Shown in pieces: positions 1-64,000 of a DNA stretch of 64,000 bases. The stretch spans positions 1 through 64,000 of the forward strand of contig JAHDOI010000065.1 of NCBI GenBank assembly GCA_018434945.1. Reading direction: 5' to 3'. Within the stretch, counting starts at the first letter, position 1. Each line of letters starts with the position of its first letter. The stretch is from Selenomonadales bacterium (lineage in GTDB: Bacteria > Bacillota > Negativicutes > Sporomusales > UBA7701). The translations under genes were made by a program, and so were the position numbers. The notes beneath the pieces were generated by a model. It was given only the letters and a program-made list of their open reading frames with translations, did no database searches and was not told the DNA's origin.

Positions 1-189
1 CATTTTTAGATGATTTATTGCGGAGAATGACGTATTGATGTTTGGCAGATTGTCTGTAAACGCAATTCTTGGATTGGGAATCAGTTGTTTGCGTTTCTTT
101 TTCGGATTTTAGCTTACAGCGCAAGATGCTTATATTACAACAATATTTTGATGAAAATATTTTTGGGATTAATGAAGTGGCCGAAAAGA
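1..189. other. Intergenic stretch, no gene recognised
   Basis: AT-rich sequence, unlike the GC-rich genes that follow. The longest open frame with a plausible start here is only about 24 codons (ATG at 38) and has no well-placed ribosome binding site, so no gene is called. The region lies beyond the 3' end of the minus-strand TRAP operon. Confidence 0.5.
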
Positions 190-213
190 AAAAGCCCGGA
201 AGACCGGGCTTTT
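190..213 (-). terminator. Rho-independent terminator of the TRAP operon
   Basis: Inverted repeat AAAAGCCCGG / CCGGGCTTTT with a short AGA-type loop. It lies just past the minus-strand stop codon of the TRAP permease and is followed on the minus strand by a T-rich tract. Confidence 0.85.
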
Positions 214-226
214 AAACGCGGAATAT

Positions 227-2221
227 TCAGTTGTCGGCGGCGCCGACCGCCGGAGGCTTAGCCGGAGAACGTTTCTGCCAGAGATAGATCGCCGCGACGC
301 CGCCGAGACCGAAGATGTCGGTCCAGAAACCGGGGATGATGAGTCCCATCGACCCGCAGAAGAGAATAAGCCGCTCAATAACTGTGCATCGGCGCAGTAG
401 CCAGTTCTCCAGGGCGGCGCTGAGGGCGATGATGCCGACGGTGGCGGTGATGATTGCCTCTACCAGCGACACCATGCTATAGCTGCCCTGGAAGAGCAGC
501 ATGGGCGAATAGACGGCGAGGAAGGGCACGAGGAAGCCGGCTACGCCCAGGCGGGACGAAGTCCAGCCGACCTTGTAGGGGCTGGCGCCGGCGATGCCGG
601 CGGCGGTGAAGGAGGCCAGGCAAACAGGCGGTGTGAGGTTGGAGAGGCAGGCGAAGTAGAAGACGAAGAAGTGGGCGACCAGCGGCAGGACGCCGATTTT
701 GATCAGGGCCGGAGCGGCGATGGTGGCGGCGACGATGTAGCAGGCGGTGGTGGGCAGCCCCATGCCGAGGATGAGGGCGGTTATGGCGGTCAGCACCAGC
801 ATCAGCATCAGGTTGTTGCCGGACAGGTCGATGATGTTGGCGCCGAAGGTGAGGCCGAGGCTGGTGAGCGAACTTACGCCGACGACAAAGCCGACGACGG
901 CGCAGGCCATGGCCACGCCGACGGCCGAGCGGGCGCCGCCTTCGAGTGCCCTGAGGATGCCGGCGACGCCGATGGCGGTGTCCTTCTTGATGTAGCTGAC
1001 GGCCACGGTGATAAGGATAGTGAAGAAGGCGGCGTAGAGGGGGGTGAGGCCGTAAAGGAGGAGGGCGACGATCGCGATGACGGGGAGGGTAAGATGGCCG
1101 GATTTTCTCATGACCTCGCCGGCTTTGGGGAGCTGGTCCTTGGGCAGGCCTTGCAGGCCGAGTTTGCGGGCCTCAAGGTGGATCATGGTCCAGCAGGCAA
1201 GGTAGTAAAGAAAGGCAGGGAAGATGGCCGAAAGCATTATCTGGGTGTAGGTCATGCCGAGGAATTCGACCATGATAAAGGCGGCGGCACCCATGACCGG
1301 CGGCATGATCTGGCCGCCGGTGGAGGCCACGGCTTCGACGGCGCCGGCGAAGTGGGGGCGGTAGCCGATGCTTTTCATCAACGGGATGGTGAAGGCGCCG
1401 GTGGTGGCCACGTTGGCGACGGCGCTGCCGTTGATGGTGCCCAGGAGGCCGCTGGCGAAGATGGCGACTTTGGCGGGGCCGCCGGGCGAGCTGCCGGCAG
1501 CGGCCATGGCCAGGGCATTGAAGAATTTGGCCATGCCGGTCTCGGACAGGAAAGCCCCGAAGAGGATGAACAGGAAGATGTAGGTGGACGAAACCCCGAG
1601 GGCGACGCCATATATGCCCTCGGTCGTAAGGAACAGATGCTCGATGAGGCGTTCGACGCTGTAACCGCGGTGGCCGAACTGACCTGGTATCCAGTCGCCG
1701 AACAGGGCGTAGGCCACGAAAAGCAGCGCCATTATCGGCAGTTCCTTGCCGGTAGCCCTGCGTGCGGCTTCCAGCACGAGCAGACAGAGGAGGGCGCCGA
1801 CGTAGATGTCCATGCTGGTGTAAACGCCGCCGGCGTTGGCCAGGTCGTCGTAAATGGAGATGAGATACACGCCCACGAATATCGACAGGGCGGCCAGCAT
1901 GACGTCGAAGGGCGTCACCTTGTTTTTCGGGCTCTTTTTGTTCGCCGGATAGAGCAGGAATACAAGAACTAGCACAAAGGTGAGGTGGATGCTGCGCTGC
2001 TTGATGGCTTCAAAGACGCCGATACCGGCGGTATAAAGATGGAACAAGGACATGACGATGGCGATGATGGCGACGATTTTGGCGAGGGTGCCGGTGAACT
2101 TGCGGAAGCGGGCCTCCGCTTCGTATTTCCGTAATACCTCTTCCGTGACTTCCGACTTTTCTTCATTGATGAAGGCTTCGATCTGTTTTTTGTCGATTGC
2201 CGGTTTCTTATCTTGCTCCAA
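227..2221 (-). CDS. TRAP transporter permease, fused small and large membrane subunits (TAXI type)
   Basis: 664 residues, the usual length for the fused 4TM/12TM permease of TAXI-type TRAP transporters. It sits in the inner membrane and imports an organic acid with Na+ or H+, using the binding protein encoded just upstream. The N-terminal ~50 residues are charged and cytoplasmic. The first helices (about 50-190) match the DctQ-like part and the remainder is the DctM-like core, with many Gly/Pro-rich helices such as the GGQIMPPVMGAAAF region. The start is TTG at 2221, preceded by a GGGGG-rich Shine-Dalgarno sequence; no better in-frame ATG exists nearby. It forms a two-gene operon with the binding protein, separated by a strong stem-loop. 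The substrate cannot be told from sequence. Confidence 0.93.
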   Translation of the reverse strand: MEQDKKPAIDKKQIEAFINEEKSEVTEEVLRKYEAEARFRKFTGTLAKIVAIIAIVMSLFHLYTAGIGVFEAIKQRSIHLTFVLVLVFLLYPANKKSPKNKVTPFDVMLAALSIFVGVYLISIYDDLANAGGVYTSMDIYVGALLCLLVLEAARRATGKELPIMALLFVAYALFGDWIPGQFGHRGYSVERLIEHLFLTTEGIYGVALGVSSTYIFLFILFGAFLSETGMAKFFNALAMAAAGSSPGGPAKVAIFASGLLGTINGSAVANVATTGAFTIPLMKSIGYRPHFAGAVEAVASTGGQIMPPVMGAAAFIMVEFLGMTYTQIMLSAIFPAFLYYLACWTMIHLEARKLGLQGLPKDQLPKAGEVMRKSGHLTLPVIAIVALLLYGLTPLYAAFFTILITVAVSYIKKDTAIGVAGILRALEGGARSAVGVAMACAVVGFVVGVSSLTSLGLTFGANIIDLSGNNLMLMLVLTAITALILGMGLPTTACYIVAATIAAPALIKIGVLPLVAHFFVFYFACLSNLTPPVCLASFTAAGIAGASPYKVGWTSSRLGVAGFLVPFLAVYSPMLLFQGSYSMVSLVEAIITATVGIIALSAALENWLLRRCTVIERLILFCGSMGLIIPGFWTDIFGLGGVAAIYLWQKRSPAKPPAVGAADN

Positions 2222-2266
2222 AACGGTTTCCCCCTAAATGCTGACTTGCCGGAACGGAGGGCGGAC

Positions 2267-2301
2267 GGAAATCGCAGACAGCCCGCCTGTCTGCGATTTC
2301 C
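2267..2301 (-). promoter_or_regulatory. Intra-operon stem-loop between binding-protein and permease genes
   Basis: Perfect 15-bp inverted repeat (2267-2281 with 2287-2301) around a 5-base loop, in the gap between the TAXI binding-protein stop and the permease start. There is no T-run after it, so it is not a classical terminator. Such hairpins often protect the upstream message and let the binding protein be made in excess over the permease; that role is inferred here. Confidence 0.75.
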
Positions 2302-2314
2302 ATCTACCGAAAGA

Positions 2315-3298
2315 TTACTTGATTAAGCCCTTTTCCTTGTAGTACTTTTCGGCCCCCGGATGGAGGGGAACGGTCATACCCTTGGTGGCGTCCGGCAGTT
2401 TCATGTCCTTGGCCGCCGAGTGAGCGGCTACGAGGTCTTTCTGGCCGTCATAGAGCGTTTTGGTGATGTTGTAGACAAGGTCGGTGGACAGGTCGTCGCG
2501 GCAGATGAGGATGTTGGCGACCGCCACGGTGGTGATGTCTTCGGTCTGGCCTATGTAGGTGCCTTTGGGAATCTTGACCTCATAGTACCAGGGCATTTCT
2601 TTGACGAGTTTGGCCATCATGTCCGGTTCGATGGAGAGGATGCGGATTTTGATCGACGAGGCGGCATCGAGAACGGCGGCGGTAGGCAGGCCGCCGGCGA
2701 TGAGGATGCCGTCGACCCGGCCGTCCTTGAGGGCTTCAGCCGCTTCCGAGTAGCCGAGGTAGTCGGCCTTCACGTTTTTTTTGTCTTTGTAATCGAGGCC
2801 GTAGAGACCGAGGATTTCCTTGGAGTTGATCTCGGTGGCGCTGCCGACGGCGCCAGGGACGAATTTCTTGCCGGCGAAATCTTTGACCGATTTGATGTCA
2901 GAGTCGGCCTTGACGACGATGTGCATGACGTTGGGATAGAGGTGGGTGATGCCGCGCAGCATCTTGACAGGCTTGCCGTCGAACATCGCCTTGCCCTGGT
3001 AGGCGTAGTAGGCCACGCCGTTTTGGGCGAAGGCGATTTCGGCCTCTTTCTTCTGCATCAGGAGAACGTTCTGCGGGGTGCCGGCCGTGGCCTGGGCCGA
3101 GGCTTTGATATTGGGGACCTGTTTGCTGATCATCTGGGCCATTGCGTTGCCCATCGGGTAGTAGACGCCGCCTGTGGTCGCGGTCGCGATGTTGATGTTC
3201 TGGACCTTTTGGGCGCCGCCACTGCCGCCGCCGCACCCAGCTATAATGAGTGCTAGGATCACGAGACCGGACAGTACGAAAATGATTTGTTTTCTCAC
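2315..3298 (-). CDS. TAXI family TRAP transporter solute-binding lipoprotein
   Basis: 327 residues. The N-terminus is a lipoprotein signal peptide with lipobox IAGC (Cys21), followed by a Gly/Ser linker. The body is the TAXI-type periplasmic binding fold: the segment NIATATTGGVYYPMGNAMA near residue 37 is the family hallmark, and KADSDIKSVKDFAGKKFVPG is the first hinge region. It captures the substrate outside the inner membrane and delivers it to the fused permease encoded downstream. GTG start at 3298 with a GGGGAG ribosome binding site. TAXI proteins are known to bind glutamate, 2-oxoglutarate or similar acids in a few cases, but the ligand here is unknown. Confidence 0.93.
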   Translation of the reverse strand: MRKQIIFVLSGLVILALIIAGCGGGSGGAQKVQNINIATATTGGVYYPMGNAMAQMISKQVPNIKASAQATAGTPQNVLLMQKKEAEIAFAQNGVAYYAYQGKAMFDGKPVKMLRGITHLYPNVMHIVVKADSDIKSVKDFAGKKFVPGAVGSATEINSKEILGLYGLDYKDKKNVKADYLGYSEAAEALKDGRVDGILIAGGLPTAAVLDAASSIKIRILSIEPDMMAKLVKEMPWYYEVKIPKGTYIGQTEDITTVAVANILICRDDLSTDLVYNITKTLYDGQKDLVAAHSAAKDMKLPDATKGMTVPLHPGAEKYYKEKGLIK

Positions 3299-3570
3299 TT
3301 GTTTCTCCCCTTCCGGTGTTTTGTGGATGCCTAACGAGAATCACCATTATTCATTATACTTGAAATATTCCGCCAAAGGAATAAATTGGCGCCCGACTTT
3401 CAAAAAAAAGCGCCTGAACGCATGAAATTTGTTACTAAAAAGAGCATTTAATCTGTCCGGGGTGGAAAATTGTTTCCTAAGGCTGCATAGGAAGGGCGAA
3501 TACGCCGGGCGGCGAAACAGTGATAATATAAAACAATAATCCCCGTTGTACAACAGGGACGGAGGGCGAG
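3299..3570. promoter_or_regulatory. Divergent intergenic region with a possible minus-strand promoter
   Basis: The gap separates the minus-strand TRAP operon from the plus-strand ArsC-like gene. A minus-strand TATAAT lies at 3353-3358, correctly placed for the TAXI gene, but no convincing -35 is visible at 16-18 bases from it, so the promoter call is weak. No open frame here has a convincing ribosome binding site. Confidence 0.4.
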
Positions 3571-3921
3571 ATGGCAATACAGATTTTTGGCACGAAAAAA
3601 TGTCAGGATACCCGCAAAGCGGAGCGCTACTTCAAGGAGCGGGGCGTACCGTACCAGTTCGTCGATCTGTCGGTCCGCGGCCTCAGCAAGGGCGAGCTCG
3701 ACAAGGTCAAGGCGGCGGTCGGTCTCGACAATCTCATCGACCGTGAGGGAAGGGAATATGCCCGCCGGAACCTGAAATACCTCGTCCACGACGTAGAGGA
3801 GGCGCTGCTTGCTGCGCCGCTTCTGCTGAAAACGCCGGTCGTTAGGGACGGACCGAAGGCTACGGTGGGTTTCCGTCCCGAGGTTTGGGGAGCGTGGCTT
3901 GAGAAGGGGGCGGCAAGATGA
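3571..3921 (+). CDS. ArsC/Spx family thioredoxin-fold protein (arsenate reductase-like)
   Basis: 116 residues, normal for the ArsC/Spx/YffB family. The N-terminus IFGTKKCQDTRKA carries the single catalytic-type Cys (Cys11) at the start of helix 1, followed by a CxxT pattern rather than the CxxC of Spx. The C-terminal motif LLKTPVVRDG is the conserved cis-proline strand of the fold. GGAGGG precedes the ATG by four bases. The stop overlaps the start of the next gene (ATGA), so the two are translationally coupled. A true arsenate reductase role is uncertain; many family members are thiol reductases or regulators of unknown target, and no ars operon is near. Confidence 0.85.
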   Translation: MAIQIFGTKKCQDTRKAERYFKERGVPYQFVDLSVRGLSKGELDKVKAAVGLDNLIDREGREYARRNLKYLVHDVEEALLAAPLLLKTPVVRDGPKATVGFRPEVWGAWLEKGAAR

Positions 3922-4115
3922 ACGGCACGGAGCGCAAGAACATAAGGCCGGGACTGCGGGTGAAGGTGGTGCAGAAACAGCACCAGCGCAGCGGTGAGCT
4001 GACCGAGGGCGTCGTCCGGGATATCCTGACGAACAGCTCCGTTCATCCGCACGGCATCAAAGTGCGGCTGGAAGGAGGCGTCGTAGGGCGGGTGAAGGAA
4101 ATAACAGGCAACTGA
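3918..4115 (+). CDS. YwbE family protein (DUF2196)
   Basis: 65 residues, full length for YwbE-type proteins. It is basic and beta-rich: RPGLRVKVVQKQHQRSG, then TEGVVRDILTNSSVHPHGIKVRLEGG, the typical family signature. It overlaps the preceding ArsC-like gene by four bases. The biochemical role of the family is unknown; the fold resembles small KOW/SH3-like modules, so RNA or protein binding is possible but unproven. Confidence 0.85.
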   Translation: MNGTERKNIRPGLRVKVVQKQHQRSGELTEGVVRDILTNSSVHPHGIKVRLEGGVVGRVKEITGN

Positions 4116-4146
4116 GGCAGTTAAAAACATATAAGGAGTGATAATA

Positions 4147-4512
4147 ATGGTTGTTGTCAATCTGCTGGCGGAGATGGCTAAGACACCAGTCGATCCGGCT
4201 GTCGGCATTGCGGTTGTTTCCGGGGTGGCCGAGCCGGGGGTGAGTATCGGGCTGGCGGTGGTGGAAAAGAGTATCCGGCCTCACTATCAGAAGGTGAGCG
4301 ACGAGATATACTATATCCTGCGCGGGCAGGGGACGATCACCGTCGACGGGGAGAAGCGGGACCTGAAGGAAGGGGATGTCATCGCCATTCCCAAGGGCAA
4401 GGTTCACGGCTTCGAAAATACCGGCTCCGCGCCGTGCCTCGTTCTGTTCGCCAGCGGGCCGAAGTTCGAGCCGGACAAGGACCGTTTTTTCCCGGACGAC
4501 AAGTTGAGCTGA
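4147..4512 (+). CDS. Small cupin-domain protein
   Basis: 121 residues from the ATG at 4147. An in-frame GTG at 4138 overlaps the AAGGAG ribosome binding site (4133-4138), so the later ATG is preferred. The single cupin domain shows both family motifs: an HYQKVSDEIYYILRGQG stretch (motif 1, His and Glu metal ligands) and IPKGKVHGFEN (motif 2 with its His). Such proteins are metal-binding enzymes or sugar isomerase-like proteins; the N-terminal half lacks features that would name a substrate. It stands between ywbE and a lipoprotein gene. Confidence 0.8.
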   Translation: MVVVNLLAEMAKTPVDPAVGIAVVSGVAEPGVSIGLAVVEKSIRPHYQKVSDEIYYILRGQGTITVDGEKRDLKEGDVIAIPKGKVHGFENTGSAPCLVLFASGPKFEPDKDRFFPDDKLS

Positions 4513-4540
4513 CCGGAGCTTCTGAGGGTTAACCGTTACT

Positions 4541-4594
4541 TTCCGGGAGCGGCGGCGTTTAATAATACAGTGACGCAAAGCCGGACTCCCGGAA
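4541..4594 (+). promoter_or_regulatory. Inverted repeat reaching into the ribosome binding site of the lipoprotein gene
   Basis: TTCCGGGAG at 4541-4549 and its exact complement CTCCCGGAA at 4586-4594. The 3' arm shares bases with the AAGGAG ribosome binding site (4593-4598) of the next gene. If transcribed, the stem could reduce translation. The function is inferred. Confidence 0.45.
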
Positions 4595-4606
4595 GGAGAC
4601 GTAAAT

Positions 4607-5539
4607 ATGATGGATAAAAAACAGATTTCCGCCGTGCTTGTCATCGGCCTGCTTGCTTTGGCGGCGGCTGGCTGTTCAGGACCCGTGGCGGGGCAGACAG
4701 CCTCCCCGGCGCCTCAGCCTGCCGCCCTGGTGGAGGATGGCGGGGGGACTGCGGCGATGGCCGCGTTCAATACACTGGCTGGCAAGCGTGATGTCCGGGC
4801 CGCGGAGCTTCTCGCCGCGATTGAGGGCGGCATCCGCACCGTGTCCCGCAACGAGGCGACCGCGATGATCGTCGCGGCCGAGGCGGCGCAGAAGCGTGAT
4901 CTGCCGCGCCTGGAGGAAATGCTCTCGCCCGAAGGTCTGCAGAGGAAGCTTGACGGATTTTTCCGTGCGGGGCTCGACCCCGGTAAGGCGGGGGAAATCG
5001 GCGACGCCGAGCTGCGCGCCGCCATGCTGGCGGTGCGGGAAGGCGGCTACCGGGTGGAAACGGCCGAGGGCATGTACTTCCCGGTGATCGACTATGGCCG
5101 CTACCGTCAATACCGGGAACTAGTTACCGCCGACCTGGCGGCCTATATCGACTTGATGGCTGTCGAGTCTGACCGGGCGCCCGCCAAGGACGCAGCCCTG
5201 GTTATCGGCTGGGATGAAATCGTCCGCCGGGCGTTGGCCCAGGAGAGTTTCCTCAGGGCTTACGAGGATTCGCCCCGGGCGAGGGACATCCGAAACCTCT
5301 ATGGGCGCTACCTCAGTTTCATTTTCTACGGCGCCAACAACACTCCCCTGTTCGCCTACGACACCCTGACCATCGACACTGAAGCCAGGGCGGTCTATGC
5401 CGCGCCGCCCTCAGGCAGCGACAGCCGCCTGGGTGCGCGGCTGCGTGAATACATGGATTTGCTGGCTAAGAAGGGCTTCCGGCTGGACGCCGAAGTGGAG
5501 GAATACCGTAAACAGGCGGTCACAGAGCTGCGGGAGTAA
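4607..5539 (+). CDS. Predicted lipoprotein of unknown function
   Basis: 310 residues. The signal peptide (about residues 1-22) ends in the lipobox AAAGC, so the protein is probably anchored in a membrane by a lipidated Cys. The rest is mainly helical and rich in Ala, Arg and Glu, with no motif I recognise; it looks like a soluble periplasmic domain. AAGGAG precedes the ATG at 4607; a second ATG follows at once and either could be used. It is followed by a 63-codon gene. I do not assign a function. Confidence 0.7.
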   Translation: MMDKKQISAVLVIGLLALAAAGCSGPVAGQTASPAPQPAALVEDGGGTAAMAAFNTLAGKRDVRAAELLAAIEGGIRTVSRNEATAMIVAAEAAQKRDLPRLEEMLSPEGLQRKLDGFFRAGLDPGKAGEIGDAELRAAMLAVREGGYRVETAEGMYFPVIDYGRYRQYRELVTADLAAYIDLMAVESDRAPAKDAALVIGWDEIVRRALAQESFLRAYEDSPRARDIRNLYGRYLSFIFYGANNTPLFAYDTLTIDTEARAVYAAPPSGSDSRLGARLREYMDLLAKKGFRLDAEVEEYRKQAVTELRE

Positions 5540-5580
5540 TTGTAGCGCATTCCGGCCACACTACTGCCGGAGGTGATATC

Positions 5581-5772
5581 GTGAAGGACAACTACGGCAA
5601 GCCCGTTCACGAGATTTGCGTCGATAAAACCAGCTGCCGGCACGAGACGACACTCGACAAGGCGGGCGGGACGGTGCCGAAGGCTGCGTTTGAGCCAACC
5701 GGTCATTTGACCAAGGACGCTGTTCGTAAATCTTACCAGGATAAACAGAATAACGCGGGAAACCAACCCTGA
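5581..5772 (+). CDS. Small protein of unknown function
   Basis: 63 residues from a GTG start, with a good GGAGGTGAT ribosome binding site six bases upstream and a strong terminator immediately after the stop. The protein is hydrophilic and has two Cys (Cys13 and Cys19, EICVDKTSC). It has no signal peptide or membrane segment. The ribosome binding site, terminator and placement argue that it is a real gene. It is not recognised as a known family. Confidence 0.6.
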   Translation: MKDNYGKPVHEICVDKTSCRHETTLDKAGGTVPKAAFEPTGHLTKDAVRKSYQDKQNNAGNQP

Positions 5773-5782
5773 AACTCGTTCG

Positions 5783-5813
5783 GCCGCCGCTCCTCCCGGG
5801 AGCGGCGGCTTTT
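5783..5813 (+). terminator. Rho-independent terminator
   Basis: Stem GCCGCCGCTC / GAGCGGCGGC with a 7-base loop followed by TTTT. It ends the lipoprotein and small-protein transcript. Confidence 0.85.
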
Positions 5814-5905
5814 CCTCTGGTGGGCCGGTAGCCGCAGCTGCGGGGAGGTGAGGGAGCGGTTTTTGTCGAATAATGATTCGGTAGTTTGCTTGCAGGGGGA
5901 CCACC

Positions 5906-7225
5906 ATGAAGAAGCTGATTATGCTGCTTGTGATCGTGATAACGACGGCCTGGCTGGCCCCGGCGGCCCAAGCAGGCGTGGCCGAGGATCTTGATGAGGC
6001 CTACGAGCTCCGGCTGGCGGCGGCTGCCTGCCTGGCGGCATACAGCGACCGGATGGGGCTGCTGGCGCGCGATTATCTCCACCAGAGCGGGTGGGAGATC
6101 ATACCCTTCAAGAAGAGCAGCAGGGAGGCCGACGCCCGCTTCCTGCTGGCGCGGAACATGACGGAGAAGGGAAAGAGCCGCTATGTGCTGGCGGTGGTCG
6201 GCACTGAAACCCTCAAGGATTTCAGGGTCGATCTCAGGACAGACAAGGTTTACTTCGCCGGCCGTACACCGGACGAATTCGCGGCCAGCGCAAAGCTGGA
6301 GGATATACCGGAAACGGAACCGAAGGTGCACCGCGGGTTTCACGAATACGTGCAGACCGCGTTCGCGGCCAGGACGGACGGCGAGGGCGAGGCCCACGAC
6401 CGGGCGTTGGGAGAGCTGTTGGCCGATCCGGCGGGCGAGCTGCTGATCGTCGGCCACAGTTTGGGCGGCGCGGCAGCGACAATCGCAGGGGCGCGGCTGC
6501 TGTCGATGGGGATAAGGCCGGAACAGATCGGGGTAATAACCTTCGGCGCGCCTGCGGTGGGCAATGAGGCGTTCAGCCGCCAGTTCTCGCCGAAACTCGA
6601 CCTGACCAGAGTGGTAATCGCCGGCGACCCCGTCACCGGCATCCTCCAGAAGCTGGTGGGCGGGTATCGCCAGTTCGGGCGCGAGCTGGTGTGGCAGCGG
6701 TCGGCGCTGTTCGAGAAGGGCCCCCACGCCATGACGGAATATCTTGACCTGGCGATGAAGAATTATTACGACCGGCGGGCGGCGGCGGTGAAGGCGGGTA
6801 TCCTTAGCTCGCCCCAGCCCGGTTCTCCGGGGACCGGGCCGCGGATATATGTCGCTCCTCCGGTTGATTATCTTCCGGACGAACTGAAAACCGAGTACCG
6901 TTATATGGAGCAGGTTCTTGCCGACCAGTACCGCCGTCAGCTGCCCGGATACGTGCCGGGCGGCGCTGCGGACACCCCGGCCGGGGGAGCGGTTGCCGCC
7001 GGCGGCGGATATTACGTTGTAGCCGAAATCAGCGGTTTTAAGATGAAAAACGAGCGCAACCAGTATTTCGTCACCTTGCATCATACGGTGTACGATGCGG
7101 CCGGTAAAGCCGTATATATCAACTCCTATGCGTCCGTAACAGCCAACATGACGCCGCTGGAGGCCCTGGCCCACGATTCTGTCGGCGCGGTCGCCGATCT
7201 GGCCGCCTGGCTGTCCGGCCGTTGA
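5906..7225 (+). CDS. Secreted class 3 lipase-family protein
   Basis: 439 residues with a cleavable signal peptide (cut after about residue 23, AQA). The alpha/beta-hydrolase core of lipase class 3 spans roughly residues 90-280. The nucleophile Ser is in GHSLGGAAA (about residue 185), the acid is probably the Asp of AGDPVTGI, and the His is in KGPHAMTEY. The C-terminal ~150 residues form a separate beta-rich domain with no clear match. It probably acts on lipid esters in the periplasm or outside the cell. The gene stands alone after a terminator, with a plain GGGGG-type ribosome binding site. Confidence 0.85.
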   Translation: MKKLIMLLVIVITTAWLAPAAQAGVAEDLDEAYELRLAAAACLAAYSDRMGLLARDYLHQSGWEIIPFKKSSREADARFLLARNMTEKGKSRYVLAVVGTETLKDFRVDLRTDKVYFAGRTPDEFAASAKLEDIPETEPKVHRGFHEYVQTAFAARTDGEGEAHDRALGELLADPAGELLIVGHSLGGAAATIAGARLLSMGIRPEQIGVITFGAPAVGNEAFSRQFSPKLDLTRVVIAGDPVTGILQKLVGGYRQFGRELVWQRSALFEKGPHAMTEYLDLAMKNYYDRRAAAVKAGILSSPQPGSPGTGPRIYVAPPVDYLPDELKTEYRYMEQVLADQYRRQLPGYVPGGAADTPAGGAVAAGGGYYVVAEISGFKMKNERNQYFVTLHHTVYDAAGKAVYINSYASVTANMTPLEALAHDSVGAVADLAAWLSGR

Positions 7226-7291
7226 GCAGGAAATTATTCTCCTAAGCTCCACCGCCCGTTCATATACATTAGCAGGCGGAGGTGAGCGGAT

Positions 7292-7891
7292 TTGAGTGTT
7301 TTCGAATTGTTCGTGCTCAGCACAGCGCTGGGCACGGATTTGTTTTCGGTGGCGATACCCATCGGTATGAACACTGTGCGGCTGCGGGTCATATTCCGGT
7401 CGGCGGCGGTATTTGCTCTCTTCCATATCGGGATGATCCTCACCGGCTACTATGTCGGCCACTTGTTGGGAGCTATGGTAGAGCACGTGGGCACGTACCA
7501 TGTCGACTGGCCGGCGGCGGCTGTGCAGGATTGGGCCGGAGCCATCGGCGCGTTGGTGTTGGTCGGCCTCGGCACGCGCATGATCTGGGAAAACACCGGT
7601 GGTAACGGCCGGCCGGCGACGGGACACCCTCTCCAGGGGATGTCGCTGGTGGGGCTGGCGGTAAGTGTCAGCCTGGACGCGTTGGCTGCCGGGTTCAGCC
7701 TGGGGATGATGGACGTTGACCTTATAAAGCTTAGCGCCATCCTGGGATTGGTCATCTTCCTGGTGGGGATCGTCGGTCTAGGGCTGGGAAGGCGCCTGGG
7801 GCGTTTTATCGGCGGACGGGCCGAGCTGGTGGGAGGGGTCGTACTCGTGCTGCTTGGCGTTCATGTCTTCTGGACCGCCCTGATGAATTAA
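7292..7891 (+). CDS. MntP-like manganese efflux pump
   Basis: 199 residues with six predicted membrane helices, the size of MntP. The two repeats carry the expected acidic intramembrane motifs, LGTDLFSVAIPIGM in helix 1 and SLDALAAGFSLGMM in helix 4. MntP exports excess Mn2+. A TTG start at 7292 is set by GGAGGTGAG seven bases upstream. No yybP-ykoY-type manganese riboswitch is visible in the short leader. Other members of the superfamily have different substrates, so the metal is an inference. Confidence 0.82.
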   Translation: MSVFELFVLSTALGTDLFSVAIPIGMNTVRLRVIFRSAAVFALFHIGMILTGYYVGHLLGAMVEHVGTYHVDWPAAAVQDWAGAIGALVLVGLGTRMIWENTGGNGRPATGHPLQGMSLVGLAVSVSLDALAAGFSLGMMDVDLIKLSAILGLVIFLVGIVGLGLGRRLGRFIGGRAELVGGVVLVLLGVHVFWTALMN

Positions 7892-7896
7892 GAAAG

Positions 7897-7924
7897 AAGG
7901 ACTTGGCTCAGCCCAAGTCCTTTT
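7897..7924. terminator. Terminator shared by converging genes
   Basis: Stem AAGGACTTGG / CCAAGTCCTT followed by TTTT on the plus strand. It separates the plus-strand mntP-like gene from a short minus-strand gene ending at 7935, and could serve both. Confidence 0.85.
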
Positions 7925-7934
7925 CGGGTCCGCT

Positions 7935-8081
7935 TCATTTCTTGGTTGCTACGGGTTGCCGGCTGGGCAGTTTCTCTTGCTCGCTCTCCTGCCGGCCGGG
8001 TGCCGTATCTTTTGAGCCGCGCACATCTTTGGCTCTGGCCCGCCGGAGACTGGTGAACTGGTCGAATGTCCTGCCACCCAT
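7935..8081 (-). CDS. Short basic protein of unknown function
   Basis: A 48-codon minus-strand reading frame starting at ATG 8081 with GAGGTGAT six bases upstream and ending at TGA 7935, just before a strong terminator. The product (begins MGGRTFDQFTSLRRARAK) is very rich in Arg, Lys and Gln, has no hydrophobic segment and is probably disordered. The ribosome binding site and the terminator at the right distance support it; no family is recognised. Confidence 0.5.
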   Translation of the reverse strand: MGGRTFDQFTSLRRARAKDVRGSKDTAPGRQESEQEKLPSRQPVATKK

Positions 8082-8248
8082 GGTATCACCTCACATTTCT
8101 GCTCGTTGCGGCAGCCGGGGGTCGAGGGCATGAAGGACAAAAGCCGCATGACGTATAGCTGTCTGATAATCTGGGGTTATTGTCTGTAAAACCCGCCGGG
8201 TCGATACCTTGCAGATTAATCCAAGGCCGGGCGGCCGGCCGCAGCTCT

Positions 8249-8566
8249 TTACCTGAGTTTGCCGTGGACAGCCAGCCAGATGCAGGGCGGCGTGGCCGAG
8301 GTAAAGTCGACGCGGTGTTTTTCCCCGGCCGCCAGGAACAGCGCATCACCGGCGGCAAGAACGACCCGCCGTCCGTCGGCGAAGGAAATTTCCGCCCGGC
8401 CCGTGAGCAGGACGACCCATTCGTCCTTGTCCTGGTCGTACCAGAACCCGGGGGGCGAGGCTTGTCCGCAGGAAATTATCCGTTCGATGCGTACGCCGCC
8501 GCCCTCGTGGAGAGTCTCGGCGACTTCGTCAACCGGCAGGGGGCGGGGGATCGCGAAGATATTCAT
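8249..8566 (-). CDS. Cupin-domain protein
   Basis: 105 residues from ATG 8566, which has GGAGGTTGCC just upstream; the longer open frame to 8659 has no such site. It is a single cupin: the DKDEWVVLLTGRAEISFADG region is motif 1 and FLAAGEKHRVDFT is motif 2 with its His. PGFWYDQDKDEWV is the common form of a small group of cupins annotated only as phosphoribosylaminoimidazole carboxylase-like or stress cupins. No enzyme role is assigned. It is monocistronic. Confidence 0.8.
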   Translation of the reverse strand: MNIFAIPRPLPVDEVAETLHEGGGVRIERIISCGQASPPGFWYDQDKDEWVVLLTGRAEISFADGRRVVLAAGDALFLAAGEKHRVDFTSATPPCIWLAVHGKLR

Positions 8567-8748
8567 GGCAACCTCCTCGGCAATCGTTGCTGTAATAATT
8601 GGCCCCGGTTTACGCCGATTCCTGCCGGGGAAAACCCGGGCACCGTGATGCCGGCTCATAATATCGCGGGAGCCGATTTCACCCGCTGCCGTATCTATGG
8701 TAAAATAGTGCCATACACGGATATACTATTAGGAGGCTGGAACCGTCG

Positions 8749-9219
8749 ATGGTGCGTGTATTGCTCGTTTGTACCGGCAACACCTGCCGCAGCCCGATGG
8801 CCGAGGCGATGCTGAAAGCCAGGGTCTCTGCCGGTGGCTTGGAGGATAAGGTTTTGGTGCTGTCGGCGGGGCTGGCGGCATACGGCGACTACCCCTCGTC
8901 GCCTCATGCGCAGGCGGCGATGGCAAAGCGCGGACTCGACCTGACGGCCCACCGCTCGCGCCAGCTGCAGCCAGAGCTAGTGAAGGCGGCCGACATCATC
9001 CTGACGATGACGGCGGCCCATAAGCGGGCGATTGCCGCCGCCGCTCCCGAGGCGGCCGGCAAGGTGTACACTCTGGCGGAGTACGCCGGGGTGGAGGGGG
9101 ATGTAGCCGATCCATTCGGCGGCAGCAGAGAACTTTACGATGCGTGCGCGGCCGAGATGGAGCGCCTTATCGAGAAAATATGGCAAAGGATCGCGCAATT
9201 AGCAGGAAAAAGCGATTAA
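8749..9219 (+). CDS. ywlE: Low-molecular-weight protein arginine phosphatase
   Basis: 156 residues of the LMW phosphatase fold. The P-loop is VCTGNTCRSPMAEA: catalytic Cys, Arg and the Thr that in Bacillus YwlE favours phospho-arginine over phospho-tyrosine (classical tyrosine phosphatases have Ile or Leu there). The general-acid Asp is in VADPFGGS near residue 122. YwlE reverses McsB-type protein arginine phosphorylation. Gene order ywlE-rpiB-ywlG-glyA-upp matches Bacillus and supports the name. AGGAGG lies upstream of the ATG. Confidence 0.9.
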   Translation: MVRVLLVCTGNTCRSPMAEAMLKARVSAGGLEDKVLVLSAGLAAYGDYPSSPHAQAAMAKRGLDLTAHRSRQLQPELVKAADIILTMTAAHKRAIAAAAPEAAGKVYTLAEYAGVEGDVADPFGGSRELYDACAAEMERLIEKIWQRIAQLAGKSD

Positions 9220-9256
9220 ATGTAGAAAACTTCCCGAAATGCGAGGAGGGGATAAG

Positions 9257-9694
9257 GTGCTTGTAGGTATCGGCAGCGATCACGGCGGTTACCGCCTGAA
9301 GGAAGAAATCAAGCAGTATCTGACGGAGAAGGGGATTGAGTTCCGCGATTTCGGCACCCATTCCACCGATTCCGTCGATTACCCCGACATTTCCCGCGCG
9401 GTGGCCGAAGCGGTGGCCGGCGCGAAGTGTGACCGGGGCATTATTATATGTGGGACAGGTATCGGCGTATGCATCGCCGCAAACAAGGTTAAGGGCATCA
9501 GGGCGGCGTTGTGTCACGACACTTTTTCGGCCCAGATGTCGCGGGAACACAACAACGCCAACATCCTGACGATGGGCGAGCGGGTAATCGGCTGCGGCCT
9601 GGCCCGGGCGATCGTCGAGAAGTGGCTGGCGACCGAGTTCGCCGGCGGGCGGCATGCCAAGCGGGTGTGCAAGATCGCCGACCTCGAGGTCTAG
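9257..9694 (+). CDS. rpiB: Ribose-5-phosphate isomerase B
   Basis: 145 residues. It interconverts ribose 5-phosphate and ribulose 5-phosphate in the pentose phosphate pathway. GIGSDHGGYRLKEEI at the N-terminus, DSVDYPD, then CGTGIGVCIAANKVKGIRAA with the catalytic Cys, and HNNANILTMGERV are all RpiB hallmarks. The GTG at 9257 follows GGAGGGG at a suitable distance; the ATG at 9239 lies ahead of that site and is unlikely. It is the second gene of the ywlE block. Confidence 0.95.
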   Translation: MLVGIGSDHGGYRLKEEIKQYLTEKGIEFRDFGTHSTDSVDYPDISRAVAEAVAGAKCDRGIIICGTGIGVCIAANKVKGIRAALCHDTFSAQMSREHNNANILTMGERVIGCGLARAIVEKWLATEFAGGRHAKRVCKIADLEV

Positions 9695-9707
9695 AGACAA
9701 TACTATG

Positions 9708-9848
9708 GCGATTGAGGCTAAGGGCCCGTCTGCGTTGCACCCGCTGCGGGGTAGGCCGCAGTTCTAAGCGCTAAAGCACTAAGAACTTGCGCTCTTAGTC
9801 CTGCGCATGTTCGGTCCGTCTAGCATCTAGGCCCTTTTCCTCAATCGC
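9708..9848. repeat. Palindromic intergenic element, copy 1
   Basis: 141 bp with perfect 10-bp outer arms (GCGATTGAGG at 9708-9717, CCTCAATCGC at 9839-9848) and a second paired block (AAGGGCC 9720-9726 with GGCCCTT 9830-9836). The inside holds shorter inverted repeats. Read in the opposite direction, copy 2 at 15783-15908 shares several core blocks, but its outer arms have a different sequence that is again self-complementary. It contains no open frame of note. It lies between rpiB and the ywlG homologue. Confidence 0.7.
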
Positions 9849-9893
9849 TACGCAACTTTAGGGCGATTAGCCCTTGCTCAGGGGGTTTCCGGG

Positions 9894-10457
9894 ATGTTTT
9901 GCGATAACGCCGAAATCAAGCGCCAGACGGCGGCGGCGGCCGACGAACTGCTGGGCGCGGCGGCCATAAGGCCGGGGCAGATCCTGGTGGTCGGCTGCAG
10001 CACCAGCGAGGTGCGGGGCGCGAGGATCGGTTCGTCCGGTTCGGAGGAAGTTGCGGCGGTTATCCTTGCCGCTCTCCGGACGAGTTGCCGGGCCAAGGAC
10101 GTGTATCTCGCCGTCCAGTGCTGTGAGCACCTCAACCGGGCGTTGGTCGTCGAACGGCCTGCGGCCGAGCGCTATGGGCTGGAAGAGGTCGGCGTCGTGC
10201 CTGTGCCCAAAGCGGGCGGGGCTCTTGCGGCCCGGGCGATGCGCGAATTTACCGCCCCGGTGGTCGTGGAAACGATAGAGGCCCACGCCGGGCTCGATAT
10301 CGGCGCTACGCTGATCGGCATGCATATAAAGAGGGTGGCGGTGCCGGTTCGCCTGGAACAGAAGGTTATCGGCCAGGCCGCGGTGACGGCGGCCCGCTAC
10401 CGGCCGAAGCTCATCGGCGGCGTGCGGGCGGTTTACGAGCTGCCGCCCTGCTATTGA
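9894..10457 (+). CDS. ywlG: UPF0340/TIGR01440 family protein (YwlG)
   Basis: 187 residues, full length for the family. The motif [21 protein letters not shown] near residue 30 and [13 protein letters not shown] near residue 80 are diagnostic. The function is unknown, although the gene almost always lies next to rpiB and glyA in Firmicutes, as here. ATG 9894 follows GGGGG at about seven bases. It is separated from rpiB by the palindromic repeat element, so it may have its own transcript. Confidence 0.88.
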
Positions 10458-10509
10458 GGATGACCTGCGTTTTGCGGCATTAATTATAGTATTTTTTAGG
10501 AGGGAACCC

Positions 10510-11754
10510 ATGAATATTCTTGCCAGAATCGACCCGGAAGTGGCGCGGGCCATCGATCTCGAGCGTAAGCGCCAGCAGAGCAAAATCGAGCTGATAGCGT
10601 CGGAGAACTTCGTTTCCAAGGCGGTGCTCCAGGCTCAGGGCTCGGTGCTCACCAACAAGTACGCCGAGGGGTACCCCGGACACCGCTACTACGGCGGCTG
10701 CGAGTTCGTGGATATCGCCGAAAATCTCGCCATAGAAAGGGCCAAGGCGCTTTTCGGGGCTGAGCACGCCAACGTCCAGCCGCATTCCGGCGCCCAGGCC
10801 AACACCGCGGTGTATTTTGCCTTCCTGCAGCCCGGCGATACCATCCTGGGCATGAACCTGGCCCACGGTGGGCATCTTACCCACGGCAGCCCGGTCAATA
10901 TCTCCGGCAAGTATTTCAAGATCGTTCCCTACGGGGTCGACGAGGTCAGTCACCGCATCAACTACGACGAGGTGCGGCGGCTGGCGATGGAACACCGGCC
11001 GAAGATGCTGGTGGCCGGTGCGAGCGCCTATTCGCGGATAATCGATTTCGAGCGCATGGGAGCCATCGCCCGCGAGTGCGGGGCGATGTTCATGGTCGAT
11101 ATGGCACATATCGCCGGGCTGGTGGCCGCAGGTCTGCACCCCACCCCCGTCCCCCACGCCGACATCGTCACAACTACCACCCACAAGACACTGCGCGGTC
11201 CGCGGGGCGGCCTCATCCTCTGCAAGGCCGAATACGCCAAGGCGGTCGATAAGGCCGTATTCCCGGGCATTCAGGGCGGACCGCTGATGCACGTCGTCGC
11301 CGCCAAGGCCGTAGCGCTCAAGGAAGCGATGGGCGAGGAATTCCAGGCTTATCAGGCTCAGATCGTCAAGAACGCTAAAGTCCTGGCCGAAAAGCTGATG
11401 TCCGAAGGCTTTACCCTGGTATCGGGGGGGACGGACAACCACCTGATGCTCGTCGACGTACGCAATCAGCGCTTGACCGGCAAGGTGGCCGAAAAGCTGC
11501 TCGACGAGATCGGCGTGACGGTGAACAAGAACGCCATCCCCTTCGACCCCGAGAGTCCGTTCGTCACGAGCGGCATCCGTATCGGCACGCCGGCGGTGAC
11601 GTCGCGCGGCATGCAGGAGGACGCCATGCTTGTTATCGGCGAGATAATCGCCATGGTTCTCAATAATCCGGAAGACTCGATGGTGAAAACCAGGGCGGCC
11701 GGCCTGGTCGCCAAGCTGACCAAGAAATATCCCTTGTACGCCGACCTGGGCTAG
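10510..11754 (+). CDS. glyA: Serine hydroxymethyltransferase
   Basis: 414 residues. This PLP enzyme converts serine and tetrahydrofolate to glycine and methylene-tetrahydrofolate, the main one-carbon source. Visible hallmarks: [55 protein letters not shown], and the PLP-lysine segment [14 protein letters not shown] near residue 225. AGGAGGG precedes the ATG by a few bases. It is followed 38 bases later by upp. Confidence 0.98.
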
Positions 11755-11798
11755 GAGGATAGGCCGGGGAGGAAATACAACGACGGGAGAGTGTGGAC

Positions 11799-12425
11799 AT
11801 GCAGGTTCGAATCATCGACCATCCCCTTATTCAGCACAAACTTACGCTGATCCGCGACATAAGGACCGGCCCGAAGGAGTTCCGCGAGCTTCTCGAGGAA
11901 ATCGCCATGCTGATGGCCTACGAAATCACCCGCAACCTTCCGCTGGAGGAAACGCTCATCGAAACGCCGGTGGCGCAGTGCCGCTGCAAGGTGCTGTGCG
12001 GCAAGAAGCTCGGCGTCGTGCCCATCCTGAGGGCGGGGCTCGGCATGGTGAGCGGCGTCGTCCGCCTCATCCCGGCGGCGAAGGTCGGCCATATCGGTGT
12101 CTACCGCGACCCCGCCACCCTGAAACCGGTGGAGTATTACTGCAAGCTGCCCACCGACGTGGAAGAACGGGAGATCGTCGTCATCGACCCGATGCTGGCG
12201 ACCGGCGGTTCGGCGGCGGCGGCCATCGAGATGATCAAGAAACGGGGCGCCCGGAGCATAAAGCTGATGTGCCTCGTGGCGGCGCCCGAGGGCGTGCTGC
12301 ACGTGAATGAGCAGCACCCGGACGTGGAGATCTATACCGCGTCGGTCGACGAGCGGCTCAACGACCACGGCTATATCGTGCCCGGTCTCGGCGACGCCGG
12401 CGACCGGATTTTCGGGACAAAATAA
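11799..12425 (+). CDS. upp: Uracil phosphoribosyltransferase
   Basis: 208 residues. It salvages uracil to UMP using PRPP. The PRPP-binding loop is [20 protein letters not shown] and the uracil-binding end is [24 protein letters not shown]. The ATG at 11799 lies eight bases after GGGAGA; an in-frame GTG six bases earlier is too close to that site. Directly after glyA, as in Bacillus. Confidence 0.97.
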
Positions 12426-12434
12426 GGATATGAA

Positions 12435-12468
12435 AAGGCCCCGGGCGGTTGAAGCCGCCCGGGGCCTT
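12435..12468. terminator. Bidirectional terminator
   Basis: 14-bp perfect stem AAGGCCCCGGGCGG / CCGCCCGGGGCCTT. It ends the glyA-upp transcript on the plus strand and, with TTTTCAT after it on the minus strand, the aminotransferase transcript. Confidence 0.9.
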
Positions 12469-12483
12469 AGTTGTATCGGTTTG

Positions 12484-13662
12484 TCAGGCGAACTTGACGG
12501 CACGCTTGTTGCCGCCAAGGGCTTTTTTCATCGCTTCGCAGGCGGTGGCGATCGTTTCCTCGCTGCGCAGGTAGCACAGGCGGACGTGGCCTTCGCCCCG
12601 TTTGCCGAAGAAAGCGCCCGGGGTCAGGGCGACGCCGGCCCGCTCCAGCACGAAGCGGGCGAATTCCTTGCTGGTCATGCCGGTGCCGCTGATGTCGGGG
12701 AAGGCGTAGATGGCGCCGGCGGGGGTGGCGCAGGTAACGCCGGGTATTTCGTTCAGTCTGTCGACCATCAGGTCGCGCAGGGAGCGGTAGTAGGCCAGCC
12801 GCTCGTCCATGAGGCGGCGGTCGGTGGCGAGGGCGGCGATGCCGGCGTGCTGGATAAAAGGCGGCAGGCAGGTGTAGACGGTGTTGAACATCAGGCCCAT
12901 CTTGGCGATCAGCTCGGTCGGGCCGACCGCGTAGCCCAGCCGCCAGCCCGACATGGAGTGGCCCTTGGAAAAGCCGCTGAGGATGATGGTCCGCTCGCGG
13001 CACTGATCGGCGAAGCTCGGCGAAAAATGACGGCCTTCGTAGATGTTTTCGGCGTAGATCTCGTCACTCAGGAGATAGAGGTCGTGTTTGGCGGCCACGG
13101 CGGCCACGCCGCGGATCTCTTCCTCGCTCATGACGGCGCCGGTCGGATTGCCGGGAGTGTTGATGATTATCAGGCGGGTTTTGGGGGTAATGCGGGCCTC
13201 AAGATCGCCGGCGTCGAGGCGGAAGCCCTCGCGGAGCGGGACGGTCACCTGTTTAACGCCCGTGTAGCTTGTCACCGCCTCGTAGGTCGGGAAGTACGGG
13301 TCGGGGGTTATGATTTCGTCGCCGGGGTTGGCCACGCAGCGGATGACGAAGTCGATGATGCTGTTGGCGGGCATGGTTACGATCTGGCTGAGTTCGGGCG
13401 TGAAGCCTAGCTTGCCGGCGGTATAATTGCCGATGGCCTGGCGCAGCGGCTCGATGCCGCTGGAGGCGACGTACTTTGTATGGCCCTGGTCGAGGGCATG
13501 TTTGGTCGCTTCGATAACGTGGGGGTAGGCGTCGAAATCGGAGTCGCCCACTTCGAAGCGGTGAATGGTTCGGCCGGTGGCGGCAAGCGCGTTGGCAATC
13601 TCGAGGATTTCGAGCATCGGCTGGCCGACGAGGCCGGCGGTGAGGTCGGAGAGACGTTTCAT
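12484..13662 (-). CDS. Pyridoxal phosphate-dependent aminotransferase (class I/II)
   Basis: 392 residues. Fold-type I aminotransferase, probably of aspartate, aromatic or alanine type: NYTAGKLGF region, NTPGNPTGAVMSEEEIRG (Asn contact to PLP), LYLLSDEIYAE, and the PLP-lysine in ILSGFSKGHSMSGWRLGY. The start at 13662 (MKRLSDLTAGLV) is chosen because a minus-strand promoter at 13711-13739 would make a message beginning just upstream of it; the longer open frame extends past that promoter. Substrate not resolved. It converges with upp and diverges from the YhcH-like gene. Confidence 0.9.
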   Translation of the reverse strand: MKRLSDLTAGLVGQPMLEILEIANALAATGRTIHRFEVGDSDFDAYPHVIEATKHALDQGHTKYVASSGIEPLRQAIGNYTAGKLGFTPELSQIVTMPANSIIDFVIRCVANPGDEIITPDPYFPTYEAVTSYTGVKQVTVPLREGFRLDAGDLEARITPKTRLIIINTPGNPTGAVMSEEEIRGVAAVAAKHDLYLLSDEIYAENIYEGRHFSPSFADQCRERTIILSGFSKGHSMSGWRLGYAVGPTELIAKMGLMFNTVYTCLPPFIQHAGIAALATDRRLMDERLAYYRSLRDLMVDRLNEIPGVTCATPAGAIYAFPDISGTGMTSKEFARFVLERAGVALTPGAFFGKRGEGHVRLCYLRSEETIATACEAMKKALGGNKRAVKFA

Positions 13663-13710
13663 GATTGGCACCATCCTCTGTGTAAATACAAGTGAACTAT
13701 ACAGAAAGAC

Positions 13711-13739
13711 ATTATACTCTACTTTGCCCGCCGGCGCAA
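13711..13739 (-). promoter_or_regulatory. Sigma-A type promoter of the aminotransferase gene
   Basis: On the minus strand: TTGCGC, 17-base spacer, TATAAT. The predicted start falls near 13705, about 40 bases before the chosen start codon at 13662. Confidence 0.7.
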
Positions 13740-13819
13740 CCCCCGAGGGGATTATTTTCGCTATATCTTCGGTGGCGGGCATAGCTTGTTCCATCATATG
13801 AATAGTGTCGGCGGGCATG

Positions 13820-13848
13820 TTTATCCGCCGGCGCGGTTATTGTATAAT
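13820..13848 (+). promoter_or_regulatory. Possible sigma-A promoter of the YhcH-like gene
   Basis: TTTATC at 13820-13825, 17-base spacer, TATAAT at 13843-13848. The -10 is perfect and the -35 poor. The ATG at 13883 follows GAGGAGG. Confidence 0.5.
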
Positions 13849-13870
13849 TATCCTGAAGGATGATATCTGA

Positions 13871-14356
<486 letters not shown>

Positions 14357-14366
14357 ACTGGTCATC

Positions 14367-14394
14367 AAGCGCCGGGTGCAACCGGCGCTTTTTT
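14367..14394 (+). terminator. Rho-independent terminator
   Basis: AAGCGCCGG / CCGGCGCTT stem with loop GTGCAA and a TTTTTT tail, directly after the YhcH-like gene. Confidence 0.92.
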
Positions 14395-14463
14395 CTGCTC
14401 CCCTGGAAGGGGTCGGCGGCCGGGCGGCATAATATAGAAGTATCGACACAGACGGAGGCGATC

Positions 14464-15243
14464 ATGATGACCGGACGGCTGGAGGAAGTAGCGGCGGCCT
14501 GGCGGAGCGCAAAGTACCCGGTGATGTTTACCGGAGCGGGGATGAGTACCGAATCGGGGCTGCCCGATTTCCGCTCGGCCAGGGGGCTGTGGAAGCAGCG
14601 GCCGGAGAGTCTGGCGACGATGACGGCGCTCCGTCGCGAACCGGGCGAGTTCTATTTTTTCTACCAGTGGCGGATCGCCCGCCTGTGGGCGGCGGTGCCC
14701 AATACAGGCCATGAGGCGCTGGCGGCGCTGGCGGCCGCGGGGTTCGTCAAGCTGCTGATCACCCAGAACGTCGACGGCCTCCATCAGCGGGCCGGCAGCG
14801 ACGCGGTGGAGCTGCACGGCACGCTGCGGACAGTCAGCTGCCTGGAGTGCGGGGCGGGGTACGACAGCCGGACCCTGCTGCCGGCGGCGGCCGGCTGGGA
14901 GGATGACTACCGGGCGGGGCGGTACCTCCCGGGCAAGGAATGCGCCTGCTCCGCCTGCGGCGGCGGCCTGCGGCCCGATGTTGTGCTGTTCGGAGAATCA
15001 TTGCCCGCCGCTGCCTGGGAGACTGCCGAGCGCGCCAGCAGGGCAGCCGATTTCTTCGTGGTCGTCGGCTCGTCGCTGGCGGTGGGACCGGCCAACCTGT
15101 GTCCCGAGTTCGCGCTGGCGAACGGGGCGCGGCTTGTCATCATCAATCAGGAGGCCACTCATCTCGACGACCGGGCGGAGTGGGTATTCCGCGACAGGGC
15201 TGCCGGGGTGCTGGCGGCGCTCCGGGAAAGGATTATCGGCTGA
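14464..15243 (+). CDS. cobB: NAD-dependent deacylase of the SIR2 family
   Basis: 259 residues. Sirtuins remove acyl groups from lysines using NAD+, giving nicotinamide and O-acyl-ADP-ribose. NAD site: [22 protein letters not shown] (about 21-42). [12 protein letters not shown] and the catalytic His in [11 protein letters not shown] follow. Four Zn ligands occur as CLEC and [17 protein letters not shown] and [13 protein letters not shown] complete the Rossmann part. The Zn module is slightly longer than in the shortest bacterial sirtuins. GGAGG precedes the ATG. It is 44 bases from the dCMP deaminase gene, so co-transcription is likely. Confidence 0.93.
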
Positions 15244-15287
15244 CGCGTGGAAATAATGAAGATAAGAGAGAAAATGGGGGTGCGCGG

Positions 15288-15740
15288 ATGACGCGGCCGG
15301 TATGGGACGAATACTTCATGGATATCACCAGGGTGGTGGCGACCAGATCCACCTGCCTCAGACGTCAGGTGGGGGCCGTTATCGTCAAAGGCAAGCGCCT
15401 GCTGACAAGCGGCTACAACGGCGCGCCGCAGGGGCTGCCGCATTGCAGCGAGGTGGGCTGCCTGCGCGCCGCCAGGGCGATACCCTCCGGCGAGCGCCAT
15501 GAGTTGTGCCGCGGCACCCACGCCGAGCAGAACGCCATCGTCCAGGCCGCCCTTTACGGAGTAGCCATCGAGGGGGCGACGCTCTACTGTACCCACCAGC
15601 CGTGCTCAGGGTGCACCAAGATGATTATCAACGCCGGCATCAAGCGCATCGTCTACCTCTCCCCTTACCCGGACGAGCTGGCGATGGAGCTGTTGGCCGG
15701 CACGGATGTCGAGTGTATATGTTTTAAGGAAAACGGCTGA
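15288..15740 (+). CDS. comEB: dCMP deaminase (ComEB family)
   Basis: 150 residues. It deaminates dCMP to dUMP for thymidylate synthesis. The zinc-site motif [11 protein letters not shown] (His and catalytic Glu) and the Cys pair [10 protein letters not shown] are present; the N-terminal [13 protein letters not shown] is typical of dCMP deaminases. The start at 15288 is preceded by GGGGGTGCG. In many Firmicutes this gene lies between upp and wecA; here the two ends of that arrangement are separated by a metabolic island. Confidence 0.92.
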
Positions 15741-15742
15741 TA

Positions 15743-15772
15743 AAAAGGCGCTTCCCGGCGGAAGCGCCTTTT
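15743..15772 (+). terminator. Rho-independent terminator
   Basis: AAAAGGCGCTTCC / GGAAGCGCCTTTT stem with a four-base loop, right after the dCMP deaminase stop. Confidence 0.9.
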
Positions 15773-15782
15773 ATGAAATGCC

Positions 15783-15908
15783 GGAAAGGGTTTAGAAGGC
15801 TCCAGATGCAAGACGCACCGGAAGAGCGCGCCGCGACGCGTACTTGGGTCGTACGCTAGCAAGCGCTCTGAGGAGCAACGCTGCAGATGGACCTTAAAAA
15901 CCCTTTCC
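15783..15908. repeat. Palindromic intergenic element, copy 2
   Basis: 126 bp with perfect 11-bp outer arms (GGAAAGGGTTT at 15783-15793, AAACCCTTTCC at 15898-15908), a partly paired second block and an internal GCGTAC/GTACGC hairpin. Read on the minus strand, the blocks CTGC-GTTGC-CC, GCGCTCTT and GTCT-GCATCT-G--CCTT recur in copy 1 at 9708-9848, while the outer arms do not. It ends exactly at the stop codon of the minus-strand beta-lactamase-fold gene. Confidence 0.7.
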
Positions 15909-16670
15909 CTATTTACGCCGTAAAGCGTTGTAAGCTTTCGCCGCCGTCCTGGCGATATAATCGCTCGCATACGCCTCGGGGCGGTCGGTAAGGGTGTAGA
16001 CGCTGATAAGAATCTGGTCGCGGCCGTCGTCGACGATGCCCACATCGCAGAGGAGGTTGTCGAGGGCGCCGACTTTGTGCATAACCGGGGTCTCCATTAA
16101 TCGGGGGATCTCATCGCGGAAGATGGTGTTGGCGAGCTTATATTTCAGTTCGGAGGATTTTTGCCTGCCGAGGTAGCGGTCGCGGTAGATGTTCTCGAAG
16201 ACCAGGGCCATCTCATAGGGCGTGGTGACGCTGTGGTAGTTGTAGCGCTTGTAGGCATCCTCGCTATGTACCTGAGTTTTTTTCAGGCGCAGGTCGCGCG
16301 TCACCTTTCTGAGGGCGTCGGGGCGGAGGGCATCGATCTCGGCGAGCATCGCGCGATATGAGTCGTTGCCGCTGACGACGATCATATCGTCGACGTTATC
16401 ATCGTACAGATCTTTCTTTGCCGGGCTGGCTGCGGGATAGAGGTACTTGTAGAGCGCCATCGCGACCACGAGCTTGGCGGTCGAGGCGGCGGGGAAAACG
16501 GTGTCCTGATTAAAGGAAAGAGCCTTGCCGGTTTTGAGGTTCTTGGCGTAGACACCGACCCGGCCGTCGAATTTCTTGGCGTCGCCGACGATTTCCTTGT
16601 AGGAATTGGCCGAGGCGACGGCGGCAACAAAGAGGAGAGCGGCTAGGAGAAGAGCGACTTTTCTGAGCAA
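15909..16670 (-). CDS. Beta-lactamase-fold serine hydrolase (class A-like)
   Basis: 253 residues from a TTG at 16670, placed by AGAGGTGG upstream; the longer frame has no site. Signal peptide residues 1-21. Active-site elements of the class A beta-lactamase/PBP fold: S63-T-A-K66 (SxxK), an SGN triad in VVSGNDSYRAML, and HKVGALDN in place of the usual KTG box. This class of secreted proteins includes true beta-lactamases and catalytically different relatives; the KVG box and the long helical insert make resistance uncertain. The promoter contains a TetR-like operator shared with tolC. Confidence 0.82.
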   Translation of the reverse strand: MLRKVALLLAALLFVAAVASANSYKEIVGDAKKFDGRVGVYAKNLKTGKALSFNQDTVFPAASTAKLVVAMALYKYLYPAASPAKKDLYDDNVDDMIVVSGNDSYRAMLAEIDALRPDALRKVTRDLRLKKTQVHSEDAYKRYNYHSVTTPYEMALVFENIYRDRYLGRQKSSELKYKLANTIFRDEIPRLMETPVMHKVGALDNLLCDVGIVDDGRDQILISVYTLTDRPEAYASDYIARTAAKAYNALRRK

Positions 16671-16702
16671 TCCTACCACCTCTTGTCTGCGGGTTTGGTT
16701 CA

Positions 16703-16731
16703 ATTATAACCGACGCTGACTGGTCAGTCCA
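16703..16731 (-). promoter_or_regulatory. Promoter of the beta-lactamase-fold gene with TetR-like operator
   Basis: On the minus strand: TGGACT (16726-16731), 17-base spacer, TATAAT (16703-16708). The palindrome GACTGACCAGTCAG (16716-16729) lies mainly in the spacer, a position that blocks RNA polymerase when bound. It differs by one base from the matching 14 bases of the operator at the tolC promoter. Confidence 0.65.
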
Positions 16732-16756
16732 TAGCAGAGAAGGACTACTTTTGTCG

Positions 16757-18619
16757 CTATCTGCCGCTGAACTTCTTCAGCTTGCGCCACAGCGTCGACC
16801 GGCTCATCCCAAGCATCTTCGCTGCTTCGCCATATTTTCCGCGGGCGGCGGCGAGGGCTTTTTTAATCTCCTCGCTCTCGTTTTCGCGCACGAAGGTCTG
16901 GATGGCGGATTCCTGCTCGTCGGCGAGCATTTGTGCCACGGCGGCGTCCGTGACCGTGCCCTCGCGGCAGACGACCGCGATGCGCTCGACGGTGTTCTCC
17001 AGTTCGCGGATGTTGCCGGGCCACGGGTAGCTGGCCAGGACGCTAAGGGCGCCGGGGGTGAAAGTGAGACCGCGTCCGGCGGTCGCGGCATAGCGGGCCA
17101 GGAAATGGCGCGCGTATACGGGGATGTCGGCGACCCGCTCGCGCAGCGGCGGGATGCGCAGGCGGAGGACGTTGAGGCGGTAGTAGAGATCGGCGCGGAA
17201 GGCGTTTTCGGCAACCATCTGTTTGAGGGTGCGGTTGGTGGCGGCGATGACGCGCACATCGACGGGGATTACCTTGTCGCTGCCCAGCCGCATCACTTTT
17301 TTCTCCTGGAGGACGCGCAGCAGCTTGCCCTGGGTGGGGAGATCCATTTCGGCGATTTCGTCGAGGAAGATGGTGCCGCGGTGGGCGACCTCGAACAGCC
17401 CGGGGCGGCCTCCCTTGGCGGCGCCGGTGAAGGCCCCGCCGACGTAGCCGAACAGCTCGCTCTCCAGAATCTGGCTCGGGAGGGCCGCGCAGTTGACAGC
17501 CACGAAAGGGCCGCCGGCCCGCGGGCTGTAGTTGTGGATGCTCTGGGCGAAAACCTCTTTGCCGGTGCCGGTCTCGCCGAGGATGAGGACGGCGGACTGG
17601 GTGGCCGCAAAATCCTTGGCCATGCGCACCGTGTTTTCGATCACGGGGGTATTGCCGAGGACATCATCGAAGGTGAAGGCGGCGACGTGGCCGGAGGCGT
17701 ATATCTCGCGCCGGATGCGCTCTTCCATCTGCTGGATTTTGCTGACGTCCTGGAGGTTTGCCACCGCCCCGGCCGTCTGGCCGCTGACGATGATAGGGAT
17801 TTTGTTGCAGAGGATGCGCTTGTCCTTTATGCGCAGCAGCTGGCCGAGGTCGTCACGGCCGGTCCTGAGGACGTCGGCAAGCCTGAGCTGCGGCCAGAGC
17901 TCGGTTATGGAGCGGCCGATAGCCGCCGGTTCGCCGATACCGGTAATGCGCTGGGCGACCGGGTTGAAGACTGTCACGCGGCCGTCATGATCGACCGAGA
18001 TAACTCCCTCGTAGGCGTTGTCGAGCACCGTTTTGAACAGGCCGGTCTTGACCTTCTCGAGTTTGCGGGCGTGGGCGAGCCGCTTGGCTTCTTCGGCGGC
18101 CTGGATTATCCCCTCGGCGCCGCTTTCGATGAAAACAGCCGGGCGGCTGTGGCGGGCGGCGATTTTGACGGTGATGACGCCGCCGACGACGACATCGGCC
18201 CCGTCGGCGAAGGCGCGCTGCACGTTTGCTTCGGCCTCGAACTCGCTGCCGAAAATGTAATCGCGGAGGTCGACGCCGAGGATGGGTCCCAGACAGCTTA
18301 TGCCGAAGACCATGGAAGGGAAGGCGACGACGGCGATCCTGCCGCCGTAGGCGCGGGCCTTCGCGACGGCACGGATGAGGTCGAAGCCGGTGATCGGCAC
18401 CTCGACGACGCTCACGGCGAGGCCGGCGCTGCGGATCGCCGCAGCGGTGCCGCCACGGGTGACGATGATTTCCGTGCCTCCGGCCACCAGCTCTTTGGCG
18501 ACGGTGACGCCGCCGCTCAGCAGACCGAGGTGGATGGCGATATCGCCGTGGCTGGGGGCAAGAACCTTACGGGCGGTTGTGAGCATGCTTTCATCAGGGG
18601 CGAGAAAAGCAATTCCCAA
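16757..18619 (-). CDS. Sigma-54-dependent activator of the PrpR type
   Basis: About 620 residues. Order of domains: PrpR_N sensor (roughly 1-175, with [19 protein letters not shown]), a PAS domain (about 185-290), the AAA+ domain with Walker A GETGTGKE, the sigma-54 contact loop GGAFTGA and Walker B-type FLDEIAEMD, and a C-terminal Fis-type helix-turn-helix ([21 protein letters not shown]). PrpR_N domains sense small acids such as 2-methylcitrate. It is transcribed away from the transporter/LarA/LeuCD operon, whose promoter is of the sigma-54 type, so that operon is its likely target. The TTG start at 18619 is a best guess; TTG codons further upstream are alternatives. Confidence 0.9.
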
Positions 18620-18632
18620 GTCGTCACATCCC

Positions 18633-18692
18633 TGCAACAAAATAAAACACTATAAAACAATTTTAAAATATTGTCGCAATGTTTGCAACAAT
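18633..18692. promoter_or_regulatory. Candidate enhancer sites for the PrpR-type activator
   Basis: Three related blocks: TGCAACAA at 18633-18640, TTGTCGCAA at 18671-18679 and TTTGCAACAA around 18682-18691. All are versions of TTGTYGCA in one or the other direction. They lie 40-100 bases upstream of a sigma-54 promoter and overlap the activator's own promoter, which fits upstream activation plus autoregulation. Confidence 0.5.
18660..18688 (-). promoter_or_regulatory. Sigma-A type promoter of the activator gene
   Basis: On the minus strand: TTGCAA, 17-base spacer, TAAAAT. The predicted start is near 18653, about 35 bases before the TTG at 18619. Confidence 0.6.
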
Positions 18693-18729
18693 CCGCGGGA
18701 CGGAGCCTTTGGCGCGGCCTTCCCTCTTC

Positions 18730-18745
18730 TGGCACGACATTTGCA
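18730..18745 (+). promoter_or_regulatory. Sigma-54 (-24/-12) promoter of the transporter-larA-leuCD operon
   Basis: TGGCACGACATTTGCA matches the consensus TGGCACG-N4-TTGCA, with GG at 18731-18732 and GC at 18743-18744, exactly 12 bases apart. The start of transcription should be near 18756, ahead of the ribosome binding site at 18775-18782. A sigma-54 activator gene lies directly upstream. Confidence 0.9.
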
Positions 18746-18787
18746 TTATATGGTTCTATTGACTGAATAATATTGAGGAGGGAAATG

Positions 18788-20191
18788 ATGAACAAGAACC
18801 TACGCAACGGAGTGATCGCGGTAGCCGTCGGGGTGATTATCTGGTTCCTGCCGGTGCCCGCCGGCCTCAAGCTGCCGGCCTGGCATCTGTTCGCCATCTT
18901 TGTCGCCACCATCCTCGGCTTCATCCTTCAGCCCCTGCCGATCGGCGCGGTAGCCTTCATAAGCCTGGGCCTTGCCGGCCTGCTCGGCGTCCTGAAACCG
19001 GCCGAAATCCTCGCCGGCTTCGGCAATACTACCATGTGGCTGATCGTTTCGGCCTTCATCTTCGCCAAGGGCTTCGTCAAGACCGGCCTCGGCCGCCGCA
19101 TCGCCTACAAGGTCATGGCCGCCATCGGCGACAGCTCGCTGAAGCTGGCGTACGCCCTGGCCCTCAGCGATCTCGTAATCTCGCCGGCCACGCCTTCGAA
19201 CACCGCCCGCGGCGGCGGCATCCTTTACCCCATCGTCCGCAGCCTTTCCTCCGCCTTCGGCTCCGAGCCGGGAGAAACGTCCCGCAAGATCGGCGCCTAC
19301 CTGATGAAGAGCACCTTCCAGTGCAACACCATCACCTCGGCGATGTTCCTGACCTCGGTGGCCCCCAACTCGCTGGTCGCCGCCCTTGCCCTGCAGACGT
19401 CGAAGGTGTCGATCAGCTGGGGCACGTGGGCGCTCGCCGGTGTCCTCCCCGGCCTGATAGCTTTGGCGATTGCGCCATTTGTCATCTATAAGCTCTACCC
19501 GCCGGAAATCACCAAAACGCCGGAAGCAAAGGTTATCGCCGGCAAGGAACTCGAGAAGATGGGGCCGATGTCCTGGGGCGAAAAAGTGGTGGCCGGGACG
19601 TTCGTTCTCGCCCTGCTCCTCTGGAGCACCTCGTCTTTCACCAAGATCGACGCCACCGTCGCCGCCATCGTCTGCGTCGGCCTGATGCTCCTAGGCCAGG
19701 CGATTGAATGGAAAGATGTCCTCGAAGAAAAAGGCGCCTGGGACACTCTCATCTGGATGGGCGGCCTGATCAGCCTGGCCGGCGCCCTCGCCAAGGTCGG
19801 CTTCATCGGCTGGTTCGCCAAGCTCGTCGGCGGCTCGCTGGCCGGGTTATCCTGGGAGATGGCCCTCGGTATCCTGCTGCTCGTGTACATGTACTCCCAT
19901 TACGCTTTTGCCAGCCTGTCGGCCCACGTCACCGCGATGTACGCCGCCTTCCTGGCCGTGTCGGTGGCCGCCGGCGCACCGCCATTTCTGTCGGCCATGA
20001 GCCTGGGCGTCATCTCCGCCCTGTTCGGCGGCCTGACTCACTACGCCACCGGCCCCGCGCCCATCTTCTTCGGGGCGGGGTACATTTCCCAGAGCGACTG
20101 GTGGAGGATCGGCTTCATCCTGTCGGTCATCAACATCATCATCTTCGTCGGTTTCGGCAGCGTTTGGTGGAAAGTCGCCGGCCTATGGTGA
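18788..20191 (+). CDS. DASS (SLC13) family anion:sodium or dicarboxylate exchanger
   Basis: 467 residues with about 12 hydrophobic segments. DASS/SLC13 proteins import di- or tricarboxylates with Na+ or exchange them for succinate. The family signatures are GFGNTTMWLIVSAFIFAKGFVKTGLGRRIAYKV and SPATPSNTARGGGILYPI (the SNT substrate/Na+ clamp), plus a C-terminal SMSLGVISALFGGLTHYATGPAP segment containing the second clamp. ATG 18788 lies five bases after GAGGAGGG; another ATG immediately before it is possible. First gene of the sigma-54 operon, followed by larA-like and leuCD-like genes, so it probably brings in their substrate. Confidence 0.92.
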   Translation: MNKNLRNGVIAVAVGVIIWFLPVPAGLKLPAWHLFAIFVATILGFILQPLPIGAVAFISLGLAGLLGVLKPAEILAGFGNTTMWLIVSAFIFAKGFVKTGLGRRIAYKVMAAIGDSSLKLAYALALSDLVISPATPSNTARGGGILYPIVRSLSSAFGSEPGETSRKIGAYLMKSTFQCNTITSAMFLTSVAPNSLVAALALQTSKVSISWGTWALAGVLPGLIALAIAPFVIYKLYPPEITKTPEAKVIAGKELEKMGPMSWGEKVVAGTFVLALLLWSTSSFTKIDATVAAIVCVGLMLLGQAIEWKDVLEEKGAWDTLIWMGGLISLAGALAKVGFIGWFAKLVGGSLAGLSWEMALGILLLVYMYSHYAFASLSAHVTAMYAAFLAVSVAAGAPPFLSAMSLGVISALFGGLTHYATGPAPIFFGAGYISQSDWWRIGFILSVINIIIFVGFGSVWWKVAGLW

Positions 20192-20219
20192 CAAAATCTG
20201 CAGAGGAGTGATAACCGGC

Positions 20220-21482
20220 ATGGCAACGAAAGAATACAGCCTGAAGTATGGCAAGGGGTACGTGAAGTTTTCCCTCGACCCTTCGCTGGTCGTGGGGGAA
20301 CTGAGAATCAGGGAAGCCCCGGTGCTGCCTGACCCCGTGGCTGCCGTCCGCGAAGCGATCAGGAGCCCGATCGCTTCCCCGCCTCTCCGCGAGGTTGCCA
20401 AACCAGGCGAGACGGTTTGTTTCATCGTCAACGACCCCACCCGTGTGGCTAACAGCGACGTTTTCATGCCGGTCCTGCTTGACGAACTCAACACCGCCGG
20501 CGTGCCCGACAAAGACATGTTCATCGTGTTCGCCCTCGGCACCCACCGCGACATGACCGCCGAGGAAATGACCGCGGCCGTCGGCCCGGAAGTGGCCAAG
20601 CGGGTGCGGATGTACAACAGCAACGCCAAGGAGGGTGAATTCATCCATTTCGGCACCACCTCCCGCGGCACGCCGGTATGGTTCAACAAAATGGTCGCTG
20701 AAGCCGACCGCATCGTCTGCACCGGCAGCGTCGTCCACCATTTCTTCTCAGGCTTCGGCGGCGGCCGTAAAGCCATGCTTCCCGGGGTTGCAAAACACGA
20801 GACGATCCGCAAGAACCACAGTATGATGTTCGACGAGAATGCCGTCATCGGGCGCCTGGAGGGAAACCCCGTCTACCACGACCAGGTCGAGGGCACGGAG
20901 ATGTGCCGGCCGGACTTTCTCATAAATGTCGTCCTCAACGAAAAGTTCGAGTTCCTGGGCGTGTTCGCCGGCGACTACATCAAAGCCCACCTGGATGCGT
21001 GCAAGTTCGTGGACAGCGTGTACGGCACGCCGGTGCCCGAGCCGGCCGACCTCGTCATCGCGACCTGCGGCGGCTACCCGAAGGATATCAATGTTTATCA
21101 GCTGCAGAAGACGATGGACAACGCCTGGGGCGCGGTGCGCCAGGGCGGCGTGGTCGTCATCCTCGGCGAGTGCGTCGAGGGAAGCGGGTCGGCGCTGTAC
21201 GAAGAGACGATGTGCAAGTACCGGACGCCGGACGCGGTCGAGGCGGCCCTCAGGACCAACTTCGAGATCGGCGCCCATAAGGCGTACGCCGTCACCAGGC
21301 TGATGAAGAAAGCGGAATTCATCCTCGTCTCCTGTCTGCCGCCTGAGCTCGCCAAGACGCTGCTCTTTGCGCCTGCGGCCGATATCGGCGAGGCCCTCGG
21401 CATGGCATACGCGAAGCTGGGGCCGAAGCCGCGGATAATCCTCATGCCGCAGGGCAGCATCACCGTTCCGCTCAGCAAATAA
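20220..21482 (+). CDS. LarA-type nickel-pincer racemase/epimerase
   Basis: 420 residues, the size of lactate racemase. With the ATG at 20220 (11 bases after AGGAG), the residues of known LarA chemistry fall at nearly the same numbers as in Lactobacillus LarA: His109 in ALGTHRDMT, His173-His174 in VVHHFFSGFGGG, Lys184 (the cofactor-tethering Lys in GGGRKAMLPG), and His200 in IRKNHSMM. The family racemises or epimerises 2-hydroxy acids, including lactate, malate and related acids. The adjacent transporter and LeuCD-like hydro-lyase point to a hydroxylated dicarboxylate rather than lactate. The larB/C/E cofactor genes are not in this window. Confidence 0.88.
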   Translation: MATKEYSLKYGKGYVKFSLDPSLVVGELRIREAPVLPDPVAAVREAIRSPIASPPLREVAKPGETVCFIVNDPTRVANSDVFMPVLLDELNTAGVPDKDMFIVFALGTHRDMTAEEMTAAVGPEVAKRVRMYNSNAKEGEFIHFGTTSRGTPVWFNKMVAEADRIVCTGSVVHHFFSGFGGGRKAMLPGVAKHETIRKNHSMMFDENAVIGRLEGNPVYHDQVEGTEMCRPDFLINVVLNEKFEFLGVFAGDYIKAHLDACKFVDSVYGTPVPEPADLVIATCGGYPKDINVYQLQKTMDNAWGAVRQGGVVVILGECVEGSGSALYEETMCKYRTPDAVEAALRTNFEIGAHKAYAVTRLMKKAEFILVSCLPPELAKTLLFAPAADIGEALGMAYAKLGPKPRIILMPQGSITVPLSK

Positions 21483-21497
21483 CGAGGGGAGAAAGAA

Positions 21498-22751
21498 ATG
21501 CACGCCATAGAGAAGATTCTCGCCAGGGCGGCCGGCAAGGCCACGGTGGCGACCGGGGAGATAATCAACTGCAAGGTCGACCTTGCGGGCATCAACGATC
21601 TTTACCTGCAGACCATCCGCTCCTTCCGCGAGATGGGCGGCAAAAAAGTCAACGACCCCCGAAAGCTGGTAGTCTTCCTCGATCATTACGCCCCCGCCTC
21701 GACAATCACCCAGGCCGACAACCAGAAGCAGTTTCGCGAATTCTGCTGGGACCAGGGCATCGATCTTTTGATGGACGTCGATACCGGCGTCTGCCATCAG
21801 GTGTTGGCCGACAACGGTCTCGTATATCCCGGCATGGTGCTGGTTGTCACCGACTCCCATACCACGACCCATGGCGCGTTCGGCGCGTTCGGCACCGGCG
21901 TCGGCGCCACCGACCTCGCCATTATAATGATGACCGGCCAACTGTGGTTCCGGGTGCCGGAAGTCATCCGCATCAACCTCGAAGGCAGGCTGCCCAAAGG
22001 AGTGTTCGCCAAGGACGTCATCCTCAAGGTCATCGGCAGCCTCGGCGCCGACTACGGCGTTTACCGGGCGGTGGAATTCACCGGGCCGGTGCTGAAGGAA
22101 TTCGGTATCTCCGAGCGCATGGCACTGTGCAACATGACCACCGAGATGGGGGCCAAGACGGCCTACATCCAGCCGGACGAAATCACCATGGCGTTCCTCA
22201 AGGGCAAAACAAAACAGGATTATGAGATATTCGCCACCGACCCCGGCTACGAATACGCCGCCGAGCATTCCCTCGACGTTTCGGACCTCATGCCGCAGGT
22301 GGCCGCCCCTCACAGTGTCGACAACGTTTTCGACATCACCGCGTATGCCGGCAGGCCCGTCGACCAGGCTTTCCTCGGCACCTGCACCGGCGGCCGGGTC
22401 GAAGACCTGGCGGTCGCCGCCGGCATCCTCAAAGGCAGGCGCGTCAACCCGCGGACCCGTTTCCTCGTGGTGCCTGCGTCGAAAGGAGTTTTCCTCGAGG
22501 CGATGGACAAAGGCTACATCCAGGCGCTCCTGGAGGCCGGGGCGACCTTCGTGACGCCCGGCTGCGCCGCCTGCCTCGGCACTCACCAGGGGATGCTGGC
22601 CTCCGGCGAGACCTGCATCACGGCGTCGAGCCGCAACTTCCCGGGACGCATGGGCCACACCAAGGCGGAAATCTTCGTCGGTTCGCCGGCCGCCGTCGCC
22701 GCCGCCGCCCTGGAGGGCAAGATTGTCAACCCGGCCGACTACCTGGAGTAG
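21498..22751 (+). CDS. Aconitase-family hydro-lyase, large subunit (LeuC/homoaconitase type)
   Basis: 417 residues, the size of two-gene LeuC or homoaconitase large subunits. The [4Fe-4S] ligands are in LGTCTGGR (about residue 295) and TPGCAACLG (about residue 355). VTDSHTTTHGAFGAFGTGVGATD and SSRNFPGRMGH are active-site segments. Members isomerise or hydrate isopropylmalate, homocitrate, citraconate or 2,3-dimethylmalate. No leuA or leuB is present, and the gene is in a sigma-54 catabolic operon with a racemase and an importer, so a degradative role is more likely than leucine synthesis. Substrate inferred, not shown. Confidence 0.88.
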   Translation: MHAIEKILARAAGKATVATGEIINCKVDLAGINDLYLQTIRSFREMGGKKVNDPRKLVVFLDHYAPASTITQADNQKQFREFCWDQGIDLLMDVDTGVCHQVLADNGLVYPGMVLVVTDSHTTTHGAFGAFGTGVGATDLAIIMMTGQLWFRVPEVIRINLEGRLPKGVFAKDVILKVIGSLGADYGVYRAVEFTGPVLKEFGISERMALCNMTTEMGAKTAYIQPDEITMAFLKGKTKQDYEIFATDPGYEYAAEHSLDVSDLMPQVAAPHSVDNVFDITAYAGRPVDQAFLGTCTGGRVEDLAVAAGILKGRRVNPRTRFLVVPASKGVFLEAMDKGYIQALLEAGATFVTPGCAACLGTHQGMLASGETCITASSRNFPGRMGHTKAEIFVGSPAAVAAAALEGKIVNPADYLE

Positions 22752-22762
22752 GGGGGAGAGCA

Positions 22763-23263
22763 ATGAAGAGCATCATCAGCGGAAAATGCTTCGTCTACGG
22801 GGCAAACATCGATACCGACCAGATCTACCCCGGCCGGTTCCTCGATCTCACCGACCCCGACAAGGTGGCGGAGCATGCCATGGAAGGGGCCGACCCATCG
22901 TTCGTCAAGGAAGTCGGGCCGGGCGACATCATCGTCGCTGCCGCGAATTTCGGCTGCGGCTCAAGCCGCGAGCACGCCGCCGTCACCCTCAAGACGGTCG
23001 GGGTGGGGGCCATCCTCGCCGACTCCTTCGGACGGATATTCTACCGCAATGCTATCAATCTAGGCGTGCCACTGCTGGTCTGCCCCGGCATCGCCGGCGT
23101 GGTGAAGCGCGGTGACAGGCTGACCGTCGACCTGACGACCGGCAAGGTGACGAACGAGACGACCGGTGCGGCCGCCCAGGCTCAGGCGCTGTCGGGGTAT
23201 GTCATGGAAATCCTGGCCGGCGGCGGTATTAAGCCGATGATAAAGGAAAAATACGGCCAATAG
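22763..23263 (+). CDS. Aconitase-family hydro-lyase, small subunit (LeuD type)
   Basis: 166 residues, the swivel domain partner of the upstream large subunit. It begins SGKCFVYGANIDTDQIYPGRFL, and NFGCGSSREHAAVTLKTVGVGAILADSFGRIFYRNAINLG carries the substrate-recognition loop. In LeuD-type subunits the YLRT-like loop after IDTDQI sets specificity; here it reads YPGRFL, which fits neither a pure leucine-pathway enzyme nor aconitase. It follows the large subunit by 12 bases with a GGGGGGAG ribosome binding site, and closes the operon before a strong hairpin. Confidence 0.88.
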   Translation: MKSIISGKCFVYGANIDTDQIYPGRFLDLTDPDKVAEHAMEGADPSFVKEVGPGDIIVAAANFGCGSSREHAAVTLKTVGVGAILADSFGRIFYRNAINLGVPLLVCPGIAGVVKRGDRLTVDLTTGKVTNETTGAAAQAQALSGYVMEILAGGGIKPMIKEKYGQ

Positions 23264-23276
23264 AGCTTTTGGCGGC

Positions 23277-23308
23277 ACCGGCCGGCGCGCAAGCGCCGGC
23301 CGGTTCTG
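23277..23308 (+). terminator. Terminator of the transporter-larA-leuCD operon
   Basis: 12-bp perfect stem ACCGGCCGGCGC / GCGCCGGCCGGT with a four-base GCAA loop. The T-run is short (TTCTGT), so efficiency is uncertain. Confidence 0.7.
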
Positions 23309-23386
23309 TCGTGACGGTTGCCGCGCGCGCCGCGGAAATTATTGGCAGTATAACAGGCGGGGATTTGCTGTAGACATAAAAGGAAA

Positions 23387-23415
23387 TTGACCGGACGGGG
23401 CGAATGGTATATAAT
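23387..23415 (+). promoter_or_regulatory. Strong sigma-A promoter upstream of a structured non-coding stretch
   Basis: TTGACC, exact 17-base spacer, TATAAT. The predicted start is near 23422. No open reading frame with a ribosome binding site follows for about 280 bases, and wecA has its own promoter, so this promoter seems to drive a non-coding RNA or a long leader. Confidence 0.75.
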
Positions 23416-23421
23416 ATCCGC

Positions 23422-23540
23422 ACCTGGCTTCGGTAGGGAGCAGCCTGGCGGACGGCCGAAGCGAGAACGCCGGGCGGAGGGCATTGCCGCCAGGAACCGC
23501 AGCCAAGGGCCTGTACGCCTGAGGGCTCGCATGAGCTTGA
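23422..23540 (+). ncRNA. Candidate structured RNA with pseudoknot
   Basis: GC-rich, non-coding sequence directly behind a strong promoter. An 8-bp stem (23444-23451 with 23487-23494) encloses a small hairpin (23453-23456 with 23469-23472). The loop of that hairpin includes CCGAAGC (23456-23462), which can pair over 7 bases with GCTTCGG at 23427-23433, outside the stem: a pseudoknot, as in many riboswitches. A small hairpin GCTC/GAGC ends the block at 23525-23536. It matches no RNA family I know; no terminator or U-run is evident, so it could also be a leader of wecA. Confidence 0.45.
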
Positions 23541-23620
23541 CATATTGTTGTAATCGATGCATATCCTGTGTGATGTGGAAAATACTAAAGATACCAGTTG
23601 TTTTGACCGTTTTATCGCGT

Positions 23621-23649
23621 TTGACAAGTTTTGACTGCTGAGATAAAAT
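23621..23649 (+). promoter_or_regulatory. Sigma-A promoter of the wecA-like gene
   Basis: TTGACA, exact 17-base spacer, TAAAAT, about 70 bases ahead of the GTG start at 23717. Confidence 0.85.
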
Positions 23650-23716
23650 AGCTAGTGATGTTTGCGTATTCCTATCAATTAATAAAGCGTCTCCCGGGAA
23701 ATGAGGTGGTCTTAGC

Positions 23717-24745
23717 GTGCAAGTATATGTGTTTGCCTTCACTGTAGCCTTGATCGTGGCTTATTTCCTCACGCCTCATATCAAGGATTTCGCTATAAAG
23801 GCGGGGGCGCTGGACGCGCCTGACGCCCGTAAAGTCCATACCAGCCCCATCCCCCGGATGGGCGGCCTCGCGATCTACCTCGGTTTCGTCCTGGCGGTGC
23901 TGGCCAGTCTCCATATCAGCCACGAGATCGCCGGGCTGCTAGTCGGCGGCACGGTAATCCTGGTCGTCGGCATAATCGACGACCTCAAGCATCTTTCGGC
24001 CAAAACAAAGCTGCTCGGCCAGATAGCCGCGGCGCTTGTCCTCGTAATGTTCAACGTGCGGATAGAATGGCTTACCAATCCGTTCGGCGAAATGATTTAT
24101 CTCAACTACCTCTCCATACCCCTTACCGTGCTGTGGGTTGTCGGCCTCACCAACACCGTCAACCTGATCGACGGGCTCGACGGCCTGGCGGCGGGAGTTT
24201 CCACCATCGCTTCCATCACCATCCTGCTCGTGGCGCTGCAGCAGAACTTCTGGACGGTGGCCATCCTTACCGCGGCCCTGGCCGGCAGTGCGCTGGGCTT
24301 TCTGCAGCATAACTTCAACCCGGCGAAAATCTTCATGGGCGACACCGGCAGCATGTTCCTGGGATATATGCTCGCCGCCGTCTCCATCCTCGGCATGGTG
24401 AAAAGCGCGGCCACTATCGCCCTCGTGGTGCCGATCGTAGCCCTCGGCCTGCCGATCATGGACACCGCCTTCGCGATCATCCGCCGCTACACCAACGGAC
24501 GGCCGATTTTCAAACCCGACAAGGGGCACCTCCATCACCGGCTGCTCGAGATGGGTCTGACCCAGAAACAGGCCGTGCTGTTGATGTACGTGATCAGCGG
24601 CTGCCTGGGGCTGAGCGCCATCGCCCTGACCGAGGTCAACAAAGGTTACGGGGCGCTGATAATTATACTGCTGTTGGGGCTAGCTTTCTTCGGGGCCAGG
24701 AAGGTCGGCGTCCTCAAGGATACCGGTTCGGTGGAAAGCAACTAG
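23717..24745 (+). CDS. wecA: Undecaprenyl-phosphate GlcNAc-1-phosphate transferase (WecA/TagO type)
   Basis: 342 residues, about 10-11 membrane helices. It links a UDP-sugar phosphate (usually GlcNAc-1-P) to undecaprenyl phosphate, the first step of surface glycan synthesis. Conserved: GIIDDLKHLSAKTKLLGQ (Asp-Asp), NLIDGLDGLAAG, FMGDTGSMFLGYML and the late KPDKGHLHHRLLEMG (substrate-binding His cluster). GTG at 23717 follows AGGTGG. The next gene makes the UDP-ManNAc precursor. Whether the product is O-antigen, an enterobacterial-common-antigen-like polymer or a wall glycan is not shown. Confidence 0.93.
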   Translation: MQVYVFAFTVALIVAYFLTPHIKDFAIKAGALDAPDARKVHTSPIPRMGGLAIYLGFVLAVLASLHISHEIAGLLVGGTVILVVGIIDDLKHLSAKTKLLGQIAAALVLVMFNVRIEWLTNPFGEMIYLNYLSIPLTVLWVVGLTNTVNLIDGLDGLAAGVSTIASITILLVALQQNFWTVAILTAALAGSALGFLQHNFNPAKIFMGDTGSMFLGYMLAAVSILGMVKSAATIALVVPIVALGLPIMDTAFAIIRRYTNGRPIFKPDKGHLHHRLLEMGLTQKQAVLLMYVISGCLGLSAIALTEVNKGYGALIIILLLGLAFFGARKVGVLKDTGSVESN

Positions 24746-24752
24746 CGCATAC

Positions 24753-24774
24753 GGGCAGGCCGGAGGGCCTGCCC
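24753..24774 (+). terminator. Intergenic hairpin after wecA
   Basis: GGGCAGGCC / GGCCTGCCC stem with a short loop and no proper T-run. It may be a weak terminator or a processing site between wecA and wecB. Confidence 0.5.
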
Positions 24775-24831
24775 TCTGATTATCTAAAAACATTATAATA
24801 TTTACAAACGACGACTCAGGAGGATTATCGC

Positions 24832-25992
24832 ATGGCGGCTCCCATCAAGGTCATGACCGTGTTCGGCACGCGCCCCGAGGCCATCAAGATGGCGCCGGTG
24901 GTGCTGGAACTGGCTAAATACCCCGCGCTCATCACGCCGGTGGTCGCCGTCACCGCCCAGCACCGCGAAATGCTCGACCAGGTGTTGCAGCTTTTCCGCA
25001 TCATGCCCGACCACGACCTCGATATCATGTCCCAGGGGCAGACGCTGTTCGACATCACCTGCCGTTCGCTGCAGGGCCTCAACAATGTGCTCGCCAAGGA
25101 ACGGCCCGACATCGTCCTCGTCCACGGCGACACGACGACGACGTTCGCCGGCTCGCTGGCCGCCTTCTACCACCAGATTGCCGTCGGCCACGTCGAGGCC
25201 GGCCTGCGGACAAGAAACAAGTTCTCGCCCTTCCCCGAGGAGATGAACCGCAAGCTCACAGGCTCGCTGACCGACCTGCACTTCGCACCCACCGCCACCG
25301 CCCGCGACAACCTGCTCGCCGAGGCGGTCGAGCCGGCGGCCGTTTTCGTAACAGGCAACACCGTCATCGATGCCCTGCTCGCCACCGTCGACGACGGTTA
25401 CCGGTTCACAGAGCCGCTGCTGGCGGGAATCGACTACCGCGCCCGGCGGGTAATCCTGGTGACGACCCATCGCCGCGAGAACCTCGGCGAACCGCTCCGC
25501 CAGGTCTACCAGGCGCTGCGCGACATCGTCGGCGAGTTCGCCGATGTCGAGGTCGTTTTCCCCGTACATAAGAATCCGCGCGTGCGGGAGGTTGTCCAGG
25601 CCGAGCTTGGCGGGCTGGACAGGGTCCACCTCATCGATCCGCTCGACTACCAGCCGTTTGCCAACCTCATCGCCCGGTCTTACCTGGTGCTCACCGACTC
25701 GGGCGGCATCCAGGAGGAAGCCCCGTCGCTCGGCAAACCGGTGCTGGTGCTCAGGGACACTACCGAGCGTCCGGAAGCGATCGGCGCGGGGACGGTCAAG
25801 CTGGTCGGCACCGACCGGGCGGCGGTGTACGCCGAAACCCGCAGACTGCTGGTCGACCGGGACGAGTACCGGCGGATGGCCAGCGCCTGCAACCCTTACG
25901 GCGACGGTCAGGCGGCCCGCCGCATCGTGTCGTTCATCCTCTGGAAACACGGCCTCGCCGAGCGCCCCGATTCGTATTGCGCCCGCGGATGA
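24832..25992 (+). CDS. wecB: UDP-N-acetylglucosamine 2-epimerase (non-hydrolysing)
   Basis: 386 residues. It interconverts UDP-GlcNAc and UDP-ManNAc. Motifs: FGTRPEAIKMAPV, VHGDTTTTFAGSLAAFY, HVEAGLRT, TTHRRENLGEPL, and TDSGGIQEEAPSLGKPVLVLRDTTERPEA. GGAGGATTATC precedes the ATG. In several Firmicutes this gene lies directly upstream of the ATP synthase operon, exactly as here, a gene-order conservation rather than a functional link. Confidence 0.96.
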   Translation: MAAPIKVMTVFGTRPEAIKMAPVVLELAKYPALITPVVAVTAQHREMLDQVLQLFRIMPDHDLDIMSQGQTLFDITCRSLQGLNNVLAKERPDIVLVHGDTTTTFAGSLAAFYHQIAVGHVEAGLRTRNKFSPFPEEMNRKLTGSLTDLHFAPTATARDNLLAEAVEPAAVFVTGNTVIDALLATVDDGYRFTEPLLAGIDYRARRVILVTTHRRENLGEPLRQVYQALRDIVGEFADVEVVFPVHKNPRVREVVQAELGGLDRVHLIDPLDYQPFANLIARSYLVLTDSGGIQEEAPSLGKPVLVLRDTTERPEAIGAGTVKLVGTDRAAVYAETRRLLVDRDEYRRMASACNPYGDGQAARRIVSFILWKHGLAERPDSYCARG

Positions 25993-26089
25993 CCGCGAAG
26001 AGCGACACATTTTGCGCGAGTGTCCCGATTGCTAGACGCTGGCGGCGGCTATGCCGACCGCAAAATCGCGAAACTCGCGGAGTGTCAAT

Positions 26090-26105
26090 TGGCACGATTT
26101 ATGCA
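26090..26105 (+). promoter_or_regulatory. Sigma-54-like (-24/-12) site upstream of the ATP synthase operon
   Basis: TGGCACGATTTATGCA differs by one base from the consensus form TGGCACG-N4-TTGCA, with the invariant GG (26091-26092) and GC (26103-26104) 12 bases apart. No activator gene is adjacent. Two nearly identical 13-bp blocks, ACATTTTGCGCGA at 26007 and ACATTTTGCACGA at 26193, flank it. The nearest downstream gene is atpZ, about 260 bases away. Confidence 0.6.
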
Positions 26106-26148
26106 TTATAATAATTAGAACATCGTAAAGATGATAAAGACCGTTCAC

Positions 26149-26249
26149 GGGGGAAAACAAAAGGATAATAAAGAAAATTACGAAAATTTACCACATTTTG
26201 CACGAATTTCAATTTTTTATCCTAAAAATCCCCCCTGAAGAAGGATTTT
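26149..26249 (+). promoter_or_regulatory. AT-rich stem-loop region between wecB and atp genes
   Basis: Bases 26149-26153 (GGGGG) and 26162-26168 (AGGATAA) can pair with 26217-26223 (TTATCCT) and the C-run 26230-26235. A second hairpin, AAAATCC (26225-26231) with GGATTTT (26243-26249), would exclude part of it. This is the least GC-rich piece in the region. No gene is called here; a 35-codon frame at 26131-26238 lacks a ribosome binding site. Confidence 0.4.
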
Positions 26250-26365
26250 ACCAGACGCTTGCGGAACAGTCATAAGACGCTGCTTATATCACCACATTTC
26301 TTTTGCTCGCATCTAGCGCGGTCCAGCCGGGGATAATATCTGCGTAAGAAGCGGGGGTGGGGCTG

Positions 26366-26581
26366 GTGAAACAGGAAGACAGGCGCCAGCTTCTGGCGGC
26401 GCTCAGTATGGTGGGCAATGTTGGCATCGGCATGGTCGCGGCGGCTGCGGTGGGCCTTTTCGGCGGCCGCTTCATCGACAACTGGCTGGATTCGAGTCCC
26501 TGGGGGACGGTTGTCGGTACGCTGCTCGGCCTGATCGCCGGCTTATGGTCCGCATACAAGAGGGTCGCCCGTGATGAATGA
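26366..26581 (+). CDS. atpZ: AtpZ/AtpI-type small membrane protein
   Basis: 71 residues with two membrane helices separated by a short loop, plus LGLIAGLWSAYKRV at the end. Proteins of this type (AtpZ, or AtpI of the AtpZ/AtpI superfamily) lie at the head of ATP synthase operons and assist assembly or Mg2+/Ca2+ handling. GTG at 26366 is six bases after a GGGGTGG site; an in-frame GTG at 26357 overlaps that site. It overlaps the next gene by a few bases, so translation is coupled. Confidence 0.78.
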   Translation: MKQEDRRQLLAALSMVGNVGIGMVAAAAVGLFGGRFIDNWLDSSPWGTVVGTLLGLIAGLWSAYKRVARDE

Positions 26582-26981
26582 CTCCGGTTTTGCCGATACC
26601 CGCCAGGAACTGGCCGGGGTGGCGAAAAGACTCCTGCTGCAGCTGGCGGCATGGACGGCGGTAATCGCCGCCGGACTTTACTTCGCGGGGCATGGCGACA
26701 AAATCGCCGGGTTCCTGGCTGGGGCGGCCATCAGCGCAGTTTATGGGCTGCTTGTCTGCTACCGGGTGCGGCGAAGCGCGTCGCTGCCGCCCCAGAAAGC
26801 GGTGGCCTACATGCGGACAGGCTGGCTGATAAGGCTTGCGTTTATCGTTTTGGCGCTGGCCTGGTCGCTGAAAGTGCCGTCTTTTCACTTCGGCGCCGTG
26901 GTGGCCGGTCTGCTGTCCTTACAGATCATAATCTTCCTCAACGGCTTCTATCTGGTTTTCAGGCATTCCGTGACCAAGTAA
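26574..26981 (+). CDS. atpI: ATP synthase subunit I (AtpI)
   Basis: 135 residues, four membrane helices, poorly conserved as usual for AtpI. It helps assemble the c-ring in several bacteria. The start lies inside the end of atpZ (an ATG at 26574 preceded by an in-frame GTG), so the two are translated as a pair. Position directly ahead of atpB is the main evidence for the name. Confidence 0.82.
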   Translation: MNDSGFADTRQELAGVAKRLLLQLAAWTAVIAAGLYFAGHGDKIAGFLAGAAISAVYGLLVCYRVRRSASLPPQKAVAYMRTGWLIRLAFIVLALAWSLKVPSFHFGAVVAGLLSLQIIIFLNGFYLVFRHSVTK

Positions 26982-27016
26982 CCACAAGCAATCAAACGAA
27001 GAAAGGGGTGAGACAT

Positions 27017-27703
27017 ATGGGACATGGGGGACATGAAATCGGTTCGCATAAAGTAGCCCACTTCTTCGGCTATGCTTTCAATATGGACACGCTGTATATG
27101 ACCTGGCTGGTCATGGCCATCGTTATCGTGCTTTCGATGCTCGCGGTCCGGCGCCTGGAGACGGTGCCCCGCGGCATGCAGAACATCTTCGAAATGGCGA
27201 TCGAAGCCATCGGCGGTCAGGTGGACGCGACCATCGGGCCTAACAGCAAGAAGGTTGCGCCGCTTTTAATCACGCTGTTTGTTTTCCTGCTGACTTCCAA
27301 CTGGCTGGGTCTGGTGCCGGGCTTCACTTCCCCGACCAACGACCTTAACACTACCCTCGGCCTGGCGCTGATGATCATCGGCTTCGTCCATGTGCTGGGA
27401 GTAGGCCATCACGGGTTGGGTCATTTCAAGCATTTCATCCAGCCGCACCCCCTGTTTTTGCCGATCAACATCATCGAAGAGATCGCCCGGCCGATAACGC
27501 TGTCTTTCCGTCTATTCGGCAACATCATGGCCGGCGAGATTCTGATAATCCTGATCGCGGCGCTGCCGCTCTGGTACGGCGAGCCGCTGGTCGGAGTTCT
27601 CTGGCTGGGCTTCAGCGTGATCGTCGGCCTGATCCAGGCCTTCATCTTCACCATGCTGTCGACATCTTACCTGAGCAACTCGCTCAAAGAAGAGCATCAC
27701 TAA
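27017..27703 (+). CDS. atpB: F1Fo ATP synthase subunit a
   Basis: 228 residues. The Fo stator channel protein; the essential Arg is in TLSFRLFGNIMAGEIL, and the C-terminal helices end with VGLIQAFIFTMLSTSYL. The open frame begins 366 bases earlier, but the ATG at 27017 has an AGGGGTGAGAC site and gives the normal N-terminus, rich in His and Gly (GHGGHEIGSHKV), so the long version is rejected. Confidence 0.96.
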   Translation: MGHGGHEIGSHKVAHFFGYAFNMDTLYMTWLVMAIVIVLSMLAVRRLETVPRGMQNIFEMAIEAIGGQVDATIGPNSKKVAPLLITLFVFLLTSNWLGLVPGFTSPTNDLNTTLGLALMIIGFVHVLGVGHHGLGHFKHFIQPHPLFLPINIIEEIARPITLSFRLFGNIMAGEILIILIAALPLWYGEPLVGVLWLGFSVIVGLIQAFIFTMLSTSYLSNSLKEEHH

Positions 27704-27749
27704 CAGAGAAACCCCCAAAATTTAGCCTAAATATAAGGAGGAAACCACT

Positions 27750-28001
27750 GTGGAACACGCAATCATCGTAGCCGCCTCGGTTATCGCCGCTGCGCTGGCA
27801 ATCGGACTGGCCGCTTTCGGAGCCGCCATGGGCGACGGACAGGTAACCGCCAAAGCTATCGAGGGGATGGCCAGGCAGCCGGAAGCCAAGGGCACTATTC
27901 TGGTCAACATGTTCATCTCCGTCGGCCTGATCGAGTCCATACCCATTATCGCGGCGGTTATCGCCCTGGTGCTGGTGTTTGCCAATCCGTTCATCAAGTA
28001 A
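27750..28001 (+). CDS. atpE: F1Fo ATP synthase subunit c
   Basis: 83 residues, two helices joined by the polar loop ARQPEA. It forms the rotor ring. The ion-carrying Glu is Glu62 in GLIESIPII, followed by Ser63; Gln31 lies in helix 1 (GDGQVTAK). Gln32/Glu65/Ser66 of the Na+-driven Ilyobacter enzyme align with these three, while the fourth ligand Thr is replaced by Ile. GTG start 27750 after AGGAGGAAACC. Confidence 0.96.
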   Translation: MEHAIIVAASVIAAALAIGLAAFGAAMGDGQVTAKAIEGMARQPEAKGTILVNMFISVGLIESIPIIAAVIALVLVFANPFIK

Positions 28002-28070
28002 TTTATTTTGCCGGGCGACGGGATTCTTTCCCGTCGCCTCCCTTAAGCCTTGCAGAGGAGGGGCAACGAT

Positions 28071-28567
28071 TTGGTTGAGTTGAATGCTACGCTGATAGCG
28101 CAAATCATAAATTTCCTACTCTTGGCCTATATCCTGAAGAAATTCGTCTTCGGCAAAGTCCTCCAGGCGATGAGCGACCGTCAGGCCCGTATCGTCGGTA
28201 ACCTGGAATCGGCCGACCGCGAGCGGGCGGCCGCGGAGGAACTGAAGCGCGAATACCAGGAACAGCTTGCGCAGGCCAGAACCCAGGCCCAGGTTATTGT
28301 CGAGAAAGCCACCAAACTAGCCGAGCAGGCGAAGGACGATATCCTCAAGGAAGCGCGGGCCGAGCATGCCCGTCTGCTTAAGGACGCCCAGGAAGAAATC
28401 GCCCGCGAGCGCGAACGGGCTGTGGCCGAACTCAGGAACGAGGTCGTGTCCCTGTCCATCGCCGCCGCCGGCAAGATCATCGGCCAGAACCTGGACGCCA
28501 ACGCCAACGCCAAACTGGTCAGCGATTTCATCAATAATCTCGACGGGCAGAAAATAGGTGGTGTCCA

Positions 28568-28571
<4 letters not shown>
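28071..28571 (+). CDS. atpF: F1Fo ATP synthase subunit b
   Basis: 166 residues. One N-terminal membrane helix (NATLIAQIINFLLLAYIL), then a long charged coiled coil that forms the peripheral stalk, ending in the delta-binding IAAAGKIIGQNLD segment. The TTG at 28071, seven bases after AGGAGGGG, is taken as the start; the open frame starting at 28050 overlaps that site. Its stop overlaps the atpH ATG. Confidence 0.94.
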
Positions 28572-30672
<2,101 letters not shown>

Positions 30673-30678
30673 TGACTG

Positions 30679-31530
30679 ATGGCCAGTACGCGGGATATAC
30701 GGCGCCGCATTAGGAGCGTCAAGAACATCCAGCAGATCACCAAGGCCATGAAGATGGTGGCCGCGGCCAGACTGCGCCGTGCTCAGGAACGAGCAAACTC
30801 CAGCCGCCCTTACACCGACAAGATCCGCGAGATTTTGGCGGGTGTGGCGGCCGGAGCCAAGGAATCGGGGCATCCTCTTCTGGCGGTGAGGGAGGTCAAC
30901 CGCATTGCTTACCTCATCCTCGGCGCCGACAAGGGCCTTGCGGGGGCTTACACCTCCAACCTCCTGCGCGAAGTGCTCCCCCAGGTAAGCGGCAAGGATA
31001 ATATCCACCTGTTGACTGCCGGCCGCAAGGTCCGCGACTACTTCCGGCGTCGGGACTATAAAATCGACCAGCAGTACACCGGGTATTCGGAGAAGCCGAC
31101 CTACGATATAGCCGTCAAAATGGCCCGCGACGTAGCCTCAGCCTATGAGCGCGGCGAATACGACGAGGTTTATCTGGTCTACACCCGCTTCTTCTCGCCC
31201 ATCAATCACAAGCCCACAACCGTCAAGCTGCTGCCGGTCGACACCGATACGGCCCAGGGAGAAGAGCAGCCGCGGGAATACATCTTCGAACCGTCGGCGG
31301 AAGAAGTGCTCGGGCTTTTGCTGCCGAAGTACCTGGAAACGGTAGTGTACGGTGCCCTCCTCCAGTCGGCGGCCAGCGAGCTGGGCGCCAGGATGACGGC
31401 CATGGGGTCGGCCACCGATAACGCCCAGGAGCTCATCTCCAAGCTGGTTCTCAACTACAACAAGATACGCCAGGCGAACATCACCCGCGAGATTTCCGAG
31501 ATCGTGGGCGGCGCCGAGGCCCTCAAATAG
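30679..31530 (+). CDS. atpG: F1Fo ATP synthase subunit gamma
   Basis: 283 residues. The central rotor shaft. The N-terminal helix RDIRRRIRSVKNIQQITKAMKMVAAARLRRAQ and the C-terminal helix LVLNYNKIRQANITREISEIVGGAEAL are the coiled-coil hallmarks. A full-length subunit in a standard operon position. Confidence 0.97.
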   Translation: MASTRDIRRRIRSVKNIQQITKAMKMVAAARLRRAQERANSSRPYTDKIREILAGVAAGAKESGHPLLAVREVNRIAYLILGADKGLAGAYTSNLLREVLPQVSGKDNIHLLTAGRKVRDYFRRRDYKIDQQYTGYSEKPTYDIAVKMARDVASAYERGEYDEVYLVYTRFFSPINHKPTTVKLLPVDTDTAQGEEQPREYIFEPSAEEVLGLLLPKYLETVVYGALLQSAASELGARMTAMGSATDNAQELISKLVLNYNKIRQANITREISEIVGGAEALK

Positions 31531-31533
31531 TGA

Positions 31534-32955
<1,422 letters not shown>

Positions 32956-32958
32956 GCT

Positions 32959-33378
32959 GTGGCCAATACCATCCGGCTTGATATCGTCACCCCTGAACGC
33001 ATCGTCTATTCCGACAGCGTCAATATGGTAATCGCCCGGGCCACCGACGGCGACCTCGGCATCCTGCCAGGACACGCTCCGCTCGTGGCCGGCATGGACG
33101 TCTGGCCCCTCAGGGTGCTCAAGGACGAAGGCGAGCGCCAGATCTCCGTCTGCGGCGGCTTCATAGAAGTGCGGCCCGACAAGGTTACCATCCTGGCATC
33201 CTGCGCCGAGCTGCCTGACGAGATCGACGTCAAACGGGCCGAGTCGGCACGCGAAAGAGCCGAGCGACGCCTCAAGGACGCCGGCCCCGATATCGACATG
33301 GCACGCGCCGAAGCTGCCCTGCGGCGGGCGATTATCCGCCTGCGGGTGGCCGAAAGCGGCAGGACAAGAGATATGTGA
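32959..33378 (+). CDS. atpC: F1Fo ATP synthase subunit epsilon
   Basis: 139 residues. N-terminal beta sandwich (DIVTPERIVYSDSVNMVIA, DLGILPGHAPLV) and a C-terminal helical hairpin that can inhibit ATP hydrolysis. The GTG at 32959 is used, directly after atpD. Last gene of the operon, before a strong terminator. Confidence 0.95.
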   Translation: MANTIRLDIVTPERIVYSDSVNMVIARATDGDLGILPGHAPLVAGMDVWPLRVLKDEGERQISVCGGFIEVRPDKVTILASCAELPDEIDVKRAESARERAERRLKDAGPDIDMARAEAALRRAIIRLRVAESGRTRDM

Positions 33379-33385
33379 TTTACGG

Positions 33386-33413
33386 AAAGGCCGGGCTACC
33401 CCCGGCCTTTTTT
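33386..33413 (+). terminator. Terminator of the ATP synthase operon
   Basis: AAAGGCCGGG / CCCGGCCTTT stem followed by TTT; a typical Rho-independent structure. Confidence 0.93.
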
Positions 33414-33504
33414 ACTGTTCCGCCCCGACCGCATCGGCAGAAAATGCCTGTATAGCTCCCCTAAAAACTGGCAAGAATAAGCTTGGAGAAGGATGGGGAG
33501 TAGT

Positions 33505-34266
33505 ATGCGCAGAAGTATTTGCTATGCGTTGATGGCCGGCCTCCTTTTTTTGTCGCTGCTCGCCTGGGGCCAGGCAAACGACGGCGCCGGCGCGGCGCGG
33601 ATCGAAAAGCTCGACGAGGCGATGGGAGCAGCCGGGGCGGTGACGGAAACCGTCGCCGTGAACGCCTGGACTAAGCTGCCTGATGCCGAACTGAGCGACG
33701 ACGGGCTAAAAAGCCTCGCCTGCGTGGCGATGGCCAAACTGGGCTACGGCCGGGAGCAGTACGAACTCAAGCACACCCGCAGCGAGCGGCACCGCCTCGT
33801 TAAGGCGGAAGCACGCGGCGGGGGACGCCATGCCGTCGTCATGGTTCAGGTCGTTTATCCCGCCTGGGACCAAAAAAGCGCCGAAGCATACCTGGTTGTA
33901 AACACGGAGACGCGGGTCGAAGAGGCCGATATCGGGACGCTCCCCGGCCGGGCGGCGGAAGCGGCTTCCTGTGGCGGCGGCGCCGCGCGGATATCCACTT
34001 GCCTCGTGGGTGGGCTTGATGGTAAACTAGATAAGGAAATATGGCCGGAAAAGCTGCGTAAGGCCGGACAAGCCCTCGGCGCTACAGACGCGGAGCTGAC
34101 CGTCCAGCCTGGCTACGCCGGATTGACGGGGTTTTCCCCCGAACTGCCGGAAAGCATCGTCGTCGGGGACCGGCGGATCAACATCAACCTGGCCATCCGC
34201 TACAGCCCATACGACAACCGCACCTATGTAGTAATCGCTTCGCCGGTGATAACAGGCGAATATTAG
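33505..34266 (+). CDS. ywmB: YwmB family protein
   Basis: About 253 residues with a signal peptide (MRRSICYALMAGLLFLSLLAWGQA). YwmB proteins (also called TATA-box-binding-like from their fold) are exported proteins of unknown function placed before murA and spoIID in spore formers; here the order is the same. Either ATG 33505 (GGGGAG four bases upstream) or ATG 33493 (after GGAGAAGG) could be the start. A pair of Cys in the middle part could form a disulfide. Confidence 0.83.
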   Translation: MRRSICYALMAGLLFLSLLAWGQANDGAGAARIEKLDEAMGAAGAVTETVAVNAWTKLPDAELSDDGLKSLACVAMAKLGYGREQYELKHTRSERHRLVKAEARGGGRHAVVMVQVVYPAWDQKSAEAYLVVNTETRVEEADIGTLPGRAAEAASCGGGAARISTCLVGGLDGKLDKEIWPEKLRKAGQALGATDAELTVQPGYAGLTGFSPELPESIVVGDRRININLAIRYSPYDNRTYVVIASPVITGEY

Positions 34267-34290
34267 CACCAAGCGGTGGGAGGAAAGTAC

Positions 34291-35547
34291 GTGGAAAGAC
34301 TGATTGTCAGCGGGGGAAAAAGACTGTCTGGCAGCATTAAGATCAGCGGCGCCAAAAACGCCGTACTGCCGATTATCGCGGCCTCGCTCCTGGGGACGAC
34401 GACCAGCCGGCTGGAGGAGATTCCCGCCCTCGAGGATGTGGGCACCATCAGCGAGGTGCTCGGCTACCTCGGCGTAACCGTCGCGAAAGAAGAAGCGGAC
34501 ACGTTGGTTGTCAACAGTGCCGACCTCTCCTGCTGCGAAGCCCCGTACGAGCTCGTCCGCAAGATGAGAGCCTCCTTCCTCGTCATGGGGCCGCTTCTCG
34601 CCAGAGCCGGCCAGGCGCGCATCTCTCTGCCCGGCGGCTGCGCCATCGGTACCAGGCCGATCGACCTCCACCTCAAGGGCTTTGAAGCGCTGGGAGCGGA
34701 AATCGTCCTCGGCCACGGCTATATCGAGGCGCGGACGAAGCAGCGGCTCAAAGGCGCGCGGATCTATCTCGACTTTCCCAGCGTCGGCGCTACCGAGAAC
34801 ATCATGATGGCCGCTTCTCTGGCCGAAGGCCAAACCATCCTCGAAAATCCCGCCGAAGAACCGGAAATCGTCGACCTGGCCAACTACCTCAACGCCATGG
34901 GGGCAAGGGTCCGCGGCGCGGGAACGAACGTCATCCGCATCGAGGGGGTCAAAGAGCTCAAAGGCACCACCCACGCCGTGATCCCCGACAGGATAGAAGC
35001 CGGCACTTACATGGTGGCGGCGGCGATCACCGGCGGCGACGTCTGGCTGGAGAACGCGCTGTCCGAGCACCTCAAGCCGGTGACCGCCAAACTCAAGGAA
35101 GCAGGCGTGGCAATCGAAGAGAAGATCGACGGGGTGCGGGTCCGCGGCACGGGGGCGGTCAAGGCGGTCGACGTAAAGACGCTGCCTTATCCCGGCTTCC
35201 CCACCGACATGCAATCCCAGTTCATGGCGCTGATGACTGTGGCCGGAGGGACGAGCGTCATCACCGAGACGGTATTTGAGAACCGCTTCATGCACGTGGA
35301 CGAACTCAAGCGCATGGGGGCGAGCATCAAAATCGAAGGCCGCAGCGCCATTGTGGAAGGTGTGCCCAACCTGACCGGTTGCCCGGTCAAGGCCACCGAC
35401 CTCCGGGCCGGAGCGGCACTGGTGCTGGCGGGGCTGGTCGCAGAGGGTAAAACCGAAATAAGCTGCATTCATCATATTGATCGCGGTTATGAAGACATCG
35501 TCGGCAAACTGACAAGCCTGGGCGCGGAGATCGTCCGGGTGGGATAA
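34291..35547 (+). CDS. murA: UDP-N-acetylglucosamine 1-carboxyvinyltransferase
   Basis: 418 residues. It adds enolpyruvate to UDP-GlcNAc, the first committed step of peptidoglycan. The N-terminal [15 protein letters not shown] and the catalytic Cys loop [19 protein letters not shown] near residue 115 are present (Cys, so fosfomycin-sensitive type). GTG at 34291 follows GGGAGGAAA; the longer open frame is not supported. Position between ywmB and spoIID as in Bacillus murAA. Confidence 0.96.
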
Positions 35548-35558
35548 AGAAACAACGA

Positions 35559-35583
35559 AAGGGCGGCCCGTAGGGCCGCCCTT
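35559..35583 (+). terminator. Terminator after murA
   Basis: AAGGGCGGCCC / GGGCCGCCCTT with a GTA loop, ending in CTTATG; a strong hairpin with a weak T-run. Confidence 0.8.
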
Positions 35584-35589
35584 ATGCTT

Positions 35590-35619
35590 GTCATATATCC
35601 CTGCCCCCGTGCATATGAT
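35590..35619 (+). promoter_or_regulatory. Sigma-E (mother-cell) promoter of spoIID
   Basis: GTCATATA, 14-base spacer, CATATGAT. This fits the sporulation sigma-E consensus (GTCATATT and CATACAAT-like, 14-15 apart). The start would be near 35627, ahead of a GGAGG site and the GTG at 35648. In Bacillus spoIID is a classic sigma-E gene. Confidence 0.75.
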
Positions 35620-35647
35620 TGGATACATAAATGCGGGAGGGGCGGGC

Positions 35648-36637
35648 GTGAAAAAGGTGTTGGCGCTGACCATTGTGCTTGTCATCGCCGTTGTCATCGT
35701 TGTTCCCACGGTGGTGCTATACAGCCTGGGAGGGCCGGCGGGAACGAGGTCGGCGGCGCCGCGGAAAGGCGAGGACATCCCGATCAGGGTCTATCTTCAC
35801 GATCAGGACCGGATCGTGGAAATGAGCCTGGAAGAGTACGTGAAAGGCATGGTTGCGGCCGAGATGCCGGCCGAGTTCGAGCTTGAGGCCCTTAAGGCTC
35901 AGGCGGTTGCGGGACGGACCTATGCGGTCAAACAGATGGCGCTTTTCGGCGGGGCCGGCCTGGCCGACAGGCCGGGGGCCGACGTCAGTACAGATCCGGC
36001 CAAGAGTCAGGCGTGGCTGAGCACCCTCCAGCTCAGGGACCGTTGGGGGCCGTTCGCCTTCGACCGCTACTGGGCCAAGATCGGCCGGGCGGTAGATGAA
36101 ACGCGGGGGCTAATCGTCACTTATAACGGCGAGACCATCAACGCCGTCTTCCACTCCACCAGCGGCGAGCGTACGGCCGCCGCCAAGGAGGTGTGGGGGT
36201 TCGATTATCCTTACCTGCAGAGCGTAGTCTGTACCTGGGACAAAAATTCGCCCCGCTACAGCGACAGCCGCGAGTATAGTTTCGCCGAACTGGAGCAGCG
36301 GCTGGGGGCTGAGGCCGGGGTGGTGGCGGCCGCCCAGGGGGGCGGCGCAGTGGCACAGATTATCGACAGGACAGAGTCCGGACGCGTGGCCAAGGCCAGG
36401 GTGGGCAGCAAAACGTTCACCGGGTTCGACCTCCGCCAGAAGCTGGAGCTGCGCTCAGCTAACTTCGCACTGGAAACCAAAGGCGGCAAAGTGGTGTTCA
36501 AAACCACCGGTTACGGGCACGGGGTGGGCATGTGCCAGTACGGTGCCAACGGTATGGCCAAAGAAGGCAAGGACTTCCGCGCCATCCTGACCTATTATTA
36601 CACGGGGATAAAGATCAGCAGCATCCACGAATCCTAG
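35648..36637 (+). CDS. spoIID: Stage II sporulation protein D
   Basis: 329 residues. A membrane-anchored lytic transglycosylase that with SpoIIP and SpoIIM remodels septal peptidoglycan during engulfment. One N-terminal helix (ALTIVLVIAVVIVVPTVVLYSLG), then the SpoIID domain: MSLEEYVKGMVAAEMPAEFELEALKAQAVAGRTYA, the STSGERTAAAKEVWG segment, and GYGHGVGMCQYGANGMAKEG. GTG 35648 has GGAGGGG upstream; the frame continues upstream but without a start signal and beyond the sigma-E promoter. Confidence 0.95.
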   Translation: MKKVLALTIVLVIAVVIVVPTVVLYSLGGPAGTRSAAPRKGEDIPIRVYLHDQDRIVEMSLEEYVKGMVAAEMPAEFELEALKAQAVAGRTYAVKQMALFGGAGLADRPGADVSTDPAKSQAWLSTLQLRDRWGPFAFDRYWAKIGRAVDETRGLIVTYNGETINAVFHSTSGERTAAAKEVWGFDYPYLQSVVCTWDKNSPRYSDSREYSFAELEQRLGAEAGVVAAAQGGGAVAQIIDRTESGRVAKARVGSKTFTGFDLRQKLELRSANFALETKGGKVVFKTTGYGHGVGMCQYGANGMAKEGKDFRAILTYYYTGIKISSIHES

Positions 36638-36680
36638 CCGCCGCTACGCAGGGTCAGGTGTTATCGGCGGCCGCTTTTTT
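36637..36680 (+). terminator. Probable terminator of spoIID
   Basis: GCCGCCG (36637-36643) pairs with CGGCGGC (36665-36671), 21-base loop, then a run of six T at 36675-36680. The right half doubles as a GC-rich spacer ahead of the next gene. Confidence 0.5.
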
Positions 36681-36709
36681 GGGAATAATGGTCATAAGAG
36701 GTGATCATT

Positions 36710-37393
36710 ATGCCCTGGCCTGGTAACATATTTAAGGAATTCCGGCGGCTGCGGTTATGGAGGACGTGGACGGAGCCCCGGCCGGCATACGTCGCCGCCG
36801 GGATGGTGTTGATGGCTGCCGTCCTGATGCTGGTCGTGGTCAGCGGCGTCAAGCATCCGGCAGTGCCGGTGCCGACCGCTCCGCAGGCGCGTCAGGAGAC
36901 GCCGTCCGCTACCGCGGCCCGCCCGGAAAAGCCTGCGATAACAGTGGACAAGCCTTTGACCGGCCCGGCCGGAGAACTGGCAGCAAATGAACGGAAGACG
37001 GTCAATAGTCCTCTCCGGCCGGTCGCCGGGACAGTCTCGGTGGCTTTTGGCTGGCAGCTCCACCCGGTTTACGGCGATTGGCGCTATCACCCGGGCGTCG
37101 ATGTCGGCGCTCCCGCGGGCAGTGCCGTAAAAGCGATGTGGAGCGGACGGGTGACAGATATATATGAGGACAGGCAGTATGGGCTGACCGTGGCCGTGGA
37201 CGGAGGCGGGTATGTGGCTCGCTACGGCTCGCTGGCTTCCGTCGCCGTCGCCAGGAACCAGCACCTGCAGGCCGGGGCGACTGTCGGCACCGTCGGTGAG
37301 GCGCCCGGCGAACGGTACCCGCATCTCCACCTGGCCCTTAAAAAAGGCGATAGCTATGTCGACCCGCAGGAACTGCTGTCGATAAGCGAATAG
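36710..37393 (+). CDS. spoIIQ: M23 peptidase-family protein, SpoIIQ-like
   Basis: 227 residues. A single membrane helix near the N-terminus (about 28-50), a low-complexity linker rich in Pro, Ala and Thr, and a C-terminal LytM/M23 domain with HPGVDVGAP (His and Asp zinc ligands) and HLHLAL (HxH). Both zinc motifs look intact, unlike Bacillus subtilis SpoIIQ, which lost one His, so it may be a working endopeptidase. Placement between spoIID and spoIIID gives the name. ATG 36710 follows AGAGGTG. GGGAATAAT at 36681-36689 resembles a forespore sigma-F -10 but lacks a good -35. Confidence 0.83.
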   Translation: MPWPGNIFKEFRRLRLWRTWTEPRPAYVAAGMVLMAAVLMLVVVSGVKHPAVPVPTAPQARQETPSATAARPEKPAITVDKPLTGPAGELAANERKTVNSPLRPVAGTVSVAFGWQLHPVYGDWRYHPGVDVGAPAGSAVKAMWSGRVTDIYEDRQYGLTVAVDGGGYVARYGSLASVAVARNQHLQAGATVGTVGEAPGERYPHLHLALKKGDSYVDPQELLSISE

Positions 37394-37425
37394 CGGGCTT
37401 TTTCCCCTCGTCCCGGCGGCGGCCG

Positions 37426-37454
37426 AAAATGCGTGACATGTCACGCATTTTTTT
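37426..37454 (+). terminator. Terminator after spoIIQ
   Basis: AAAATGCGTGACATGTCACGCATTTT is a perfect palindrome followed by more T; the stem forms with a short loop and then TTTTTTT. Confidence 0.85.
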
Positions 37455-37507
37455 ATTTTGTCCGCATATACATGGTAGCAAACGGAGGGCGAGGGGGAAA
37501 TTGGGAT

Positions 37508-37774
37508 ATGAAGGATTATATCCGCAAGCGGGTGCTGGACATCTGCAACCACATACTTGAGAGCAAGCACACAGTAAGACAGACGGCGGCCGTTTTCGGG
37601 GTGAGTAAGAGTACCGTACATAAAGATATGATCGAAAGACTGCCCACCATCAACAAAAGAATGGCGAACAAGGTGCGCCACATCCTGGAGATCAACAAGG
37701 CCGAACGCCATATCCGCGGCGGCGAGGCGACCAGGAAGAAGTATAAAGACGGCAAAGAAAATAGTGAGAAATAA
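37508..37774 (+). CDS. spoIIID: Sporulation transcription factor SpoIIID
   Basis: 88 residues, the standard size. Helix-turn-helix: [29 protein letters not shown], then a basic C-terminal tail. It is a mother-cell regulator of sigma-E genes. The ATG at 37508 follows GAGGGGGAAATTGGGAT, and the longer open frame before it crosses the preceding terminator. The order spoIIID then mbl is that of Bacillus. Confidence 0.95.
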
Positions 37775-37907
37775 AAGGAATTGCTGTCATAAGATAGAAT
37801 TAATAGTATTATTTATTGCAAAGAGTGACACTGTTCGGGTTAGCTCTTTTTTTTGGCCGCAGAGGGACAAGCTTAAGAGATTTGGAGTAGGGGAAAGGAG
37901 TTTCGTA

Positions 37908-38936
37908 ATGTTCGGAATGTCTATGGATATCGGGGTCGATTTGGGGACAGCTACCGTACTGGTCTATATAAAGGGCAAAGGAATCGTGCTGCGCGAACCG
38001 TCGGTCGTGGCTATCGACCGCGACACAAACCGCATCATCGCGATCGGCGAGGAAGCCCGTCGGATGCTAGGGAGGACGCCGGGCAACATCGTGGCCATCC
38101 GGCCTTTGCGCGAAGGCGTTATCGCCGACTACGACACGACGGAAAGCATGCTCCGCCATTGTATCCAAAAGGTGGCCGGCAGAAGCATGTTCTTCAAGCC
38201 GCGCATAATGGTATGCGTGCCGTCCGGGGTCACGACGGTGGAGAAACGGGCGGTGCTTGAGGCAGCCATCCAGGCAGGTGCCCGCAAGACATACCTTATC
38301 GAAGAACCGCTGGCGGCCGCGCTCGGCGCCGGCCTGGTGATATCAGAGCCCTGCGGCTCGATGGTCGTCGATATCGGCGGCGGCACCACCGACGTCGCGG
38401 TCCTCAGTCTCGGCGGCATCGTCGTCAGCGAGTCGCTCAGGGTCGGCGGCGACAAGTTCGACGAGGCGCTTGTGCGCTATATCAAGAAAGAATACAACAT
38501 CATGATCGGCGAACGCACCGCTGAGGAAATCAAGGTCAACGTCGGCACCGCGTATCCGGCCGGCCGCAACGAATCGATGGAGATCCGCGGCCGCGATCTG
38601 GTGTCCGGCCTGCCGAAAACGATGCGGATCGGCTCCACGGAAACGCGCGAAGCCTTGGCGGAACCGATTTCCCTCATAATCGAATGCGTCAAGACGGTGC
38701 TGGAGAAAACCCCGCCCGAACTGGCGGCCGATATCGTCGACCGCGGCATCGTCATGACCGGCGGCGGCTCCCTCCTCCACGGGCTGGACAGGCTCATCAG
38801 CCAGGAGACCGGCATCCCCACCTACCTGGCGGACGACCCGCTGTCCTGCGTGGCGCTGGGCACCGGCAAGGCGCTGGAGTCGCTTGAGAACATCCAGGAT
38901 TCGCTGACGACGATCAAAAAGGGCAGCATAGCATAG
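37908..38936 (+). CDS. mbl: MreB-family actin homologue Mbl
   Basis: 342 residues. Bacterial actin that guides side-wall peptidoglycan synthesis. Phosphate-1 loop [18 protein letters not shown], phosphate-2 [18 protein letters not shown], adenosine loop [18 protein letters not shown] are present. ATG 37908 follows AAAGGAG; the open frame begins earlier only because no stop happens to occur. The position after spoIIID and before flhO-like genes distinguishes it from MreB proper, although the family assignment between Mbl and MreB is by context. Confidence 0.93.
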
Positions 38937-38940
38937 TATA

Positions 38941-38972
38941 CGGCCGTTCGGGGATCAGAACCCGGACGGCCG
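38941..38972 (+). terminator. Hairpin after mbl
   Basis: 12-bp stem CGGCCGTTCGGG with CCCGGACGGCCG (one T-G pair) and an 8-base loop, followed by CTTAAAT. Probable terminator between mbl and the flagellar genes. Confidence 0.7.
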
Positions 38973-39014
38973 CTTAAATATGCTCACTCCCATAACTTTC
39001 CTGCCCGGAAACAC

Positions 39015-39041
39015 TTAAGAAATCGCAACATATGCCGATAA
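39015..39041 (+). promoter_or_regulatory. Sigma-D (sigma-28) flagellar promoter
   Basis: TTAA, 15-base spacer, GCCGATAA. The -10 matches the flagellar sigma consensus GCCGATA in full, and the -35 TAAA-like block is at the right distance. It drives the flagellar rod/ring genes that follow. Confidence 0.8.
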
Positions 39042-39061
39042 ATAGAGTAGGAGGTGAATGG

Positions 39062-39814
39062 ATGATAAGGGGGATTTATGTCGCCGGCTCAGGGATGATG
39101 ACCGAGGCGACGAGGACCGACGTCATCGCCAACAACCTCGCCAACGCGAGCACGGCGGGCTACCGCAAAGATATCGCCGTCGGCAAGGACTTCCGCAACA
39201 TGCTCATCCAGCGCATCAACGACGGGCCGAACCGCCCGGTCATCGGCAGCATGGGGGTCGGCTCGGTTATCGACGAAGTCGCCACTATCCACACCCAGGG
39301 CAGCATGAGGCAAACCGGCAACAAGTACGATCTGGCTATCGAGGGCCGGGGCTTTTTCGCGGTGGAAACGCCCGCCGGAGTCCGCTACACCCGCAACGGC
39401 AGCTTCACCCGCAGCGCTCAGGGCGAGCTTGTAACCCAGGACGGGTACCGGGTTCTCGGCCAGGGCGGGGCTATCCAGCTCGGCGACCCCGAAAGCAAGG
39501 TCGATATCGTCGAAGACGGCCGGATAATGGTGGACGACGCGGAAGCCGACACGCTGAGAATTGTGGACTTCGCTGACGAAAAACAGCTTGTCAAAGAGGG
39601 CGCCACGCTGTTCGCCGCCGGGCCAGGCCAGCAGGAAGAGCCGGTCGAGGGCATCATGGTACGCGACGGCTACCTCGAACTTTCCAACGTCAACGTGGTG
39701 GCCGAGATGGTCAACCTCATCACCGGCTACCGGGCCTACGAGATTAACAGCAAAGCCGCGCAGGCCCACGACTCGCTGCTTGACAAAGCCGTCAATGATG
39801 TAGGAAGAGTATAA
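39062..39814 (+). CDS. flgF: Flagellar rod protein, FlgF/FlhO type
   Basis: 250 residues. N-terminal rod signature GMMTEATRTDVIANNLANASTAGYRKD and C-terminal signature YLELSNVNVVAEMVNLITGYRAYEINSKAAQAHDS. It forms the proximal rod of the flagellar basal body. AGGAGGTG precedes ATG 39062. The same gene pair follows mbl in Bacillus (flhO-flhP). Confidence 0.94.
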   Translation: MIRGIYVAGSGMMTEATRTDVIANNLANASTAGYRKDIAVGKDFRNMLIQRINDGPNRPVIGSMGVGSVIDEVATIHTQGSMRQTGNKYDLAIEGRGFFAVETPAGVRYTRNGSFTRSAQGELVTQDGYRVLGQGGAIQLGDPESKVDIVEDGRIMVDDAEADTLRIVDFADEKQLVKEGATLFAAGPGQQEEPVEGIMVRDGYLELSNVNVVAEMVNLITGYRAYEINSKAAQAHDSLLDKAVNDVGRV

Positions 39815-39910
39815 TAATACTAGTTTTGGGGCTGGACTTTATAAGAGGCCCCGGGGGTCGCCGACCGACTGAGGCGGCCTGAAATCGGAAAACCGGGAGG
39901 TAAACTCGAT

Positions 39911-40699
39911 ATGATGCGCGCGTTATGGACGGCCGGCACGGGCATGGTAGCCCAGCAGGCCAATATTGACGTTATTTCCAACAACCTGGCGAACGTCAAT
40001 ACCACCGGCTTTAAGAAAAGCCGCTCCGATTTCCAGGATCTGATGTACCAGACTGCCCGCCAGGCAGGGGCGACGACCGGTCCCGACACCCAATTGCCCA
40101 CAGGCATCCAGATCGGTCACGGCGTCCGCCAGGTGGCGACGCAGAAAATCTACACAATGGGCAATCTCCAGAACACCGGCAATCAGCTCGATGTCGCCAT
40201 CGAGGGCGACGGCTTCTTCAGGATAACAATGCCTGACGGAACACTCAATTACACCCGGGACGGCGCATTCAAAAAAGACAGTGCCGGACGGATAGTCACA
40301 TCCGAAGGTTATCCGCTCGAACCGCTGATCACCATCCCCGAGGGTACCACCGAGATCACGATTTCTTCCGACGGCCGCGTGACGGCCACCATCCCCACCC
40401 AGACCAATCCGCAGGATCTTGGCCAGATCCAGCTCGCCCGCTTCGTCAACCCGGCCGGCCTGGAGAGCGTCGGCCGCAACCTGCTCAAGGAGACGGCCGC
40501 TTCCGGGGCGCCCGTCGAAGCCACTCCTGGCGCGGACGGAGCCGGCACGCTTGTCCAGAAATACGTGGAAATGTCCAACGTCCAGGTCGTGGAAGAGATG
40601 GTCAACATGATCGTCGCCGAGCGGGCGTATCAGATGAACTCCAAAGCGGTCACAACCAGCGACTCGATGCTCGAAATCGCCGCCAACCTCAAACGATAG
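39911..40699 (+). CDS. flgG: Flagellar distal rod protein FlgG
   Basis: 262 residues. GMVAQQANIDVISNNLANVNTTGFKKSRSDFQDLMYQ at the N-terminus is the classic FlgG signature, and YVEMSNVQVVEEMVNMIVAERAYQMNSKAV the C-terminal one. It builds the distal rod that passes through the P and L rings. The ATG pair at 39911/39914 follows GGGAGG. Directly before flgA, the order seen in Gram-negative operons. Confidence 0.96.
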   Translation: MMRALWTAGTGMVAQQANIDVISNNLANVNTTGFKKSRSDFQDLMYQTARQAGATTGPDTQLPTGIQIGHGVRQVATQKIYTMGNLQNTGNQLDVAIEGDGFFRITMPDGTLNYTRDGAFKKDSAGRIVTSEGYPLEPLITIPEGTTEITISSDGRVTATIPTQTNPQDLGQIQLARFVNPAGLESVGRNLLKETAASGAPVEATPGADGAGTLVQKYVEMSNVQVVEEMVNMIVAERAYQMNSKAVTTSDSMLEIAANLKR

Positions 40700-41680
40700 G
40701 TGCGGGTCATGGCTAGGATACTGGTGATGCTGGCGCTTCTGTGCCTTTATGCCGTTCCGTCGGCGGCCGCGCCGGTGACGGTCGCGGTGAACGCAGAGGC
40801 CACCGTGACCGGGCCGATTATCACCCTCGGCGAACTGGCGACAATCACCGGCGATGACAAGGAAAGAATAAAAGCGCTGGCTGCGATAAAACTCGGCAAC
40901 GCCTCCTCGCCCGGACACCGCCTGGCTCTTACCAGCGATACGCTCGGTGTTCGCCTGGCCGGGGCGGGCGCCGATCTGAGCGATATAAATTGGCTGGTGC
41001 CGCCGACGATCATTATTACCACCGCCGCCCAGACGATCAGCGGCGACCGGCTGCAGGCCGCAGCTTCCGAGGCCCTCCTGACCCAGCTGTCGGGCGACGG
41101 CGACACCGAACTTTCGGTAACGCCGCTCGGCACACCGCCCGACGTCATGGCCCCCCTCGGCAGCGTCGACCTTAAAGCCGAGTTTCCGGCAGGCATCCGC
41201 TTCAACGCCCCCACCGCCGCAGTCGTCGCCATCAGCGCCGACGGGCGGCCATTCACGACCGTGAGCCTCCGCTTCAACGTCAAGGCTTACCAGCAGGTTG
41301 TAGTCGCGGCGCGCAACATCGCGGCCCGCGAGGCGATAACGGCCGACAGCGTACGCACCGAAAGGCGCGAGATCGGCAAAATGGCCGGTTACATCACCGA
41401 TACCGGCAAAGTCCTGGGGCTCGCCGCCCGCCGTCCGATTACCGCCGGCACCCCGCTCACCGAAGCGGCAGTCGACAAGCCGCTGATGGTCAAACGGGGA
41501 ACGGTGGTGACCATCCTGGTGAAGGCAGGCGGAATGATCATAACCGCCGGCGGCCAGGCGATGCAGGACGGGCGCGAAGGAGAACTCATCAGGGTGCAGA
41601 ACGTGACTTCCAGGCGAATCGTCAGCGCACGGGTCGTTGATAAGAATACCGTCCAGGTAATAATTTACGGTGGAAGGTGA
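40700..41680 (+). CDS. flgA: Flagellar P-ring assembly chaperone FlgA
   Basis: 326 residues. Signal peptide (about 1-24, ending SAAA), an N-terminal variable domain, and a C-terminal SAF domain (VVVAARNIAAREAITADSVRTERREIGKMAGYITDTGKVLGLAARRPITAG). FlgA helps FlgI polymerise in the periplasm; its presence means the flagellum has a P ring. It starts with GTG right after the flgG stop (or ATG 40709). Confidence 0.9.
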   Translation: MRVMARILVMLALLCLYAVPSAAAPVTVAVNAEATVTGPIITLGELATITGDDKERIKALAAIKLGNASSPGHRLALTSDTLGVRLAGAGADLSDINWLVPPTIIITTAAQTISGDRLQAAASEALLTQLSGDGDTELSVTPLGTPPDVMAPLGSVDLKAEFPAGIRFNAPTAAVVAISADGRPFTTVSLRFNVKAYQQVVVAARNIAAREAITADSVRTERREIGKMAGYITDTGKVLGLAARRPITAGTPLTEAAVDKPLMVKRGTVVTILVKAGGMIITAGGQAMQDGREGELIRVQNVTSRRIVSARVVDKNTVQVIIYGGR

Positions 41681-41687
41681 AGCTACC

Positions 41688-42284
41688 ATGGTGTCGAATA
41701 TTTACATAAAAGCATTTATCCTGTCGATGTTCCTGTCGGTCGCGCTGCTCGTCCCGTTGCAGCCGCAGGCCGAAGCCGCGTCGCTGTGGAGCGAGCAGAC
41801 CAGCCTGTTTGGCGACCGCAAGGCCCGCGCCGTCGGCGACAGTCTTACGATCATCATCAGCGAAACCTCGAGCGCCAGCCGCAGCGGCAACGCCGCCAAC
41901 TCCAAATCCGGCAGCACCGACATGAAAGCCGGCACCGGCATGCTGAGGTTCATCGCCGCCGCCAACGCCAGCGGGAGCGACAGCTTCAAAGCCGAGGGCA
42001 AGATCACCAACACCAACAACGTGTCCGGCACGATCACCGTCCAGGTGACGGCGGTCAAGCCGAACGGCAATCTCGCGGTATCCGGCACGCAGAGCATAGT
42101 GCAGAACGGCGAGGAGCAGAAAATAACCGTCACTGGCGAAGTGCGCCCCGAGGATGTCACCGTCGACAACGCCGTTATGTCCTACAACGTTGCCAACGCC
42201 CAGATCAGGATCGACGGCAAGGGCCCGATCGCGAACAAGCAGCGGCAGGGAATCCTCACCCAGATATTCAATCTCCTGTTCTAG
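41688..42284 (+). CDS. flgH: Flagellar L-ring protein FlgH
   Basis: 198 residues. It forms the outer-membrane ring around the rod. The signal peptide (MVSNIYIKAFILSMFLSVALLVPLQ, ending AEA-A) is a type I form; no lipobox Cys is present, whereas proteobacterial FlgH is a lipoprotein. KARAVGDSLTIIISETSSASRSGNA and GEVRPEDVTVDNAVMSYNVANAQIRIDGKGPI are family segments. ATG 41688 is placed by GGAAGGTG, inside the end of flgA. Confidence 0.9.
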   Translation: MVSNIYIKAFILSMFLSVALLVPLQPQAEAASLWSEQTSLFGDRKARAVGDSLTIIISETSSASRSGNAANSKSGSTDMKAGTGMLRFIAAANASGSDSFKAEGKITNTNNVSGTITVQVTAVKPNGNLAVSGTQSIVQNGEEQKITVTGEVRPEDVTVDNAVMSYNVANAQIRIDGKGPIANKQRQGILTQIFNLLF

Positions 42285-42299
42285 CCGGAAAGGGATAAT

Positions 42300-43406
42300 A
42301 TGATGCGCAGATTGATCGCTTTCAGCCTGATAACTCTATTGCTGGCCGCAAGCGCCGCTCCGGCGCTGGCCTACGGCCCCCGCATCAAGGATGTCGCCAA
42401 GCTTCAGGGGGTGCGCAGCAACCAGCTCATCGGCTACGGACTTGTTGTCGGCCTGGCCGGCACAGGCGACTCCGACAAGAGCACCTTCACCGTCCAGTCG
42501 ATCGTCAATATGCTGAAAACCTTCGGTATCACTATCTCCAGCGCTCAGCTCAAACCCAAGAACGTGGGGGCGGTGATGGTGACGGCGCAGTTGCCGCCGT
42601 TCGTCAAACCGGGCGATACCATCGACATAACCGTTTCGTCCCTGGGCGACGCCAAGAGTCTCCAGGGCGGCACGCTGCTGCAGACGCCGCTCAAGGCGGC
42701 TAATGGGGCGGTCTACGCGGTCGGCCAGGGGCCGCTTTCGATCGGCGGGTTCTCCGCCGGCGGCAGCGGCGCCAGCCAGCAGAAAAACCATGTCACCGTC
42801 GGCTCCATCCCCAGCGGCGCCATCGTCGAACGCGACGTCCCCACCCAGTTCGAGGCCGGCGGCACCGTCGTCTTCGTCCTCAACAAACCCGATTTCACCA
42901 CCGCCAGCCGCATCTCCGCGGCCGTCGACCGCCGGTTCGGCCCCATCTCCAGAGCCCGCGACGCCGGCTCGGTGGCGATATACGTACCGCTCGAATACGG
43001 CGGCGACCTGGTCGGCTTCGTCGCCGCCCTCGAAGAGCTGCCGGTCACCCCGGACAGCGCCGCCAAAGTCGTCGTCAACGAGCGCACCGGCACCGTCGTT
43101 ATGGGCGGAAATGTGACCATCGATACCGTGGCTGTCGCCCAGGGCGGACTGACGGTGAAGGTCGCCAAATCCAACGAGGTGTCGCAGCCGCCGCCCCTGT
43201 CGGGCGGGTCGACGGTCGTCACGCCGACGACTGCGCTGGACGTCAAGGATCAGCCGGCGCCGCTCATCGTCCTCCCGGCCACGGCCAGCGTCAGCGACCT
43301 TGTCAGCGCCCTCAACGCTGTCGGCGCCACGCCCCGCGACGTGATATCCATTCTCCAGGCCATCAAGGCGGCCGGCGCGCTTCACGCCGAGCTGCAGCTC
43401 ATATAG
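42300..43406 (+). CDS. flgI: Flagellar P-ring protein FlgI
   Basis: 368 residues with a signal peptide (ends at about 24, ALA). RIKDVAKLQGVRSNQLIGYGLVVGLAGTGDSD at the N-terminus is diagnostic, and the C-terminal LVSALNAVGATPRDVISILQAIKAAGALHAELQLI closes it. It forms the periplasmic ring in the peptidoglycan layer. ATG 42300/42303 follows GGAAAGGGATA. Confidence 0.96.
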   Translation: MMRRLIAFSLITLLLAASAAPALAYGPRIKDVAKLQGVRSNQLIGYGLVVGLAGTGDSDKSTFTVQSIVNMLKTFGITISSAQLKPKNVGAVMVTAQLPPFVKPGDTIDITVSSLGDAKSLQGGTLLQTPLKAANGAVYAVGQGPLSIGGFSAGGSGASQQKNHVTVGSIPSGAIVERDVPTQFEAGGTVVFVLNKPDFTTASRISAAVDRRFGPISRARDAGSVAIYVPLEYGGDLVGFVAALEELPVTPDSAAKVVVNERTGTVVMGGNVTIDTVAVAQGGLTVKVAKSNEVSQPPPLSGGSTVVTPTTALDVKDQPAPLIVLPATASVSDLVSALNAVGATPRDVISILQAIKAAGALHAELQLI

Positions 43407-43418
43407 GCGGTGAAGGCC

Positions 43419-43751
43419 ATGCAGATTAAAGGACCGGCCGCAGCCGGCGAGACCGTGGGGGCAAAAGCGGCCGCCGGCAGGGACGCCAAGGAGGACGCCA
43501 AGCTCAAAGCGGCCTGCACCGAAATGGAAGCGGTCTTCCTCAACCTCCTCATGAAGGAGATGCGCAAAGCGGTGCCGAAGGGCGGCCTCGTCGGCAACAG
43601 CTCCCAGGAGGAAATCGTGCGCTCCCTCCTCGACAGCGAGATGACCAAGAATATGGCGCAATCCGGAGGAGTTGGCCTGGCCGAGATGCTCTACCGCCAG
43701 CTCAGCACCAACGACGCAGCGACCGACAACAAAGGCCAGGCACCCAGATAG
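43419..43751 (+). CDS. flgJ: Flagellar rod-binding protein, FlgJ N-terminal domain
   Basis: About 110 residues. Only the rod-cap domain is present: CTEMEAVFLNLLMKEMRKAVPKGG and VGLAEMLYRQL. The C-terminal muramidase domain of Gram-negative FlgJ is missing, so another enzyme must open the wall for the rod. ATG 43419 has AGGCGGTG upstream; a GTG at 43410 lies inside that site. It ends the flagellar gene run. Confidence 0.88.
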   Translation: MQIKGPAAAGETVGAKAAAGRDAKEDAKLKAACTEMEAVFLNLLMKEMRKAVPKGGLVGNSSQEEIVRSLLDSEMTKNMAQSGGVGLAEMLYRQLSTNDAATDNKGQAPR

Positions 43752-43786
43752 TGCTTGGCTTTTTACCATCAAAGGGAGGGACGGAT

Positions 43787-45202
43787 TTGGCGAAGTTTCG
43801 ACGCAGCATCAGTCTTCTGCTGGCGGTATTGATCGTCGCGGCCCTGGCTGTGGCCCAGGCGGCGCCCCCTGTCGTGCAGAAGGTCCGTTTCCATCAGGCG
43901 CAGGATAAAGTACGGCTGGTTCTCGATATGAATGCCGTGCCGGATTTCAACGTCACACTTGAGCAAGACCCGCACCGCCTCCTGATCGACTTGCCGGCCA
44001 CCGCCGCCAAAGGCGTTCTGCGCCAGGTCGCGCTCAACGACCCCTTCGTGTCCGGGGTGGAGATCCAGGACGCCGGCCCCGGCCAGGTACGAGTGGCCAT
44101 CAACCTCAACATGTCAGTGAGCCACAAGGTTTTCAAGCTCGCCAAACCTGAGCGCCTGGTGGTGGACCTGTTCAAGATCTACGAACAGAAAACCGAGCAG
44201 CAGATCCGGCCGGGAATAAACTATACATTCTGGCTGCGGAGCCAGCCGTTCGGTCCGGTCAGGGCCCATATCCTCCTCGTCGACCCCAAAGCCGGCTTCA
44301 GCCTGCAGCCGGTGCTGTCCAACGGAGCGGTACAGGGCCTCGAGACGCTGTCTTCGATGAGCGCGGGCGCGAGGGCGGCCGCGGCCGTCAACGGTTCATA
44401 CTTCGCACTGAACGGCGAGATCATCGGTTTGCTGAAAATTAACGGCGAGATTGTCAGCTCGCCCAACATCGCGCGTACGGCTGTGGGGCTTTTCCCCGAC
44501 GGCCGGATAATCTTCGACCAGGTGAACTGGCAGGGCTATGCCGAACTGCCCGGCGGTCGGGCCGATCTCAGCGGCGTCAACCGGGCCCGCGGCGACGACG
44601 AGCTTATCCTTTACACCGGCTACTACGGTCCGGCCACCGGCACCAACCCGCACGGAGCCGAATATGTCCTCGGCCCTGACGGGCAGGTGACCGCCGTCGG
44701 CAGGGGCAACACGCCGATCGTCGACGGCAGCGTGGTGCTGTCGGCTCACGGGTCTGCGGCCAAACAACTGGCCGGCCTCAAAGTGGGCGACAAAGTAACC
44801 GTCCGCCAGAGTATCGGCAAGGACTGGGACGCGGCCACCCACGCGCTCGGCGCCGGGCCGATGCTGATCAAGGAAGGCACCATCTACCTGACGACCAAAA
44901 CGGAGGAATTCGGCAGCGACGTCGCCGGCGGCCGCGCTCCCCGCACCGCCCTCGGCCTGACCAAGGAAGGGCGGATACTCCTGGTTGTCGTCGATGGCCG
45001 CCAGGCTGCGAGCGCCGGCCTGACCCTGCTGGAACTGGCCCTGTTCATGCAGGAGCTTGGGGCCGTCGAAGCGATGAACCTCGACGGCGGGGGCTCAAGC
45101 GAGATGGTGATCAACGACAAAATTGTCAACCGTCCTTCGGACGGGCGCGAACGCAAGGTGGCGAACGCACTGGCGGTCGTCGCCGGCAACCTTGCCAAAT
45201 AG
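43787..45202 (+). CDS. AMIN domain plus phosphodiester glycosidase (NAGPA) protein
   Basis: 471 residues from TTG 43787 (GGGAGGG seven bases upstream). Signal peptide about residues 1-28 (ends AQA), then an AMIN domain (QKVRFHQAQDKVRLVLDMNAVPDFNVTL to about 125), known to bind cell wall or outer-membrane sites. The C-terminal half is a NAGPA-type phosphodiester glycosidase: AAVNGSYFALNGEIIGLLKINGEIVSSPN, GPMLIKEG, PRTALGLTKEGRILLVVVDG and MNLDGGGSSEMVINDKIVN. Such enzymes cleave sugar-phosphodiester bonds, for example of envelope glycans. Substrate unknown. Confidence 0.87.
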   Translation: MAKFRRSISLLLAVLIVAALAVAQAAPPVVQKVRFHQAQDKVRLVLDMNAVPDFNVTLEQDPHRLLIDLPATAAKGVLRQVALNDPFVSGVEIQDAGPGQVRVAINLNMSVSHKVFKLAKPERLVVDLFKIYEQKTEQQIRPGINYTFWLRSQPFGPVRAHILLVDPKAGFSLQPVLSNGAVQGLETLSSMSAGARAAAAVNGSYFALNGEIIGLLKINGEIVSSPNIARTAVGLFPDGRIIFDQVNWQGYAELPGGRADLSGVNRARGDDELILYTGYYGPATGTNPHGAEYVLGPDGQVTAVGRGNTPIVDGSVVLSAHGSAAKQLAGLKVGDKVTVRQSIGKDWDAATHALGAGPMLIKEGTIYLTTKTEEFGSDVAGGRAPRTALGLTKEGRILLVVVDGRQAASAGLTLLELALFMQELGAVEAMNLDGGGSSEMVINDKIVNRPSDGRERKVANALAVVAGNLAK

Positions 45203-45219
45203 CGGCGATAATGTATAAT
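45192..45219 (+). promoter_or_regulatory. Possible sigma-A promoter ahead of the small anchored protein
   Basis: TTGCCA, 16-base spacer, TATAAT, just overlapping the end of the preceding gene. The -10 is perfect, the -35 matches 5 of 6. Confidence 0.6.
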
Positions 45220-45247
45220 GAGTAGTAAGAAATGGAGGTGGGGAGAA

Positions 45248-45556
45248 ATGTTCCGACCCAAAAGTGTAGCCGTTTTGACCGTTGTGCTGGTACTGGCGGC
45301 GGTAGCCTGGGCGATGGCGGCGGGTCCGCTCGTCGATCAGAAAGGCGTACTGTCTGGCCGGGTGATGGCCGACGGTCTGGCCGCTCCCGGCGCAGGCGTC
45401 CGCGAAGGCGATGTCCTGGTTCGGGTCGAGGGCCTCACCGGTCCGGCGATCGCCGTCAGGGCGAATGTCGACGGGCAAGTAAGGGAAGTGCTGGTGAAAC
45501 CCGGTGACATGATCCGAACCGGCGATGTGCTTGTAAGGATCGAGCCTCGCAAATAG
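45248..45556 (+). CDS. Small membrane-anchored protein with a lipoyl-like (barrel-sandwich) fold
   Basis: 102 residues from ATG 45248 (GGAGGTGGGG upstream). An N-terminal hydrophobic segment (about 8-28) acts as signal or anchor. The rest has two repeats of the half-motif ending in GDVLVRVE and GDVLVRIE, with VREVLVKPGDMIRTGDVLVRIE resembling the barrel-sandwich hybrid fold of HlyD/biotinyl domains, but there is no Met-Lys-Met lysine, so it is not a cofactor carrier. A role with the next gene is inferred from proximity. Confidence 0.65.
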   Translation: MFRPKSVAVLTVVLVLAAVAWAMAAGPLVDQKGVLSGRVMADGLAAPGAGVREGDVLVRVEGLTGPAIAVRANVDGQVREVLVKPGDMIRTGDVLVRIEPRK

Positions 45557-45572
45557 GGAAAGGATTGATTTG

Positions 45573-47531
45573 ATGGCATTCGTGATCAGGTTATGCCGGG
45601 TGGTGCTGCTGGCAATGCTGCTGTCGCTCCCGGCGGCGGTGGCCTGGGCTGCGCCCGAGACCATGCCGCTGGAGGAAGTCCGCGCCGGTATGCACGGCAT
45701 CGCCAAAACGGTGGTGTCCGGGACCGAAATAGAAGAATTCGGCGTTGAAGTACTAGGAATCATGAAGAATAAGGGGCCTTCCGGCGACCTGATTCTTATC
45801 CGCACATATGGAGACCTGATCGAGCGTACCGGCGGCATCGCCCAGGGGATGAGCGGCAGCCCGGTATATATCGGCGGCCGGCTGGTCGGCGCCGTCGCTT
45901 ACGGGTGGACGTTCACCGACCACAAGATCGGTATGGTGACACCTATCGCCGATATGCTCAAATTGTGGGAACTGCCCGCCCCCCAAGCCCGTGTCCCTGA
46001 AGAAGAGGCGATCAAGCTCGAAGAGCCGGAAACCAAGGCAGACGGCCAGCCGGGCGACAAACAACCCGGTGACGCCAACCCGCCAGTCAAAGACGGTGTG
46101 AACAAGGACGGCCAGGGTCTGGGAGACGCCTCGACGCCGCTGATGGCCTCCGGCTTCGGTGAGCGCGCCCTTGCGCTCCTGACCGATAAACTGCGACCCT
46201 TCAAGTTAATGCCGTATGCAGTTGGCGAAACGCCCGACGGCGCCGAATTCGGGCCGCTCGAGCCCGGCAGCGCCGTTGGCGTGCAGCTTGTCCGCGGCGA
46301 CGTCAGCCTTGGCGCGATGGGCACGGTCACCTACACGGAAGGCAACAAGGTGTTGGCCTTCGGCCACCCCTTCCTCAAGAAGGGCGGCGTCGGCTACTTC
46401 CTTACGAACGCCTATGTTTTCACGACCGTGAAAGGGCTGGAAAACTCCTTCAAAGTCGGCGCCATCGGCCCCGCGGTGGGGATGGTGGATCAGGACCGGG
46501 GCGCAGGCGTCGCCGGCCAGCTAGACATGTACCCGAGCGTCGTTCCGCTGAGGATCAACGTCACCGACCGCGCGCTCGGCACCTCGCGGGACGCTACCAT
46601 CCAGGTTGTTCAGGACGAACAGCTCTTCCCGGTGCTCACGGCCGCCTCGGTACTCAGCGTCCTTGAAAAGACGGCCGACAGGATCGGCGCCGGCACCGCC
46701 AAGATAACCTTCGAGATCTCCGCCCGCAACATGCCTGGTGATGTTTTCAAACGGGAGAATATGTTCTACAGCTCGGCCAATATCGGCGAAATGGCTATCA
46801 GCGAACTGTATGAACTCATGGCCCTCCTGGCTTCCAACCAGTTTCAGCCTGTCGACGTCATCGACGTGCAGGTGGACGCGACCGTCGACCCCGAACGGCG
46901 TACGGCCACAATAATGGAAGCCCGCCCCAACGTCGCCTCGGCAAAACCGGGGGACAAGATTGAAATATCGGTCAGCCTCAAACCCTTCCGGGGTGAGATG
47001 ATAACCGTCAAAGTCCCTTTCACCATTCCCAGGGACCGGCAACCCGGCCCGCTGACCCTCGAAGTCCGCGGCGGCGGCATGGTGCCGCTTCTTGAGCTGC
47101 TGGCCAAGCGGCAGAAAGGCGACGAAGAACTGCTTCAGACCTTCGGCAAGCTCAAGACCAAGACCTTCGACGACATGATCAAGGAATTGGCCGAGCGGGA
47201 CCGCAACAACGACATCGTCGTGGAAGTGCTCAGCGGCGAAGCCGGCGAACTGCTCGGCGGCATGGGGGCGTCGAAAGCGCCGTCCACGAAACTCGACCCC
47301 ATCCCCAAACCCAACGCCGCGGCCGGCCGTAATCAGAAAACTCTCCCGGCGGGGAAAGGCCTGACAGGGCTGAAGAAACCCGACAGCAAGAGTGCGGTCA
47401 GCACCGAGTACATTATCGACAGCGACACCCAGGTGCTCATCAACGTGGAAAAGAGCGACATACCCGTCGGCAAGCAGGTGCTGTACGAATGGAAAGTCGT
47501 TAAAAGCGACGACCAGGAACAGCCGCTGTAG
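45573..47531 (+). CDS. SpoIVB-type S55 peptidase-domain protein, long
   Basis: 652 residues; SpoIVB itself is about 430. Signal peptide residues 1-27. The S55 domain near the N-terminus contains TGGIAQGMSGSPVYIGGRLVGAVAYGW with the active-site Ser of family S55, followed by a low-complexity linker (EEPETKADGQPGDKQPGD) and a long C-terminal beta-rich part with no clear match. S55 peptidases cleave signals across sporulation membranes. It lacks a PDZ pattern that I can recognise, so it is a relative rather than SpoIVB. Adjacent to the AMIN/NAGPA gene. Confidence 0.78.
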   Translation: MAFVIRLCRVVLLAMLLSLPAAVAWAAPETMPLEEVRAGMHGIAKTVVSGTEIEEFGVEVLGIMKNKGPSGDLILIRTYGDLIERTGGIAQGMSGSPVYIGGRLVGAVAYGWTFTDHKIGMVTPIADMLKLWELPAPQARVPEEEAIKLEEPETKADGQPGDKQPGDANPPVKDGVNKDGQGLGDASTPLMASGFGERALALLTDKLRPFKLMPYAVGETPDGAEFGPLEPGSAVGVQLVRGDVSLGAMGTVTYTEGNKVLAFGHPFLKKGGVGYFLTNAYVFTTVKGLENSFKVGAIGPAVGMVDQDRGAGVAGQLDMYPSVVPLRINVTDRALGTSRDATIQVVQDEQLFPVLTAASVLSVLEKTADRIGAGTAKITFEISARNMPGDVFKRENMFYSSANIGEMAISELYELMALLASNQFQPVDVIDVQVDATVDPERRTATIMEARPNVASAKPGDKIEISVSLKPFRGEMITVKVPFTIPRDRQPGPLTLEVRGGGMVPLLELLAKRQKGDEELLQTFGKLKTKTFDDMIKELAERDRNNDIVVEVLSGEAGELLGGMGASKAPSTKLDPIPKPNAAAGRNQKTLPAGKGLTGLKKPDSKSAVSTEYIIDSDTQVLINVEKSDIPVGKQVLYEWKVVKSDDQEQPL

Positions 47532-47544
47532 GGCTTCGGCAATC

Positions 47545-47579
47545 ATCCCCCGGGCAGATTGGTATCCCCGGGGGATTTT
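47545..47579 (+). terminator. Terminator after the S55 peptidase gene
   Basis: TCCCCCGGG / CCCGGGGGA stem with TTTT following; clear Rho-independent structure. Confidence 0.88.
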
Positions 47580-48088
47580 CTCGTCCTGGAGGCTTGTGGA
47601 GCTTTATTGGGGAACCGGCTATTTTCCGCCCTTCCGGCGCTTTGCTCCGGGACAGGCTCCCCGTAAAGCCCGGCACCGCAGGTGCGGGCGCCGGGACAGA
47701 AAAGGCGGACGGGGCGGGGCGAGCCGCGATGGTAAAGCAGCAGAGGAGCGATAATAATCACGTAATTACCGTAATAAATGTAATTACAGTAATTATAGTA
47801 AAAATGAAATACTCGATTTGCGCCAGAGTGGAAGGGTTTTCCGCGAGCCGCGGGCGCAACCAGTAAATACCCGTTGTCGCAGGCGGGCAATAAGCAGGGA
47901 AAAAGCCGGCAAACATTGAATATACTCAGAATATGGGTAAAGTTTACGTCAACAGTAATGACCCCGTCTGATAACATCCATAAAATGGTATTAATTTCTT
48001 TGCCAACACGTAGAATGTACCAATGCGCTCCGCCTAATTTGCGCCGGCTCCGGAGCCCCTGTGCCGCCGGCGATGCGAGGTCGACCCC
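47580..48088. other. Long intergenic region with repeats, no gene called
   Basis: About 500 bases. The left part holds GC-rich hairpins (for example CCCGGC/GCCGGG around 47670-47694) and CCGGGACAG twice (47647, 47691). The middle has a 9-bp tandem repeat (next entry). An open frame at 47594-47866 has its TTG directly against the ribosome binding site and a repetitive Val-Ile-Thr content created by the repeat; it is not called. The right part precedes mlaE; no clear promoter is seen. Confidence 0.5.
47762..47806 (+). repeat. Tandem 9-bp repeat, five units
   Basis: Units start at 47762, 47771, 47780, 47789 and 47798: GTAATTACC, GTAATAAAT, GTAATTACA, GTAATTATA, GTAAAAATG. Units 1 and 3 contain the perfect palindrome GTAATTAC. 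It is the only tandem array of this kind noticed in the window and lies about 280 bases before mlaE, a spacing typical for protein-binding arrays or regulatory repeats. Confidence 0.8.
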
Positions 48089-48862
48089 ATGCTTATTTCA
48101 ATGCTGGAACGGATAGGCCGTCAAGTTATAGAGTTCCTCGAGCACGCCGGCCAGGTGGTTCTGTTGGTCGGCCAGACGCTCACAAGCTTGCGGCGTTCGC
48201 CGCAGGCCGGCCATGTCTTGCGCCAGATGGCTCATCTGGGTGCCGATTCGCTGCCGATCGTCGCCCTCACCATGCTGTTCACCGGCATGGTCATGACGGT
48301 GCAGATCGCCCACGAATTCATCAAGTACGGCGCACAGTCTTCGGTGGGTGGCGTCGTGGCGATCGCGGTCGGGCGGGAACTGTCCCCGGTCCTTACCGGC
48401 GTGGTTGCGGCAGGCCGGGTAGGCGCGGCCATCACGGCCGAAATCGGCTCGATGAAGGTGACTGAGCAGATCGACGCGCTGCGGGTGATGGCTACCAACC
48501 CTGTCGCCTACCTGGTAGTTCCCCGGCTGATAGCCTGTGTCGTGATGCTGCCAGTTCTGGTCATCTTCGCCGACATGATCGGCACAGTCGGCGGCTACCT
48601 CGTCGCGACCCTGTATGCAGGCATCAATTCGTTCACTTTCCTTAATTCGATAAAAGTGTTCGCTGTTGTGAACGATGTGACTGGCGGCCTTATCAAGAGC
48701 ATGTTCTTTGGCGCCATTATCGCCGTAATCGGCTGTTATAAAGGACTGACGACCGCCGAGGGGGCCGAAGGGGTCGGCAAGGCCACCACCGGCTCGGTGG
48801 TAGCCTCGATGATCCTGATTTTCATCAGCAATTATTTCCTGTCACTGATACTGTACCGCTAG
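48089..48862 (+). CDS. mlaE: Mla-type ABC transporter permease (MlaE)
   Basis: 257 residues, about five to six membrane helices. MlaE moves phospholipid between membranes with MlaF and MlaD. LPIVALTMLFTGMVMTVQIAHEF and the GVVAAGRVGAAITAEIGSMKVTEQIDALRVMATNPVAYLVVPR segment are family hallmarks (DUF140). It starts the outer-membrane cluster. The ribosome binding site at its ATG is poor (GAGGTCGACCCC), so initiation is probably weak. Confidence 0.94.
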   Translation: MLISMLERIGRQVIEFLEHAGQVVLLVGQTLTSLRRSPQAGHVLRQMAHLGADSLPIVALTMLFTGMVMTVQIAHEFIKYGAQSSVGGVVAIAVGRELSPVLTGVVAAGRVGAAITAEIGSMKVTEQIDALRVMATNPVAYLVVPRLIACVVMLPVLVIFADMIGTVGGYLVATLYAGINSFTFLNSIKVFAVVNDVTGGLIKSMFFGAIIAVIGCYKGLTTAEGAEGVGKATTGSVVASMILIFISNYFLSLILYR

Positions 48863-48872
48863 GGGTGGTGCC

Positions 48873-49643
48873 ATGATAAAGCTCGACAACGTAAGCATGG
48901 CGTTCCGCAACAGGCGGGTGCTGGAAAATATCGATCTCGACATCGCCCAGGGCGAAATTATGGTAATCATCGGCCCCAGCGGCTCGGGCAAAAGCACCAT
49001 CCTGCGGCTGATGATCGGCCTGCTCAAGCCTTCCGCAGGCGAGATATGGATAAACGGCCAGGAAATCTCCCGCGCCAGCGAGGAAGAACTCAACGTCATC
49101 CGCCGCAAGATGGGGATGGTTTTCCAATACTCGGCCCTGTTCGACTCGATGACGGTGGGTGAAAATGTGGCTTTCGGCCTGCGGCAGCATACGACGCTGT
49201 CCGAAGAGGAGATCGGCAGGACGGTGCGACGCCGGCTGAGGATGGTTGGACTTGCCGGCCAGGAGGGCGTGATGCCCAGCGAACTGTCGGGGGGGATGAA
49301 AAAACGCGTCAGCCTCGCCCGGGCGATCGCCATAAACCCGCAGATCGTACTGTATGACGAACCCACAGCGGGACTCGATCCGATAATGTCGACGACCATC
49401 GACCGCCTCATCTGCAGCACCCGCCGCATCCTCAACGTGACCTCGGTCGTTGTCACCCACCATATGCCGAGCGCCTTCAACATCGCCGACCGGATCGCGA
49501 TGATCTACGATGGACGGATCATCGAGATCGGCACGGTAAGCGAGATCAAGAAATCGTCCAACCCCATCGTGCAGCAGTTCATCCACGGCTGGGCAAGGCC
49601 CGGCGAGTTCGCCAAAAGGAGGTCGAGAAAAAGTGAATCTTAG
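48873..49643 (+). CDS. mlaF: Mla-type ABC transporter ATPase (MlaF)
   Basis: 256 residues. ABC ATPase for the lipid transporter. Walker A GPSGSGKSTIL, Q-loop MVFQYSALF, signature LSGGMKKRVSLARA, Walker B IVLYDEPTAGLDP, and VVTHHMPSAF with the switch His. GGGGTGG precedes the ATG; it is ten bases from mlaE. Confidence 0.96.
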   Translation: MIKLDNVSMAFRNRRVLENIDLDIAQGEIMVIIGPSGSGKSTILRLMIGLLKPSAGEIWINGQEISRASEEELNVIRRKMGMVFQYSALFDSMTVGENVAFGLRQHTTLSEEEIGRTVRRRLRMVGLAGQEGVMPSELSGGMKKRVSLARAIAINPQIVLYDEPTAGLDPIMSTTIDRLICSTRRILNVTSVVVTHHMPSAFNIADRIAMIYDGRIIEIGTVSEIKKSSNPIVQQFIHGWARPGEFAKRRSRKSES

Positions 49644-50910
49644 CACCGAAGCCAAGGTGGGCGCGATATCGCTGATCGGTTTGCTCCTGCTAGGGTATAT
49701 GATCGTTTATCTCGGCGGTATCTCCTTTGGTGAGAAAGGATACCCGGTCCAGGTCGTTTTCAGCGAGGTCGGCGGCCTCAAAGAGGGCAACGTCGTCCGC
49801 TACGCCGGCGTCGATGTCGGCCGGGTCGCCGGAGTGCGTGCCGGCGACAAAGGTGTGGAGGTGCAGCTTCGGATCAATCCGGGCATCAAAATCCCCGAGG
49901 GGTCCAAATTCACCATCGGCACCGACGGACTGCTGGGCGAAAAGTTCATAAACATCGTGCCCCCGCGGCAGAGTTCCGGCTACCTCAAGCCGGGGTCCAC
50001 GGTGGCGGGCGAAGACCCCCGCGGCATAGACCAACTGGTTAATTCGGCCGACAAGACCCTCGCCGAAGTCCAGAAACTCATCCAGTCACTCAATGATGTG
50101 CTTGGTGACGAGAAAGTCAAGGACGCGATGAAGGCCACCGCCCTCAACGCCCGCGATATCACCGAACGACTCAACGAATTCAGCGCCTCCCTGGCCAGGA
50201 TGGCCGCCAATAACGAGCATGACGTAAACGCCATGGTCGGCAATCTGCGCGACATGTCATCCAACCTCAGGGACGTCGCCGCCAGGGTCGATAAGATGGT
50301 CGCCACCGTCGACAACAACGGCCAGACTGCCAAAGACCTCAAGGAAACCATCCAGAACCTGAAAAACACCAGCGTGCGGGTGGAGAAGATCGCCGCATCG
50401 GTGGAAGACGTCGTGACCGACCCGGAGACGTCCAAAAATATCAAGGAAACACTTCGCAACGCCCGCTCGGTCAGCGAAAAAGCCAACAGGATGCTGACCA
50501 AGATTGAGAATATCAAGGTCGAAACCGGCTTCGAAGTGCTGCATAACGGCCATACCGGCAAGTACAGAAGCAACGCCGACATCCGCATAAACACCTCGCC
50601 GCATGATTTCGCCGTCATCGGCGCCAGTGGAATCGGCGATAATCAGAAGACCAATTTCCAGATCGGCAAGGGCGACGCCCGCTTCGCCGGAAGGGCCGGA
50701 GTCGTGGAAGGCAAGGCCGGGATCGGCGCCGACACGATGCTGGGCAAGCAGCTGCGCCTCTCGCTCGACGTCTACGATCCCAACGACGTGCGGGTAAAAT
50801 TGCGCACCCAGTACGAAATAGCGCCCCACACCTTCATCGTCGGACAGACCGACAGCCTCAACAAACAGCCGGGCCAGAATACTTATATCGGTGTGCGCCG
50901 CACATTCTAG
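49633..50910 (+). CDS. mlaD: MlaD/MCE-domain lipid-transport protein with C-terminal barrel-like domain
   Basis: 425 residues, more than twice the size of E. coli MlaD (about 180). One N-terminal membrane helix (AISLIGLLLLGYMIVYLGG), then an MCE domain (PVQVVFSEVGGLKEGNVVRYAGVDVGRVAGV, SKFTIGTDGLLGEKFINIV). Residues about 130-290 are long amphipathic helices. The last ~130 residues are beta-rich, with alternating strands and a terminal aromatic Phe, like an outer-membrane barrel. A fused barrel of this type is known from Veillonella MlaD and would bridge both membranes without MlaA or MlaC. GTG start at 49633 overlaps mlaF. Confidence 0.9.
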   Translation: MNLSTEAKVGAISLIGLLLLGYMIVYLGGISFGEKGYPVQVVFSEVGGLKEGNVVRYAGVDVGRVAGVRAGDKGVEVQLRINPGIKIPEGSKFTIGTDGLLGEKFINIVPPRQSSGYLKPGSTVAGEDPRGIDQLVNSADKTLAEVQKLIQSLNDVLGDEKVKDAMKATALNARDITERLNEFSASLARMAANNEHDVNAMVGNLRDMSSNLRDVAARVDKMVATVDNNGQTAKDLKETIQNLKNTSVRVEKIAASVEDVVTDPETSKNIKETLRNARSVSEKANRMLTKIENIKVETGFEVLHNGHTGKYRSNADIRINTSPHDFAVIGASGIGDNQKTNFQIGKGDARFAGRAGVVEGKAGIGADTMLGKQLRLSLDVYDPNDVRVKLRTQYEIAPHTFIVGQTDSLNKQPGQNTYIGVRRTF

Positions 50911-50918
50911 ATTTACTG

Positions 50919-50975
50919 TTGACATCGCCGTGTTTAAAACACTATAATGAAAATTGGAACTGACTAACCAGTCAG
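50919..50975 (+). promoter_or_regulatory. tolC promoter with TetR-like operator
   Basis: TTGACA (50919-50924), 18-base spacer, TATAAT (50943-50948). Just downstream of the expected start, at 50960-50975, is the perfect palindrome CTGACTAACCAGTCAG. Its 14-base core differs in one base from the operator at 16716-16729. This form is typical of TetR-family sites. A GC-rich hairpin (CGGGCC/GGCCCG) lies further on in the leader. No TetR-type gene is in the window. Confidence 0.78.
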
Positions 50976-51044
50976 CATCCTAAGAACAGGAAACCGGGCC
51001 TGCGGCCCGATAGCCGCAGCTACATACGGTCAGGAGGAGTAACC

Positions 51045-52343
51045 ATGACGCATCCGAATCTTGTAAAGAAAACACTGGCGCTGGCGGCGTGCGGCTTATT
51101 GCTGATGAACGCCGCGGCCCTGGCCGCGCCGACCGAGCTGACGCTCGAAGACAGCATCGCCCTGGCGCTTAAAAACAATCCAATGGTGAAAATCGCCGAG
51201 TCCGACAGGGAAAAGGCTTCGTGGGTGGTAAGGGAAGCACAGGCCGGGCAGGGTCCGACCATTACATACAATCATAAGGACGCGCGCGCCAGGTCCGCGC
51301 CGTCGACCCTCAATCCAAACCCGACACCCAACAACGATTTCGACAACACCGTCAGCCTGTCGTTGTCGCTATACAGCGGCGGAAAGATCGACGGCACCGT
51401 CGGCAAAGCTAAATACGACTTCAAGGTGGCTGACCTCGGCCTGGCCGAGACAAAGCAGCAGCTTAAACTCGACGCGACCAGCGCTTATTTCAAGGTGTTG
51501 CAGACCCGTAACATGCTGCAGGTAAGGCAGGAGTCGGTGGACAACCTGACTGCCCACCTGCGGAACGTTCAGGCCCAGTACGACGTCGGCACGGTCGCCA
51601 AGTCGGATGTGCTGCGGTCCGAGGTGGAGCTGGCCAACGCCCAGCAGAGCCTCATCATCGCCCAGAACGACTACGATCTGGCCATGGCCGGCCTCAACAA
51701 CGTCGTCGGCCTGCCCCTCGACACCGAGATCAAACTCAAGGAAGAGCTGAAATACGAGCAAGCGAAACTGACCCTCGACGACGGCGTCAAATTTGCGATG
51801 CAGTACCGGCCGGACGTCCTTCAGGCCGATTACACCCTAAAAGGCGCGAAAGAAAGCGTTAAAGCGGCCCGCAGCGGCTTTCTCCCGTCCGTAACGCTCA
51901 GCGGCTCCAACAACTGGACCGACGAGAAATTTCCCGGCAGCAAGAACAGCAATTGGTCGGTGTATCTGACAACCTCGCTGACGCTTTTCGATACCAACCT
52001 CACCCTTTCCAAGGTGAAGGAAGCCGAGGCCGGCGTGGTCAAAGCCAATGAGCAGTTCCGCCAGACCAAGGACAGCGTTTCGCTCGAGGTGCGCCAAGCC
52101 TATCTCAGCATGAAGGAAGCTGAAAAACGTATTGAAACAAGCCAGGTGGCTGTGGCCAAGGCGGACGAGGATTTCAAGATTGCCCAGGTCCGCTATAGCG
52201 CCGGTGTCGGCACGAACCTCGACGTCATCGACGCCCAGCTGGCGCTGGCCCAGGCCAAGACCAACTATATCCAGGCACTGTACGACTACAACACCAGCAA
52301 GGCCAAACTCGACAAGGCCATGGGCGTAGCCGTCAAAGAGTGA
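51045..52343 (+). CDS. tolC: TolC-family outer-membrane efflux channel
   Basis: 432 residues with a signal peptide (about 1-27, ends LAAP). Two related halves of the TolC fold, each starting with LTLEDSIALALKNNP-like and GVKFAMQYRPDVLQ-like segments, and repeats of YDVGTVAKSDVLRSEVELANAQ and YSAGVGTNLDVIDAQLALAQAKTNYIQALYDYN. It forms the outer-membrane exit of tripartite pumps or type I secretion. Located between mlaD and tamB, and controlled by a separate promoter. The partner pump is not in the window. Confidence 0.94.
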   Translation: MTHPNLVKKTLALAACGLLLMNAAALAAPTELTLEDSIALALKNNPMVKIAESDREKASWVVREAQAGQGPTITYNHKDARARSAPSTLNPNPTPNNDFDNTVSLSLSLYSGGKIDGTVGKAKYDFKVADLGLAETKQQLKLDATSAYFKVLQTRNMLQVRQESVDNLTAHLRNVQAQYDVGTVAKSDVLRSEVELANAQQSLIIAQNDYDLAMAGLNNVVGLPLDTEIKLKEELKYEQAKLTLDDGVKFAMQYRPDVLQADYTLKGAKESVKAARSGFLPSVTLSGSNNWTDEKFPGSKNSNWSVYLTTSLTLFDTNLTLSKVKEAEAGVVKANEQFRQTKDSVSLEVRQAYLSMKEAEKRIETSQVAVAKADEDFKIAQVRYSAGVGTNLDVIDAQLALAQAKTNYIQALYDYNTSKAKLDKAMGVAVKE

Positions 52344-52349
52344 ATCAGG

Positions 52350-52376
52350 AGGCCGGGGCGACAGCTCCGGCCTTTT
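52350..52376 (+). terminator. Terminator after tolC
   Basis: GGCCGGGGC / GCTCCGGCC stem (one G-T pair) followed by TTTT. Confidence 0.85.
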
Positions 52377-52442
52377 ACGGCCTTAGTCAGGAAATATTTT
52401 GGCGAATAATCCACAAATTTCCGGAGACAATAGGAGGCAGTG

Positions 52443-52514
52443 TTGTCTGAATTTTATTACCAGCGTCTATTTAAAAGGAAGGCATTCGCCCGCGTCGAAA
52501 TAGACAGAGATTGA
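52443..52514 (+). CDS. Possible 23-codon leader peptide upstream of tamB
   Basis: A short frame with TTG 52443 (or GTG 52440) preceded by AGGAGG, ending at TGA 52512-52514, shortly before the tamB start. The product (begins MSEFYYQRLFKRKAFARV) is strongly basic. The ribosome binding site is good, but length and lack of known relatives leave it unproven; it could regulate tamB by translation coupling. Confidence 0.35.
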   Translation: MSEFYYQRLFKRKAFARVEIDRD

Positions 52515-52536
52515 AACTATGATGCGGGAGGCTCAT

Positions 52537-55500
52537 ATGCGGCAAAAAGCCATAGTACTGGCTGTAGTGGCTTTGGTTTTTGTCAGTGTGGCCGGCGCTT
52601 TTATTGTCAACAAGAGCCAAACCGTAATGGCCGGGATGAACGACAGGCTTGAAACGGAGCTGACCAGGGCGCTGGGAGGCCCTGTAACGGTTAAAAGCCT
52701 CGAAATTTCCTGGATCAACAAGGTGCGGCTCAACAATGTAACTGTCCGCGACGACCGCGGACAGCTGATCGCCGCCGCGGGAAAACTGACTGTTGTATAC
52801 GACCCGTTCGCCCTCCTGCGCGGCGTCGCCGCCGTGGAAGCGGTCAGCGAACTGGTTCTGGACGAGCCGGAGATAAACCTCGACCGACGAGCGGACGGCA
52901 AATGGAACATTGAGGACCTGCTCGACAAAACCCGCTCGGGCGACTCGCCCTTCAGCGGCAAAATAGCCATCAGCAAGGGCGCGGTGGCGATCACCATGCC
53001 GGAAGGCCGCTGGCGGCTCGACGGTATCGAGGCGTTCTTCGACTTTGCCGGCAAGCCGGACATCGCGCTCCAGCTTACCGCCAACTATAAAGGTGCGCCG
53101 CTGGAAGTGGCGGGACGCGTCAGTCTCGCCGGCGTCAGCATGCTTGCCGCCGGCGTATCCGACCTCGATCTCGACGGACTGGAAGCGCTGGTGCCGGCAG
53201 ATCTGGGCATAAAGCCGGCCGGCGGACGCCTCGCCCAGGCGCAGATAATCCTGCGGCGCGACAAAGGCGAACTTACTTATGCCGGCGAAGCCAAGCTCGA
53301 CGGCGTCAACATCGGCGTAGCCGGCCTGACGGTGAGCGGAGCGCGGGGCAGCGTGGCCTTCAGCGACAAGCAGGTTTTTTTGTTTCCGATCGCCGCCAGG
53401 GTTTACGGACAGGATATCGAACTTAGGGGCAAAATAGCGACCGACACCGCCGAACCGGTGCTCGGTCTTACGGTGAGCGCCCGGAGCTTCGACCCCGCGG
53501 CCCTGGGCAGGGACATACCCCTAAAGGGCCCGCTGGCGTTCACGGCCGTTATCGGCGGTACGCCGACCAGGCCGGTGGTCAGCGGCGAGGTCCGCCTGGG
53601 CAAGGGGGAGGCGAACGGCTGGGAGGTAACCGGCGCGGAGGCGAAATTCGCGCTGGTCGAATCGGTCCTGACGATCAGCAAACTCGACGCCGGAATGTTC
53701 GGCGGCCGGATAGGCGGAGCGGGCACCATTCTGCTCGACAAGCAAGATTACAACCTGGCGGTCAGCGGTCGCGGCTTGGACCTGGCGGCTCTCCCCAGTC
53801 TTGGTGTAAGTATGTCAGGCCGGGGAGATATCGACCTGCGCCTGGAAGGAACGAATACCCTGGCATCCGCAAAGATAGCCGGCTCGGCGCAGGCCACCGG
53901 CGGCAGCCTCGACGGCATACCATTCGCCAGCATGTCTGCCGGCTTTTTCAAGGCTGGCGACAGTCTGACGGTCGACTACATAACCATGGGCTTCCCGGGT
54001 AGCGGAGTGTTGACCGCCAAAGGAACAGTCGATAACGACCGGCTGGCCCTGACCTTTTTCTGCCAGGGTGTGCCGCTTTCCATGTTCGCCGCTCAGGCGG
54101 GCGGCGTCGATCTCGCCGGCACGGTCGACGCGGAAGGCAGGGTGGAGGGCACGACCGGAGCCCCCCGGGCATCGGCCCGGTTCACAGCCTATAACGGCCG
54201 GGCGCTTTACCAGCCCTTCACGCTTGCCAAAGGCTCTCTCGCCGTGACGCGCAGCGCCCTCGTCCTCGAAGCGGTGGAGGCGCAAAGCGGCGTCACCCGG
54301 CACGTAGTCAACGGCAGCATCGGCCTGACCGGCGCGCAGGAGATGAACATCACCGTCGCCACCCGGCAGGCGAGGGCGGAAAACCTCGTCAAACTTATCA
54401 TGCCCGGAGAGAGGCTGACCGGTAACGTCGACAACGAATTGACGATAACAGGGCCATTGGCGTCACTGTCAGCCTCAGGCCATCTCAAGCTGACGGAAGG
54501 GAGCTTCCGCGACTACCTGATCGCAAGGGCCGAGGGCCATTACCACCGGAAGGGCGGCGTCATCGAACTGCGGGACTTCGTGGTCGATTCGCTGGGCGCC
54601 GAGGTCCGTTTCGCCGGAAAGGTCGGCGCCGACAACAGCCTCAGCCTTGACGTGACGGCGAAAGACATCGATCTCGCCGCCGTCCATGTCAAGTTTCCCT
54701 ACCCGGTCGCGGGACAGGCCCGCTTCGCCGGCCGGCTGACCGGCACCCCTGCCGCGCCGGTTTTCAGCGGCGGGATAACCGCCTCGAGCCTTAAACTGAA
54801 CGGCCAGGAACTGACCGGCATCGCCGGCGAAATAAGCGTCGACAGCGAGCAGCTGGCAGTGCCGAGTTTCGGGTTCTCCCAGGGAGAAGGCAAATTCAGC
54901 TTTTCCGGCGGGATAGGCTTCGCGTCCGGGAATATTTACGGCGACCTCAGCGCCAGCAACGGCGGCGTCGCCGGGCTGCTGGCCATCTTCAACATACCGG
55001 CGAAGGATATCGACGGCCGCCTGGACGGCCACATTTCCTTAGGCGGCACGGTAGCCCAGCCCGACATGTGGCTGACAGGCACGCTCACCAAAGGTAAGAT
55101 CAAAAATTATCCGCTCGATAACATCGAGGCTGACATCGCGCTTAGGAACAACGTGGTGACGATCAATCACTTTTTCGCCAAGCAAGGCGACGGTGTACTG
55201 GCGGCACGAGGCACGGCGGCGCTGGGCGGGCCGCTCGACATCGAGATCGGCGGTCGCTCTCTCGACGCCGGCCTCCTTACCGCCTGGCTGGACTCGACGG
55301 TCGACACCACCGGCAAGCTGGCTTTCACCGCCCAGATAACAGGAACCTCGTACAGCCCACATGCCGCAGTTTCGCTGGAGATAAACGGCGGAGGGGTGGC
55401 CAACGCCACCTTTGACAACCTGTACGGCTTGTTCGTACTCGACAAAGGAAGCATCCTCGTCAACCAACTGATGCTAACCAAGGGGCCGTACCGGGCGAGT

Positions 55501-56892
55501 GCTTACGGTACCGTCCCCCTGGCCGCCCTCAACCGCGAGGGTCGGGCTAAGGCGACGATAGCCGACCAAATGGACCTCAGAGTGCGCCTGGAGCAGGCCA
55601 ACCTGAGCATCATGCCTCTTCTGAGCAACGAGGTCGCCTGGGCCTCCGGCGAAACCAAAGGCGAGGTGACGATCGGCGGCACCCTCGCCCAGCCGCTCCT
55701 CAACGGCAGCATCGTTGTAAGGGACGGAGCCGTGAAACTCAAATCTCTGGCCGACCCCATTCAAAAAGTTGGGGTTGATATTCAGTTCGAAGGTGATAAA
55801 ATTAATATAATAACCTTCGACGGCAGCATGGGCACGGGATCATACCGCCTGACAGGGTCGGCCGGCATCAACGGCCTCTCGCTGGCTGATTACCGCATCC
55901 TGCTCGTATTGGACAAGCTGGGTATCAACCATAAATACTTCAAGGGACCGCTGCAAGGCACCCTTACCCTCAATTCCGGCGGCGGAAAGCCGGTTCTCGG
56001 CGGCCAGCTGGTGTTCGAGAATACGACGATCAACGTGCCTATCGTCCCGGAAATCTCGGCGACAAACATCGACATAGGCCTTGACCTGGAAGTTGTCGCC
56101 GCCAAGAAGGTCAGACTGTTTAATCCTTATTTTTACGACCTGCAGGTAGAGGGGAAAGCCAAATTCACCGGCTCGACCGCCGAGCCTGATGCGTCCGGCC
56201 ACTTCGAAACGGTGCGGGGCACGGTGAACTACCTGCGTACTCAGTTCAGGGTCGACAACGGCCGCGCCGACTTTATCCGGCTCGGATCGCTGCTGCCGGT
56301 TATCAAGCTTACCGCCGAAACAAAACTGGAGTACACGCGCGTAAAACTGGCTGTGAGCGGTTCGCTCGACGCGATGGAATTCCGCCTGAGCTCCGAGCCG
56401 GCTATGAACCAGCAGCAGATACTGTCGCTCCTCACGCTGCGCAACCGTTATGCGGACCGGCAGAATACCGCGGGCGGCAGCCGGGATTCCGGTCTTGGCC
56501 GCGAAGAACTGATGGGCCTTCTCGACGCGGGGCTGCACGTAGCCTTCGTGGCTGAAGCCGAGACCGCTTTCCGCAACTCCTTCGGCCTCGACGATTTCCG
56601 CCTCGTCCGCAGCACCCTGACCAGCGAGACCTCGACAAACGGTAAAAAATCGGGGACGACATCAGGCGCCACGAACGGCACGGCGACATCGGTAAACGAC
56701 CGCGAGGTATACAACATCGAACTCGGCAAGTATGTTACCGATCGCCTGTATATAAGCTACACGCTGGGTGTCGACCATAAGGAAACAAGCGCCTTCATCC
56801 GTTACGATCTGAACCGCCGGTTCAGCGTGACCGGGGCGGTGGACGAATATCACCGCCGACGGGTGGGTGTAGAGGCACGGTTTACTTTCTAA
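52537..56892 (+). CDS. tamB: TamB-type outer-membrane assembly / lipid transport protein
   Basis: 1451 residues. One N-terminal anchor helix (AIVLAVVALVFVSVAGAFIV), then a very long series of beta-strand repeats (AsmA-like hydrophobic groove) and a C-terminal DUF490/TamB domain (about 1090-1451, with MNQQQILSLLTLRNRYADR and the end LGVDHKETSAFIRYDLNRRFSVTGAVDEYHRRRVGVEARFTF). TamB spans the periplasm and aids outer-membrane protein insertion or phospholipid transport. ATG 52537 is preferred over 52519 because GGGAGG lies five bases before it. Confidence 0.93.
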   Translation: MRQKAIVLAVVALVFVSVAGAFIVNKSQTVMAGMNDRLETELTRALGGPVTVKSLEISWINKVRLNNVTVRDDRGQLIAAAGKLTVVYDPFALLRGVAAVEAVSELVLDEPEINLDRRADGKWNIEDLLDKTRSGDSPFSGKIAISKGAVAITMPEGRWRLDGIEAFFDFAGKPDIALQLTANYKGAPLEVAGRVSLAGVSMLAAGVSDLDLDGLEALVPADLGIKPAGGRLAQAQIILRRDKGELTYAGEAKLDGVNIGVAGLTVSGARGSVAFSDKQVFLFPIAARVYGQDIELRGKIATDTAEPVLGLTVSARSFDPAALGRDIPLKGPLAFTAVIGGTPTRPVVSGEVRLGKGEANGWEVTGAEAKFALVESVLTISKLDAGMFGGRIGGAGTILLDKQDYNLAVSGRGLDLAALPSLGVSMSGRGDIDLRLEGTNTLASAKIAGSAQATGGSLDGIPFASMSAGFFKAGDSLTVDYITMGFPGSGVLTAKGTVDNDRLALTFFCQGVPLSMFAAQAGGVDLAGTVDAEGRVEGTTGAPRASARFTAYNGRALYQPFTLAKGSLAVTRSALVLEAVEAQSGVTRHVVNGSIGLTGAQEMNITVATRQARAENLVKLIMPGERLTGNVDNELTITGPLASLSASGHLKLTEGSFRDYLIARAEGHYHRKGGVIELRDFVVDSLGAEVRFAGKVGADNSLSLDVTAKDIDLAAVHVKFPYPVAGQARFAGRLTGTPAAPVFSGGITASSLKLNGQELTGIAGEISVDSEQLAVPSFGFSQGEGKFSFSGGIGFASGNIYGDLSASNGGVAGLLAIFNIPAKDIDGRLDGHISLGGTVAQPDMWLTGTLTKGKIKNYPLDNIEADIALRNNVVTINHFFAKQGDGVLAARGTAALGGPLDIEIGGRSLDAGLLTAWLDSTVDTTGKLAFTAQITGTSYSPHAAVSLEINGGGVANATFDNLYGLFVLDKGSILVNQLMLTKGPYRASAYGTVPLAALNREGRAKATIADQMDLRVRLEQANLSIMPLLSNEVAWASGETKGEVTIGGTLAQPLLNGSIVVRDGAVKLKSLADPIQKVGVDIQFEGDKINIITFDGSMGTGSYRLTGSAGINGLSLADYRILLVLDKLGINHKYFKGPLQGTLTLNSGGGKPVLGGQLVFENTTINVPIVPEISATNIDIGLDLEVVAAKKVRLFNPYFYDLQVEGKAKFTGSTAEPDASGHFETVRGTVNYLRTQFRVDNGRADFIRLGSLLPVIKLTAETKLEYTRVKLAVSGSLDAMEFRLSSEPAMNQQQILSLLTLRNRYADRQNTAGGSRDSGLGREELMGLLDAGLHVAFVAEAETAFRNSFGLDDFRLVRSTLTSETSTNGKKSGTTSGATNGTATSVNDREVYNIELGKYVTDRLYISYTLGVDHKETSAFIRYDLNRRFSVTGAVDEYHRRRVGVEARFTF

Positions 56893-56898
56893 GCGGGG

Positions 56899-57555
56899 AT
56901 GATAGAAATGTTGAGCCAGTATCTGGCGGAACTGAGAAAAATACGTCTGCTCGACGCCGCCGAAGAAAGGCGGCTGTGGGAAGCTTATAAAGACACCGGC
57001 GATCTCGACAGCCGCCGGCGGATTATCGAGCATTACCAGCCGCTGGTCTTTAAAGCCGCCCTGCGCTGGAAAGCGGACGACGCAGCGATCATGGACATCA
57101 TCCAGGAAGGCACCGTAGGATTGATCGAGGCTGTCGAAAGTTACGATCACACCCGCGGGGTGGCGTTCAGCCTGTACGCCTTCCACCGCATCCGCGGCCG
57201 CATCGTCAATTTCATCACCCGCGAAGGCAAAGCCAACTGTTTGTATATAGACAGCCCCCTGGAGGAGGAAGGCGGCCTGACCCTGGGAGATGCGCTGGTG
57301 GACGGTGCGCCCGCGGTGGCCGTGCAAGCGGAGCGCAATTTCCTCGTCGAACAGGTCCGCGGCGCACTGGGGCGCCTGCCGGCCAACGAGCAACTGGTGC
57401 TGTCGGGCATGTACCTGGAAGAGCGCGAGCCGAGGCAATTGGCCGAATCCCTCGACATGAGCCTGTCGCATGTCTACAGGCTTCACAAGCAAGGCATCCG
57501 CAGGGCCCGCGGCTTGTTATCCAGGCTGATGCAGGACATGAAGAATTCATTGTAA
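56899..57555 (+). CDS. Sigma-70 family RNA polymerase sigma factor
   Basis: 218 residues. Region 2: FKAALRWKADDAAIMDIIQEGTVGLIEAVESYDHTRGVAFSLYAFHRIRGRIVNFI (polymerase binding and -10 recognition). Region 4: LPANEQLVLSGMYLEEREPRQLAESLDMSLSHVYRLHKQGIRRARGLLS (helix-turn-helix for the -35). No region 1.1; region 3 is shortened, so it belongs to an alternative group. Seven bases after tamB and ahead of a membrane protein and bamA, so it may regulate envelope genes. ATG 56899 or 56908 possible. Confidence 0.88.
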   Translation: MIEMLSQYLAELRKIRLLDAAEERRLWEAYKDTGDLDSRRRIIEHYQPLVFKAALRWKADDAAIMDIIQEGTVGLIEAVESYDHTRGVAFSLYAFHRIRGRIVNFITREGKANCLYIDSPLEEEGGLTLGDALVDGAPAVAVQAERNFLVEQVRGALGRLPANEQLVLSGMYLEEREPRQLAESLDMSLSHVYRLHKQGIRRARGLLSRLMQDMKNSL

Positions 57556-57696
57556 GAAAAAGGGCTGAAACAGGAAGAAAACGCGAGAAAAATCCCCGTC
57601 CTTCCGTAATTATGCCTTAAATTACCCGCTTAGGGGCGACCAGAATCTGGCCTCTTCCCATGACTATATATTGTGGCTATAATAGGAGTGGTGGAA

Positions 57697-58263
57697 ATGG
57701 CGGATTTCAAACGGCATATGTTCCGGCACCTGCGCTCCGCCAAGGTTTGGCTGACGCGGGCGGAAGAGTCATTCGACAATAACAGCAAAATTCGCGGCGA
57801 ACTCGACCTTTTCTTAGCTCAGGCCGAGCTCCAGCACGCGAAGGAGGCAAGCCTCTTCCGGCAAGAGCGGCATCATCCCCCGCTCCTGCGCCAGGCGGCG
57901 CCTTTCGTACTCGCCGCCGCCATAGTTGCCGCCGGGTTCGGGGCATACTGGGGGTTTAGCGAGCGCCACGCCGCCGTGCCAATTCCACTTGCCGCGCAAG
58001 AAGCCAAGATAACGCCGGCGATCCAAAAAACCAGCGATACCTCAGCCCCGCACCGGGTTGAGGAACAGCGGCCGGCGATATCCAAGGCGACAAGCAATAC
58101 TCCACAGGAAATCAGTTTGCCGGCCTATCGCCCGGAGAGCGTCGGGGCCCAGCGCCCGGAAAGCCTCGGACAGGCACAGCCGACAGAAAAGGAGAACCTG
58201 CTTTCCCCGGATGAGATGAAAAATGTCATCCGGGCTGCCGGCAAATCGCTGCGCGGCCAATAA
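57697..58263 (+). CDS. Single-pass membrane protein of unknown function
   Basis: 188 residues from ATG 57697 (AGGAGTGGTGG upstream). The N-terminal ~70 residues are helical and charged, one membrane helix follows (about 70-92, APFVLAAAIVAAGFGAYWGF), and the remaining ~95 residues are Pro/Glu/Ser-rich and probably outside the inner membrane. Cytoplasmic head, one helix and exposed tail is the layout of many anti-sigma factors, and a sigma factor gene precedes it. It has no zinc-binding HxxxCxxC motif, so the role is only a hypothesis. Confidence 0.6.
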   Translation: MADFKRHMFRHLRSAKVWLTRAEESFDNNSKIRGELDLFLAQAELQHAKEASLFRQERHHPPLLRQAAPFVLAAAIVAAGFGAYWGFSERHAAVPIPLAAQEAKITPAIQKTSDTSAPHRVEEQRPAISKATSNTPQEISLPAYRPESVGAQRPESLGQAQPTEKENLLSPDEMKNVIRAAGKSLRGQ

Positions 58264-58284
58264 ACTTAATAAAGGAGGTTATGC

Positions 58285-60060
58285 ATGAAAGCGAGGAGGC
58301 ACTTCGGGCACCTGTTACTTTCAGCTGTCATTGCGCTAGGAATCGTGCTCGGCTCCGCCGCTCCAAGCCATGCTGCCGACCTTACCGGGAAACGGGTCAC
58401 CGCCGTTAGCGTCTCCGGCAACACCAGCGTGCCGGAGAGCGATATCATGGCGGTGGTCAAGCTTAAACCCGGCGACACGCTCAGTGCCGACAAGGTCCAG
58501 CAGGATTTGCGGGCGATCTACGAGCTTGGCAACTTTTTTGACGTAGTATCCAACTTCACCGAAGTACCGGAAGGCGTAAAAGTGGTCTATACGGTAATGG
58601 AAAACCCGGCCCTGAAAGACATCGTCGTCAAGGGCAACGCAAAGGTATCCACCGACAAGATCAAGAGTATGCTGACGGTATCTCCAGGCAAGGTGCTCAA
58701 CACCAAGGCCTTGAACGAAAATGCCCGCATCATCGAGACTTACTACCACGACCAGGGCTACGTACTGGCGCGGGTAAGCGACGTCGCCATGACTCCGGGC
58801 GGGGTGCTGACCATCACCATCAGTGAAGGGATGCTCGAAGGGATAACGGTCAAAGGCAACGAAAAGACCAAAACCCACGTCATCACCCGCGAGATGAAGG
58901 TCAAGCCCGGCGACGCCTTCAACGTCAAGGACGCCCGCCGCAGTATGCAGAAGGTGTACAACCTCGGCTACTTCGAAGACGTCAACATGAAGCTCAACCC
59001 CGGCAAACAGCCCAACTCGGTCATCCTCGAAACCAACGTCGTCGAACAGAAAACCGGCGTGTTTTCCATCGGCGGCGGCTACAGCCAGGGCGACGGACTT
59101 GTCGGTATCATCGAGCTTGGTGACAACAACTTCCGCGGCACCGGCGACAAGGTAAAGATCCACTGGGAGTTCGGCGGTAAAGCCGACAGCGGCAGGAATT
59201 ACGAGTTCTCCTACACCCGCCCCTGGCTGGACAGCAAACAGACCTCGGCGAGCGTATCGCTGTATAACATGACGAACGAGTACACCGATTACGGCTACAA
59301 AGGCGACGACAGGGCTGTCAGGTCGACCTACGACCGCAAACGCAGAGGCTGGGACCTCACCCTCGGACGGCCGCAGGGCGAGTATATCCACAACTACGTA
59401 ACCTTCAAGAACCGTACCGACGACTACGTGAAATTCGTCTCCGGTCCGGTCGACTACAAGGCGGCGTCAGGTGCTGCAAACTATGACAGCGCCTACAACG
59501 GTCAGTGGCTCAAAGACAATTTCGGCCTGACCCGCAGCGTAACCCTGGCGAGGGTCTTCGACTCGCGCGACAACGTCTTTAACCCCTCCGAGGGTACGCG
59601 CTTCTCGCTGTCGGCCGAATTCGCCGGCAAGGCGTTCGGCGGCGACTTCAGCTTCAACAAGTACACCGCCGAAGACCGCAACTACTTCAAAGTCGGTCAT
59701 GCCCAAGTCGTCGCGGTGCGCCTGACGGCGGGCTACGCCGACGGCAGGATGCCCGACAGCGGCAAATTCTACGTGGGCGGCGCCGACACACTCCGCGGCT
59801 ACAACGACGAACAGTTCAAAGGCAACAAGATGCTTGCGGCGACAGCCGAGTACCGTTTCCCGATCGTCAAGAAAGTCGAAGGCGTTGTCTTCGGCGATAT
59901 CGGCAACGCATGGGACGGCGAGGGCTACAAGCTCAACGACCTCAAATCCAGCATCGGTGTCGGCGTCCGCGTGACCACCCCCCTTGGCCCTATCAGGCTG
60001 GACTACGCCCGGGGCCAGGAAGGCGGCAAGACGCACTTCAGCTTCGGCGGCCAATTCTAA
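58285..60060 (+). CDS. bamA: Outer-membrane protein assembly factor BamA
   Basis: 591 residues; E. coli BamA has about 810. Signal peptide 1-31. Three POTRA domains fit in residues ~35-260 (starting GKRVTAVSVSGNTSVPESDIMAVV, LKDIVVKGNAKVSTDKIKSMLTV, LEGITVKGNEKTKTHVITREMKV), compared with five in Proteobacteria. The rest is the 16-strand barrel, with RGYNDEQFKGNKMLAATAEYRFPI (VRGF-like loop 6) and a C-terminal aromatic-ended strand (HFSFGGQF). It inserts other outer-membrane proteins. AAAGGAGG precedes the ATG. Confidence 0.95.
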   Translation: MKARRHFGHLLLSAVIALGIVLGSAAPSHAADLTGKRVTAVSVSGNTSVPESDIMAVVKLKPGDTLSADKVQQDLRAIYELGNFFDVVSNFTEVPEGVKVVYTVMENPALKDIVVKGNAKVSTDKIKSMLTVSPGKVLNTKALNENARIIETYYHDQGYVLARVSDVAMTPGGVLTITISEGMLEGITVKGNEKTKTHVITREMKVKPGDAFNVKDARRSMQKVYNLGYFEDVNMKLNPGKQPNSVILETNVVEQKTGVFSIGGGYSQGDGLVGIIELGDNNFRGTGDKVKIHWEFGGKADSGRNYEFSYTRPWLDSKQTSASVSLYNMTNEYTDYGYKGDDRAVRSTYDRKRRGWDLTLGRPQGEYIHNYVTFKNRTDDYVKFVSGPVDYKAASGAANYDSAYNGQWLKDNFGLTRSVTLARVFDSRDNVFNPSEGTRFSLSAEFAGKAFGGDFSFNKYTAEDRNYFKVGHAQVVAVRLTAGYADGRMPDSGKFYVGGADTLRGYNDEQFKGNKMLAATAEYRFPIVKKVEGVVFGDIGNAWDGEGYKLNDLKSSIGVGVRVTTPLGPIRLDYARGQEGGKTHFSFGGQF

Positions 60061-60066
60061 AAGCGA

Positions 60067-60099
60067 CAAGAGTCAGGTCTAGTACCTGGCTCTTGCTTT
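60067..60099 (+). terminator. Terminator after bamA
   Basis: AAGAGTCAGGT / ACCTGGCTCTT stem with a five-base loop followed by CTTT. Confidence 0.78.
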
Positions 60100-60177
60100 A
60101 ACCCGGCACTCTTCTTCGCAAACCCGGGATAATCCGATTCGGGCAACCCTCTGGCCAGGGAGGTGGCGGCAATAACG

Positions 60178-61458
60178 GTGCGAAATTTCCTTGCCATAAC
60201 AGTCGTGGCGTTGATAATTCTCGCGAGCCTGAGCGGCGAAGCCGCGGCCGCGAACGCGGCCGTAGAAACGGTCACAGTGAGTGTGCGGGCCGGTGACGCT
60301 CCGCCGCCCAGCCGCGTCATAAAACGCATGGAGCAAAGTATCGCCACCGTGGGCGACCACGTCCTCACCGGACGCAAGGTGGCCGATGTCGATAGCGGTA
60401 AGGCTTCCTACGAAAAACTCATCAAAGAGATTTTCGACCGCGTACTTGTAGGTTACTCGGTACAGGAAGTCACCATAACGCCGGGGCGGACCGCGCATAT
60501 AGCCGTGCGCATCCTGCCATGGGGCGACGTTGTGCGCAAAGTCGTGGTGGAAACCGATCTCGGCGGCATATCTCCGCAGTTGGCGGGCCTGTTCCGCAGC
60601 GATTTGGGCGATGTCGAGGACAGGATCGGGCAGGTGCTTATCGGTATGCCGGTAGATTCGGTGGACTGGGCGAGCAGCGTTTCCAAAACGGTCATCCGCG
60701 AGCACCTTGCCGCCCAGCTGCCGGAGTTCAGAGCCAATATAGAAATAATCGCCGGCCAGACGACAACGGTCAAACTCTCGCTGGCGCCGGCGGGGCCGCT
60801 AGTCAAAGATGTCCGGGTCACGCTGCGTTCCCGGACAATTCCGAACTTCCTCCTGCTCGAAGCGCGTCCGGTTGTCGAAGACGCGGCCAACCCCCTGCGG
60901 GGACTGCCGGTGGCTTTCGTGGAACGCCACGGCGATTACTTCAGGGATATGCTGACCAAGGTTGCGGCCGCCCAACCGGTAACCGACCGCTACAGCCTCA
61001 AGCTGATTGCGACGCTGCGGCCGGGGGTAGCCACCGACATGGATATCAGCGCGGAAACCACCAAATACAACGTCAAACTCGAGGGTTACCTCGACATGGG
61101 CCGCAAGGAAAACGATACCTCGGCCCGCCTGCATGTGGGGCAATACCTTGGCCGGCGGGACGAACTCTTCATGGAAGTGACCTTCATCCCCGCCTCCGTA
61201 ACCTGGGAATTTGTTCCCGGGTGGGGACACCGTCTCGGATCAGCGACCGAAGCTGGCGTCAAATACAACCTCAGCAGCAAGCACGGCCTTTTCTGGCTCA
61301 GGCAGGACCTTGACGAACGCTGGTCGCTGCGCCTTGAGCGCACGCCGGTGACGGGGATCTACGAGGCGGGGCTGCGCTTCAAGCTGCACGAATTCCTGAG
61401 CGCCGAATATATCGTCACGACCAATAACCGCTGGCTGCGGCTGGTGGGGAATCTGTAG
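60178..61458 (+). CDS. Putative outer-membrane or periplasmic protein of unknown function
   Basis: 426 residues from GTG 60178, after GGGAGGTGG; a GTG at 60163 overlaps that site. Signal peptide about 1-25 (ends EAAA). The middle (about 60-250) looks like two alpha/beta modules with POTRA-like pattern (VQEVTITPGRTAHIAVRILPWGDVVRKVVVET), and the last ~150 residues are beta-rich with many aromatic and charged strands, as in a barrel. It sits between bamA and ompH in an outer-membrane cluster. I do not recognise the family. Confidence 0.72.
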   Translation: MRNFLAITVVALIILASLSGEAAAANAAVETVTVSVRAGDAPPPSRVIKRMEQSIATVGDHVLTGRKVADVDSGKASYEKLIKEIFDRVLVGYSVQEVTITPGRTAHIAVRILPWGDVVRKVVVETDLGGISPQLAGLFRSDLGDVEDRIGQVLIGMPVDSVDWASSVSKTVIREHLAAQLPEFRANIEIIAGQTTTVKLSLAPAGPLVKDVRVTLRSRTIPNFLLLEARPVVEDAANPLRGLPVAFVERHGDYFRDMLTKVAAAQPVTDRYSLKLIATLRPGVATDMDISAETTKYNVKLEGYLDMGRKENDTSARLHVGQYLGRRDELFMEVTFIPASVTWEFVPGWGHRLGSATEAGVKYNLSSKHGLFWLRQDLDERWSLRLERTPVTGIYEAGLRFKLHEFLSAEYIVTTNNRWLRLVGNL

Positions 61459-61469
61459 AATTTTTGTCC

Positions 61470-61498
61470 TTGAATGACGCCCTCGTCCCTGCTATAAT
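61470..61498 (+). promoter_or_regulatory. Sigma-A promoter of the first ompH gene
   Basis: TTGAAT, 17-base spacer, TATAAT, just after the preceding gene's stop. Confidence 0.75.
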
Positions 61499-61543
61499 GA
61501 AGGAGTATAAATTCTGCCAAGAAGCGGAAAGAGGGGTAAGAAA

Positions 61544-62011
61544 GTGCTCAAAATCGAAAAGAAACAGGTCAAGATCATCTCCGTAGCGATCGCAGCGGTG
61601 TTTATGCTTAGTGTCGTTGGCATAGCGGTGTCCCAGACAGGCACCTCTCAGGCTGCAGCAGCCTCCAACGTTGGCAAGGTAAATTACGATGATCTCGTAA
61701 GATCCCATCCCGACTTCGCCAAATTCGCCGAAACCATGAAATCCGAACAGGACCTCGCCCAGAAGGATTTCGACGCCAAAGCGCCCTCGATGGCCAACGA
61801 CAAAGAGAGACAAGAATACTTCATGCAGCTCCAGCAGCGCCTGGGCGTGAAGCAGGCCGAGCTTCTGAAGCCGATTGAAGACAAAGTAATGGCCACCATC
61901 AAAGAAGTGGCCGACACAAGAGGCCTCGCGGTCGTGATGCCTGCCGGCATGGTGGTTTACGGCGGCCAGGACATCACCGAGGATGTCAAGAAGAAGCTCG
62001 GCGGCAAATAA
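61544..62011 (+). CDS. OmpH/Skp-family periplasmic chaperone, copy 1
   Basis: 155 residues from a GTG start. Signal-anchor sequence (about 10-30), then the OmpH core: VGKVNYDDLVRSHPDFAKFAETMKSEQDLAQ, a coiled-coil of charged helices, and the C-terminal RGLAVVMPAGMVVYGGQDITEDVKKKL, the beta core of Skp. Skp trimers hold unfolded outer-membrane proteins. First of three adjacent ompH-like genes; no lipobox. Confidence 0.9.
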   Translation: MLKIEKKQVKIISVAIAAVFMLSVVGIAVSQTGTSQAAAASNVGKVNYDDLVRSHPDFAKFAETMKSEQDLAQKDFDAKAPSMANDKERQEYFMQLQQRLGVKQAELLKPIEDKVMATIKEVADTRGLAVVMPAGMVVYGGQDITEDVKKKLGGK

Positions 62012-62028
62012 CTGATACTTGTCTATTT

Positions 62029-62058
62029 CCGAGCCGGTCTTACTGTGCTCGGTTCTTT
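62029..62058 (+). terminator. Weak hairpin between ompH genes
   Basis: CCGAGC / GCTCGG with a 12-base loop followed by TTCTTTATT; possible terminator or attenuator. Confidence 0.45.
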
Positions 62059-62081
62059 ATTCTGAAAGGGAGGTGGTTTTT

Positions 62082-62999
62082 ATGCCGTCGAATTACACCA
62101 GACTCCTTCTCGTCGCAGCGGTCACCGCCTCTCTGGTCATAGCAGGCTGCGGTTCGCAGCAGGCGAAGACCACCCCGCCCGTCCAGTCGAAAATCGGCCT
62201 CATCGTCATGGAAAAGGCGATCCAGGCCCATCCCAAATACGCGGACGTCCAGCGGCTCCAGAAAGACTACGCCGCCCTCGCGGCCCGAATCGAGGCCGAG
62301 CAGGCTCAGGGCCTCGCGACATCTCCGGGCCTGCCGGCGCCGGGAAGTCCGGACGCCCTCGAACAGGCTGCCGCCAAAGAATTCGAAGCGCGCATGAAGG
62401 CCAAGGAAGCCGAGGTAAGGACGCGGCTGCAGGCCGCAGCCGACGAAGTCAGCCGCGGAATGGCGGCCGAACTCGACGCCTACATCCGCGAACTCGACCA
62501 GGAATACCAGCCGCAGATATTTTCTCTCCAGCTCAAACTGAAGACCGTTCAGCTTTCGAAAGAAGAAGCGGCACCGCTTCAGGCGGAAATGGACAAGCTC
62601 CAGCAGGAACGGGCGGCCAAAATCTCCGCCCGCCAGCAGGAGCTTCTCGCCAAATCGGACGCGGTTATGAAAGGCAAGCAAAGCGAGGCGGAGAAAGAAC
62701 TGGCCGCTTACGCCCAGAGCCTCAACAACGAACTGGCCGGCAAACTTGCAGGCCGGCAAGCCGAAATCGCGGGCCGCGTAGCTCCGCCCGGAGCGACCGG
62801 CGGGCCGGCGGCGGCCGAGAAGCTGGCCGCGACGGGCCGCCAAATAGCCGCTGTCCAGGAGACGATAATCGCCGATATCCGCGACAAGGCGGCCAAAGTG
62901 GCCGTACAGTCGGGGCTCGACACGGTGCTCGCCGAAGTCAAGGTCAACGTCAGCGCCACCGATATCACCGACGCGGTGATTGCCGAGTTTAAGAAATAA
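62082..62999 (+). CDS. OmpH/Skp-like lipoprotein, long form, copy 2
   Basis: 305 residues from ATG 62082 (GGGAGGTGG upstream; the longer frame lacks a site). Lipobox VIAGC (Cys22) marks a lipoprotein, so the coiled coils would be tethered. IGLIVMEKAIQAHPKYADVQRLQKDYAALAARIEAEQ is an OmpH-like start, but the helical region is about twice as long as in normal Skp and a second charged coiled-coil stretch follows (about 150-235). VAVQSGLDTVLAEVKVNVSATDITDAVIAEF is the C-terminal OmpH element. A membrane-anchored, elongated Skp relative. Confidence 0.83.
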   Translation: MPSNYTRLLLVAAVTASLVIAGCGSQQAKTTPPVQSKIGLIVMEKAIQAHPKYADVQRLQKDYAALAARIEAEQAQGLATSPGLPAPGSPDALEQAAAKEFEARMKAKEAEVRTRLQAAADEVSRGMAAELDAYIRELDQEYQPQIFSLQLKLKTVQLSKEEAAPLQAEMDKLQQERAAKISARQQELLAKSDAVMKGKQSEAEKELAAYAQSLNNELAGKLAGRQAEIAGRVAPPGATGGPAAAEKLAATGRQIAAVQETIIADIRDKAAKVAVQSGLDTVLAEVKVNVSATDITDAVIAEFKK

Positions 63000-63050
63000 A
63001 GGCCCGGTGCATAATAGACTCGGGCAAGTATCGATAATGGGGGGATTCAC

Positions 63051-63473
63051 ATGCGAAATAGAAAAAGCCTGCTTTTGGCGGTCGTGGTAGCCGTCGCGGC
63101 GGCCCTGCTGCTCGGCGGCTGCGCCGGCGGACAGAGCGCCGTCGGCATCCTCGACGTCAACAAAGTGATGAGCGACAGCCCCAAGGTCAAACAGTACCAG
63201 GAACAACTCAACACCAAAGCCAAGGAACTCAGCGACCAGCTGGAAAAAGACAAAGCCAGCCTCAGCGCCGATGAGTTCCAGAAGAAGCAGGAAGCGGCCT
63301 ACGGTGACTTCCTGAAGATCAAACAGGATCTCGAAGGCCAGGTAGACGCCGCCATCAAGCAGTCCGTCGACGCTGTGGCCAAGGAGAAGAAACTGGGAGT
63401 CGTGCTGTACAAGAACAGCGTCGCCCAGGGCGGCACCGACATTACTGACGAAGTAATCAAAAGGATGCAATAA
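63051..63473 (+). CDS. OmpH/Skp-family lipoprotein, copy 3
   Basis: 140 residues. Lipobox LLGGC (Cys24). The body is a compact OmpH: VGILDVNKVMSDSPKVKQYQEQLNTKAKELSDQLEKDKA, coiled coil, then EKKLGVVLYKNSVAQGGTDITDEVIKRMQ. GGGGGG near the ATG serves as the ribosome binding site. The three neighbouring paralogues probably arose by duplication and then split into free and anchored forms. Confidence 0.88.
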   Translation: MRNRKSLLLAVVVAVAAALLLGGCAGGQSAVGILDVNKVMSDSPKVKQYQEQLNTKAKELSDQLEKDKASLSADEFQKKQEAAYGDFLKIKQDLEGQVDAAIKQSVDAVAKEKKLGVVLYKNSVAQGGTDITDEVIKRMQ

Positions 63474-63477
63474 GCGA

Positions 63478-63508
63478 TTAAGCCAAAGGGTTAAAGCCTT
63501 TGGCTTAA
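63478..63508 (+). terminator. Hairpin between ompH and lpxD
   Basis: 12-bp perfect stem TTAAGCCAAAGG / CCTTTGGCTTAA with a 7-base loop; no T-run, so termination may be partial. Confidence 0.55.
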
Positions 63509-63536
63509 CCTCTAATATTGAGTGGGAGTGTTTCCG

Positions 63537-64000
63537 TTGGCTAAAAGGCTGAGTGAAATCGCCGCCCTGGTAGAGGGGATGGTGCTGGGGGAAGCGGACC
63601 CAGAAATCGCCGGTGTAACCAATATCGAGGACGCCGGCCCCCAGGACATCACATTCGCCGTGCCGCCCCATCTCGATAAAGCCGCAGCGTCCAAGGCGGC
63701 CGCGGTAATATTGCCGGGCGACACAGCAACGTTTCCCAAGCCGGCTATCCAGGTGGCGAACCCCCGGGTAGCCTTTACTAAGGTACTGGAACTTTTTACC
63801 CCGCCCACAGTAGTGCAGCGGGGCGTCCACCCCACCGCCGTAGTCGGCCGGGGCGTGCAACTCGGGGCCAACGTGGCCGTCATGGCCCACGCGGTCGTCG
63901 CCGACAACGCCGTTATCGGCGACAACACCGTCCTCTATCCCCACACCTATGTGGGCGAGGCCGCCAAAATCGGCGGCGACAGCATCCTTTACCCGGGAGT
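63537..64000 (+). CDS. lpxD: UDP-3-O-acylglucosamine N-acyltransferase (partial, runs off the window)
   Basis: First ~154 codons. TTG at 63537 after GTGGGAGTG. It adds the second fatty acyl chain in lipid A synthesis. The N-terminal uridine-binding domain (GVTNIEDAGPQDITFAVPPHLDKAA) is followed by the first turns of a left-handed beta-helix of hexapeptide repeats (VHPTAVVGRGVQLGANVAVMAHAVVADNAVIGDNTVLYPHTYVGEAAKIG). LpxD directly after ompH is the usual order in many diderm bacteria and shows this cell makes lipid A. Confidence 0.93.
   Translation, partial: MAKRLSEIAALVEGMVLGEADPEIAGVTNIEDAGPQDITFAVPPHLDKAAASKAAAVILPGDTATFPKPAIQVANPRVAFTKVLELFTPPTVVQRGVHPTAVVGRGVQLGANVAVMAHAVVADNAVIGDNTVLYPHTYVGEAAKIGGDSILYPG

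Follow-up and report, generated by a model that had tools for sequence, protein, structure and literature searches.

A high-copy family of palindromic elements behind genes of Sporomusa-related bacteria, probably mobile and resembling both REPs and MITEs

Two palindromes of opposite orientation occur in the window, by which is meant the whole 64,000-nt stretch that was analysed (positions 1 to 64,000 of contig JAHDOI010000065.1, Selenomonadales bacterium, GenBank assembly GCA_018434945.1), and direct reading of the sequence places both where an earlier note had put them (Table 1). The first follows an rpiB-like gene and the second an open reading frame whose product, by inspection, appears to be serine-hydrolase/beta-lactamase-like. 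As single-stranded DNA both fold better than shuffled sequences (z -3.5 for copy 1 and -4.2 for copy 2), and in neither is there a T run behind the outer arms, so that the GC stem plus T run of an intrinsic terminator is not found at the two copies. A covariance model built from 20 copies of the window's own genome has exactly two matches in the window, copy 1 and copy 2, which are thus members of one family; copy 1 scores 27.2 bits, and the far larger score of copy 2 is high by construction, copy 2 being among the 20 model sequences. Copy 1 is a diverged member: it has an inserted module of ~58 bp and has lost part of the interior that its orthologue L091, in the relative G004, keeps in full. 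Elsewhere in the window a direct repeat of 125 nt (39671-39795 and 40562-40686, 70% identity, spacing 891) is probably a duplicated coding domain.

Table 1. Positions of the two palindromic elements, their parts and adjoining signals in the window
Feature	Position	Strand	Basis
Copy 1, full palindrome, on the strand of the upstream gene	9708..9848	+	Sequence; model match 9700-9857 (plus), E 3e-6
Copy 1, left outer arm GCGATTGAGG	9708..9717	+	Sequence and fold; same in orthologue L091
Copy 1, right outer arm CCTCAATCGC	9839..9848	+	Sequence
Copy 1, inner stem AAGGGCC (partner GGCCCTT, 9830-9836)	9720..9726	+	Sequence and fold
Copy 1, inner stem, right strand GGCCCTT	9830..9836	+	Sequence and fold
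Inserted hairpin module B (57-58 bp) inside copy 1	9737..9794	+	Genome has about 33 relatives of it
Stop codon TAG of rpiB-like gene (9239-9694), 13 nt upstream of copy 1	9692..9694	+	Comparison of the orthologous site, G001-G005
Copy 2, canonical, carrying no module	15783..15908	-	Model match 15775-15915 (minus), 138.7 bits
Copy 2, left outer arm, sense GGAAAGGGTTT, abutting the stop codon	15898..15908	-	Sequence and fold
Copy 2, right outer arm, sense AAACCCTTTCC	15783..15793	-	Sequence and fold
Stop codon TAG of ORF 15909-16703, upstream of copy 2	15909..15911	-	Sequence
Bidirectional Rho-independent-type terminator just past copy 2	15743..15774	.	Sequence

The expectation that many copies would be found in the genome was borne out. 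BLAST of copy 2 against its own genome gave 195 first-look candidates and 40 near full-length relatives, a number that counts copy 2 itself; the rest are 86-94% identical. BLAST of copy 1 gave about 33 relatives that have its middle in common, and all 115 of the candidates scored with the covariance model matched it, so that the genome holds at least 115 copies. By the same model four congeners carry at least 97-115 copies each and most other genera of the order 4-99, and no copies were found by this scoring in two families of the order. Of 150 relatives sampled at ranks from genus to class, 49 carry the family, and only 5 of 397 other genomes of the phylum, evenly drawn, gave a match, and that weakly; the family's range extends across Sporomusa's order and into part of its class. 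Nine loci came from a scan of named genomes, the named hosts being Sporomusa malonica, S. silvacetica and S. acidovorans, in addition to Selenomonadales and Sporomusaceae assemblies; a Deltaproteobacteria locus from that scan had no model match and was left out of the count. In one relative within the order (G018) four copies with identical scores lie at an exact spacing of 25,748 bp (C1:22903, 48651, 74399 and 100147), which seems to reflect either a 25.7-kb segment in tandem repeat or a misassembly. The earlier note knew of no named family that fitted, and none was found here: Rfam gave no match in the window at the gathering score and none at the elements with a relaxed threshold, the scans yielding nothing beyond a T-box with no relation to the elements, a TwoAYGGAY match and chance matches below threshold, and no description was found in the open-access literature, most subscription papers being outside reach. 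The family is apparently undescribed so far.

Each copy is one long imperfect hairpin of about 125-200 bp, made up of a conserved core and a variable, self-complementary outer stem. Canonical elements resembling copy 2 are about 130 bp and others are made longer by hairpin modules, the interiors being mosaics of nested smaller hairpins at fixed positions. The module held by copy 1, module B, is placed after CATCTGCNNCG in nearly all copies that have it, copy 1 included. Module B also occurs elsewhere (L042, L043, L053, L056), within different hairpins or surrounded by what looks like unique sequence, and may be mobile on its own. Many copies with diverse arms have an element-like CCGGCA outside the right arm. 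At many orthologous sites in close relatives the element is missing, inverted or reduced to its arms, and our reading is that the family decays by interior deletion and occasionally stands in inverted orientation at one and the same site. The L007 site has a canonical element in this genome (G000) and a different palindromic element, CGGTTGGGGAGAAACGAG...CGACGTTTATCGCCAACCGG, in two congeners, at L123 (G004) and L125 (G003); this other element represents a second family with the same layout. At the L011 site relatives (G001-G003) have two genes overlapping at ATGAGTGA, and in both G000 and G004 an element, oriented oppositely in the two, parts these genes; the element was apparently inserted independently in the two genomes, and in G000 it seems that a new start codon serves the downstream gene.

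The copies are placed behind genes in a strongly oriented manner. A gene was called to the left of 159 copies; 135 of them are codirectional with it and 24 opposite (p 6e-20), the calls being mechanical (reading frames weighted by third-position GC), which means that single cases may err and the trend does not. The stop codon is usually 0-12 nt away, lying no further than 12 nt off in 88 of the 135 codirectional cases, and of 71 convergent genes on the right side just 11 are equally close; some copies even hold the stop inside the element (GTTGATAA, CGATAA, CCTAA). In E. coli, REPs lying up to 15 nt from a stop codon are reported, in work cited in PMC12306157, to stall ribosomes and to reduce translation of the gene upstream, and by analogy the copies are likely to act as a strong hairpin just behind the stop codon. 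Such strict sense-strand placement behind stop codons would also suit a structured cis-acting RNA, that is a 3'-UTR hairpin selected as mRNA for translation termination or 3'-end stability and undergoing compensatory changes.

The arms themselves bear on that explanation. The two arm pairs on their own were rejected as evidence, as the window holds eight perfect 10-bp arm pairs around a 90-150 bp loop against 1-15 per shuffle (20 shuffles in which 3-base blocks were permuted); with pairs in the window at chance level the test had to come from other copies. There the claim that arms change sequence yet stay paired held up well, own-arm pairing being far above that of swapped arms across the family. 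Summed over 33 canonical copies of this genome, the pairing score of own arms was 853, and the maximum in 2000 permutations was 661. For the 91 copies in the main register (the fixed-register set comprises 124 distinct arm pairs), 721 of 910 outer-arm pairs were Watson-Crick, compared to a mean of 429 and a maximum of 475 when arms were shuffled between copies (2000 permutations), and the inner stem likewise varies with its pairing kept. The compensatory changes for which the earlier note had proposed to search aligned copies were found both across copies and at orthologous sites, where double changes include T-A to A-T (L037/L081), G-C to A-T (L047/L279) and T-A to C-G (L010/L155), and a block of four adjacent pairs has changed between the close orthologues L010 and L151. 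The covariation of the arms is real. At orthologous sites there are 94 one-sided changes by which a pair is broken or restored and 21 double changes that keep it, and the pairing constraint is therefore soft rather than strong.

RNA folds tolerate G.U pairs and do not tolerate A.C and, since each element has an orientation, a G.T mismatch on the sense strand is distinguishable from an A.C one. The counts were 16 G.T versus 25 A.C in the outer arms and 7 versus 11 in the inner stem, or 23 versus 36 when pooled (binomial p 0.12). Since G.T does not exceed A.C, there is no indication of selection on an RNA fold, and covariation with G.U tolerated over A.C was found neither in the outer arms nor in the inner stem. 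The cis-acting RNA, for all that the strong arm covariation and the well-folding stems are in its favour, is thus an unlikely explanation: the mismatch counts are the opposite of what RNA selection would give, the orthologous sites of close relatives are often empty, inverted or arms-only, and copy number and insertions at terminators favour mobility. Pairing seems instead to be kept at the level of DNA, either with the folded DNA in use or through templated correction between arms, which would give the same pattern as selection. Of the proposal that the palindrome is a structure under selection there accordingly stands the co-change of the arms, while the G.T excess is absent and most orthologous single-site differences are one-sided. 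It is about equally improbable that the palindrome is purely mutational, with template switching copying one arm onto the other (quasipalindrome correction) and the pairing functionless. Mismatches without strand asymmetry and the four-pair block change in L010/L151 would agree with such a process, but the block change is equally explicable by interior exchange with another copy, and both the placement of the elements and the duplication of terminators described below are left unexplained.

An alternative offered in the earlier note, that host-like arms are acquired at insertion, finds no support in the arms themselves, which evolve in place at orthologous sites. Host derivation of the left arm was hinted at by L021, L001 and the rpiB site, whose 'empty' relatives keep left-arm-like sequence, but deletion remnants explain this equally well and the left arm of L021 fits the element's own consensus, so the idea was not adopted. 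It nonetheless came close to the truth for one subfamily, in which the insertion is bracketed by two host terminator hairpins. About 28 copies of this terminator type occur in the genus; they end in CAGACTGTCGATAAAG and have an inner and an outer copy of that motif on the other side, and in the manner of a MITE they possess terminal inverted repeats, CAGNYTGTNGAYAAAG (CAGACTGTCGATAAAG and outer CAGCTTGTAGACAAAG). In 22 of the approximately 28, 12 of which are in this genome, one Rho-independent terminator hairpin is repeated on both flanks, and the duplication takes in the hairpin as a whole, mostly 20-35 bp and differing from site to site; with flanks swapped between loci as a control there were 0 matches in 101. 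Empty orthologous sites (L006, L012, L015) have a single terminator, so that target-site duplication with empty sites, as is typical of MITEs, is a property of the terminator subfamily only. In G002 the orthologue of the terminator that lies by copy 2 in the window has received an insertion of this subfamily, with the hairpin duplicated (L134), and terminator duplication recurs in G001 (L280), in a second genus of the family (L065, L083, L200) and in a different family (L066). No duplication was found in the other subfamilies except at L175 (22 bp, not a clear hairpin). Judged from sequence, these comparisons show the terminator subfamily to be a true insertion at Rho-independent terminators. 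Two candidate parents of the subfamily were rejected, L166 being a solo end beside an ordinary terminator and L357 two separate elements 4 kb apart. It is conceivable, if doubtful, that transposition here recognises hairpins by shape and not by sequence, any self-complementary ends being accepted and any terminator hairpin serving as target, with cuts at both hairpin bases that would duplicate the whole hairpin and preserve termination.

Attempts to find an enzyme that mobilises the elements gave little. Scans with the end patterns of the family, in which part of the matches were read, revealed no autonomous partner or transposase bearing the family's ends, the loci read being only elements, remnants or chance 16-mers; the partner or mover may have been lost or may lie in unassembled gaps. 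The Y1/RAYT domain PF01797 is present in G001, G016 and G019, is reduced to a fragment of 21 residues in this genome, and was not found in G002, G003, G005 and G012, the first three of which are rich in copies, and reverse transcriptase was not found in four (G001, G003, G004, G005) of six genomes searched. RAYT and reverse transcriptase were rejected as movers, as their distribution does not fit. Group IIC introns insert just behind terminator hairpins in a fixed orientation. Unlike them, the family is without ribozyme or intron-encoded protein, in addition to the missing reverse transcriptases. The least probable explanation, a classical REP/BIME family moved by a resident RAYT (Y1) transposase, is largely refuted, as the element is not a 20-40 bp hairpin, the RAYT is a mere fragment here and missing from relatives rich in copies, and Y1 enzymes are not known to make 22-30 bp target duplications. 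What resemblance there is to GTAG and CGTC REPs and to BIMEs (PMC3733652, PMC2817692, PMC12306157) lies in high copy number, palindromic build, intergenic position, the abutting or providing of stops and alternative complementary stems; for GTAG REPs PMC3733652 describes placement at stop codons, provision of stops and alternative complementary stem residues, and in the text consulted it names no member of this phylum as the source of a GTAG or CGTC family. Unlike REPs, which are 20-40 bp hairpins with a GTAG or CGTC tag and a resident RAYT, the family has modular hairpins of about 125-200 bp with no tag in the arm consensus, a strong sense orientation, no G.T excess in its stems and a subfamily that duplicates terminators. 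The likeness to bacterial MITEs, including the pneumococcal BOX and RUP (PMC3049150, PMC10969869), consists of a non-autonomous nature, enrichment downstream of genes, modularity, insertion of element into element and, in the terminator subfamily, terminal inverted repeats and target duplication; it ends at the choice of a Rho-independent terminator as target, the duplication of a whole 20-35 bp hairpin, the covarying outer stems and the failure to find a partner insertion sequence. Elements of the IS1549/IS1634 type also have target duplications that are variable and unusually long, with direct repeats of 8 to 514 bp (PMC2266710), whereas duplication length here tracks the hairpin, the comparison being one of duplication pattern alone. 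Integron attC sites (IntI recombination, cassette arrays) are reminiscent only in being folded sites with bulges.

With neither the short tagged hairpin nor the intact resident RAYT of REPs, and with no MITE partner found, the family belongs firmly to neither class and works like both. The explanation preferred here, to which we would assign a probability of about 0.6, is a high-copy, non-autonomous, REP/MITE-like family of mobile palindromic elements of Sporomusa-related bacteria. For their spread the elements would rely on an enzyme provided in trans, one recognising 3' ends or terminators, and exchange between copies may also contribute. Arm pairing would be kept at the DNA level, in that a folded strand or cruciform could be the substrate of the enzyme, and/or template switching between arms during replication might repair one arm from the other. 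The strong hairpin behind the reading frame would be a by-product; in the better-studied E. coli REPs such a hairpin lowers translation.

With more than 100 copies per genome in several genera, and arms whose sequence varies while their pairing does not, the family constitutes a natural data set in which RNA selection, DNA structure and templated mutation become testable as keepers of palindrome pairing. By duplicating the terminator at insertion, a mobile element can settle among densely packed genes and leave transcription termination intact; this mode of insertion points to a putative enzyme that may recognise hairpins. Given the proximity of the copies to stop codons, translation termination or the 3' ends of many genes per genome may be altered.
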